From Desulfobacterales bacterium GWB2_56_26 (lineage in GTDB: Bacteria > Desulfobacterota > Desulfobulbia > Desulfobulbales > Desulfocapsaceae): a stretch of 39,274 nucleotides of DNA. Under the pieces are notes generated by a model, which saw only the letters and a list, made by a program, of their open reading frames with translations, made no database searches and was not told the origin of the DNA. Made by a program: the position numbers and the translations under genes. Position 1 is the first letter of the stretch, and each line of letters starts with the position of its first letter. Location: assembly GCA_001799365.1 (NCBI GenBank), contig MGTI01000074.1, forward strand, positions 1 through 39,274, written 5' to 3'. Shown piece by piece: positions 1 through 39,274 of the stretch.

Positions 1-365
1 CGCCCGGCATCCTGCTCTTCCTGTTGCTCAACAGTGCCGTTGCCCGGTCCGTTCATTTCTTTGCCGGGATCCCGTATACGCCCGAAACCCTGTACCGGTC
101 GGTGGTTTTTCAGGCGGCGCTCGCCGCCATGTGGGGTGTGGGAGCGCTGGCTATCACCGTCTGGGCGACCCGGCGGGGCAGCCGGCTGGTTTGGTTCATC
201 GGCGCCGTCCTCCTGGCCATGGTCGTCGTCAAGCTCTTTCTGGTCGATCTGTCGAGTACCGGGACCATTGCCAGGATCGTTTCCTTCCTGGTAGTGGGCG
301 TGCTCATGCTCATAATTGGCTATTTTTCTCCACTGCCCCCCAAAAGAAAGGAAGATGTGGTATGA
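1..365 (+). CDS. DUF2339 family membrane protein, C-terminal part
   Basis: The reading frame is open from the left edge (first full codon at position 3) to a TGA at 363-365, so only about the last 120 residues are present. The visible part has several hydrophobic helices, the motif KLFLVDLSSTGTIARIVSF and the ending GYFSPLPPK. These are characteristic of the C-terminus of DUF2339 proteins, large polytopic inner-membrane proteins of unknown function. The stop overlaps the next gene's ATG (ATGA), which indicates translational coupling. DUF2339 next to DUF3999 is a known pairing, which supports both calls. The beginning of the gene lies outside the window, so its total length cannot be judged. 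Confidence 0.8.
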   Translation, partial: PGILLFLLLNSAVARSVHFFAGIPYTPETLYRSVVFQAALAAMWGVGALAITVWATRRGSRLVWFIGAVLLAMVVVKLFLVDLSSTGTIARIVSFLVVGVLMLIIGYFSPLPPKRKEDVV

Positions 366-1774
366 AAACGCTGCTGGCTCTTTCGCTTGTCTTGCTGGCC
401 TCGTCAGGAGTTTTTGCCGCCGAACCGACGACCGATGATTTTGCTGCCGGCTATTCCCTGCAGGTTGAAGGGGCCGGGCCGATGTACGTGCTGCCGTTGC
501 CGTCCGAGGTCTATCGCACCGTGCGCCGGGCCGATTTTGGCGATATCCGGGTGTTCAATGGTGCAGGCGATATCGTGCCGCACAGCCTGCGGATGATCGA
601 GGCCGATCCGCAAACCCTCAGTCGGAAGGAAGCCCTGCCGTTTTTTCCCATTAATGCCGGCAACACAGCGAACAAAAACGCGGATCTCGCCCTGCACGTA
701 ACCCGCAATGCTTCGGGGACCATTGTCGATATCGAATCGGCACCGCCGGCGAATGGTACAGCGCCCCGGGTGACCGGCTATCTTCTCGATCTGAGCGGGA
801 TGCAGAAGGTCGCAAAGGCTGTCCGGGAGTTGGAGTTTTTCTGGCGGCAAGGCCGGGAATCGTCGATGTTTGTCGTCATCATTCAGCAGAGTGACGATCT
901 CGAGCGCTGGCAAACCCTGGTGAGCCGGGCGACTCTTGCCGAAATGCAGTATGCCGGTCAAAAGGTCGAGCGACGAACCGTCCAGTTGCCGTACCAGTCG
1001 ATGAAATACCTGAAACTGACCTGGCAGGAGAGCGATCAGCCGCTGGAGCTGTCGGCGGTGAACGGATACTCGCACCCTATCCCCTCGCGTCAGCAACGCG
1101 AGTGGGTCGATCTGGGAAGGGGGACGGCTCAGCTGGCGGACAACCAGACAGTAATCGAGTACCACGGAAATTATCATCTGCCGGTGACCGGCGCCCAGCT
1201 TCATTTTCCGGAAATGAATGCCATTGCCCGGTTAGCCCTGCAGTCCCGTGCAGGCGACGAAACGGCCTGGATTACCCGCTGCGAACAGGTGTTTTATAAC
1301 CTCGCCCTGGACAACACCCAGCTGCAGAACGAACCGTGCACCTTCCCCGTGACCTCGGACCAGAAGTGGCGCCTGGTAGTCAAGGAGGATGGGGCGGGAT
1401 TGCGGAGCGGTAGCGGGATACCTGCGCTGCAACTTGGCCTGCGCCCGAGCGAACTGATATTCTTAGGCCGAGGTGCACCGCCTTTCCTGCTCGCCTATGG
1501 CAGTGGCAAGCTGGCTCAGGAGGACAGGCCCAGCGATAATCAGATGCTCGTCCAGACCATGCAGAACGAAGCCGGCAACCGGATAACCGGGCAGGCCCGA
1601 CTCGGGAAAAAAATAACGCTCGGCGGAGAAGAGGCTCTCCTGCCGCCGTCGCCGGCAAGGCCCTGGAAAAAATGGCTGCTGTGGACGGTTCTGGTGCTGG
1701 GCGTCGGACTTTTGGCCATCATGGCCAAGAATCTTATCGGTGAAATGAAAAAGGAGGAAACGAATAAGGAGTAA
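362..1774 (+). CDS. DUF3999 family protein (periplasmic, C-terminal anchor)
   Basis: A 470-residue protein. The ATG at 362 overlaps the upstream stop, has an AGGAAG ribosome-binding site about ten bases upstream and starts a clean signal peptide (MKTLLALSLVLLASSGVFAAE). Longer in-frame extensions would run through the upstream gene and are rejected. The body is soluble and beta-rich, consistent with DUF3999. A single hydrophobic segment near the end (KWLLWTVLVLGVGLLAIMA) is followed by a short charged tail, so the bulk probably sits in the periplasm and is anchored by its C-terminus. The biochemical role of this family is not established. Coupling to the DUF2339 gene suggests that the two act together in the cell envelope. 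Confidence 0.82.
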   Translation: MKTLLALSLVLLASSGVFAAEPTTDDFAAGYSLQVEGAGPMYVLPLPSEVYRTVRRADFGDIRVFNGAGDIVPHSLRMIEADPQTLSRKEALPFFPINAGNTANKNADLALHVTRNASGTIVDIESAPPANGTAPRVTGYLLDLSGMQKVAKAVRELEFFWRQGRESSMFVVIIQQSDDLERWQTLVSRATLAEMQYAGQKVERRTVQLPYQSMKYLKLTWQESDQPLELSAVNGYSHPIPSRQQREWVDLGRGTAQLADNQTVIEYHGNYHLPVTGAQLHFPEMNAIARLALQSRAGDETAWITRCEQVFYNLALDNTQLQNEPCTFPVTSDQKWRLVVKEDGAGLRSGSGIPALQLGLRPSELIFLGRGAPPFLLAYGSGKLAQEDRPSDNQMLVQTMQNEAGNRITGQARLGKKITLGGEEALLPPSPARPWKKWLLWTVLVLGVGLLAIMAKNLIGEMKKEETNKE

Positions 1775-1827
1775 AACAAGGCTCGGGCCAACTTGTCTCC
1801 ATGTTGCACCCAAAAGGATTGGTTTCT

Positions 1828-1881
1828 TGTAGGATGCGCCGTGCGCACCTATTGTTTCCGGTGCGCACGGCGCACCCTACA
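1828..1881. repeat. Palindromic repeat element, copy 1
   Basis: Two 21-base arms (1829-1849 and 1860-1880) are inverted copies with one mismatch and enclose a 10-base spacer. The core is GCGCCGTGCGCACC. A flanking T/A pair extends it by one base. The same element occurs at 28377-28432. It lies between the DUF3999 and sbmA-like genes and would form a very stable hairpin in RNA. Its dispersed, intergenic, palindromic nature resembles REP/MITE-type repeats. There is no U-run, so a terminator role is unproven. Confidence 0.8.
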
Positions 1882-1931
1882 GTGCGTTGGGAAATTTTTA
1901 AGTCAATTTAAAGAAGTTTAAAGGAAGAAGA

Positions 1932-2894
1932 ATGTTTCGATCGTTTTTTAAGAGCCGGAAGTGGCTGTTTTGGGCCTATGGCGGCGGCCTCTTTTTACTG
2001 ATGGCATTGTTTGTTCAGGTTGAGCTGACCGTGGCCATCAACGAATGGTACGGCGGCTTTTATAATATGCTGCAGAAGGCCACCGAGCATAAGGTAGAGG
2101 AATTATGGGCCGAGATGCTGAAGTTCGCCAAGATTGCTTTCCCCTATGTACTGATCGCCACTGTGACCGCGTATTTTACCCGCGTCTATGCCTTCAAATG
2201 GCGGGAGGCCATGACTTTTTCCTATGTGGCCAAATGGCAGAAGGTGGAACATGAGGTTGAGGGTGCAAGTCAGCGTATTCAGGAAGATATTTACCGGTTT
2301 GCCAGGATATTCGAGAGCCTCGGCCTGCAGGTAATCCGGGCGATTATGACCCTTTTTGCCTTTCTGCCGATCCTGTGGGGGTTGAGCAAGGGGGTTGATA
2401 TCGAAACTATCAAGGAAATACCTGGCAGCCTGGTCTGGGTGGCCCTGCTGGTATCCATTGGCGGCCTGCTGATTTCCTGGTTCGTCGGGATCAAACTGCC
2501 GGGGCTTGAATACAACAACCAGAAGGTTGAAGCTGCCTTCCGCAAGGAACTGGTCTACGCCGAGGACGATAAAATCAATTACGGCAAGACCGAAACCATC
2601 GTCGAGCTCTTTACCGGCTTGAAATTCAACTACAACCGCCTGTTCCTGCACTACGGATACTTCGATATCTGGGTGAATTTCTTTGAACAGCTGATGATCA
2701 TCGTTCCCTATTTGATCATGGGGCCCGGCCTCTTCACAGGGGTAATCACCCTGGGCGTGCTGGTTCAGGTGTCCAATGCCTTCAGCAAGGTACGGGAGTC
2801 TTTCTCAATTTTTATCTCCAACTGGACGACCATCACCGAACTCCGTTCTATCCATAAGCGTCTGAGGGAATTCGAGAAGAATATCGGCTACTGA
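1932..2894 (+). CDS. SbmA/BacA-like peptide transporter
   Basis: A 320-residue inner-membrane protein. AAGGAAG precedes the ATG by a few bases. Recognisable family blocks are an N-terminal VAINEWYGGFYNMLQ, then GASQRIQEDIYRFA, VGIKLPGLEYNNQKVEAAFRKELVYAEDD and finally SNWTTITELRSIHKRLREFE, all close to E. coli SbmA. SbmA/BacA proteins form homodimers and import proline-rich antimicrobial peptides, microcins and bleomycin using the proton gradient. They resemble ABC membrane domains but lack an ATPase domain, as here. The protein is shorter than SbmA (about 400 aa) because the extra N-terminal region is missing. The physiological substrate in this organism is unknown. It stands alone and converges on the cbiMQO operon. 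Confidence 0.85.
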   Translation: MFRSFFKSRKWLFWAYGGGLFLLMALFVQVELTVAINEWYGGFYNMLQKATEHKVEELWAEMLKFAKIAFPYVLIATVTAYFTRVYAFKWREAMTFSYVAKWQKVEHEVEGASQRIQEDIYRFARIFESLGLQVIRAIMTLFAFLPILWGLSKGVDIETIKEIPGSLVWVALLVSIGGLLISWFVGIKLPGLEYNNQKVEAAFRKELVYAEDDKINYGKTETIVELFTGLKFNYNRLFLHYGYFDIWVNFFEQLMIIVPYLIMGPGLFTGVITLGVLVQVSNAFSKVRESFSIFISNWTTITELRSIHKRLREFEKNIGY

Positions 2895-2984
2895 TGGGTA
2901 AGCTTTCAGCAAGAGATCAATTACCACCACCCTCGGCAGTTCAGAAAGCTGACGGCTGATAGCTCAATGCCGGCGATGAATACA

Positions 2985-3800
2985 TCAATGGTGATGGTGT
3001 GGATGGGAGTGGTCGTGATCGGCGACCGCTGGTTTGGCCTGGGGTAAGCCTTTGCCGCTGCAGATCGGACAGGCCTGCAGCCGCAGAGGCTTTTCCAGGT
3101 GGCTGGCCGCGAGCAGTTCCATATCCTGAAAGATGGTTGTGGTGGGCCCGTCGGCCGTCACCTGGCCGTCCTTCAGGACGATGGTCCGCTCGCAGAGATC
3201 GAGGACCAGGTCGAGGTCGTGGGTGGCGATGATCTTGGTGTGCTGAAAACCGGCCAGCAGCTCGATCAAGATACGGCGGGCCTTGGGGTCGAGGTTGGCG
3301 CTCGGTTCGTCCATCACCAGAATATCCGGACTCATGGCCAGGACGGTGGCGATGGCCACAGCCCGCTTTTCTCCGCCGGAGAGCTTGTACGGCGGCCGGT
3401 CTCGGAGATGTTCGACACCCGTCCGGGCGAGAGCCTCCCGGACCCGCAGCTCCACCTCCTCGGCGGGCAGGCCGAGATTCAAGGGACCGAAGGCGACGTC
3501 GTCGTAGACCGTCGGCATGAACAGCTGGTCGTCGGCATCCTGAAAGATCATGCCCACCGTTCTGCGGATGTCCCGCACCGTATCCTTGGTCAAAGGAAAG
3601 TCGCCGATCCGTACCGTACCGCTTTGCGGAGTTAAATAGCCGTTGAGGTGGAGAAGGAGCGTCGACTTGCCTGCACCGTTGGCGCCGACCACCGCCACCG
3701 ACTCGCCGTGATGAATGCGAAAGGATATGCCTTTCACGGCCTTGGTGCCGTCGGCGTAGGTGTGGTTGAGATCCTGAACCTGGACGATATGGTGACTCAT
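2985..3800 (-). CDS. cbiO: Ni/Co ECF transporter ATPase CbiO
   Basis: A 271-residue ABC ATPase that powers uptake of cobalt or nickel with CbiM and CbiQ. Walker A (GANGAGKS) is at residues 39-46, the Q-loop (FQDADDQ) near 86-92, the signature LSGGEKR at 140-146 and Walker B (ILVMDEP) at 160-166. The H-loop His (ATHDLDL) follows. The ATG at 3798-3800 overlaps the cbiQ stop by four bases, so the two are coupled; the frame is open further upstream but that stretch encodes cbiQ in another frame. Beyond the ATPase core there is a C-x2-C pair (CPICSGKG) and a tail of seven His and two Asp in the last eleven residues, a likely metal-binding or storage tail. Confidence 0.93.
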   Translation of the reverse strand: MSHHIVQVQDLNHTYADGTKAVKGISFRIHHGESVAVVGANGAGKSTLLLHLNGYLTPQSGTVRIGDFPLTKDTVRDIRRTVGMIFQDADDQLFMPTVYDDVAFGPLNLGLPAEEVELRVREALARTGVEHLRDRPPYKLSGGEKRAVAIATVLAMSPDILVMDEPSANLDPKARRILIELLAGFQHTKIIATHDLDLVLDLCERTIVLKDGQVTADGPTTTIFQDMELLAASHLEKPLRLQACPICSGKGLPQAKPAVADHDHSHPHHHH

Positions 3801-4609
3801 GGCAGTAGTCCTGTGAGCAGTTCCCCGGCGATAGCCGGAAGATCGTAGAAACGGCAAAAAAGAAAGACCAGGCAGCATCCGGCAAATGAAAAAACATCCC
3901 GGGCGGTGATATGCAGGGTCTGGCGGATGCGGATGGTGCCGTCGAAGCCACGGCAGAGCATGGCCAGGTGAATGCGCTCTGCCCGGTCGAGGGTCCTGAG
4001 CAGCAGTTGGCCGACCAGATGGCCGAAGGTCGCGAGCCGCATGGCCCGGTTGTTGAAAGTGCGGAGCGTCCGCGCCCGGTACATCCGCAAGCTTTCGTCG
4101 ATGAGGACGAAGATGTAGCGGTAGAGCATCAGCAGCTGAACCGCGAAAATCTTCGGCATGCCGAGTTTCGTCATAGCCATGCACACCCCGTGGAAGCCGG
4201 TGGTGGCGATGAGGAGCAGCACCGCCCCGACGGTCAGTGAAACCCGCAGGAGGATGGAGAAAAACGACAGCCAGCCGCCGGTCAAGACGAATGTCCCGAT
4301 GTGCAGCATGGGCTGCTGGTCGAGCAGGGGGTTGAAGATGCCGACCATCACGGCAAAAGGTGCAACGAGCAATATCTTTTTCAGCAGATACTCGGCGGGA
4401 ACTGCTGCCAGACCCGCCAGAAGGATGAGGAAGAGGGCAAAGGGCAGCATCGCCGAAATAACGTACTTGTCGAAAGATACCACCGAGAGCACAAAGAGCG
4501 CGGTGGACAGCACCTTGATCCGCGGATCGAGGCGATGGATAACGGTATTGCCGCCGGCCAGGGTTTCGAGGTAGCTCAGGTCAAAAAAAGCGGATTCGAT
4601 TTTGGCCAT
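3797..4609 (-). CDS. cbiQ: Ni/Co ECF transporter T component CbiQ
   Basis: A 270-residue integral membrane protein that couples the substrate-binding CbiM subunit to the CbiO ATPase. It has about five or six hydrophobic helices. The N-terminal block IHRLDPRIKVLSTALFV and the two short helices with the coupling motifs SLRMYRARTLRTF and RAERIHLAMLCRGFDG (consensus A-R-G and its second copy) are typical of ECF T proteins. It sits 80 bases downstream of cbiM and overlaps cbiO, giving the order M-Q-O. Metal specificity (Co versus Ni) cannot be read from this subunit. Confidence 0.92.
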   Translation of the reverse strand: MAKIESAFFDLSYLETLAGGNTVIHRLDPRIKVLSTALFVLSVVSFDKYVISAMLPFALFLILLAGLAAVPAEYLLKKILLVAPFAVMVGIFNPLLDQQPMLHIGTFVLTGGWLSFFSILLRVSLTVGAVLLLIATTGFHGVCMAMTKLGMPKIFAVQLLMLYRYIFVLIDESLRMYRARTLRTFNNRAMRLATFGHLVGQLLLRTLDRAERIHLAMLCRGFDGTIRIRQTLHITARDVFSFAGCCLVFLFCRFYDLPAIAGELLTGLLP

Positions 4610-4689
4610 GCGGACAATTCCTCACTTTACCAAACACTCACGAGGTCCGGGAAGATGGCAAGAACAGAGATGGCAAGAGCGGGGAAAGT

Positions 4690-5721
4690 CTAAACCGCCC
4701 GATTCTTTCTCCTGAACAACACGCCGAGACCGAGAGCCAGGACCAGAGTAATCCCCCCGCCCACGAGACCCGAAGCAGTCGTCCCGCCGTCCACTGCGGG
4801 CCAGGACGAGGCGCTTGCCTGCCCCGGTGCGGTGTCGCCTGTTTTGAAGCCATAGTCGGGGAGAAACGAGATCTTGTCCTGAATTTCCGCGAGGCGCGAA
4901 TGGATGCCCTGTTCTGGTGACGCCGGTTCTTCCCGCCCTGAAACCTGCAGCATCGACCATTCAAGCCCATCCGGCGAGGACGAGGCGAACCAGGATAAGG
5001 CACCGCCGGTGACGACGGCGGCAAGGCTAAGACCTGCCAGGACCTTGCCGATGGACAGACGGCCGAGCGGTCTGCCGGCCGCGGAGAATTCCAGTATCTC
5101 CGGCCGCGCCTTCCAGACAAAGGTGACGACGGCCGCGGTCACCAAACCTTCGACCAGGCCAATGGCGAGATGGATGGGAAGCATCACCGACAGGAAGGCC
5201 GTAAGCGGCAGTTCGGCAATCCCCGAGGTGACGGTCTCGAACACCACGCCCAGGGCGCCGAGTTGGAGACCGATCATCGCCGCAAGCGTTGCGCCGATGC
5301 CGATCCGTGAAGGAGTGGGTTTTGTACCTGCGATCGGCCGATAAATGAGGGGATAGGCGAGAAAGCAGGGGAAAACGCCGAGGTTGAAGATATTGCAGCC
5401 CAAGGCTAACAGGCCGCCGTCGGCGAAAAACAGGGCCTGAACCATCAAAACCGAAGCAATGGTCAGGAAGGCGGCACAGGGACCGAGCAGGATTGCCAGG
5501 ATCATGCCCCCGCCCAGGTGACCGGACGAGCCGGTGGCCGGGATGGTAAAATTGATCATCTGGGCCGCAAAGATAAATGCGCCGAGAACACCCATCAGCG
5601 GGATCTTCCGGTCATCGAGGTCCGCCTGGACTTTCCTGGCACACCAGGCAATGGTGCAGGCGGTGGCGGTCCACATGGTGCCGCCAACGGCGGGGGAGAG
5701 AAGGGCGTCGGCCATATGCAT
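4690..5721 (-). CDS. cbiM: Ni/Co ECF transporter S component CbiM fused to PDGLE domain
   Basis: A 343-residue membrane protein that binds the metal and confers specificity. I start it at 5721 because the protein then begins Met-His-Met. In the NikM/CbiM family this N-terminus supplies metal ligands, and GGAGAA lies seven bases upstream. A start at 5754 would add eleven residues and bury the ligands. The CbiM core occupies roughly residues 1-215 (MADALLSP, then SGHLGGGM with the conserved His). It is followed by SSPDGLEWSM, the hallmark of the PDGLE (CbiN/NikN-like) domain, and a last transmembrane helix ending in FRRK. The separate CbiN gene is thus replaced by a fusion. It is the first gene of cbiMQO, behind a strong promoter. 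Confidence 0.92.
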   Translation of the reverse strand: MHMADALLSPAVGGTMWTATACTIAWCARKVQADLDDRKIPLMGVLGAFIFAAQMINFTIPATGSSGHLGGGMILAILLGPCAAFLTIASVLMVQALFFADGGLLALGCNIFNLGVFPCFLAYPLIYRPIAGTKPTPSRIGIGATLAAMIGLQLGALGVVFETVTSGIAELPLTAFLSVMLPIHLAIGLVEGLVTAAVVTFVWKARPEILEFSAAGRPLGRLSIGKVLAGLSLAAVVTGGALSWFASSSPDGLEWSMLQVSGREEPASPEQGIHSRLAEIQDKISFLPDYGFKTGDTAPGQASASSWPAVDGGTTASGLVGGGITLVLALGLGVLFRRKNRAV

Positions 5722-5791
5722 GATGTCGTTCTCCTGATCGGGCTGGCGCGGCAAAAACTGCCGGCGCAGGGAGCTTTAAAAAACTCATTAA

Positions 5792-5832
5792 GTAACACGC
5801 CACTTTCATTCGTAACACTCGTTCTGTAATAC
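5792..5832 (-). promoter_or_regulatory. Tandem heptamers, candidate Ni-responsive operator
   Basis: On the minus strand GTATTAC (forward 5826-5832, overlapping the -10 box), GTGTTAC (5812-5818) and GTGTTAC (5792-5798) occur in the same orientation. The last two are 13 bases apart. GTGTTAC/GTAACAC half-sites with 13-14-base spacing are what I recall for some deltaproteobacterial NikR regulators, but those are inverted and these are direct. Their position over and just after the promoter fits a repressor that shuts the importer off when metal is replete. The regulator gene is not in the window. Confidence 0.4.
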
Positions 5833-5854
5833 AAAATTAATATTCGTGTGTCAA
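5826..5854 (-). promoter_or_regulatory. Sigma70-type promoter of the cbiMQO operon
   Basis: On the minus strand there is a perfect TTGACA (-35, forward 5849-5854), a 17-base spacer and TATTAC (-10, forward 5826-5831). The expected start of transcription is about 100 bases before the cbiM ATG. No other good promoter was seen between cbiM and the divergent sequence. Confidence 0.72.
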
Positions 5855-5966
5855 ACGAAAAGGAGGTGTCTTTGAGCAAGCGGCTTTTCTCTTCTCCCTG
5901 AAGGCACCGGGAGAGGTTGGTCTCTGCTTGCGTTTGGAGGCATGTCCCCCCAAATCATTTGATGAT

Positions 5967-6046
5967 GCCGTAGGGGGGAATCTTGTATTCGCCCGTGTTG
6001 CATACACCGATGTTTCAGCCGGGCTAATACGATTCGCCCCTACGGC
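5967..6046. repeat. Imperfect palindromic intergenic element
   Basis: Left arm 5967-5994 (GCCGTAGGGG...GTATTCGCCC) and right arm 6021-6046 are inverted copies with a two-base gap and a few mismatches, around a 26-base centre. It fills much of the space between hlyIII and the cbiM promoter. A 20-base fragment related to its inner part (GGGCGA...TTCGCCC) is at 6846-6865. It resembles a MITE-like dispersed repeat. I see no coding potential in it. Confidence 0.6.
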
Positions 6047-6099
6047 ATGAACGCCGTCGTCGAATGCAACAGAGCAAGGGGTTGTTTTACCGGTGAAAG

Positions 6100-6759
6100 T
6101 CAGGCACCAGGCGACATGACGTAGAACAGGATGGTGAAAAAATGGGCTGTGCTGCCGGCCATGACAAAAAGATGCCAGATGGCGTGGTTGTAAGAAAGTT
6201 TCTCCCAGACATAGAAGATAACTCCGAATGAGTACAACAGGCCGCCGACCACGAGGAGGACGACGCCTCCCGGCGCAAGAGAAGCCAGCAGGGGCTTTGC
6301 AGCAATCACTGCCAGCCAGCCCATACTGAGATAGAGGGCAAGGGATATCCACTTGATTTTGCGTTTTAAAACCAGCTCCGTTATCAGTCCGACAATCGCC
6401 ATCCCCCACACCAGGCCAAACAGGGTCCAGCCCCAGCCTCCGCGCAGCGACACCAGAGTAATCGGGGTGTAGGTGCCGGCGATCAGGATATAGATCATTG
6501 AGTGGTCGAGCCGTTGAAAGATCTTCTTGCAGCGGGGGCCGGGCAGAAGATGGTAGAGGGTGGAGGCCAGATAGAGCAGGATCAGGGAACTCCCGTAGAT
6601 CGCCGCACTGACGATATGCCAGATGTTGCCGTTATGTACGGCAAAAACGAGGAGAACCACCAACCCGACGATGGACAGGCCGGCACCTATTCCATGGGTG
6701 ATGCCATGGGCGAGTTCTTCCCGAAATGTGTAAGGGGCTTCTTGTGGGGTGCGGGGCAT
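6100..6759 (-). CDS. Hemolysin III / PAQR family membrane protein
   Basis: A 219-residue protein with seven predicted helices. Family signatures are EELAHGITHGIGAG near the N-terminus, STLYHLLPG, the LDHSMIYILIAGTYTP block and, in the last third, NHAIWHLFVMAGSTAHF. The conserved Ser, Asp and His residues are those that bind a metal in the PAQR (adiponectin-receptor-like hydrolase) superfamily. The bacterial members are named after Bacillus cereus hemolysin III, but most are not toxins; a lipid-hydrolase-type role is suspected. The gene stands alone, transcribed away from the TetR gene, with no obvious ribosome-binding site before the ATG. Length matches the family (about 210-220 aa). Confidence 0.88.
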   Translation of the reverse strand: MPRTPQEAPYTFREELAHGITHGIGAGLSIVGLVVLLVFAVHNGNIWHIVSAAIYGSSLILLYLASTLYHLLPGPRCKKIFQRLDHSMIYILIAGTYTPITLVSLRGGWGWTLFGLVWGMAIVGLITELVLKRKIKWISLALYLSMGWLAVIAAKPLLASLAPGGVVLLVVGGLLYSFGVIFYVWEKLSYNHAIWHLFVMAGSTAHFFTILFYVMSPGA

Positions 6760-7120
6760 GGTGAATAGTGAGCTGTGCTTGCTAAAATTGAGTGTGAACG
6801 GACTGGGACAACTCCCATCGATTTTCGTTTACTCCATGTATCCACGGGCGAGACAAGATTCGCCCAACATGCCAAACTGCGGTCCTCCCTACTATCATCA
6901 GGTTTCGGGTGACTGTCAATATGAGTCTGTTTGCAGAGGTTCTCCATGCTCATGAATGGCCAACTATCATGTTTCGCTTGATTTATTCATCGCCGTCCAC
7001 TATGTTTCCAGGCAACGGTGGTTGATTTCGCTGAAGTTATTCCGTTTTTTATCTGCAAACAGCTGTGTCGTTCATTGCCTTCCGGGAGATGCCCGGAGCA
7101 TCTTTCATCGGAGAAGCGTC
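6760..7120. other. Intergenic region, hlyIII to tetR
   Basis: About 360 bases between divergent genes. It must hold both promoters, but I cannot pick convincing -35/-10 pairs. It contains a 20-base GGGCGA/TTCGCCC inverted fragment at 6846-6865 related to the element at 5967-6046, and a small CCGGG/CCCGG hairpin just upstream of the tetR start (7082-7096). A reading frame in phase with tetR extends back to 6956, but that extension has no family similarity and is judged non-coding. Confidence 0.5.
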
Positions 7121-7723
7121 GTGGTACAAAAAAGGGAACACACCGAAGTGAGACAACAACAGATTGTCGACGCGGCCGCGATCCTGATCTTTAAGTACGG
7201 CAGCGAGCATCTGACGGTCAAAAAAATAGCGGCAGAGGTCGGTATCTCCGAAGCGGCCATCTACCGTCATTTCAAGAGCAAGAAAAGTATCATCACTTTT
7301 TTGCTCAGCCATATCGAAGAGGTTCTCCTCAAGGATATCTCGCCGGAAACGGTGGCAGGCGAACCGGTAACTCTCGACGTCATCGAGAAAATAGTTCGGG
7401 CTCACTTTTCCACGATAGGCGTGCGTAAAGGCATCTCCTTTCAGGTCATTGCCGAAATCATCAGTCTTGGCGATAAAAAGCTGAACAAACAGGCCTCCCG
7501 GACGATAGACAAGTATATCTCCCGATTGCATGAACTCCTTTCCGACGGGGTCCGGGACGGTGCAGTCCGCGAGGACATCGATCTGGAGGCCGCTGCGACC
7601 TTGCTCTTTGGCCTTATCCAGGGACTGGTGAACATTTGGTCCCTGAGCGAGGGGAAATTCAAGCTGACAGAAAAATACGCCTCTCTCTGGCGGGTTTATC
7701 GCGAGGCCGTCGCCCCACGATAA
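7121..7723 (+). CDS. TetR/AcrR family transcriptional regulator
   Basis: A 200-residue one-component repressor. I use the GTG at 7121 because GGAGAA lies five bases upstream and the length is then normal for TetR. An ATG 55 codons earlier would add a stretch unlike the family. The helix-turn-helix is at about residues 27-56 (LTVKKIAAEVGISEAAIYRHFKSK). The remainder is the all-helical ligand-binding and dimerisation domain, with a conserved-looking end (AAATLLFGLIQGLVNIW). Ligand is unknown. About 230 bases downstream lies a promoter flanked by TetR-like operator sequences in front of a small membrane-protein gene, the probable target. Autoregulation cannot be judged. Confidence 0.88.
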   Translation: MVQKREHTEVRQQQIVDAAAILIFKYGSEHLTVKKIAAEVGISEAAIYRHFKSKKSIITFLLSHIEEVLLKDISPETVAGEPVTLDVIEKIVRAHFSTIGVRKGISFQVIAEIISLGDKKLNKQASRTIDKYISRLHELLSDGVRDGAVREDIDLEAAATLLFGLIQGLVNIWSLSEGKFKLTEKYASLWRVYREAVAPR

Positions 7724-7950
7724 ATCTCTGCCGTTTTTCCGAATTCCCAGCCGTTCCGGCTGCGGCACACTCTCTCCAAAGTAGCAATTCATTCAAATCC
7801 CACGGGAATAAGGCCCCAATACATCCCACAGTATCATGGGAGAAGATCCGTTTTCTGATGCCGCAGAGGTGAGACCGGAACAAAATGTGACAGGGCAAAA
7901 GGTTATGCGAGTCCAGCCTAACTCGTTATTATATTGTGGTTAAAAATATA

Positions 7951-7979
7951 TTGACATGTGAGTTAGCGTTCACTACTAT
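7951..7979 (+). promoter_or_regulatory. Sigma70-type promoter upstream of the small membrane gene
   Basis: TTGACA at 7951-7956, a 17-base spacer, TACTAT at 7974-7979. The spacer contains GTGAGTTAGCGTTCAC (7958-7973), sharing AGCGTTCACT with the palindrome just downstream, so a repressor would block RNA polymerase directly. Confidence 0.65.
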
Positions 7980-8004
7980 GCAAGTTAATAATCACTCACA
8001 AAGT

Positions 8005-8018
8005 AGTGAGCGTTCACT
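8005..8018. promoter_or_regulatory. TetR-type operator palindrome
   Basis: AGTGAGCGTTCACT: 5-base arms around GCGT. The sequence AGCGTTCACT is repeated at 7965-7974 inside the promoter, 44 bases (about four helical turns) upstream. An outer inverted pair, ATGCAAGT (7978-7985) and ACTTGCAT (8016-8023), brackets the region. GTGAGCGTTCAC-like palindromes are common targets of TetR/AcrR proteins, and the tetR gene lies immediately upstream. Binding is inferred. Confidence 0.55.
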
Positions 8019-8280
8019 TGCATGTTCCGGAGAAAGATTTTTAAGCCGGGCTATGAGAATGAATATGTACCTTCATGAGCGACTGCGGGAGGAAGTGGAG
8101 CAGGTTTGAACTTCGAGACGACCGGGAGCAGTTAGAATTCCATATCGTCAGTTCTGCTCATGTATTCGATAATAATCTGTAGCAGGCATCTCCGGAGAAC
8201 CGACGGCTGTAAGGCGTCGCACACTCTGGAAAACGCGGACATGGGCGGTAGCCCGATATATTCAAGAAAAGGAGTGTGAC
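8019..8280 (+). other. Long leader between promoter and small gene
   Basis: About 260 bases without a convincing gene. An 18-codon frame starts at 8052 (MRMNMYLHERLREEVEQV) and ends with TGA at 8106-8108. It lacks a well-spaced ribosome-binding site and could be the stub of a deleted TetR-regulated gene. No riboswitch that I recognise. Confidence 0.35.
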
Positions 8281-8469
8281 ATGCAGTACATCTTTATGAT
8301 TCTCTGCCTCTTCGGCGCGGTGGCGGCAATGGCATTTATAAAATCTCTTGATCTCAGTGGAGGGCTGACGGCCGCCCTTGTTGGTCCAGTGATTTTAATC
8401 GTCATTTACTCCCTCGCCAGGATTCAGTCAGGGGATCCGGAATCGCTGGAAAATGTAGCCAAGAAATAA
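8281..8469 (+). CDS. Small two-helix membrane protein, function unknown
   Basis: A 62-residue protein with an excellent ribosome-binding site (AAAAGGAG, six bases before the ATG). Residues 1-20 and about 30-48 are hydrophobic helices separated by KSLDLSGGLTA; the tail (RIQSGDPESLENVAKK) is charged and probably cytoplasmic. I do not recognise the family. It lies between a promoter with TetR-like operators and a strong terminator, so it seems to be a single-gene transcription unit controlled by the neighbouring regulator. A role in membrane stress or as a remnant of a larger efflux unit is possible but unsupported. Confidence 0.6.
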   Translation: MQYIFMILCLFGAVAAMAFIKSLDLSGGLTAALVGPVILIVIYSLARIQSGDPESLENVAKK

Positions 8470-8532
8470 TGCTGCATTGAGATTGCCTGCATCGCCGACA
8501 GTAGGCGGTGCAATTCTTCTTTTTGCTCGTGT

Positions 8533-8569
8533 AAAAGGGCAGGTTCCGCTAAGAAACCTGCCCTTTTTT
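8533..8569 (+). terminator. Intrinsic terminator after the small membrane gene
   Basis: A perfect 13-base stem (AAAAGGGCAGGTT / AACCTGCCCTTTT), a 9-base loop and T6. The A-rich left flank means it could also work for transcripts from the other strand. Confidence 0.88.
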
Positions 8570-8611
8570 GAAAATTCCAGGATCTTCGCAACACAATATT
8601 CCCCACCCGTT

Positions 8612-8820
8612 CCAGAGGAGTTGAAAGCCTCATTGAGCTGGGTGGTTCAGATCAAGAAAGCCCTGCGCGGCCGTCCGTCTGGAACCACAACGAAAAAATC
8701 GACGATGGTCCGGTTTGACAGCGATGTTCTCGACGCCTTCAAGTGGCAATTGGGAAGGGGGAGAACTTTGCATGCAATTCCATAGATAATCCTTACAATA
8801 CTCTACATATTGAATGTTGA
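8612..8820 (+). pseudogene. BrnA-type antitoxin remnant, frameshifted
   Basis: The frame reads ...ALRGRPSGTTTKKSTMVRFDSDVLDAFK and then loses similarity. A shift at about 8743/8744 continues it as AIGKGENFACNSI. Together this matches the C-terminal ribbon-helix-helix region of BrnA antitoxins (GRP..., VRFD.DVL.AFKA.GKGWQT.IN). The usual GKGWQTRIN block is degenerate and the expected N-terminal half is absent. No BrnT toxin is next to it. It begins directly after a strong terminator and ends in AT-rich sequence, so it is probably a decayed fragment. Confidence 0.5.
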
Positions 8821-8912
8821 GCTACTTTAAACAAACGACGTAAGTATTCGACATCACGTATCTCTTGTTTTATATATATTACTTGCAAAAACCTCCTTAA
8901 AAAATAGATCAT
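8793..8912 (-). CDS. Possible small ORF or gene fragment in an AT-rich island
   Basis: A 39-codon frame (MIYFLRRFLQVIYIKQEIRD...) with a near-perfect AGGAGGTGG ribosome-binding site seven bases upstream of its ATG. The frame stays open back to 9035 without another start (...LLALGWRIKSAEELWYSS...), so this may be the end of a decayed longer gene. Base composition is much more AT-rich than the neighbours, which suggests foreign origin. I recognise no family. Low confidence. Confidence 0.25.
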   Translation of the reverse strand: MIYFLRRFLQVIYIKQEIRDVEYLRRLFKVAQHSICRVL

Positions 8913-9022
8913 CTTACCACCTCCTAAGTCAGGGATTAACTCAATCTTTAATTGACTAGAATACCACAACTCTTCAGCAGATTTAATTCTCCATCCTAAC
9001 GCTAATAAAGATTCTATAGCTC

Positions 9023-9382
9023 TTATGAATTGAGATTAGCAGGGAACTTTGCTTGCTCCTGGGCCAACTGAGCTTTTTGTCTGCCCTGTTCGGTCAGGAC
9101 ATAGTAGAAAACGTTGAATTCCCCATTGTTTTGATAGGCAAGAATCGGCCGCTGTTTCAGCATTTTCAGCAGGTAGCCGATGACCTTTGGCCTGCGATGA
9201 AGCATCTTGGCAATCTCCTGGCCGGACAGCGAACTGAGCCAGGAGGATCTTGCAGGAAGGAAGAACCGGTGCAGGCCGGTCTGTTCGAGCGTCTCGGAAC
9301 GCTTTGGGAAGAACCTGTCGGTGTTCATGAAATCGTCCTTATCGACGGTAGCAGTCAGTATCTGGTTGAGAGTTCGTGTCTT
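9023..9382 (-). pseudogene. Truncated, start-less copy of the Tad-locus AAA+ ATPase gene
   Basis: This sequence is homologous to the first ~115 codons of the ATPase gene at 24419-25750 (shared RFFPKRxETLEQTGLH, SLSGQEIA, ILAYQN, FYYVLTxQGRQKA). The codon that aligns with the intact gene's ATG is AAG here (forward 9380-9382). Two small indels in the middle compensate each other and alter about twelve residues. The frame stops at 9023, before the whole ATPase domain. A shorter ORF from an internal ATG at 9328 remains open (101 aa, essentially the winged-helix-like region), so expression of a small DNA-binding-like protein cannot be excluded. The upstream sequence is duplicated too. Confidence 0.75.
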
Positions 9383-9541
9383 AGGTTTTATTTACCTGGT
9401 AATGTGTCAGGCGTATTTTTGTAACCCGCAAATCCTTATATTTAATTAATGCCTAGCAATGATTAAGTCCAACATATCAGTGCACCAGCTAACCGTCAAT
9501 TGGTGCAAACACCTAAATTGAGCTGGGTATTTTTACTAGTA
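9383..9541 (-). repeat. Duplicated upstream region (partner of 25751-25913)
   Basis: Non-coding sequence clearly similar to the region upstream of the intact ATPase gene. It shares GTGTCAGGCGTAT, GCCTAGCAAT, AACATATCAGT, CTAACCGTCAA and CAAATTGAGCT. The duplication therefore carried the promoter as well as the start of the gene. It ends near 9541, where AT-rich unique sequence begins. Confidence 0.75.
9471..9499 (-). promoter_or_regulatory. Promoter of the truncated ATPase copy
   Basis: Minus strand TTGACG (forward 9494-9499), 17-base spacer, TATGTT (9471-9476). The two hexamers and the spacing are the same in the intact copy at 25843-25871, although the spacer and flanks have diverged; this argues for conservation of a real promoter. 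Confidence 0.55.
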
Positions 9542-9629
9542 TGAAAAATTGTTGTTTGAAATCAATACATAAATAAAATAAAAAAGTTCGGCTACCGGTG
9601 TTGCCCCACCGGAAAAAGGGGATGAGTAC

Positions 9630-9821
9630 TCAAAGGGTACCTGACTGTTCAGAGGGAGTCGTCCTGATATCGCCGTTTTCTTCTATGCTTACGGGGCTGG
9701 CCACTCCTCTGCCCCGCAGGACGAAATTCAGAAACAAAAGCGGTACGGCAAGGCAGGCAAGTGACGGCAGGAAGTCACCTTCGATGACGGCGAGGGGAGT
9801 CGTTGCGGGGCATATACACAA
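9630..9821 (-). CDS. Doubtful small membrane ORF downstream of nhaD
   Basis: A frame open from about 9898 to TGA at 9630 encodes two hydrophobic stretches (SALIGAGLCICPATTPLAV and LPSLACLAVPLLFLNFVL). The only start in reach is a TTG at 9821 and there is no ribosome-binding site. A strong GGGAGGAAGG site just after nhaD instead serves an ATG in another frame that stops after 17 codons, so this may be a frameshifted small gene. No family is recognised. Confidence 0.2.
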   Translation of the reverse strand: MCICPATTPLAVIEGDFLPSLACLAVPLLFLNFVLRGRGVASPVSIEENGDIRTTPSEQSGTL

Positions 9822-9887
9822 TCCGGCTCCTATGAGGGCCGAAGCAGTCTTATTGACTCGGTTGTCGTAATTGAAGTGGGCGAGGCA

Positions 9888-9917
9888 GGAGGAAGGCGAT
9901 CATAGCAGCCTTCCTCC
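9888..9917 (-). terminator. Hairpin after nhaD
   Basis: A perfect 10-base inverted repeat (GGAGGAAGGC / GCCTTCCTCC) with a 10-base loop, 23 bases past the nhaD stop. There is no U-run, so it may end or protect the mRNA rather than be a classical intrinsic terminator. Confidence 0.4.
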
Positions 9918-9939
9918 CGGTAGTCATCAACTCATCGCG

Positions 9940-11364
9940 TCATTGAAATGTGCCGGCATTGAGGAGGAAATGGACGTAGATACTGGCGGCGTAACCGAGG
10001 GCGATTACCGGCGTCCATTTCAGGTGGCCGAAGAAGGTATATTTGCCCCGAGCCTGGCCCATAAGGGCAACGCCTGCGGCTGAACCGATGGACAGCAGGC
10101 TGCCGCCTACTCCTGCGGTGAGGGTCACCAGCAGCCACTGGCCGTGCGACATATCCGGCATCATGGTGAGTACAGCGAACATCACCGGGATGTTGTCGAC
10201 GATGGCGGAGAGCAAACCGATCACGACGTTGGCGGTGGTAGGACCCCAGTCGAGATACATAACCTTCGACACCATGGCCAGATAGCCGATGAAGCCGAGA
10301 CCGCCGACGCAGAGGATGACCCCGTAGAAGAACAGCAGGGTATCCCACTCCGCCCGGGCAACTTTTTTGAAGATATCGAAGGGCTCGACCTGGCCGAGCT
10401 CCTCCCGATTTTCTATGTTGCGCCTCCTCAACTTATGGGACTTATTCAGGTAAAAGCCGTACAGTTTCAAGAGCGACAGACCGGCCATCATGCCCACCAT
10501 GGGCGGCAGATGCAGGAAGTTGTGAAAACTGACGGCGGTGAGGATGGTCCAGAGGAAAAGCCCTATAACAACGAAGGCGCCTCGCTTCAGCTTCAGTTGC
10601 TCGATGTTGGCGTCCGGTTTTTTATTGGATATCGCAAAACTCATGATGGCGGCGGGCACCACCCAGTTGATGACGGAAGGGATGAACAGGGCGAAAAATT
10701 CCTGGAACTGAAGAATGCCCTTCTGCCAGACCATCAACGTGGTGATGTCGCCGAACGGACTGAAGGCGCCGCCGGCGTTGGCGCCCACCACGATGTTGAT
10801 GCAGGAGAGGCAGACGAACTTGGTGTCCTCCTTGCCGATAGCCATGACCACCGCGCACATGAGCAGGGCGGTGGTGAGGTTGTCGGCCACCGGGGAGATG
10901 AAGAAGGCGAGCAGGCCGGTGATCCAGAACAGTTTCTTGTACGAGAAACCGGCGTTGACCAGTTTCACCCGCAGCACCTCGAACACCAGCCGCTCGTCCA
11001 TGGCATTGATGTAGGTCATGGCGACCAGCAGGAAGAGGAACAGTTCGGCGTATTCGAGGATGTTGTGACGAATCGCCTGTTCCGCCGTATGATCGATGCC
11101 GTTGTTCGCATAGATCAGGCCGATCAGCCCCCAGATGATACCGGCGGCCAGCAGAACCGGCTTCGACTTCCGCATATGCGTCACCTCCTCCAGCATGACG
11201 AAGGCATACGCCACGACGAAGACCAGAAGGCCGGCATACCCGACCCAATGAGTCGTCAGGTCCAGGGTTTCATGGCTGCCGCCGGCGACAGCCGCCAGGG
11301 CGGTGCCGGCACCACCACAGATAGCGGCGAGCACGGCGGGAAAAACAAAATTCAACATGCGCAT
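9940..11364 (-). CDS. nhaD: Na+/H+ antiporter NhaD
   Basis: A 474-residue inner-membrane protein of the NhaD (ion transporter superfamily) type. It begins with a likely cleaved or first helix ending ...GTALAAVAGG and has about twelve further helices. Conserved family motifs are visible: PVADNLTTALL and FSPFGDITTLMVW in the first half and AIVDNIPVMFAV in the second, with the buried Asp residues thought to carry ions. NhaD expels Na+ (and Li+) in exchange for protons and is typical of halotolerant, marine or alkaliphilic bacteria. AAGGAG lies six bases before the ATG. The gene is monocistronic and preceded by a long structured leader with three tandem riboswitch-like units. Confidence 0.92.
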   Translation of the reverse strand: MRMLNFVFPAVLAAICGGAGTALAAVAGGSHETLDLTTHWVGYAGLLVFVVAYAFVMLEEVTHMRKSKPVLLAAGIIWGLIGLIYANNGIDHTAEQAIRHNILEYAELFLFLLVAMTYINAMDERLVFEVLRVKLVNAGFSYKKLFWITGLLAFFISPVADNLTTALLMCAVVMAIGKEDTKFVCLSCINIVVGANAGGAFSPFGDITTLMVWQKGILQFQEFFALFIPSVINWVVPAAIMSFAISNKKPDANIEQLKLKRGAFVVIGLFLWTILTAVSFHNFLHLPPMVGMMAGLSLLKLYGFYLNKSHKLRRRNIENREELGQVEPFDIFKKVARAEWDTLLFFYGVILCVGGLGFIGYLAMVSKVMYLDWGPTTANVVIGLLSAIVDNIPVMFAVLTMMPDMSHGQWLLVTLTAGVGGSLLSIGSAAGVALMGQARGKYTFFGHLKWTPVIALGYAASIYVHFLLNAGTFQ

Positions 11365-11395
11365 TTTCGACTCCTTCTCGTCGTTATTGGCCGAT

Positions 11396-11431
11396 TAACC
11401 TGCTATCTGCCGCACGGCAGCCGCCAGTTAA
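11396..11431 (-). promoter_or_regulatory. Hairpin close to the nhaD ribosome-binding site
   Basis: Forward CTGCCG-CA-CGGCAG (11407-11420) forms a perfect stem that can be extended by TTAAC/GTTAA pairs, ending about 32 bases before the nhaD ATG. It may replace the missing terminator of leader unit 3 as a further control point, or simply shape the leader. Confidence 0.35.
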
Positions 11432-11449
11432 CCCTCCCCTTGCATAGAA

Positions 11450-11534
11450 TAGGCCGGAAACCTGAGCATCAGCTCCGGTTGACAGCCCGGTAAACGATAA
11501 ACCTCCCAGAAACCTGTAGTGGTCTCTGGCCCCC
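11450..11534 (-). promoter_or_regulatory. Riboswitch-like leader unit 3 (nearest nhaD)
   Basis: This is the most divergent copy of the repeated element. In transcript order: a hairpin CCAGAGACC / GGTTTCTGG, the conserved GGGAGGTTTATCGTT and ACCGGGC blocks, and an AACCGGAGC-TGAT-GCTCAGGTT hairpin. The TGAT loop and the AGC/GCT closing bases are retained. Unlike units 1 and 2 it is not followed by a U-run, so it either controls translation or has lost its terminator. Base changes preserve pairing in the first hairpin (C-G and G-U exchanges), which argues for a selected RNA structure. Confidence 0.6.
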
Positions 11535-11559
11535 AAACCAGTCTCAATCGGTAAAAATG

Positions 11560-11598
11560 AAAAAAGCCGCAACCAGAGCATCAGCTCCAGTTAGCGGC
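11560..11598 (-). terminator. Intrinsic terminator of leader unit 2
   Basis: Minus strand GCCGCTAACTGGAGC, loop TGAT, GCTCTGGTTGCGGC, then T6. There is one bulged T and the rest pairs, including two G-U pairs. Confidence 0.75.
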
Positions 11599-11646
11599 CC
11601 GGCTAACGAAAAACCCTCCAGAAGCTGTAACAGCTTCCGGACCCAT
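11560..11646 (-). promoter_or_regulatory. Riboswitch-like leader unit 2
   Basis: Transcript order: GGGTCC, hairpin CCGGAAGCTG-TTA-CAGCTTCTGG, GGAGGGTTTTTCGTTAGC, CCGGGCC, then a long terminator hairpin with a TGAT loop and T6. GTTAGC and GCTAAC either pair with each other (antiterminator) or the second is used in the terminator stem, so the two folds exclude one another. Nearly identical to unit 1 up to the terminator's 3' arm, which has diverged while keeping base pairs (U-G and G-U). Confidence 0.7.
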
Positions 11647-11671
11647 AAACCAATCTGTGTTTCGTGCGCAT

Positions 11672-11712
11672 AAAAAAAGCCGCTAACTGAAGCATCAGCT
11701 CCAGTTAGCGGC
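11672..11712 (-). terminator. Intrinsic terminator of leader unit 1
   Basis: Minus strand 15-base-pair stem (GCCGCTAACTGGAGC / GCTTCAGTTAGCGGC, one G-U pair), TGAT loop, T7. It lies about 310 bases before the nhaD start, so transcription must read through it for nhaD to be made. Confidence 0.88.
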
Positions 11713-11759
11713 CCGGCTAACGAAAAACCTCCAGAAGCTGTAACAGCTTCTGGACCCAT
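11672..11759 (-). promoter_or_regulatory. Riboswitch-like leader unit 1 (promoter-proximal)
   Basis: Transcript order: GGGTCC, perfect 10-base-pair hairpin CCAGAAGCTG-TTA-CAGCTTCTGG, GGAGGTTTTTCGTTAGC, CCGGGCC, then the terminator hairpin. GTTAGC-CGGGCC-GCTAAC (forward 11704-11721) is an alternative helix that shares GCTAAC with the terminator stem, the classic switch layout. GGTCC can also pair with GGGCC to close an aptamer-like domain. The downstream gene exports Na+/Li+, so a Na+- or Li+-sensing riboswitch is the natural candidate. I cannot assign a known class by eye. A TTGACT hexamer at forward 11801-11806 may be the promoter -35, but no good -10 is seen. Confidence 0.7.
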
Positions 11760-11958
11760 GCAATATTATTGATGTGGTAATTAATATGGAATGATGGAAG
11801 AGTCAAGCTCTTTTGGAGCGATTGGTCTTGAAATGGGCAATGGTCATACCTTGTATCGCAGAACATTCGAAATCAAGCCAGAAGAAGGAGTGAGTGTAGG
11901 ATGCTTCGAACGCAACTGCACAATCGGCCAACTGGGAGTCATGCGGCAGAAGAGCATA

Positions 11959-12939
11959 CTACTCTTCCGCTTTCGCAAGAACACTCGCCAACTGCCGTTT
12001 TGCCTGATCCATATTTTTCTGCGCTGCGGTATAATATTTGGGATTGAGGGCTATGGCCTTATCAAAGGCTTCGATAGCTTTCTCGAATTTTTTGGCAAAA
12101 AGATATTCCTGCCCCATGTTGTTGTAGGCGGCCGCCTCGTTGTCCGAGCCTTTTTTAAAGTATTCAAGTGCGATATCGTAGTGGCCCAACTGGAAGTGGG
12201 CAAGCGCGAGATTGTTGTAGATCTTGCGGTCCTTGGTCCTTGCCGCCAGATTCTCCAAGAGGCGAGTCGCCTCGGCGAAATCGCCGTTCAGGTAGCAGGT
12301 CACTGCCAGATTATTGGTGATGCTTAGATCCCTGGGTTTATACGCAAGGGCGGTCTTGAACTGGGCGATGGCCTCATCGTATTCCTGTTTCTGACTATGG
12401 ATGAGACCGAGATATTCATGGGCCTGCCAGTCATCTTCTTTTTTTGCGAGCGCGGCCAGAAAGCCTTGTTCCGCTTCCTCGAATCTGCCCTGGCCAAAGT
12501 AGGCCATGCTATGACCGGCAAGAGTCTGCGGATCGTCGCCGGCAAGCGGCGTAAGCCTGCCATAGACCAGTTCCGCTTCAGCATACTTTTTCTTTCTGAT
12601 CAACAGTCGCCCCTGTTTCTGGAGGAGAGAGATCCTGTTGGGCTCCACGTTCAATCCCTTGAGATAGTAGAGGTAGGCTCTGTTGATGTCGCCTTTTCGA
12701 AAATAGGTGTCGCCCATCTGTTCGAGTTCCGGCACCGTTTTCTTTTCCGAGATTACCGGCTCGGTGGTCAGTTCATGCCGAACCTGCTGAAGCTCGATCT
12801 GCTTTTCCAGCGTTTTGGCGGTATTGTCGTTCACGGAGGAACAGCCGCCGAAAAGGAGTGATGCAGCAAGGATGACAAAAAGGATATTGCGTCCCGAAAA
12901 TAAACGTATAGCCTCGAAAACGTGCGGTTTTATATTCAT
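11959..12939 (-). CDS. TPR lipoprotein of the Tad locus (TadD-like)
   Basis: A 326-residue protein with a signal sequence and lipobox (LLFGGC; Cys at about residue 33), so it is a predicted lipoprotein. After a short linker there are about six tetratricopeptide repeats from residue 70 on (for example AYLYYLKGLNVEPN, YDEAIAQFKTALAYKPRD, FEKAIEAFDKAIALNPK). TadD lipoproteins act in assembly or localisation of the secretin in Tad systems. Its ATG overlaps the stop of the preceding TPR gene (TAATG). It is the last gene of the locus. TPR proteins are hard to name precisely, so the tadD label is by context. Confidence 0.78.
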   Translation of the reverse strand: MNIKPHVFEAIRLFSGRNILFVILAASLLFGGCSSVNDNTAKTLEKQIELQQVRHELTTEPVISEKKTVPELEQMGDTYFRKGDINRAYLYYLKGLNVEPNRISLLQKQGRLLIRKKKYAEAELVYGRLTPLAGDDPQTLAGHSMAYFGQGRFEEAEQGFLAALAKKEDDWQAHEYLGLIHSQKQEYDEAIAQFKTALAYKPRDLSITNNLAVTCYLNGDFAEATRLLENLAARTKDRKIYNNLALAHFQLGHYDIALEYFKKGSDNEAAAYNNMGQEYLFAKKFEKAIEAFDKAIALNPKYYTAAQKNMDQAKRQLASVLAKAEE

Positions 12940-14201
12940 TAATAGTGCACCAGATCGTTGGAAACGGTAACGGCAGCAGGTTGCAGCTGCTCGGATCGCC
13001 GATAATCGGCAAGTCCTGAATAATCATCGGGAAAGCATATACTTGCCAGATCCCTGCCGAGAAGGACTCTGACCCCGATGGATGGTTTCGCCATGGACTC
13101 TACCTTTTCAAGGTTCTGAGCCCCCGGGATGACGGAGGCAAGATCCTTGGCCGCCTGTAGGTGCTCTTCTTTGTAATAGATTACACTCTCTTCAAAACGA
13201 AAGTCCTTGGCATTGGTTACGCTTCGGACAGTGAAACCGAGGCCTCGGAGAAAGTCGGCGCTTCGTTTTGCCATGCCGGAAGTTCCATTGCCATTGGAAA
13301 CCTCAATTGCAACTTTTATCGGCGCCGGTGAAGGAATGGCAGGGGTGGCAACCGCGATTATTTCCTTGTTTGCGGCAGAAGGAATGTCCGTTATCGCAGT
13401 CTGGGGCAGAGCCGGGAAAATTTCTCGCGCAGAAGACTCTGTGGCAATTTCGTCACGTGCGGGCGGATTGTCTGCTACCATTTCGCTTACATCTTGACTG
13501 GGAACTACGATCATAGCGTTTTCATCCGGTATTGTAGGCACAGGATCCGGCAGAGCCACGTCCTGTGCCGCAATAGATGGTGCTCCATCCGTTGCCACAG
13601 GCTGAGGCAAATTTTCGCTCACGAGATAGCCCGATAGATTCTCACGGATGGCGATAGTTTGGGCGATCCTGAGATTGTTTTTGATGCGTATGTCACTCGC
13701 AGCCAGGCTTTCGGCTTTCTGCAATAGCTCCATGCCCTTGCCATAGCTGCCGCAGAGGAGGCTTGAGCAGGCATAATTGTTGTAGACATAGGCTTCGCCG
13801 GGGGCGCATTGAATGGCTTGCTCGTAGGAGTTATGGGCGGGTTCGCAGCGTTTCTGGAGATCATACGTCATGGCGATGCCATTGAAGGCCTTGCAATAAC
13901 TGCTGTCGAAACGGAGAGCCTTTGTGAATTCGGAGATGGCTTTGTCGTATTCGCCTATTTGCTGGTAGTGCAAACCAAGCCGATATTGGGCGTCGGAAAG
14001 GCTCGATTTCGGCCGCACCGATGCCCAGAATTTTTCTGCGGCCTTTTTGTCGGCAAGGGTTTTTTGGTCGCCTTCCGTGAAGTCGAAATAGGTGAATTGT
14101 CCGCCGTAGTAACTGCAACCGTTCGCCAGCAGGCAAAACAGCGGGAGATAAAGGACTTTGGCTGACTGACCCGAGTGCCCTTTTTTCGTTCGTTCTTTCA
14201 T
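12939..14201 (-). CDS. TPR lipoprotein with LytR_C-like C-terminal domain
   Basis: A 420-residue protein. I start at the ATG at 14201 (GAGGTG six bases upstream) rather than a TTG fifteen bases earlier. Signal peptide with lipobox LLANGC (Cys near residue 29), then TPRs between about residues 70 and 180 (LGLHYQQIGEYDKAISEFTKAL). A Pro/Ala-rich linker follows. The C-terminal part (about 300-390) starts VAIEVSNGNGTSGMAKRSADFL, typical of the LytR_C/CpsA_C domain. Such TPR-LytR_C fusions occur at the end of Tad loci. The protein probably sits at the inner face of the outer membrane, linking secretin assembly with the cell wall; this role is inferred. Confidence 0.8.
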   Translation of the reverse strand: MKERTKKGHSGQSAKVLYLPLFCLLANGCSYYGGQFTYFDFTEGDQKTLADKKAAEKFWASVRPKSSLSDAQYRLGLHYQQIGEYDKAISEFTKALRFDSSYCKAFNGIAMTYDLQKRCEPAHNSYEQAIQCAPGEAYVYNNYACSSLLCGSYGKGMELLQKAESLAASDIRIKNNLRIAQTIAIRENLSGYLVSENLPQPVATDGAPSIAAQDVALPDPVPTIPDENAMIVVPSQDVSEMVADNPPARDEIATESSAREIFPALPQTAITDIPSAANKEIIAVATPAIPSPAPIKVAIEVSNGNGTSGMAKRSADFLRGLGFTVRSVTNAKDFRFEESVIYYKEEHLQAAKDLASVIPGAQNLEKVESMAKPSIGVRVLLGRDLASICFPDDYSGLADYRRSEQLQPAAVTVSNDLVHY

Positions 14202-14205
14202 GTTG

Positions 14206-15153
14206 TCACCTCTCAAGTATCACACGGAACACCTGGATAGCAGCAGGTCCAGCGATAACCACAAAAAATGCGGGAAAGATGAAAAAAATGAGTGGTGCAG
14301 TGAGCTTGACCGGCAATTTGGAGGCAAGTTCCTCAAGTGTTGCATATCTTCTTTGCCGCATTTCCTCGGAGTGAATCCGCAAGGCATTTGCCACCCCTGT
14401 GCCATATTTTTCCGCCTGGATCATCAAGCTCACCAGGTTGTCGATGTCGGCCAAATCGGTGCGTAGGGCAAGATTTTTGAGACATGCATTGCGCGATTTG
14501 CCGGTTTTCAATTCAAGCGACAGGATCTTAAATTCCTTGGCAAGTTCCGGGCTGGTGATGGAAATTTCCCTGGAAACGCGGCGGATCGCGGCATCCACTC
14601 CCAATCCCGCCTCGACGCAAACCATCAGCAGGTCGATTGCATCGGGAAAATTACGGTACAGGTCTTTCTTGCGATAGTGGGCAACTACCCGCAGCCAGAG
14701 GATTGGCAGGTAATAAACAATGCAGATAATGAGGAGCGTAACGAGAAGAACAATGCCGTCGATAGAGAGGTGATAGAGGAGGCGGGAGGCAATCAGACCA
14801 ATGATCGGCATGATGAAGAGTACGATCCTCAGGGTCTGATACGAGCGCACGAGCTTAGGGTCATAGATGCCGGCCCGTTGGTAGAACAGCGGAGTGTCGG
14901 CATAGTAGCTGGTGCCAGAGTCCTGCTTGGACGTTTTCGGGAAAAGTGACACAAAGAATTTTCTGCCTTCCTTTAGGTCTTGCGTTGGTGCTGCCTGAAG
15001 GCCCGGATGTTGTGTCGATCCACTCCATTTAACCGCCCTTTTTAGCACATTCTGTTCTTTTCTTCGAGAGGCGAGAAGGGCAAAGATCGCCCAGAACAGG
15101 ACAATGACGACAATAAAAGAAGATAGCGATAAGAGTAGGGCTGGATTCTTCAT
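14206..15153 (-). CDS. tadC: Tad pilus inner-membrane platform protein TadC
   Basis: A 315-residue T2SSF-domain protein that partners TadB in the inner-membrane platform of the Tad machine. I prefer the ATG at 15153 (MKNPALLLSL), just after the tadB stop; a TTG at 15177 would overlap tadB by 20 bases. One N-terminal helix, a pair of helices near 110-155, the T2SSF cytoplasmic domain (FPDAIDLLMVCVEAGLGVDAAI, KTGKSRNACLKNLALRT, MIQAEKYGTGVANALR) and a C-terminal helix ending FRVILER. The IHSEEMRQRRYATLEELASK motif and the following KLPVKLTAPL are typical of TadC. Confidence 0.9.
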   Translation of the reverse strand: MKNPALLLSLSSFIVVIVLFWAIFALLASRRKEQNVLKRAVKWSGSTQHPGLQAAPTQDLKEGRKFFVSLFPKTSKQDSGTSYYADTPLFYQRAGIYDPKLVRSYQTLRIVLFIMPIIGLIASRLLYHLSIDGIVLLVTLLIICIVYYLPILWLRVVAHYRKKDLYRNFPDAIDLLMVCVEAGLGVDAAIRRVSREISITSPELAKEFKILSLELKTGKSRNACLKNLALRTDLADIDNLVSLMIQAEKYGTGVANALRIHSEEMRQRRYATLEELASKLPVKLTAPLIFFIFPAFFVVIAGPAAIQVFRVILER

Positions 15154-15157
15154 AATT

Positions 15158-16114
15158 TCACATATCCAGTTGAACAAGTTTATACATGATAAAGCTCCCG
15201 ATACTCATCATGACTATGGCGATGGTCATGGCATACGGTCCGATTGGATCGCTGAACAGCACCTGGATATATCGAGGATTGAGTATAAGAATCGCTGCTC
15301 CTGCGAAGAAGGGTAAGGCCAGCAGAATGATTGCCGAGAGTTTCGCCTCGCCGGTGACTGTCTTCACCTTTTCCCTGAAACGAAATTTTCTCCGGATGAC
15401 TTCGGAAATCCGCATAAGCAGTTCAACGAGATTCCCGCCAGTTTCGCGCTGAATAATCACCGAGGTGGCAAAAAACTTCAGTTCGTTTGAGTCGATGCGG
15501 CGGGAAAAGTTCCGCAAGGTGGAGGCGAGATCCCGGCCAAAGTTGATTTCATCTACGACTCGTCTGAATTCCTCCCCGATCGGGTCGGCCATTTCCTCGG
15601 CTACCATTCTGAAGCTGGCCATTATCGAATGGCCGGCCTTTAGGGAATAGCCCATGAGATCGAGAGCATCCGGAAAGAGCGACTCAAACTGAGCCTTCCT
15701 CTGCCGACGTTTATGGAAGAGGTAAAGATAAGGCATGAAGAGCCCGACAGCGGCGATCATCAAGGAAATTGGCAGGGGCTGTAGCAGCAGTGAACAGCAG
15801 AGGAAGAGGACTGCGCCGACAGTAAAAGAAAGGAGAATGAATACTCCGGCGAGCATCTTAACTCCGCCCTGCTGCATAAATTCATCCAGTCTGCCGACCA
15901 GGGGAATCGCGGCGAGAAAGCTATTGAAGACTTGGATGTCGCTGAACTTGCGATGGTACTGGAGGCTGATTTCTTCTTCATTAGGCAAGCCGTTGGCGTA
16001 ACGCGCCACTGCTTTGTTGACGACTCGGCTATCGGGCTTTTTGATAAGCGAGTAGGCCAGCTCAAAGGCGATAAAGATCAGGAAGAAGATTGTTGCGGCA
16101 AAAGCGATTTTCAT
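15158..16114 (-). CDS. tadB: Tad pilus inner-membrane platform protein TadB
   Basis: A 318-residue T2SSF-domain protein. AGGAT precedes the ATG. Helices at the N-terminus and near residues 90-130, then the T2SSF domain with FPDALDLMGYSLKAGHSIMASF, EEFRRVVDEINFGRDLASTL and SVIIQRETGGNLVELLMRISEVIR, and two C-terminal helices. The last block with RFREKVKTVTGEAKLSA is characteristic of TadB/CpaG. With TadC it forms the platform on which the TadA motor acts. Gap to tadC is a few bases. Confidence 0.9.
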   Translation of the reverse strand: MKIAFAATIFFLIFIAFELAYSLIKKPDSRVVNKAVARYANGLPNEEEISLQYHRKFSDIQVFNSFLAAIPLVGRLDEFMQQGGVKMLAGVFILLSFTVGAVLFLCCSLLLQPLPISLMIAAVGLFMPYLYLFHKRRQRKAQFESLFPDALDLMGYSLKAGHSIMASFRMVAEEMADPIGEEFRRVVDEINFGRDLASTLRNFSRRIDSNELKFFATSVIIQRETGGNLVELLMRISEVIRRKFRFREKVKTVTGEAKLSAIILLALPFFAGAAILILNPRYIQVLFSDPIGPYAMTIAIVMMSIGSFIMYKLVQLDM

Positions 16115-16137
16115 TGTTGATCCTGTGTTGAATGCTT

Positions 16138-17505
16138 TTACTTGGTCTCGAAGAGTTTCTCAGGTATCGGCACACCCATTTTGGCAAATTTTTCAAAAAA
16201 TTTGGGTCGAACACCATGGGTGTGGAAACTGCCGAGGATAATGCCATCCTTGTCAATCCCGCTCTGCTCGAAGGAATAGATCTCCTGCATGGTGATCACG
16301 TTGCCTTCCATGCCGGTTATCTCCTGGAGGCTAACGATCTTGCGCGAGCCGTCAACAAGCCTTTCCGCCTGGATAACTACATCGATCGCCGAGCTGATGA
16401 ATTTTTTGATGTAATCGCTCGGTAGGTTGAACCCGGCCATGTTGACCATGGTCTCGATGCGCAGCAAAGCATCGACTGGAGTATTGGCATGGACTGTCGT
16501 CAGAGAGCCGTCATGTCCGGTATTCATGGCCTGGAGCATATCAACGGCTTCGGCTCCGCGAACCTCACCGATGATTATGCGGTCCGGACGCATGCGCAGA
16601 CTGTTTCGCACCAGGTTTCGCTGGGTCACCTGACCTTGTCCTTCAAGGTTAGGCGGCCGGGTTTCCAACCGGACAACATGGTCCTGTTTGAGTTGCAGTT
16701 CCGCCGAATCTTCGATCGTGACAACCCGTTCGGAGGGGGAAATAAATTGCGACATCACATTCAGGAGAGTAGTTTTTCCCGACCCGGTGCCTCCTGAGAT
16801 CAGGACATTGAGACGAGACTGGACGATTGCCTTGAGCAGGTCTCCGAGCATCGGGGTGATGGTCTTCAGCACGATGAGGTCCTTCAATGTCAGCGGATCG
16901 ACGGCAAATCTTCTGATGGAAAGGCAGGGGCCATCGAGGGCAAGGGGCGGGATGATAACATTCACGCGGGAACCGTCAGCCAAGCGGGCGTCCACCATCG
17001 GGGAAATCTCATCGATCCTTCGGCCCACGGCGGAGACAATCTTTTCGATGATCCGCATCAGATGGGCATCGTCCTTGAAACGCACTCTCGTCTTTTCGAT
17101 TTTGCCGTACCGCTCGACATAGACTGAATTGTATGAATTGACGAGAATATCCGAGACGGTGGGATCCTGGATGAGATCCTCAAGAGGCCCGAGACCGATA
17201 ACTTCGTTTTCTATTTCCTTCAGCAGCCGTTCATGCTCACTCGTGTTGAGCGGTATGGTCGCCAGGGTTTTGTCGGCGAGGGCGGTCACTGTCGCCTTAT
17301 TAATCTCACGCCGAAGACGACCCTCTTCTACGCCCTCAAGCAGGGAAAGATCAATAATTTTAGTAAGTTTGTCATGAATATCGGCCTTTAACTGGAAGTA
17401 TTCGTCAGAAATATCGATTCGGGAAACAGATGATAAAAATCTGTCCGCACTGTCCATTTCATGGGCCGGGTTTTCCAGCTTTCTCAGCAGTTCTTGAAGA
17501 TCCAA
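16138..17505 (-). CDS. tadA: Tad pilus secretion ATPase TadA/CpaF
   Basis: A 455-residue motor ATPase of the VirB11/PulE superfamily. The likely start is a TTG at 17505 with GGAGAAAG directly upstream; the next in-frame ATG is 16 codons in. After an N-terminal helical region comes the N2 domain ([15 protein letters not shown] before the P-loop). Walker A is GGTGSGKTT at about 238-246, the Asp box [10 protein letters not shown] near 264, Walker [15 protein letters not shown] and the His box [13 protein letters not shown]. TadA drives both extension and retraction in Tad pili. It may make no separate retraction partner necessary. Gene order tadZ-tadA-tadB-tadC is canonical. Confidence 0.94.
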
Positions 17506-17538
17506 AGTCTTTCTCCAACAAGTTAGGTGATTGTACGA

Positions 17539-18735
17539 TTATCTGAACCAGCGGAAGACCCCGCCCGGCCTTTCTATCGCCCGGTCAACTAGAGATGCGG
17601 CAAGTTTCTTGTATGCTCTTGATACGTCCGAATTTCCGGACATATCGGGAATCGTCTTGCCGTTATTGATCGCCGACATGGCCACCGAATAATTGTTCGG
17701 AATGGTCATGCCTATATCGGTACCGATTATCTTGGCCGCCTCCGAGGGGCTTATCTGCGCTCTTTTTTCGAAACGATTGGCAATAACCCGGATCTTCTCT
17801 TTGCCGACACCTGTCGCAGTTATCGACTCCTGGAGTTTACGGACATTAATCAGGCAAGGCAGGCTGAGGATAGAAACAAGGTAAATGGCTTCAGATTCTG
17901 CAAATATCTTTGCGTAGGACTCATCGATGATCATGCCGCTGTCGACCACGATATAATCGAAAAACCGCCTCATCGACCGCAAAAGCTGGAAGAGAAACCC
18001 TGCCGGCAGGTGAGTCTCTTTTTCCAGTTTGCTGGGAGCCGGTAAAACATAGACGCCGGAGCTGTGCCTTGCCATGGCGCTCTGTAGATAGGCCTCGTCC
18101 AGCCTGCTGAAGTTCTTGCCGATTTCTTCCCAGTCGGTTTCCGCTTCAAGATCGAGGAACAAGGGCACCTCGCCCAGGAGGATATTCATGTCCACCAGGG
18201 CAACAAGTTTGTCCTTGTCCTGTGCCTGGATGCTGGTTGCCAGATTGACAGCGAATGTCGTGGTTCCAACACCGCCTTTTGCCCCAAGCACGCTGAAGAT
18301 CTTGCCTGACCTGGTTGTCGTTACATCGCTCTGGTCGCTCTGTCGGGCTTTCAGGAGCACCTTCTGGAATGCCTCGGCAACCTCGTCCTTGTTTATCGGC
18401 TGCTGGAAGAATTCCTTGGCACCTGCTCGCAATGCCGGCAGGAGAATGTCAGGAGTCATTTTGGCTGAAGTGAGGAAGAGGGTTTCAACCACGTTTTCCT
18501 GGAGCAGAGTGGATATAGTCTGAAATTCAGACTCTGGTGCATTGCCTATCTCAAGGACAAGGACGTCCACTCTATCGGCATTTTTATCTTCCTGAAGAAA
18601 AAATCCATCCAATCCTTTCACAATTCTGGATAGACTGTCTCTAACTTCCGCTGTCTTAATTGCGAGTTGAACGGATAAGGGAGTAGCTTTCGTACTCTTA
18701 TTAAGACTTTTGGAGATAACTACCTTTGCATTCAT
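17539..18735 (-). CDS. tadZ: Tad pilus localisation ATPase TadZ/CpaE
   Basis: A 398-residue protein. GGAGAATA lies before the ATG. Residues 1-130 form an atypical receiver-like domain (LVLEIGNAP, then PALRAGAKEFFQQPI), and from about 145 a MinD/ParA-type ATPase with the deviant Walker A GAKGGVGTTT (151-160), switch regions VALVDMNILLGE and FDYIVVDSG. CpaE/TadZ proteins localise the pilus machine, usually to a pole. The conserved Lys of a fully active ParA (KGGVGKT) is Thr here (GGVGTTT), common in CpaE and consistent with weak or no ATP hydrolysis. Confidence 0.9.
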   Translation of the reverse strand: MNAKVVISKSLNKSTKATPLSVQLAIKTAEVRDSLSRIVKGLDGFFLQEDKNADRVDVLVLEIGNAPESEFQTISTLLQENVVETLFLTSAKMTPDILLPALRAGAKEFFQQPINKDEVAEAFQKVLLKARQSDQSDVTTTRSGKIFSVLGAKGGVGTTTFAVNLATSIQAQDKDKLVALVDMNILLGEVPLFLDLEAETDWEEIGKNFSRLDEAYLQSAMARHSSGVYVLPAPSKLEKETHLPAGFLFQLLRSMRRFFDYIVVDSGMIIDESYAKIFAESEAIYLVSILSLPCLINVRKLQESITATGVGKEKIRVIANRFEKRAQISPSEAAKIIGTDIGMTIPNNYSVAMSAINNGKTIPDMSGNSDVSRAYKKLAASLVDRAIERPGGVFRWFR

Positions 18736-18770
18736 GATCTATTCTCCGGTTGACGGAAATTCTTTGTCGG

Positions 18771-20036
18771 TTATTCAACGAGCACTGGAACTTTTGCCCG
18801 GATTAACGAAGGAGGGCCTCCTGTGGACCCTACGGGCCTCTGATCTTTGCGGCAACTTGGCAGGAAATAAATAGTCTGCCCTCGGTATGGAGTACCTTCT
18901 TCAAGATGAAAATGTTCTACAAATTTATCCCAGCGGTCTGTGCCTTCAGAATTGGCGCGTTGATCAAAATTTTCAGTTATATTTGGTGAATCCAGGGGCT
19001 TTTCCATATACGTTGGTGCATCATTCATGTTTGCAGAATTGTCGTTCCTGTTTATCCATATGACGTCTACAGTCACAACATAAAGAAATTCTTTGCAGCC
19101 GTGGATTCCGCTGTCACCACACCTAATAACTGGGAGTCTCCACTGAACCGGTTTTGTCCTGTTAGCTGATGCAGCCTCCCAGCAGGAATGGATTCTATTG
19201 AATGCATCGCCCACCGCTCCATTTATCATTTGTAGACCACCATCTTGGGGGTCAAGCTTCGTTGTGTTGCCACTGCATATAAGATCTCGAATCTGATTTT
19301 CATTTGCACCTGAACTGTCTTCTGTGTCCGAACATATCCCCGGCTGTTGTAGATTAGTCCATCCACCTGTGTCGCTAGGATCAGGAAACATCCGGCCTGT
19401 GCCGCAATTCAGGCTGGTTTCTTCGCCACTTCCTACAGTTATGGCCTCTTCGCATAAGGCGATCGGTTGGTCGACTTCCTGCGGGAATATTGTGTCGGGG
19501 AAACCGATATAGGCCACGGCATCAGCGCTGACATCTATTGGGTCAGTTCCAAAAATCCTCGCAAAGAATCTCGGGGCTTCTCGTCTTGCCTGCACTTTGA
19601 CGGCGTTGATAAAGTTAGTATCCGTGTCAAGTTCTTCAAAAGTTTTTCCATTCCATTCCGTTGTTCCCTCGCCTTCGACTACATTGAATGCTTGCGAGGC
19701 AAAGGACCAGTGGCCGATTTCAACGTCTTCAATGCTTATGTCAACGAACGTATCACCCGTTGGGTTGGCATCGGCTACCCGCTCGGCTATTTGATCGGCA
19801 TTAGGATTCAATACATATGACTGACCAGGGCCTTCACCATCTTCGTCTATAAACAAAACGCCCGCCCCGGCAAGTGATCCCGCATCGGCGGCGTTTTGCA
19901 GTTCATTGCGGACCCCGTATAAATGGCCAACATCGATGGCGAGTGCGGTAAACATCACAAGCACCCCGAGGATGATGGCTACATAGACGACCGTCGCCCC
20001 CTTCTCGTTATTGACCAAGCTGTTGGTAATATTCAT
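18771..20036 (-). CDS. tadG: TadG-like pilus assembly protein
   Basis: A 421-residue protein with the Tad pseudopilin-type N-terminus: NNEKGATVVYVAIILGVLVMFTALAIDVGHLYGVRNELQNAADAGSLAGA in short blocks, i.e. a short basic segment, one transmembrane helix and the LQNAADA motif of TadG. The large extracytoplasmic part has eight or so cysteines, probably in disulphides. I use the ATG at 20036, preceded by GGGGGTGG; an alternative ATG at 20063, overlapping the end of tadE, is almost as good. TadG is a minor component needed for pilus assembly or adherence. Partners are TadE and possibly TadF, the latter absent here. Confidence 0.82.
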   Translation of the reverse strand: MNITNSLVNNEKGATVVYVAIILGVLVMFTALAIDVGHLYGVRNELQNAADAGSLAGAGVLFIDEDGEGPGQSYVLNPNADQIAERVADANPTGDTFVDISIEDVEIGHWSFASQAFNVVEGEGTTEWNGKTFEELDTDTNFINAVKVQARREAPRFFARIFGTDPIDVSADAVAYIGFPDTIFPQEVDQPIALCEEAITVGSGEETSLNCGTGRMFPDPSDTGGWTNLQQPGICSDTEDSSGANENQIRDLICSGNTTKLDPQDGGLQMINGAVGDAFNRIHSCWEAASANRTKPVQWRLPVIRCGDSGIHGCKEFLYVVTVDVIWINRNDNSANMNDAPTYMEKPLDSPNITENFDQRANSEGTDRWDKFVEHFHLEEGTPYRGQTIYFLPSCRKDQRPVGSTGGPPSLIRAKVPVLVE

Positions 20037-20055
20037 CACCACCCCCTGTTTATCC

Positions 20056-20502
20056 TCATTCATCAAATTCCATCCTCATTACAGTTGTTCCCGCAAGCGG
20101 AATGCCCGCGCTGTATTCACTGCCTCCGAGCAGCCCGATGAGCGATTGAAAGACCAGAAAGCTGTAGGTGTAACGTACGTTGACGGTGATGTATCTCCCC
20201 GAAGGTTCGTCAACGTAAGTGGGTGGATCTATTGTGGGTGGTATGCCGCCCCCAAGGCTGATGAGATACCTGTCGGTATAATTTCCCATAACTTCTTCTA
20301 TCACTTCTTGTATCACTTCATCCTCTAGTGGGGGATCGTTGTATACTATAGCGGCGCGCGCAGCCTCCCTTGAGGCATTCGTTATCACAGCTTTGTCAAA
20401 GAGCAGGAGACCGAATTCGACGATGCCAAAGGTGAGGACAAAGAGAAGAGGAGCTATAAGGGCAAACTCAACTGCTGAAACGCCTTTCTCCGATTTAAAC
20501 AT
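20056..20502 (-). CDS. tadE: Minor pseudopilin TadE
   Basis: A 148-residue protein starting at the ATG at 20502, which has GGAGGA six bases upstream. A frame extension to 20541 lacks such a site. The N-terminus KSEKGVSAVEFALIAPLLFVL is the TadE signature: G-x-x-x-V-E-F, cleaved by the prepilin peptidase, followed by a single helix. The next block DKAVITNASREAARAAIV is typical. TadE is a pseudopilin of the Tad machine. Its stop abuts the tadG start, so the two are likely translated together. Confidence 0.88.
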   Translation of the reverse strand: MFKSEKGVSAVEFALIAPLLFVLTFGIVEFGLLLFDKAVITNASREAARAAIVYNDPPLEDEVIQEVIEEVMGNYTDRYLISLGGGIPPTIDPPTYVDEPSGRYITVNVRYTYSFLVFQSLIGLLGGSEYSAGIPLAGTTVMRMEFDE

Positions 20503-20537
20503 CGCAGTCCTCCAATTATGACTTTTTATCAGCTGCC

Positions 20538-20825
20538 TCATTTTTTTGTCATACCATCGACCAGGATGGAATAGCTTTCGGTTTTGGCGGCCGGTTTTTC
20601 ATAGCTCTTTCCATATCTTTGAATCACTTTTTCGGCGATTGAGCCTTCAAGTCCCATCGGCGGGCCGGTATGGATGCCGGCATTCGGATTGTATATCTGG
20701 CTGACTTTTGCCAGTTCGTAAGACGTGCCGTAAAAGGTGTCGACACTCCTAGGTTGCCTGGTGCAACCGGCGTCAAGACAAATCAGAAGTGCGGTCAGGA
20801 TAATGAGCCGGGATCGAGTTTTCAT
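20538..20825 (-). CDS. Small lipoprotein in the Tad locus
   Basis: A 95-residue protein. GGAGGA is four bases before the ATG. A signal sequence ends in LDAGC (Cys near residue 21), so it is a predicted lipoprotein of about 75 mature residues with no transmembrane helix (YGTSYELAKVSQIYNPNAG, AEKVIQRYGKSYEKP). Small lipoproteins between rcpA and tadE are frequent in deltaproteobacterial Tad loci. By position it may be a pilotin or stabiliser for the secretin (RcpB-like role), but I see no family signature. Confidence 0.72.
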   Translation of the reverse strand: MKTRSRLIILTALLICLDAGCTRQPRSVDTFYGTSYELAKVSQIYNPNAGIHTGPPMGLEGSIAEKVIQRYGKSYEKPAAKTESYSILVDGMTKK

Positions 20826-20880
20826 TGTTCCTCCATATCGGATGTCAGATCAGCAGGGATTGTCAAAAATCGGCCGACTC

Positions 20881-22353
20881 TTACTCCGGAATGATATAGC
20901 CGAAGCCACCTTCCATCGCCGGCCTGGCTCCAGTTTGCGCGGACGGATTTCCGGCCTGCCGCTCGGGATCATGCCACTTCTCCATCATGCCCAGCATCAG
21001 GATTTCAAAGGGAGTCGGATCCTCGAAGGAATCGGTCGGCAAGGGCAGGGTAGCTGCATCAGCCGGCTTCACCAGATGCGGGGTGATAATGACCAGCAGC
21101 TCGGTCTCGTCTTTCTGATAGCGGGTGCTTCTGAACAGGGCGCCAAGGATTGGGAGATCGCCCAACAGAGGGAATTTTTTGATGGACTCCCGCACATAGT
21201 CTTTCAGCAAACCGGCGATGGCAAAGCTCTGGTTATCCTTCAGTTCCACTACTGTGGACATGCGGCGGGTATCGATGGACGGTACTGTATAACCGGCGAA
21301 CGAAACAGTATTAGTGAAATCAAGCTCCGACACCTCCGGCGAGACGAGGAGTGAAATGGTATCGTTACCGAGCACAGTGGGGGTGAAGTTCAAGCCGATA
21401 CCGAAAGGTTTCCATTCGATAGCAAACCGATCGAAGGAGGAGGCGACAGGGTAGGGGAACTCGCCGCCGGCGAGAAAACTCGCACTCTGTCCACTTTGGG
21501 CAATAAGGGTCGGCTTGGCGAGGATCTGCAGGAGACCGTCTTCCTGCAGGGCATCGACGGCGAAAAGAATCGTATCTCCGGAAATAAAGCCGAGCGCAGC
21601 GTTGATCGAATTGGAAAGCAGGATAGGATTGCCCGGCCAGCCTTCATCCGGGATAGCAGTCAGGTTGTCGAGCAGGCTGAGACCAAAGGCATCGGACCCG
21701 GCTATAGCAAAGTTGACGCCCAACTGGTCGCTAATAGTTTTTGAGATTTCCGCGATGCGCACTTCCAGCATAACCTGCTGCACTCCGCCAACTTGGAGTA
21801 GATTTATAATCTTTCCCTTTTTATCCTCCTGGCCGTCTTTTGTAGGGACATAAGCTTGGGCAAGTTCTAGGATCTTGGGCAGTTTTTCGGCGCTGGTGAC
21901 TGTACCCGTCAGAGTCAGGTGTTCGCCGGAAGATCTGACTTCGATGTTTTCTCCCGGGAAGATTTCATGAAGAGTTTTTTTCAGTTCAGTCAGATCGAGA
22001 CTGACGATAACCTCGTATGTGCCTATGATTGAGTTGTTTTTATCCCAAAGGGTCAGCTGAGTAGTACCGACCGATTTGCCGCTGATGAAGACCCAGTTCG
22101 GCGACTGTGTGGTGGAGGCGAAAATCTCGGCAATTTCCGGATTGACTACGAGAGACCTGGCGATCATCCGCGAAGACTTGAGCTTGGCGAGTTTGTTTAC
22201 GGTCAGGTTGATCGATTTGCCGAGATCTGCATCGATAACGACATCCGCCCTCATTTCCGCAGCCCCGGCGGGAAGCACGCTCATGGCAATGCCAAGGAAA
22301 CATCCGATAACTACAAGTATGTATCTTTGTGCCCTGCTGTTAGTATTGTCCAT
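20881..22353 (-). CDS. cpaC: Tad pilus outer-membrane secretin RcpA/CpaC
   Basis: A 490-residue protein with a signal peptide (cut near ...PAGAAE, residue 32). The N-terminal N0-like domain (GKSINLTVNKLAKLKS; FISGKSVGTTQLTLWD) is followed by a BON-like region (LHEIFPGENIEVRSSGEHLTLTGTV) and then the secretin beta-barrel domain (VMLEVRIAEISKTISDQLG to PLLGDLPILGALFRSTRYQKDETELLVIITPHLV). The VPLLGDLPILGxLFRS-like signature is diagnostic of secretins. It forms the outer-membrane pore for the Flp pilus. GAGAGGAT precedes the ATG. Confidence 0.92.
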   Translation of the reverse strand: MDNTNSRAQRYILVVIGCFLGIAMSVLPAGAAEMRADVVIDADLGKSINLTVNKLAKLKSSRMIARSLVVNPEIAEIFASTTQSPNWVFISGKSVGTTQLTLWDKNNSIIGTYEVIVSLDLTELKKTLHEIFPGENIEVRSSGEHLTLTGTVTSAEKLPKILELAQAYVPTKDGQEDKKGKIINLLQVGGVQQVMLEVRIAEISKTISDQLGVNFAIAGSDAFGLSLLDNLTAIPDEGWPGNPILLSNSINAALGFISGDTILFAVDALQEDGLLQILAKPTLIAQSGQSASFLAGGEFPYPVASSFDRFAIEWKPFGIGLNFTPTVLGNDTISLLVSPEVSELDFTNTVSFAGYTVPSIDTRRMSTVVELKDNQSFAIAGLLKDYVRESIKKFPLLGDLPILGALFRSTRYQKDETELLVIITPHLVKPADAATLPLPTDSFEDPTPFEILMLGMMEKWHDPERQAGNPSAQTGARPAMEGGFGYIIPE

Positions 22354-22364
22354 CCCTATCCTCT

Positions 22365-23225
22365 CTATTTGACATCCAAAGCTAATTTGTTGACTTTGTT
22401 TCCGTTCATGACTTCAACGACAAACTGCGGTTTTGGTATCACCGATTTGACGGGAGTTTTTTCCTTGTTGACGGTAACCGGCTCCTCACTTGCCGTGGAG
22501 TAGGATTTTAAAAGGGATGCGACATTGATGCCTTTAGTAAGGATCTGGTCGTTATCGGTGTAGTTTCGTAGAGCTAGTTGGATCTTTCCTTCGTTGACCG
22601 CAAGAGCCAGTTTTTCACCTTCCTCAAGATTGACCTCCAGCGTCACCACAGTGACTCTTTTCGGTGTTTTCTCGGCGGTTTCCTCGGCTTGAGTGCCGAT
22701 CGACAGCACAGGAATTTTTTCCAGCACTGTCTTCGTCATCTGATTCTTCTGCTCGCCAGGCTTTTCAATCGAAACGAGCACGTCAACCAGGTGGCCCGGT
22801 TGCAGAAAACCGGCCACCCCGATGACTTCATCCACTTTGACGGCCATGGCTCGTTTCTGCGGGTTGATAATCGCCGCCATGCCGCCCTTGGTGACATCGG
22901 TGGGGGCAAGTGCAGATTCGAGTACCGGTTCGGTCGACTGGATCGGTTTGAGCACTATCCGCCCCACCGCATCACTGAGGTCGGCAAAATGTCCGGCGGG
23001 CAAAGTATCCTTTAAGTAGGAGGCCATGCGCACATCCTGAGCGGTGATCTTTGCGCCTCGATCGAGCACGCGGTTTGCCACAGCGATTTGAGTGAGATTC
23101 TGCTTCACTTCCGTCGCCGAAGCCGTGTTGGGTTGCATGGATGTTTTCTGATAGACGATATAGCTGATAAGCGCAGCGGCCGTAAGGGCCACAACCAGAT
23201 AGAGTATACGAGCAGATTTATTCAT
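22365..23225 (-). CDS. cpaB: Flp pilus assembly protein CpaB/RcpC
   Basis: A 286-residue protein with an N-terminal transmembrane anchor (LYLVVALTAAALISYIVY) and a SAF domain (IAVANRVLDRGAKITAQDVRMASY, PAGHFADLSDAVGRIVLKPI). The RcpC-type domain follows: KVDEVIGVAGFLQPGHLVDVLVS and VTLEVNLEEGEKLALAVNEGKIQLALRNYTD. CpaB probably links the secretin with peptidoglycan or the inner-membrane complex. It is 11 bases upstream of the secretin gene, with GGGAGAAGGG as ribosome-binding site. Confidence 0.92.
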   Translation of the reverse strand: MNKSARILYLVVALTAAALISYIVYQKTSMQPNTASATEVKQNLTQIAVANRVLDRGAKITAQDVRMASYLKDTLPAGHFADLSDAVGRIVLKPIQSTEPVLESALAPTDVTKGGMAAIINPQKRAMAVKVDEVIGVAGFLQPGHLVDVLVSIEKPGEQKNQMTKTVLEKIPVLSIGTQAEETAEKTPKRVTVVTLEVNLEEGEKLALAVNEGKIQLALRNYTDNDQILTKGINVASLLKSYSTASEEPVTVNKEKTPVKSVIPKPQFVVEVMNGNKVNKLALDVK

Positions 23226-23271
23226 ATTTCCCTTCTCCCCCGGTTTGGAAATCCAAAGCGTTTTAAAAACA

Positions 23272-23820
23272 CTAAAATGCAGGTAATGTTTTGTTGTTCG
23301 ATATCAAGTAGAGAAAAAACAGGAAGACTCCACCAGCTATGGCAGCGCCGTAGGGTATGCCTTCTTGGATAATTATGTTTTTTTCGACCTTAAGGAGAGA
23401 TGCATCACGATGCATTCCAAGATACAAAATCCCTAGGAAGGTCTTTAATAATGTGTTTTTGATGTTTCGACGATAGACCATGAAACCAAAGGCCATGATC
23501 CCACCGCATACAGCAATAAACAAAAAGCAAAAGGCAGTTTCTTGGAAGCCGAGTACAGCGCCCACGGCGCTCATCAGTTTGACGTCGCCGGCGCCCATGC
23601 CGCCTATGAGATAGGGTGTAAGAAACACTGCAAAGCCGAAAGTCAGCCCCCCGAGACTGAAAAAAAAACCATTCCAGCTACCGATGTAGCAATGCACTGT
23701 CAGAGCAAAAAAGGCTGTTGGATAAGTCAGTAGGTTTGGGATACGGCGTTGGCGCAGATCGGTAATGGTACAAACGATCAGGACTGCTATCAGCCAGCTA
23801 TAAAGAATATATGGTATCAA
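23272..23820 (-). CDS. cpaA: Prepilin peptidase CpaA/TadV
   Basis: A 182-residue membrane aspartyl protease (A24 family) that cleaves the leader of Flp and the pseudopilins. The two catalytic Asp are visible: TDLRQRRIPN near residue 21 and GGMGAGDVKLM near residue 79. As in TadV there is no N-terminal methylase domain. The only available start is a TTG at 23820, without a clear ribosome-binding site; upstream the frame has no ATG. About six helices. It lies 250 bases downstream of flp across a strong stem-loop. Confidence 0.88.
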   Translation of the reverse strand: MIPYILYSWLIAVLIVCTITDLRQRRIPNLLTYPTAFFALTVHCYIGSWNGFFFSLGGLTFGFAVFLTPYLIGGMGAGDVKLMSAVGAVLGFQETAFCFLFIAVCGGIMAFGFMVYRRNIKNTLLKTFLGILYLGMHRDASLLKVEKNIIIQEGIPYGAAIAGGVFLFFLYLISNNKTLPAF

Positions 23821-24066
23821 TTTGTTATTTAACCAGTTGATCTTTATTATTTAATTTAATAGTTCTTCATTTCTTGGAACAATTTTTCGAACCAATGGAA
23901 AAGCGGCAGAGACAGAATATCAAACGATCAATATCTGCCTTCCGATTTTCCCTTTGCGAGGAACCGTTTGCAAATCTAGCGATAGCTCGCATTTCCAATC
24001 GAAATACGAGCTATCTACTTAAATTTCACTAGTCCAATTATTTAATTACAGATTGCTCTCTACTCA
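23821..24066 (-). other. Spacer between flp and cpaA
   Basis: An AT-rich spacer of 246 bases with no gene. Its only clear structure is the hairpin at 23981-24015, listed separately. A second promoter for the rest of the operon may lie here, but I could not identify one. Confidence 0.5.
23981..24015 (-). promoter_or_regulatory. 15-bp stem-loop between flp and cpaA
   Basis: GATAGCTCGCATTTC (23981-23995), 5-base loop, GAAATACGAGCTATC (24001-24015): 15 pairs with one mismatch that is tolerated as G-U on one strand. There is no U-run on the minus strand, so it is more likely an mRNA-stabilising or processing element that raises flp pilin over the downstream genes than a full terminator. Confidence 0.6.
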
Positions 24067-24249
24067 TCAATTAGCAGCAGCAAGCCTGGCAACTACCGTA
24101 TTAAACGTAGTGTTGAGTTCGGTTCCTACTGCAGTAACAGCAACAACAATAGCTACACCAATAAGAGCAGCAATAAGCCCATACTCAATAGCCGTTACGC
24201 CATCTTCTTCCCGCAGAAAATTTCTCATCTTGGTCATAAAACTTTTCAT
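24067..24249 (-). CDS. flp: Flp-type major pilin
   Basis: A 60-residue prepilin with AAAGGAG well placed before the ATG. A short basic leader (MKSFMTKMRNFLREEDG) ends in the prepilin peptidase site. The mature protein starts VTAIEYGLIAALIGVAIV, with the G-x-x-x-x-E-Y motif that defines Flp pilins. The remainder (GTELNTTFNTVVARLAAAN) is short, as usual. Only one flp copy is seen in the locus. It is the structural subunit of the Tad pilus. Confidence 0.93.
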   Translation of the reverse strand: MKSFMTKMRNFLREEDGVTAIEYGLIAALIGVAIVVAVTAVGTELNTTFNTVVARLAAAN

Positions 24250-24418
24250 GTTGTATCTCCTTTTTGGAATGTGTTTGTATTTATCCTAACCAGAAATATT
24301 CCGATTAGGGGTTTGAAAACCGGTGTCGAGTCAAATCGAGAAGGCGATTCGACGATGCTGCACTTTGCTCGATACCGAATGTTGCTTTTGATAAGGCAAT
24401 TCTGGCTGCCTGTAATCG

Positions 24419-25750
24419 CTAGCTACATCCCGCCTGGTTTTCCGTCGCCGTGAAATACAGCAGCGCTGATCTGTCCAGATCTTCTTTTGTCATCCGTGAT
24501 GTCCGTTTTTCGTAAATGGCGATATTCACCAGTTGCTGAAGGATGTCCCTGGGGTGGCAGCCGCGCATCGGTCTGATGTCGCGATAGTATTTCTCCAGCA
24601 AATACTCGACGCACTCGGCGTCATACGGCACCCCCATCTGTTTCGCCGCCCCCACAAAAATCCTGACAAACTGCTCTTCGCTCGGATCTTCCATATGGAT
24701 CTTGTAAGGTATCCTCCGCAAAAACGCCTCGTCGAGGACCCAGGCAGGGTCGATGTTCGAGCAGAAGACCAAGAGAGCATTGAAAGGCACCTGGATCTTA
24801 TTGCCGCTCGGCAGGGTCAAATAGTCGATGCGTTTTTCCAGCGGCAGGATCCACCGGTTGAGCAGCTTTTCCGGGCCGATGCGCTGGCGGCCGAAGTCGT
24901 CGATGACGAAGATGCCGCTGTTGCCTTTCAGCTGCAGCGAGGCCTCGCAGATTTTGGTCTGGGCGTTGTAGCCGATTTCAAGGGATTCGAGATCCATTTC
25001 GCCGGCGACCACCACTGCCGGGCGTTCGATCTTGATCCACCGGCGGTCGCTGTTGTTATCCTGCGGATCGAGGCCGGTCGGCGCCGGCGTGTGGCATTGC
25101 GGGTCGTAGAGCTGAATGAGCTGTCCCTCGACGATCAGGGTCTTTGGGATATAGACCGTCTCGGCAAAACATTTGCTGACCCGGATTGCCACCTCGGTCT
25201 TGCCGTTGCCGGGCGAGCCGTAGAGGAAGATTCCCCGCGCCGAATTGACGGCCGGGCCCAGACGCTCGAAAAAGTCGTCGGGCAGGGTCAGGCCAGCCAT
25301 GGCATGTTCCAATTCCAGCCGGCCGGGATGTTCGTTGGTGATCGATTGTTTTTCGATGCTGGTCAGGTAATCGGCAAATGGCACGGGGGCGGTGCCGACG
25401 TAGTTCGATTGCTCCCGTGCCAGCAGGGCTTTTTGTCTGCCCTGTTGGGTCAGGACATAGTAGAAATCGTTGATCCCTGCAGTATTTTGATAGGCAAGAA
25501 TCAGCCGCTGTTTCATCACTTTCAGCAGGTTGTCGATGACCTTCACCGGCAGACCGATACTCCTGGCAATCTCCTGGCCGGACAGCGAGCCGTGGGCCAG
25601 GAGGACCTTGCAGATCAGGTCTTCAAGGAAGATCTCGTGCAGGCCGGTCTGTTCGAGCGTCTCTGGACGCTTCGGAAAGAACCTGGCGTCGTTCTCAAAA
25701 TCGTCTTTGGCGGCCGTCGCGGTCAGTATCTGGTTGAGAGTGCGTGTCAT
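24419..25750 (-). CDS. AAA+ ATPase with winged-helix-like N-terminus, Tad-associated
   Basis: A 443-residue protein. Residues 45-105 resemble a winged helix (SLSGQEIARSIGLPVKVIDNLL, ILAYQN..FYYVLTQQGRQKA). The AAA+ domain has Walker A GSPGNGKT (178-185), Walker B IFVIDD (280-285), a sensor/arginine-finger-like stretch LDEAFLRRIPYKI and a helical lid (RPMRGCHPRDILQQLVNIA). There is no obvious ribosome-binding site before the ATG. It lies 170 bases upstream of flp, same strand, and similar chaperone-like ATPases are found beside Flp pilus genes in related bacteria as far as I recall. A role as remodelling ATPase or regulator of pilus biogenesis is inferred. A truncated paralog is at 9023-9382. 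Confidence 0.78.
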   Translation of the reverse strand: MTRTLNQILTATAAKDDFENDARFFPKRPETLEQTGLHEIFLEDLICKVLLAHGSLSGQEIARSIGLPVKVIDNLLKVMKQRLILAYQNTAGINDFYYVLTQQGRQKALLAREQSNYVGTAPVPFADYLTSIEKQSITNEHPGRLELEHAMAGLTLPDDFFERLGPAVNSARGIFLYGSPGNGKTEVAIRVSKCFAETVYIPKTLIVEGQLIQLYDPQCHTPAPTGLDPQDNNSDRRWIKIERPAVVVAGEMDLESLEIGYNAQTKICEASLQLKGNSGIFVIDDFGRQRIGPEKLLNRWILPLEKRIDYLTLPSGNKIQVPFNALLVFCSNIDPAWVLDEAFLRRIPYKIHMEDPSEEQFVRIFVGAAKQMGVPYDAECVEYLLEKYYRDIRPMRGCHPRDILQQLVNIAIYEKRTSRMTKEDLDRSALLYFTATENQAGCS

Positions 25751-25842
25751 AGGTTTTATTGCATCTGGTAGTGTGTCAGGCGTATTCTCTGTATACTCGT
25801 AAATTCTTAGGGTTGATTGATGCCTAGCAATAATTAATGGCT

Positions 25843-25871
25843 AACATATCAGTACTCCATCTAACCGTCAA
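25843..25871 (-). promoter_or_regulatory. Promoter of the ATPase gene and probably the Tad operon
   Basis: Minus strand TTGACG (forward 25866-25871), 17-base spacer, TATGTT (25843-25848). The two hexamers and spacing are unchanged in the duplicated copy at 9471-9499, while flanking bases have drifted. The leader to the ATG is about 90 bases and starts with a conserved TATTGCTAGGC stretch. Confidence 0.6.
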
Positions 25872-26179
25872 CTGGTGTAAATACCCAAATTGAGCTAGGT
25901 AACATTACTAGCACAGAGATAATACTAATTAAAATCAAATTGTTAGAAATAATTTGGAAGAATTAATTAAATTGAGTATGGTTAGGCAGTGCAATTTCCT
26001 ATGAAGTCAGATTATTTCGTTTGTAACGAGAGAATGATATTTTTTCTCAAAAGTTGGTTTTCTTTTTTGTATTATGATTTACTTAATATCAGAAGAATCA
26101 CGAGGTTCTGGATGCGGGGTGCCTGTCACTGCAGCCAGTCGGTGTTCAAGGCATTAATACGAAAGCATGTCCAGGAGAT
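25872..26179. other. AT-rich intergenic region between Tad and type I secretion loci
   Basis: Divergent-gene spacer, strongly AT-rich compared with its neighbours. Similarity to 9499-9541 ends at about 25913. It must hold the promoter of the exporter gene at 26180, but no pair of hexamers stands out. A 64-codon frame at 25989-26183 has no ribosome-binding site and no family resemblance and is not annotated. Confidence 0.5.
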
Positions 26180-28354
26180 ATGAAAGCCAAGATAGCTCTT
26201 CCCAAGACACCTAGCACCTGGCGGCTCAGTCACGACAGCGATGTCATTGACGATCCCTTGTCCGACTGCCTGGTCATCCTGGCCAAACTGTACGGCCGGC
26301 AGGTTTCACGCACGACACTTCGAGCGGGGCTACCGTTAACCGACGACCGGCTGACGGTAAAGGTCTCGGCCAGGGCGGCGCAGCGGGCGGGGCTTGCTTC
26401 CCGCGTTCTCCGGCGGCCGCTGGCAAAAATGACCAATCTGGAGCTGCCGTGTATTCTGCTCTTGAAAGAAAACATGGCGGTGGTGCTGATTCGCATCGAC
26501 GCCAAGGGGAAAACGGCAACCATGCTGCGCCCCGAATCGGGCGGCGGAGAGAATACTGTTCCCCTGGACGAGCTCGCCGCGCGGTATGTAGGCTACGCCC
26601 TCTTCGCCTCCCCCGAATTCCAGCCGGAAAAGCAGAGCGTTGCCGAAATGTCCGGAACGCGGCGCCACTGGTTTTGGTCGACGCTGCTGTCTTCCTGGAG
26701 GATATACCGGGACGTCCTGCTGGCTTCGTTTCTCATCAATGTGTTTGGGCTTACGACTCCCTTTTTCATACTGAATGTTTACGACAGAGTAATACCGAAT
26801 AGTGCCTTCGAGACCCTCTGGGTGCTGGCGATCGGCATTGGTGTCATCTATCTTTTCTCGACCATCATGCGCGGTCTGCGCGGTTACTTTATCGATGAGG
26901 CCGGCAAGAAGGCTAGCCTGGAAGTCTCATCGATAATCTTTGAAAAGGTGCTGGGGTTGAAGATGGCCTCACGCCCCGAATCCATCGGCTCATTCGCCAA
27001 CAAGATTCAGCAGTTTGACAACATCCGCGATTTTATTACCTCGCTGTCGATCACGGGTCTGGTCGACCTGCCGTTTGTCGTGCTGGGCCTCATTGCCATC
27101 TGGTACCTCTCGGGCGCAACGGTGGTCATCCATATCTCATCCATTGTCATCCTGCTGGTCTATTCCCTGTTCATCCAGGTGCCGCTACGCAAGTCGGTGG
27201 AACAGACCTATCACGCCTCTGCCAGGAAAAATGCCGTCCTGGTCGAAGGGTTGAATGGCCTGGAAACCCTGAAGATGCTGGGCGCGGAGAGCAAGGTGCA
27301 GAGCTCGTGGGAAGAGGCGGTTGCCCATATTTCCACCTGGAGCGCACGGTCCCGGTTTCTCTCGACTTCGGTCAACCACCTCGCCAATTTTGTCCAATCG
27401 ATTACCGTGGTGGCCGTCATTATTGCCGGGGTCTACGTCATCTCCAAGGGTGAGATGTCCCAGGGCGGCCTGATCGCCATCGTCATGCTCACCCGGCAGG
27501 TCATCGCCCCCATGGCCCAGGTGGTGGGTCTCGCTACCCGCTATCATCAGGCCCGCACGGCGATGGAGACCCTGAACCAGGTTATGGCCATGCCGGTCGA
27601 GCGGCCTGCCAACAAGACCTTTCTGCACCGGGTGGGGCTGAAAGGGGAGATCGAATTCAAGGATATGTGCTTTACGTACCCTGACCAGAGTTTCATGGCC
27701 TTGAAGGACATTTCGCTGAAGATCGCTCCGGGTGAGAAGGTGGGCATCATCGGGGCGATCGGCTCCGGCAAGACGACCTTCGGCAAAATGATGCTGGGGC
27801 TGTATGAGCCCGACAGCGGCATGGTGGCCATCGACGGCACCGATATCCGGCAGATCGACCCGTCTGAGCTGCGGCGCTTCATCGGTTGCGTACCGCAGGA
27901 TGTGACGCTCTTTCGGGGCAGCGTCCGGGACAATATCGTGCTCGGCTGCGATGTGGCGCGGGACGCCGATATCCTGCGGGCGGCCGAGATGAGCGGCCTG
28001 ATGAATATCATCAAGCATCATCCACTGGGCTTCGACATGCCGGTGGGCGAACAGGGCCGGCTGATGTCCGGCGGCCAGCGGCAGGTCGTGGCGATGGCAA
28101 GAGCCCTGCTGCTCGATCCGCCGGTGATGATTCTCGACGAACCGAGCAGTTCCATGGACGGCAAGACCGAATCGAATCTGCGCAGCAACTTAAGCCATAT
28201 CATGCAGGGTAAAACCCTGGTGATCATCACCCACCGGGCGTCGCTGCTCGCCATGGTCGACAGGATCATCGTCCTCGATCGGGGCAGCGTCCGGGCGGAC
28301 GGGCCTAAGAAGGAGATCCTGGAAGCGCTGAAGAACGGTCAGATCAATATTTGA
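26180..28354 (+). CDS. lapB: Type I secretion ABC transporter, LapB-like
   Basis: A 724-residue permease/ATPase fusion with AGGAG four bases before the ATG. Residues 25-145 form a C39-like domain (DPLSDCLVILAKLYG) with no convincing catalytic triad, so it is probably a docking domain as in RTX exporters. Six helices follow (about 165-440; TTPFFILNVYDRVIPN is a LapB/LssB block). The ATPase domain has Walker A GAIGSGKTT near 524, the signature LMSGGQRQ near 628 and Walker B VMILDEPSS near 649. It exports large RTX adhesins in one step with an adaptor and a TolC-type pore. The adaptor follows at 28482; no TolC gene is in the window. The clear substrates are the adhesins at 30754-39274. Confidence 0.92.
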   Translation: MKAKIALPKTPSTWRLSHDSDVIDDPLSDCLVILAKLYGRQVSRTTLRAGLPLTDDRLTVKVSARAAQRAGLASRVLRRPLAKMTNLELPCILLLKENMAVVLIRIDAKGKTATMLRPESGGGENTVPLDELAARYVGYALFASPEFQPEKQSVAEMSGTRRHWFWSTLLSSWRIYRDVLLASFLINVFGLTTPFFILNVYDRVIPNSAFETLWVLAIGIGVIYLFSTIMRGLRGYFIDEAGKKASLEVSSIIFEKVLGLKMASRPESIGSFANKIQQFDNIRDFITSLSITGLVDLPFVVLGLIAIWYLSGATVVIHISSIVILLVYSLFIQVPLRKSVEQTYHASARKNAVLVEGLNGLETLKMLGAESKVQSSWEEAVAHISTWSARSRFLSTSVNHLANFVQSITVVAVIIAGVYVISKGEMSQGGLIAIVMLTRQVIAPMAQVVGLATRYHQARTAMETLNQVMAMPVERPANKTFLHRVGLKGEIEFKDMCFTYPDQSFMALKDISLKIAPGEKVGIIGAIGSGKTTFGKMMLGLYEPDSGMVAIDGTDIRQIDPSELRRFIGCVPQDVTLFRGSVRDNIVLGCDVARDADILRAAEMSGLMNIIKHHPLGFDMPVGEQGRLMSGGQRQVVAMARALLLDPPVMILDEPSSSMDGKTESNLRSNLSHIMQGKTLVIITHRASLLAMVDRIIVLDRGSVRADGPKKEILEALKNGQINI

Positions 28355-28376
28355 CTTTTAAAATGACGTCTTCCAG

Positions 28377-28432
28377 GTAGGGTGCGCCGTGCGCACCATC
28401 TGGTGTTCCTTGGTGCGCACGGCGCACCCTAC
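28377..28432. repeat. Palindromic repeat element, copy 2
   Basis: Perfect 21-base arms (28377-28397, 28412-28432) around a 14-base spacer; core GCGCCGTGCGCACC identical to copy 1 at 1828-1881. It sits in the 127-base gap between exporter and adaptor genes, where its hairpin could tune relative expression. Confidence 0.85.
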
Positions 28433-28481
28433 GAAAAACAAATATCATCTTGAATGTAAGGTGGAATTACGCGTCTGAGGG

Positions 28482-29876
28482 ATGAACGTGCCGAACAACG
28501 AAACCGACAAACCGGTTGCAGCAGGGAGCGCAGACCGTCATCTGACCCAGCTGCACAATTCCCGCTATAAGGCGGAGCTGGATCAGGTGGCCGATATCCG
28601 GACGACAATCCTGGTGCAGTCGCCGCGGGGCGGACAGCTGATTGTCTGGATGACCCTGGTGCTCACGTTTTTGCTGATATACTGGATGTATGTCTCGCAA
28701 ATCGAAGAAATTACCCGTGGCACCGGCAAGGTGATCCCTTCCAGCCAGTTGCAGGTGGTGCAGAACCTGGAGGGGGGCATCCTCGCCGAAACTCTTGTTC
28801 GCGAGGGGGAAATCGTCACCAAGGGGCAGCTGTTGATGCGGCTCGACGAGACGCGTTTTTCCGCACCGTATCAGGAATCGCGGCTGAAATACCTGTCGCT
28901 GCTGGCGAAGGCGGCCCGGCTTCGGGCGGAAACCGAAGGGGGCGCGATGCAGGTGCCGGATGAAGTCGTTAAAGAACGTCCTGAGATCGCCGCCCGCGAG
29001 CAGCAGCTGTTTGTCGCGCGAAAGAACAAGTTGATCACGACCATCGCCATCCTGGAAGAGCAGGAGATTCAGCGCAAGCAGGAACTGGCCGAACTGGAAG
29101 ATAAGCTGCGGGAATTAGACCGGACCTACAAGCTCTTGAAAAAAGAAATAGACATGACCAAACCGCTGGTCGCTCAAGGTGCCGTTTCCGAGGTGGAGAT
29201 CCTGCGGCTCGATCGCGAGGCTTCCGCCATGCAGGGCGAGATGTCGGGTATCAGGCAGTCGATCCCCCGAACGAAATCGAAGATTACCGAAGCGCGCAAG
29301 GTCATCGACGAGGAGAGGATGACCTTCGCCAATACGGCCAAGAAGGAACTCAACGAGGTACAGGTCGAGTTGGAAGGACTATCGGCTTCGGCAACCGCAC
29401 TCGCCGACCGTCTCGACCGGACCTCGGTACGTTCGCCGGTGCACGGCACGGTCAAGCAGATCCTGGTCAATACTGTCGGCGGGGTCGTCCAACCCGGCAT
29501 GGATTTGATCGCCATCGTGCCGCTGGAGGATTCCCTGCTGGTGGAGACGCAGATCAAGCCATCCGACATTGCCTTCCTGCGACCCATGCAGCACGCCATC
29601 GTCAAGTTTACCGCCTACGATTTCACCATCTACGGCGGGCTGGAAGCGGAACTGGAACTGATCAGCGCCGATTCCATGACCGATGAAAAAGGCGATAGCT
29701 ATTATCTGGTGCGGGTCCGTACCAGAAAGAACTATCTGGAGAGCAGGAACGGTCATCTGCCGATCATTCCCGGCATGGTGGCGACGGTCGATATCATCAC
29801 GGGGAAAAAGACCATCCTGTCGTACTTGCTCAAGCCTGTTCTGCGGGCCAGGGAAATGGCCCTGCGGGAAAGATAA
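28482..29876 (+). CDS. lapC: Type I secretion adaptor (HlyD family), LapC-like
   Basis: A 464-residue membrane fusion protein. A short cytoplasmic N-terminus is followed by one transmembrane helix at about residues 53-68 (LIVWMTLVLTFLLIYW), the lipoyl-like half (EGGILAETLVREGEIVTKGQLLMRLD), a long coiled coil (about 160-290) and the second lipoyl half with the beta-barrel (TSVRSPVHGTVKQILVNTVGGVV, PSDIAFLRPMQHAIVKF). The end PGMVATVDIITGKKTILSYLLKPVL is typical of HlyD-type adaptors. It bridges the exporter to an outer-membrane pore. The start is the first ATG after the palindromic element, with a weak GAGGG site. Confidence 0.92.
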   Translation: MNVPNNETDKPVAAGSADRHLTQLHNSRYKAELDQVADIRTTILVQSPRGGQLIVWMTLVLTFLLIYWMYVSQIEEITRGTGKVIPSSQLQVVQNLEGGILAETLVREGEIVTKGQLLMRLDETRFSAPYQESRLKYLSLLAKAARLRAETEGGAMQVPDEVVKERPEIAAREQQLFVARKNKLITTIAILEEQEIQRKQELAELEDKLRELDRTYKLLKKEIDMTKPLVAQGAVSEVEILRLDREASAMQGEMSGIRQSIPRTKSKITEARKVIDEERMTFANTAKKELNEVQVELEGLSASATALADRLDRTSVRSPVHGTVKQILVNTVGGVVQPGMDLIAIVPLEDSLLVETQIKPSDIAFLRPMQHAIVKFTAYDFTIYGGLEAELELISADSMTDEKGDSYYLVRVRTRKNYLESRNGHLPIIPGMVATVDIITGKKTILSYLLKPVLRAREMALRER

Positions 29877-29936
29877 GGGCACAGGGATAAAAGGCAGCCA
29901 CTGACTACGAGTCCTCGCATCGGCAGAGGTAAAAAT

Positions 29937-30566
29937 ATGGCAATAATGCTTTGCAGCAGAAACGAGACGATACGCAACAAATGGCTGACCACCCTGAAAG
30001 GACAATGGCAGGTTCATGAAGCGTCATCCGCCAGGGAACTCTTTGTTTTGCTGAGAAATCATCCGATCAAGACTATCCTGCTGCATCGCGGCTCGATCGA
30101 GGAGAGCGAGCTTCGGGAAGTCTGCGGCCGGCATGGCAACTGCAAAGTTTTTGTACTCTCCGACCGGCCGAGCGACAACGAGGGGGTGCTCTGCCTGCGT
30201 CTGGGGTGTGTCGGCTACGCCAATACCTATATCGCTCCGTTGCGCCTGCGGGCTGCTGTCGAGGCGGTCGAATCTGGCCTGATCTGGGTGGGCAGCTCGC
30301 TGATGAATTACCTGATCAAGGGACTGACGGCCGGTGCCGCGCCTGAGACCGAGTCTGCGGACCCGCCGGACAACCCTTTGCTGGCCGGACTGTCCAACCG
30401 CGAGCTGCAAATCGCCAAACTCATTGCCGAAGGGCTGCCGAATGGCGAGATTGCGGCGCAGCTGGATATCACCGAACGGACCGTCAAGGCCCATCTCAGC
30501 TCCATCTATGCCAAGACGCAGACGAAAGGGAGATTGAGTCTGGCGCTGTTGATGAAGAAGGGTTGA
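29937..30566 (+). CDS. LuxR-type regulator with degenerate receiver domain
   Basis: A 209-residue protein with AGAGGT before the ATG. Residues 1-125 have the length and pattern of a response-regulator receiver, but the key acidic residues are missing. The first strand reads IMLCSRNE, where a DD pair is expected, and the phosphorylation site is replaced by His (TILLHRG, near residue 50). It therefore cannot be phosphorylated in the usual way. Residues about 148-205 are a LuxR/GerE helix-turn-helix (LSNRELQIAKLIAEGLPNGEIAAQLDITERTVKAHLSSIYAK). It follows the secretion genes on the same strand and faces the adhesin genes, whose expression it probably controls. Pairing of such regulators with giant adhesin loci supports this. 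Confidence 0.82.
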   Translation: MAIMLCSRNETIRNKWLTTLKGQWQVHEASSARELFVLLRNHPIKTILLHRGSIEESELREVCGRHGNCKVFVLSDRPSDNEGVLCLRLGCVGYANTYIAPLRLRAAVEAVESGLIWVGSSLMNYLIKGLTAGAAPETESADPPDNPLLAGLSNRELQIAKLIAEGLPNGEIAAQLDITERTVKAHLSSIYAKTQTKGRLSLALLMKKG

Positions 30567-30657
30567 GTGAAAACCATAACCACCGGGCATTCTACCCCGG
30601 GGTTTCAGTTCAAACGTTAGAGGCGATCCGCGATTCATTATATGCACCAATATGCAA

Positions 30658-30684
30658 CATGGGCGATCACCCGGATCGCCCATG
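30658..30684. terminator. Hairpin between luxR-type gene and adhesin
   Basis: A perfect 11-base stem (CATGGGCGATC / GATCGCCCATG) with a 5-base loop. It has no clear U-run, only an A-rich stretch after it. Together with the next hairpin it separates two converging transcription units. Confidence 0.5.
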
Positions 30685-30717
30685 CGAGAAAAAGGATTAT
30701 TTGATGTGGATCTGCTT

Positions 30718-30747
30718 CAGGTCCCCCGACAGAAACCGGGGGACCTG
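30718..30747 (-). terminator. Hairpin directly after the giant adhesin gene
   Basis: A perfect 11-base stem (CAGGTCCCCCG / CGGGGGACCTG) with an 8-base loop, seven bases past the adhesin stop. Very stable but without a U-run; likely a transcription end or 3' protection structure serving both converging units. Confidence 0.6.
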
Positions 30748-30753
30748 AAGGAA

Positions 30754-33700
30754 TTAGACCTCGTCGTCCGGCGGTGGAACGAGGGTGTCGATGTCTGTCG
30801 TGTTTATTTCGACCGTGGTGATCGTGTCGTCGTTGGCCGGAGCACCGGCCGTCTGATCGCCTGCGGTATCGTTACCAGCGCCGCCGTCGATGATATCCGG
30901 CGCCTCATCCTCGACGATCACAGGATCGGCGGGATCGCCGATGAACTCGACATCGTCGCCGACCAGGGTATCATCGTCCTCGCCGCCTTCGAGACTATCC
31001 TCGCCTTCGCCGCCGACCAGCTGATCTTCACCGGCCCCGCCTGAAAGCTCGTCGTTGCCTTCGTCGCCGTAGATGACATCGTCGCCGGCTCCGCCTTCGA
31101 TGGTGTCGTTACCAGCTCCACCAGCGATTATGTCGTCGCCTCCTTCACCCGAGATGGTTTCATCTTCGGGACCGCCAACGAACACTTCCGCATCGTCGGT
31201 ACCGGTCATCTCGTTGTTGTTGTCGAACTCGACATCGATGGTTGTCGTGACAGCATCTCCATCACTGTCGACAATTGCCACCTCAAACTGCTCGTGGATG
31301 TCAAATTCTTCGGAAGATGACACAAATTCGACACCCGTCAACTTGAAGTTTTCGTCCACTGCCTCCAACTCGACTTTACTGATCGTGCCGATGGATCCGT
31401 CTTCATTGATGGTGAAGCTTGATTCATATTTTGGAACAGTGACCTCACCGGTAAATTGACCAGCCCCAATGACATCGCCGTTCAGGTCGACGGGGTCACC
31501 ATCCTCATTATACGCCGTGTATTGGATGGCTGTGGCTTTGCTGTCGGGTATATGCTTCAGAGAGAATGTGATATCATCGATCGCGACGGTACCGTCCAGG
31601 CCGCTCGAGCCGAAGTCAATAACAATTTTTCCCTCATCTTCATTAACCACGTTATTATGACCTATGCCCATGCCGTCGGTGCTGCCGTTTACATTCAGTG
31701 CAACGTTGCCATTGTAGGCGGTCAAGGTGAAGAGGGTTTGGAGATCGGGGTCGTTGGGCAGTGTTTCGGGGGTGTAAGCCTCCTGGTGACCATTCGGATC
31801 CTGGGTGATTATGAGCATCGGTTTTGGTCCGTTGGGGAAACCAGCTTGGCCAGCATCGAAGTCGTATTCTTTGATGGCATCGAGTTTGCCAAAAGTTTCA
31901 ATTTCATATTCATCAGACTGAGGCTCAACAGTGAGTGAGAATACTTTTGAACCTTCGGGGTCGTTGAGATCCGTTATTGCGAGAAGAATGCTGATATCCG
32001 CTGGATCTACGTAGTAGTAGACAGTCTGACCTTGCGAAGTTAAACCCGAATCGACCGACTTGACAGTTGTTCCATCCCATCCTGGGATATTTATTGACAA
32101 GTCGGCACTGACTGATTCATCCGCACCATCGTCGACATCTAACAGGCCTGTGAGTAAGAGGCCTGGTTCATTGGCAATAAAGGCATTGGCGACCTGATTG
32201 ATAACAGGTACGTCATCCTGAACATTAACCACGAAGGCCCCAGTGTTGGCCGTCACCTCGTCGCCATCGGCATCGGTTGCGACAATGATCGAACTGAGAT
32301 CGATGCTGCTGGTCTCCTCCGAGCCATCTCCGGTCCGCAGTTCGAAGTTCTCGCCGTTTCCAGCCACATGATCGAGCTGGCCATCAAGGTCGAAAGTCCA
32401 GGAGCCGTCCGGATCGACGGTGAAGGTGAAGATGGTCTCGGCTCCCGCCGAGGCGGTCAGCGTATTGCCCGTCACCCCGTACGTCAGGGCTGTGCCGCCC
32501 GAGTAGAGCGTCGGCAGACTGCCGAGGTTCGAGGAAATGGAGTATGTCAGTTCTTCGTCCGCATCGGTGATGAACAGGTTGGCGAGGTTGGTGGCATCGG
32601 TCGATACGGTCGAGCCCGAGGCTTCGTCCGCATTGCTTGAGCCGTCCTCGTTGATACCCGTGCTGCCGTCCGGATCGGTCGGCGCATCGCCGTCGACGGT
32701 CATATCGTCTTCCTCGACATTTGCCGAGATGATAGGTGCCGTCACCTTGAGCAGTTCGGGCAAGGCCGCCAGGAGTTGGTCGCCGGAGGTGATGTTCAGG
32801 GCATTGCCAGTCAGGTCGAGTGTATCGAGACGGTCATCCTGGTCATTGTTGTTGTCGATGCCGTCATCGCTTACGGCAAGGCCGATCGCCCGGACACTGT
32901 CTGCCCATGCACCCAGTTCGGTGATCTCGTTGGAGCCGTCGGAGCCGGTCACTTCGTTCAGGGCGGTAGAGTTGAAACTGCCGCCGGAACCATCCACATC
33001 CGGCCCTCCCGGTTGACCCATATCCGGGTCGTTCCATCGGTTCGGGTCGCCGTCCGAGATGAACAGGACCTGATTGACGAGGGTGCCGTCCACATCGGCG
33101 TCGGTCAGCGGATCGCCGCTGTTCACCCACTGGAGGGCCTGCTGGTAGCCGGCCTCATAGTTGGTGTATACATCGCCGAAATTGGGTTCGTTCATGCCCT
33201 CGATGGCCGCGATTGCGGCAGCCGCCGATCCCGCATCGCCGCCGGTGATGGTAAATGTACCGAGGGGGGCGGAGTCGGTGTTGTATTCGACAATATGGAC
33301 CTTGTAGATCGAGCCGGCATCGCCGTCCGTCGCAAGACTGGTGAGCATGGCAACTACGGAGGCCTGCAGGGCTTCGGCTCGGGTTACCGTGCCGCCGCCG
33401 AACGAGATGTTGTTGCTGTACATGCTCCCCGAGTTATCAAGAATAAGGACCAGGTTCATGTTGCCCGGTACTTGAGACGTACTGGCAGCCTCGGGAATAT
33501 CGTCCTGGACCTCGACCCGGAATGAGTTCGGGGCTGCGCCGGTGGTTGTGTCGCCATCGGCATCCGTCGCCGTAATGACGGACGAGAAGTCGATGGAGCC
33601 GGCGGTGGCGGTACTGCCCTCCAGTGCCCAGTTTTCCGAGTTGGTGTTGTCGTCGACATGGTCGAGTTGATCTTTGAGATCGAAGTTCCACGACCCGTCG

Positions 33701-36700
33701 CTGTTCACCTCAAGGGAGAACACGAATCGGCCGGAGCCGTCTGCTTCGGTATTCGCCTCAAGGGTCGTCCCATCTGACAGATAGTAGAGTTGATCACCCT
33801 GCGAGTACAAGGTGTCGAGCTGATTCAGCACGGCCGGATCGGTAGAGATGCCGAAAATGAGGGATTCGTCGGCACCGCTGTCGAACAGGTTCGCCAGGTT
33901 GGAGGCGTCGGCCGGGTTGGAAGAACCGCTGTCTTCGTCGTCGGCGATGGTTTCTCCGCTTTCACGGATTCCTTCGGAACCATCTTCGGGCTCGCTGAGA
34001 CCGTCTTCCAGCACCGTTCCGACGATTGCAGCAGGTTGTGCAACTGCCTGCGGAATATCGTTCTCGACGTTCACCGTGATCTTGCCCTCGAAGTTGAGAC
34101 TGAGCGTGTCGCCGTCGGCGTCAGTGATGTTCGCCTCGACATAGGAGCCGAGATCGTCGATGGCCAGCAGCTCGTCGTCATCCTCGTTGCCGGAATGATC
34201 GAGCTGATCGTCGAGGTCGAAGGTGGCCACACCAGTGCCCGCGTCCACCGCGAAGGTGAAGACCACAGTGCCCATGGCGTTGCCGCCGTCGCCGGAGCGG
34301 GCGACCAGTTTGCCGTCCTGCTCGTAGTACCAGACTTCCTGGCCGTTCGAGGTGTAGTTCGACTGGACCGGGTTATCGAGCTTGATGCTGTAGTCGATAC
34401 TGGCCGGGTTGTCCGCGCCGGGCGTGGTGTCGAGCAGCTCGGCCAGGTTGAGGGTTGCGGTGTCGGTATCGACGCCGGAATCGTCAAGGTTGCCGGTCGA
34501 CGAATCGCTGTCGCTGGCGGCCGGATCCTCGGGCTCGTTGCCGAGGGCGTCTTCCTGAACCGCACCGTAGGCCAGGTTCTGGTTGAAGCCGATGGTCGGC
34601 AGGTCGTTCTCGACGTTCACCGTGATCTTGCCGGCGAAGTTGAGACTGACCGTGTCGTTGTCGGCGTCGGTGATGTTCGCCTCGACATAGGAGCCGAGAT
34701 CGTCGATGGCCAGCAGCTCGTCGTCATTCTCATTGCCGGAATGATCGAGCTGGTCGTCGAGGTCGAAGGTGGCCACACCGGTGGAGGCGTCGACCGCGAA
34801 GGTGAAGACCACGGTGCCCATGGCGTTGCCGCCGTCGCCGGAGCGGGCGACCAGTTTGCCGTCCTCCTCGTAGTACCAGACTTCCTGGCCGTTCGAGGTG
34901 TAGTTCGACTGGACCGGGTTGTCGAGCTTGATGCTGTAGTCGATACTGGCCGGGTTGTCCGCGCCGGGCGTGGTCGCCAGCAGCTCGGCCAGGTTGAGGG
35001 TGGCGGTGTCGGTGTCATCGACGGTATCGAGGTTGCCGGTCGACGAGTCGATATCGTCCGCGGCGTCATCGACCAGCTCGTTGCCGAGAGCGTCTTCCTG
35101 GACCGCGCCGTAGGCCAGGTTCTGGTTGAAGCCGATGGTCGGCAGGTCGTTTTCGACTGAAACCCAAATCCTCCCTGCCAGGTTGACCGAGTCGCCGTCA
35201 AAATCGGTGGCATTGACGAAGTCGCCCAGATCGGTAATCTGCAGCGTTTCATCGTCACTGCCAGAAACTCCCAGCGAATGGTCGAGTTGATCGTTCAGGT
35301 TGAAATCGGCATGGCCGGTTGTCGGATCGACTGTGAAGGTGAAAATGATGTTCATCTCCGCGAGAGTGCCGGTATAGCCGGTAAGGGTGTTGCCGTCGAC
35401 ATGGTAGTAGACGGTTTCTCCCTTGGAGGTGAGCGAGGAGGCGTAATCAAGGCTTTCCTCTTCGCCTTCACCTTCGCCTTCGGGCGGCGTAAGGCTCCAG
35501 GTAAGGTTTTCGTCCGCCCCTACCTTCACCAGGCTGGAGAGCTCGAAGGAGCTGTGATCGGTTTGCCAATTATGATCCAAATTACCGGTCGAGGAGTCGT
35601 CGTCATCGTTGTAGTTGTCCGAATTCAAGGTGGCATTGCCCAAGGCGTCTTCCTGGACACCCAGGAAAGCCAGGCCGCTGGGGCCATCGAATTCTCCTTG
35701 CGTCTCTCCAAATGGAATAAGGATCGGGACGTCATCGACGATGGTGATCTGCAGGGCTTCAGGGGCAAACGTGGTAGGGTCTCCGTCCGCGTCGGTGGCG
35801 ATGATCGTATTACCGAAAGACAGAGCGGCAATCGAGCCGCCGCCAACCAGCGTCAAAGAAGTGTTTTCACCGTCTCCTGAGACATGGTCGAGTTGGTCGA
35901 GCAGGGTGAAGGTGTAGGTGCCATCAGGCTGCACATCGAATGTGAAAATGAGCCGGTCCTGGATTATCGGTTCCTCGGAAATAGGCTCGTCGGTGTCCGG
36001 CGGCGGCTCTTCAGAGGAGCCGCTGTCGCGAACCCAAGCCTCGAGTGTGGTGCCGTTCAGCTCGTAGGTAATGGTCCCGCCCTGGGACGAAAGTGCCGGC
36101 AGTCCAGGCGGCAGGGTTATGCCGAAGGTACCGGGATTGTCCGCGCCCATGTCGACCAGGCTGCTGAGACTGCCGGTGATGACGGTGGCATCGGGCTGGG
36201 TGGCGTCTTCGGGGCCGTCGGTATCGTCCGGATTGCCGTCCGAGCCTTCGATCGGTGAACTGCCCTCGCTGAAATTATCCAGTTCCTCTTCTTCGACCAC
36301 CCGGTCGAGCAGAGCGCCGGTTGCAACAGGCCCGTCGTCGTATATATCGATGGTGAGGGTGCCGGATGCCGAATCCCCATCCGCATCGAATACGGTGAAG
36401 GTGAAGATATCAGGAACAGTATCAGCCGCACCGGTGGTACCATCGCCGTCGGCGGTGGTATTGTCTGAGTGATCGATGGTATTGTCGGTAATCTCATACT
36501 GCCAGGTGCTGTCGCCGAAGATGGTGAGCGTGCCGTAGGTGCCGGTTAGGGATGTGGTGGTAGCATGATTGCCGTCGAGCACGACGGTCACAGTGGTACT
36601 GCCGTTGCTGAAGTTGACGGAGCCTGCGCCGTTCCCGCCGAAATCAATACCAAGATCGGCAAAGGTGCCGTTCGTTGTAGTAAGCAAGGAATCAGGGCCG

Positions 36701-37413
36701 TCTGTACCGTCGGACAGCCCACGTTCCTCCACGATACTTGAAAATTCGCCGGCTGACGGGGAGAAATCCGGGGGCGGCGGAGGCGGCGGGATGATAGGCG
36801 TATCCGTCGGAGTCGGGGTTGGCGTGGGTGCGGGCGCTGCCGCGACAGTCACAGGTTCAGGTTGCTCCGGTACTGGTTCGATCGGCTCTTCCAGCGCCGA
36901 TATCGGCGGATCGAGGAAATCGAGACCAACCCCGGTGGTTTCCGCGCCGGAAGTCGGGGTAACCGCTTCGCCGGTCAGGCTGAATTCTACATAGGAACTG
37001 CCGCCGCCGTCGCTCGCTGGTCCCGCGGCCGCCGCCGGTCCTGCCGCAGTCGGCTCGAGGTCCGTGGTCGGATCGAAGGTGCCGGTCAGCAGTGCCTCCT
37101 GAATCTGATCGACTTCGGCGACGGCATCGCTGAACTCCTCGGGCAAGGCGTACTGAAGAGTATCTTCATTGAGCACGACATCCGACATCCTGCCGAGATC
37201 GAGCTGGGTCCGGGCGGCGTCCCCGAAGACGATGGAGATCATGCCGTTGTCGCCAGTCATGATCCGATCGTTGAGAAAGACCGGACTGCCGACTTGAAGA
37301 GTCCGCACGCCGTTTGCTGCCGCCTGGGCTTGGACTGTACCGTTTACAACTGAGATAGTGCCGATGGGTTGGCTGGTTGTATTATTGTCCGGAGTAGTAT
37401 TTATAGCGTTCAT
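30754..37413 (-). CDS. Giant RTX adhesin, LapA-like, with retention module
   Basis: A 2219-residue surface adhesin exported by the neighbouring type I system. The start at 37413 has GGGAGGAA just upstream; an earlier start at 37437 lacks this. Residues about 17-110 are the retention module (IGTISVVNGTVQ; LQVGSPVFLNDRIMTG), which keeps the N-terminus in the periplasm or pore. TAAG (122-125) and AAAAG (127-131) follow, matching the di-alanine site cut by LapG-type proteases. Next come a Pro/Thr linker and many T1SS-type repeats with VENDLPTI and DLDDQLDH cores. A vWA domain with MIDAS DNSGS lies near 1325. Six or so GGxGxD RTX repeats occupy about 2078-2150, and an Asp-rich secretion tail ends PPPDDEV. 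Composition is acidic (Asp, Glu, Thr). Confidence 0.9.
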   Translation of the reverse strand: MNAINTTPDNNTTSQPIGTISVVNGTVQAQAAANGVRTLQVGSPVFLNDRIMTGDNGMISIVFGDAARTQLDLGRMSDVVLNEDTLQYALPEEFSDAVAEVDQIQEALLTGTFDPTTDLEPTAAGPAAAAGPASDGGGSSYVEFSLTGEAVTPTSGAETTGVGLDFLDPPISALEEPIEPVPEQPEPVTVAAAPAPTPTPTPTDTPIIPPPPPPPDFSPSAGEFSSIVEERGLSDGTDGPDSLLTTTNGTFADLGIDFGGNGAGSVNFSNGSTTVTVVLDGNHATTTSLTGTYGTLTIFGDSTWQYEITDNTIDHSDNTTADGDGTTGAADTVPDIFTFTVFDADGDSASGTLTIDIYDDGPVATGALLDRVVEEEELDNFSEGSSPIEGSDGNPDDTDGPEDATQPDATVITGSLSSLVDMGADNPGTFGITLPPGLPALSSQGGTITYELNGTTLEAWVRDSGSSEEPPPDTDEPISEEPIIQDRLIFTFDVQPDGTYTFTLLDQLDHVSGDGENTSLTLVGGGSIAALSFGNTIIATDADGDPTTFAPEALQITIVDDVPILIPFGETQGEFDGPSGLAFLGVQEDALGNATLNSDNYNDDDDSSTGNLDHNWQTDHSSFELSSLVKVGADENLTWSLTPPEGEGEGEEESLDYASSLTSKGETVYYHVDGNTLTGYTGTLAEMNIIFTFTVDPTTGHADFNLNDQLDHSLGVSGSDDETLQITDLGDFVNATDFDGDSVNLAGRIWVSVENDLPTIGFNQNLAYGAVQEDALGNELVDDAADDIDSSTGNLDTVDDTDTATLNLAELLATTPGADNPASIDYSIKLDNPVQSNYTSNGQEVWYYEEDGKLVARSGDGGNAMGTVVFTFAVDASTGVATFDLDDQLDHSGNENDDELLAIDDLGSYVEANITDADNDTVSLNFAGKITVNVENDLPTIGFNQNLAYGAVQEDALGNEPEDPAASDSDSSTGNLDDSGVDTDTATLNLAELLDTTPGADNPASIDYSIKLDNPVQSNYTSNGQEVWYYEQDGKLVARSGDGGNAMGTVVFTFAVDAGTGVATFDLDDQLDHSGNEDDDELLAIDDLGSYVEANITDADGDTLSLNFEGKITVNVENDIPQAVAQPAAIVGTVLEDGLSEPEDGSEGIRESGETIADDEDSGSSNPADASNLANLFDSGADESLIFGISTDPAVLNQLDTLYSQGDQLYYLSDGTTLEANTEADGSGRFVFSLEVNSDGSWNFDLKDQLDHVDDNTNSENWALEGSTATAGSIDFSSVITATDADGDTTTGAAPNSFRVEVQDDIPEAASTSQVPGNMNLVLILDNSGSMYSNNISFGGGTVTRAEALQASVVAMLTSLATDGDAGSIYKVHIVEYNTDSAPLGTFTITGGDAGSAAAAIAAIEGMNEPNFGDVYTNYEAGYQQALQWVNSGDPLTDADVDGTLVNQVLFISDGDPNRWNDPDMGQPGGPDVDGSGGSFNSTALNEVTGSDGSNEITELGAWADSVRAIGLAVSDDGIDNNNDQDDRLDTLDLTGNALNITSGDQLLAALPELLKVTAPIISANVEEDDMTVDGDAPTDPDGSTGINEDGSSNADEASGSTVSTDATNLANLFITDADEELTYSISSNLGSLPTLYSGGTALTYGVTGNTLTASAGAETIFTFTVDPDGSWTFDLDGQLDHVAGNGENFELRTGDGSEETSSIDLSSIIVATDADGDEVTANTGAFVVNVQDDVPVINQVANAFIANEPGLLLTGLLDVDDGADESVSADLSINIPGWDGTTVKSVDSGLTSQGQTVYYYVDPADISILLAITDLNDPEGSKVFSLTVEPQSDEYEIETFGKLDAIKEYDFDAGQAGFPNGPKPMLIITQDPNGHQEAYTPETLPNDPDLQTLFTLTAYNGNVALNVNGSTDGMGIGHNNVVNEDEGKIVIDFGSSGLDGTVAIDDITFSLKHIPDSKATAIQYTAYNEDGDPVDLNGDVIGAGQFTGEVTVPKYESSFTINEDGSIGTISKVELEAVDENFKLTGVEFVSSSEEFDIHEQFEVAIVDSDGDAVTTTIDVEFDNNNEMTGTDDAEVFVGGPEDETISGEGGDDIIAGGAGNDTIEGGAGDDVIYGDEGNDELSGGAGEDQLVGGEGEDSLEGGEDDDTLVGDDVEFIGDPADPVIVEDEAPDIIDGGAGNDTAGDQTAGAPANDDTITTVEINTTDIDTLVPPPDDEV
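34070..35161 (-). repeat. Two near-identical 546-base repeats inside the adhesin gene
   Basis: 34070-34615 and 34616-35161 are tandem copies of 182 codons each (residues about 933-1114 and 751-932). Long stretches are identical at DNA level; differences cluster at GNELVDDAADD versus GNEPEDPAASD. A more divergent relative lies at about 35162-35700. Recent in-frame duplication or gene conversion is the simplest explanation. Confidence 0.85.
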
Positions 37414-37644
37414 GGTTTCCTCCCTAATTAATGTCACAGTGTGGTACTTAGTCTTTACTGTACTTTTAACACTGATAGGAAGGATGGGTATTGTACTTTA
37501 GGACAACATATTGATTATTTAGGAAAAAGGTGCTAGGCAAAGAATATTAAGCATTACGAGATGTTATTAGTAATTATTCTTGATTATGCAGTGTGTGGTT
37601 CTTAATTTTATTTCGTTCGGGGAAAAATAACCTCAGGCGGGCGC

Positions 37645-37676
37645 AAAAAAGCCGATGGGAAAACCCAGCCGGCTTT
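37645..37676 (-). terminator. Intrinsic terminator of the second adhesin gene
   Basis: Minus strand AAAGCCG-GC-TGGG, loop TTTT, CCCA-T-CGGCTTT continuing into T6: a stem with a small asymmetric interior loop and a U-run, some 90 bases past the stop. Confidence 0.78.
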
Positions 37677-37736
37677 CTGGTAGATTGGATTGTATTGCGG
37701 CAACACCTTTGCGGGTGGCCGGAAGAGCATTCGCAG

Positions 37737-37760
37737 CCCCCGCTGGTCGATCAGCGGGGG
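37737..37760 (-). terminator. GC-rich hairpin after the second adhesin gene
   Basis: A perfect 9-base stem (CCCCCGCTG / CAGCGGGGG) with a 6-base loop, seven bases past the stop, with no U-run. Same position and type as the hairpin at 30718-30747 after the first adhesin, so it probably belongs to a duplicated gene end. Confidence 0.55.
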
Positions 37761-37767
37761 AGAAAGG

Positions 37768-39274
37768 TCAGACTACATCGTCCGGCGGAGGAATGAGGGT
37801 GTCGATATCGTTTTGGGTACTTTCAGTCAAGATCACGTCGGTCGGAGAGCCTGGTGGATGCTGATCGCCCGCGGTATCGTCGCCGGGACCACCGATGATG
37901 ATATCGAGAGCGCCATCCTCGACGATAACCGGATCAGCCGGATCGCCGACGAACTGAACATCGTCGCCAACCAAAACGTCAGCGCCCTGGCCCCCTGTGA
38001 GGATGTCGGTGCCGGGGCCGCCGACCAGCAGATCGTTTCCGGCCTCGCCGTCGATGCTGTCGTCTCCGGATTCACCGTCAATGAAATCGTTCCGACCCCG
38101 CCCTGAATGGTATCGTTGCCGCCGCCGTAGATGATATCCTTGCCTGCTCCGCCGTCAATGCTATCGTCTCCCGATCCGCCGTCTATGGAATCGTTTCCAC
38201 CGCCACCAAGGATGGTATCGTTGTAATCGGTGCCGGTAATATCATCCGCGAGACTACTGCCGGAAATGACCATGCCGTTGGTCGAAACATCCCCGTCGAG
38301 GGCATCCGCGGATGCGGCATCGATAATTCCGTCGGCGTCGAAGGTGATGCTGAAGTCGTCGCTGGCGGTATCTCCGTCCTTATCCGTCACTTCGAAGGGG
38401 ATGACGACGGTCTGGTCATATGCTTCTTGGAGGATGCTCACCTGGGCGGATTGGACGCGGTATTCGCCACCGTTTTGGGCAAATCCACTGCTTTCTAGGC
38501 GGACCTCATCGAACACCGTACTGCTGTTGATTACCAGCGTAAAGTCGTCGTCAGAATTCCCGTTGGGCGTTCCGGCGGGATTGTTAACCTCGAACTGGCC
38601 ACTGACCTGTTCCCCGTCACGCCACAAGGTGTAATAAGCGGATTCTGTACTCCCAAGGTGAACGAGAACCAGGGTCACCCCGGTGAAATTGAGCGGTGTC
38701 GAGTCATTCTCATCCACCCTGACCGCATCTTGACCATTGCCGCTCTCGTCGACGGCGATGGTGGAGAAGAATTTGAGCGAGAGGGCCTGGGAATTTCTGG
38801 CCGATCCATCGTCGCCGCCGGAGCCGCTGATCTTGGCGTCGGTATCGACGCCGATACCCTGGCCGGCCCAGTTCACAGTGGTGGTATCATTCAGCCATTT
38901 GTCGCTGCCGTCCCAGCCGAAAGGATCATCGAGATTTTCGGAGCCTCTTGCCCATATGAAGATGCCGGCGGTATAGGTGGAGGTGTTCCCGTTTATGGAC
39001 GATGATCCGCCGTTGCCGAAGACCGCCTCATATTTATTACCGCCATGGAGTGCGTCTTCATTCTGAAATTCTATTGTCTTCGTCGCCCCGTCAATCTGGC
39101 CGTCCTGGACTACAGTATAAGTCCCAGTGGCGAGATCGGCGCTGACGGTAAAGGACTTGGCCTGGGGATCGAGTTCGCCAGATTTGTCTTTGGTGACCGC
39201 CGACCAGCTGCCGTCCTCGTTCTCGTGCCAGAAGAGCGAGTTACCATCGTTGGTCATCTGAAACCCGGAGGTGG
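37768..39274 (-). CDS. Second RTX adhesin, C-terminal part, with an apparent frameshift
   Basis: The frame enters from the right edge, so the N-terminus is outside the window. It has a calcium-binding-type adhesin domain (FNGVTLVLVHLGS-like region, VTDKDGDTASDDFSITFDADG) and RTX repeats (TILGGGGNDSIDGGSGDDS). After NDTIQGG the reading is lost near 38090. One added base there (GGAACG to GGAAACG) restores GNDFIDGESGDDSIDG through VGDDVQFVGDPADPVIVED to the end PPPDDVV at 37768, closely matching the complete adhesin's tail. Without the shift the frame runs to 37833 with a sequence unlike any secretion signal. It is a real mutation, a phase-variable change or a sequencing error; the protein would not be exported if real. 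Confidence 0.75.

Follow-up and report, generated by a model that had tools for sequence, protein, structure and literature searches.

Tandem nhaA-I riboswitches with intrinsic terminators in the leader of an nhaD Na+/H+ antiporter gene

The nhaD gene in the window (the whole 39,274-nucleotide stretch of Desulfobacterales bacterium GWB2_56_26 analysed here) is preceded on its 5' side by three head-to-tail copies of one RNA element, all on the minus strand. Units 1 and 2 are nhaA-I riboswitches, each sharing one arm of its aptamer with an intrinsic terminator, and unit 3 is a diverged copy. We read the leader as a pseudo-cooperative ON array, most likely for Na+ (Na+-II-like) and with Li+ as the second candidate, in which unit 3 is worn; we put the probability of this reading at about 0.65.

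A TPR-repeat protein gene (11959–12939) flanks the array on one side and nhaD (9940–11364, minus strand), encoding a 474-residue protein, on the other. The initial annotation had called this gene a Na+/H+ antiporter, and NF038006 agrees (636.5 bits, cut-off 80); the TIGR00775 score of 453.5 bits lies under that model's cut-off of 577.1. A likely ribosome-binding site, AAGGAG, is read from the sequence at 11371–11376 (minus strand). Unit 1 consists of an aptamer (11703–11757) overlapping a terminator (11672–11714) and unit 2 likewise of an aptamer (11589–11644) and a terminator (11560–11600), while in unit 3 a diverged aptamer copy (11477–11533) runs into a hairpin (11451–11488; all minus strand). 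The three copies described in the initial annotation are present, and so is the TGAT loop it had seen in each of them. Units 1 and 2 are identical in 82 of 89 alignment columns, units 1 and 3 in 63 of 91 and units 2 and 3 in 61 of 89; the alignment scores (72, 29 and 29, respectively) exceed the maxima of 500 dinucleotide shuffles each (11, 3 and 10). Against 200 shuffles, the whole units fold with z-scores of −8.39 (unit 1), −4.97 (unit 2) and −3.17 (unit 3).

RF03057 (nhaA-I, the Li+-I/Na+-II riboswitch family) matches unit 1 with 48.9 bits and unit 2 with 45.0 bits against a cut-off of 37, and these are the only matches at Rfam cut-offs within the window. They are also the only two RF03057 matches reported for the genome, which is 89% complete and for which the scoring covered 150 of 1052 first-look candidates. 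Helices P1 and P2 and the conserved GGGU, AGG and CGGGCC elements are all present in both units. Units 1 and 2 are thus members of the nhaA-I family, which rules out the new class entertained in the initial annotation; its guess of an alkali-ion sensor was correct in kind for these two units, given the RF03057 matches, the covariation and the terminators described below, and does not extend to unit 3, which is unmatched. The DUF1646/Na+-I and nhaA-II/Li+-II models it had named were not among the matches in two Rfam searches of the window. Weak Rfam matches to hammerhead, sRNA and microRNA families between 11300 and 11900, far under their cut-offs, were taken as chance.

A covariance model, R1, was built from 39 of 62 distinct nhaA-I aptamers of relatives, with the window's own units left out. 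P1 and P2 covary among these relatives: of the cells that the two helices cover in the 39-aptamer alignment, 96.0% are paired (shuffles, 86.1%); 83 cells differ on both sides, where shuffles give 22.7, and sliding the structure by 1–3 columns lowers pairing to 37.6–56.9%. A model-fitted alignment of 70 matches, a kind of alignment that leans towards the structure, is paired in 95.6% of cells against 84.3% in shuffles. R1 scores units 1, 2 and 3 of the window at 55.9, 53.7 and 16.1 bits, and an unfiltered R1 scan of the window found no fourth copy downstream of unit 3 at E-values up to 5.

The terminator hairpins of units 1 and 2 have folding energies of −30.7 and −24.9 kcal/mol (the latter with a one-base bulge), are followed by U7 and U6 and both appear in a consensus terminator scan, as expected from the T7 and T6 runs noted initially. 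The GUUAGC/GCUAAC pairing, first taken for a competing antiterminator, is real and is helix P2 of the aptamer. In both units the 3' arm of P2 (GCUAAC and the preceding GGGCC) also lies in the 5' arm of the terminator. Because this arm is common to both, aptamer and terminator are mutually exclusive, and ion binding should therefore switch nhaD ON. Units 1 and 2 both have the terminator state as their minimum-energy fold, so that switching would be co-transcriptional. We infer a promoter from which transcription would enter upstream of 11757; a search of the minus strand from 11340 to 11960 found no sigma-70-like promoter, which counts against this picture. With the ion absent, the terminators at units 1 and 2 would form; with the ion bound, P2 would be held together, its 3' arm kept from the terminator stem, and the polymerase would pass. 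A full nhaD mRNA would then require two read-through events in series, and hence the response should be sharper. A natural triple of c-di-GMP-I riboswitches in Bacillus thuringiensis, in which three copies of a single class act in series and which differs from the present array in class and ligand, gives such a sharper, more digital output (PMC4759541).

Terminators are common behind the units of this family. The collection used here comprises 67 units (60 from a survey of the phylum, four from the same genus and the three of the window), and a rule for bulge-free terminators finds one behind 53 of them, as against 11 of 1340 shuffled tails; it misses unit 2, with its bulge, unit 3 and 12 others. 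Terminator-linked variants have been described in Deltaproteobacteria (White et al., 2022; PMC9646797). The strength of the hairpins, predicted to win at equilibrium, would also suit repeated terminators or relics that merely insulate nhaD and respond to no ligand, but termination has no need of conserved unpaired GGGU, AGG and CGGGCC elements or of covarying P1 and P2 helices, and we regard this explanation as very improbable.

Unit 3 has no RF03057 match at E-values up to 10 and is ruled out as a full Rfam member. It carries a U–C mismatch in P2, GGGG for GGGU and CGGGCU for CGGGCC, and its hairpin (−21.0 kcal/mol), which keeps the TGAT loop, lacks the U-tract and is absent from the terminator scan. 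The consensus fold of the three copies, in the terminator state, has 30 pairs, of which two are changed on both sides and still paired and five are broken in one copy, by the alignment always unit 3 (columns 9–34, 18–24, 39–47, 57–82 and 63–76); the earlier statement that base changes keep the pairing is true of the former and fails for the latter. In the same way, the 'triple' array amounts to two complete switches and a third, diverged copy without a terminator U-tract. Weak R1 matches of 14.7–19.9 bits occur across the genomes of the genus, one of them (19.4 bits) in the source genome itself, and for this reason the 16.1 bits of unit 3 prove nothing alone; its homology to units 1 and 2 is judged from its place and its alignment to them (63/91 and 61/89 columns, above shuffles). 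Most likely, unit 3 is worn, has ceased to terminate and would be inert. Translational control through it was considered and rejected: the fold of 11350–11480 does not stand out from shuffles (z = −0.98) and shows no base-pairing between unit 3 and the ribosome-binding site.

A same-genus genome, G007, offers a comparison. Its leader (L176:687–1099, contig G007:C1) has two duplicated modules, in each of which a diverged unit comes after a canonical nhaA-I unit, before an nhaD-type gene (NF038006, 149.7 bits, cut-off 80; TIGR00775, 398.7 bits, under the cut-off) whose protein is ~34% identical to the NhaD of the window. The diverged G007 units have lost GGGU and have a changed loop G, and they keep strong U-tract terminators. 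Unit 3 might on this analogy be a third, retuned sensor in a two-input or graded gate: its P1 is intact, with bases changed yet paired, and in G007 the diverged units alternate with canonical ones and still terminate strongly. Against this, unit 3 lacks the U-tract, one P2 pair, GGGU and the final base of the loop, and its score falls among the weak genus matches; the response to Li+ becomes weaker when two of the conserved loop Gs are mutated (PMC9646797), and a loop G is changed in the diverged G007 units too. We consider a retuned unit 3 unlikely, and equally doubtful the related idea that unit 3 and the diverged G007 units are a retained sister type of aptamer with another ligand or set-point, such leaders then being two-input gates.

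In two further genomes of the genus, G001 and G010, single nhaA-I units (L177:697–753 and L178:2413–2468), with U before the loop, precede nhaB (NF007093, 828.5 and 829.1 bits, cut-off 640). This differs from the statement in the accessible text of White et al. (PMC9646797) that nhaA-I RNAs are never associated with nhaB. The element was absent from 29 nhaD orthologue loci besides that of the window (matches at E-values up to 1 of 14.0 and 10.6 bits) and from 40 further stretches upstream of nhaD-type genes (one match, 7.8 bits). These 69 other regions, a subset of the nhaD-relative matches of which a few end at contig ends, weigh against the preferred reading and suggest that the array is a local trait of this lineage.

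The case for Na+ turns on one base. According to PMC9646797, the base numbered 54 is U in most nhaA-I RNAs and C in the Na+-responsive variant; a Desulfobulbus propionicus member with C54 shows Na+-triggered read-through, and with the C54U change the response widens to Li+, Na+ and NH4+. In a 73-nt construct of the same study the mutated loop Gs have the numbers 56 and 57, and base 54 of the 71-nt construct therefore most likely lies just before CGGGCC. At this position all three window units have C, most likely the Na+-linked base, the column being deduced from construct numbering and not from the D. propionicus sequence. Outside the window the base is C in 10 of the 64 collected units and in one of a further 32 matches (four of which repeat counted units); G007, G001 and G010 have U. 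Outside the window, 45 of the 54 U-type units and all 10 C-type units have a T5 run no more than 60 nt from the aptamer, and because U-type relatives also have terminators, a terminator is no mark of the Na+ type. An order-wide pattern search for the D. propionicus RNA gave matches, mostly chance-like, in at least 111 of 249 genomes, and R1 run on 40 genomes from one family of that order gave three weak matches (21.8 to 25.1 bits); neither search picked out the RNA itself.

The physiological ligand of the same array could instead be Li+, or both Li+ and Na+ with little discrimination between them. The family at large is Li+-I, the tandem examples of White et al. (PMC9646797) are called Li+-I there, and the same-genus relatives have U; yet the base before the loop is C in each unit of the window, most likely the one linked to Na+, and the gene they precede is a Na+/H+ antiporter. 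We accordingly hold a Li+ ligand to be a real but distinctly weaker possibility and keep Na+ as the preferred one.

Across the phylum, RF03057 was found in 40 of 395 genomes at E-values up to 0.001, the source genome being one of the 40. With a largest allowed gap of 300 nt, the 67 collected units fall into nine arrays and 47 singles; the array of the window alone is C-type, and the other eight are U-type. A clean triple in G187 (L180:3314–3664, contig G187:C14) likewise has three nhaA-I units in a row but differs in having a terminator on each, in being U-type and in preceding a 159-residue protein, with no NCBIfam or Pfam match, instead of nhaD. Family-wide R1 searches were positive in 4 of 9, 11 of 17 and 27 of 39 genomes and added doublets in G658 and G662 (U-type) and in G646. 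RF03057 on 257 genomes of the order gave three positives and missed G010, which was positive in another search; such genome counts are lower bounds, since prefilters lose weak members. In the family with 27 positive genomes the element stands singly or doubly before similar short proteins (L021:1501–2131, L024, L017, L020, L181), one of which, when tested, was a pentapeptide-repeat protein (PF00805, 63.9 bits). In one genus of a family, C-type units precede genes that by eye resemble those of substrate-binding proteins, starting MKKLFIFA... (L016, L032, L035, L157, L165).

Class and arrangement are already known from two reports. White et al. (PMC9646797) describe Li+-I RNAs in tandem as well as one triple preceding nhaD, with a terminator after each aptamer, their ligands being left open in the accessible text, and a survey of tandem riboswitches (PMC9481103) counts six doublets and one triplet of Li+-I. 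A literature search, judged mostly by title, found no further report on nhaA-I arrays. On the accessible parts of these sources, the array is an uncommon arrangement reported once before for such a gene. The published nhaD triple agrees with that of the window in RNA family, number of copies and kind of gene, and differs in its terminator after each aptamer, as unit 3 here has no U-tract; it may be this very locus or a relative of it. The D. propionicus Na+-II RNA (PMC9646797) shares with the window the family, most likely the C before the loop and the terminator platform, a Na+-II trait present in units 1 and 2 and absent in unit 3, but is a single copy before a hypothetical gene. The modestly new point is the base before the loop, most likely of the Na+ type, in a tandem array. 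That this is a first tandem array of Na+-II-type riboswitches is about as likely as not, and more likely than the sister-aptamer reading of unit 3.

The leader makes available the full sequence of an alkali-ion riboswitch tandem before an antiporter gene, a setting for which White et al. (PMC9646797) left the ligand open. Two intact C-type units would constitute a Na+-II-type tandem, and Na+-II stands in the table of classes not found in tandem in the accessible text of PMC9481103. With the U-type copies that precede nhaD-type and nhaB genes in the same genus, one could test directly whether selectivity for Na+ or Li+ in nature is determined by the C/U base. For the organism, the leader probably makes the pump switch on sharply as sodium (or lithium) builds up.
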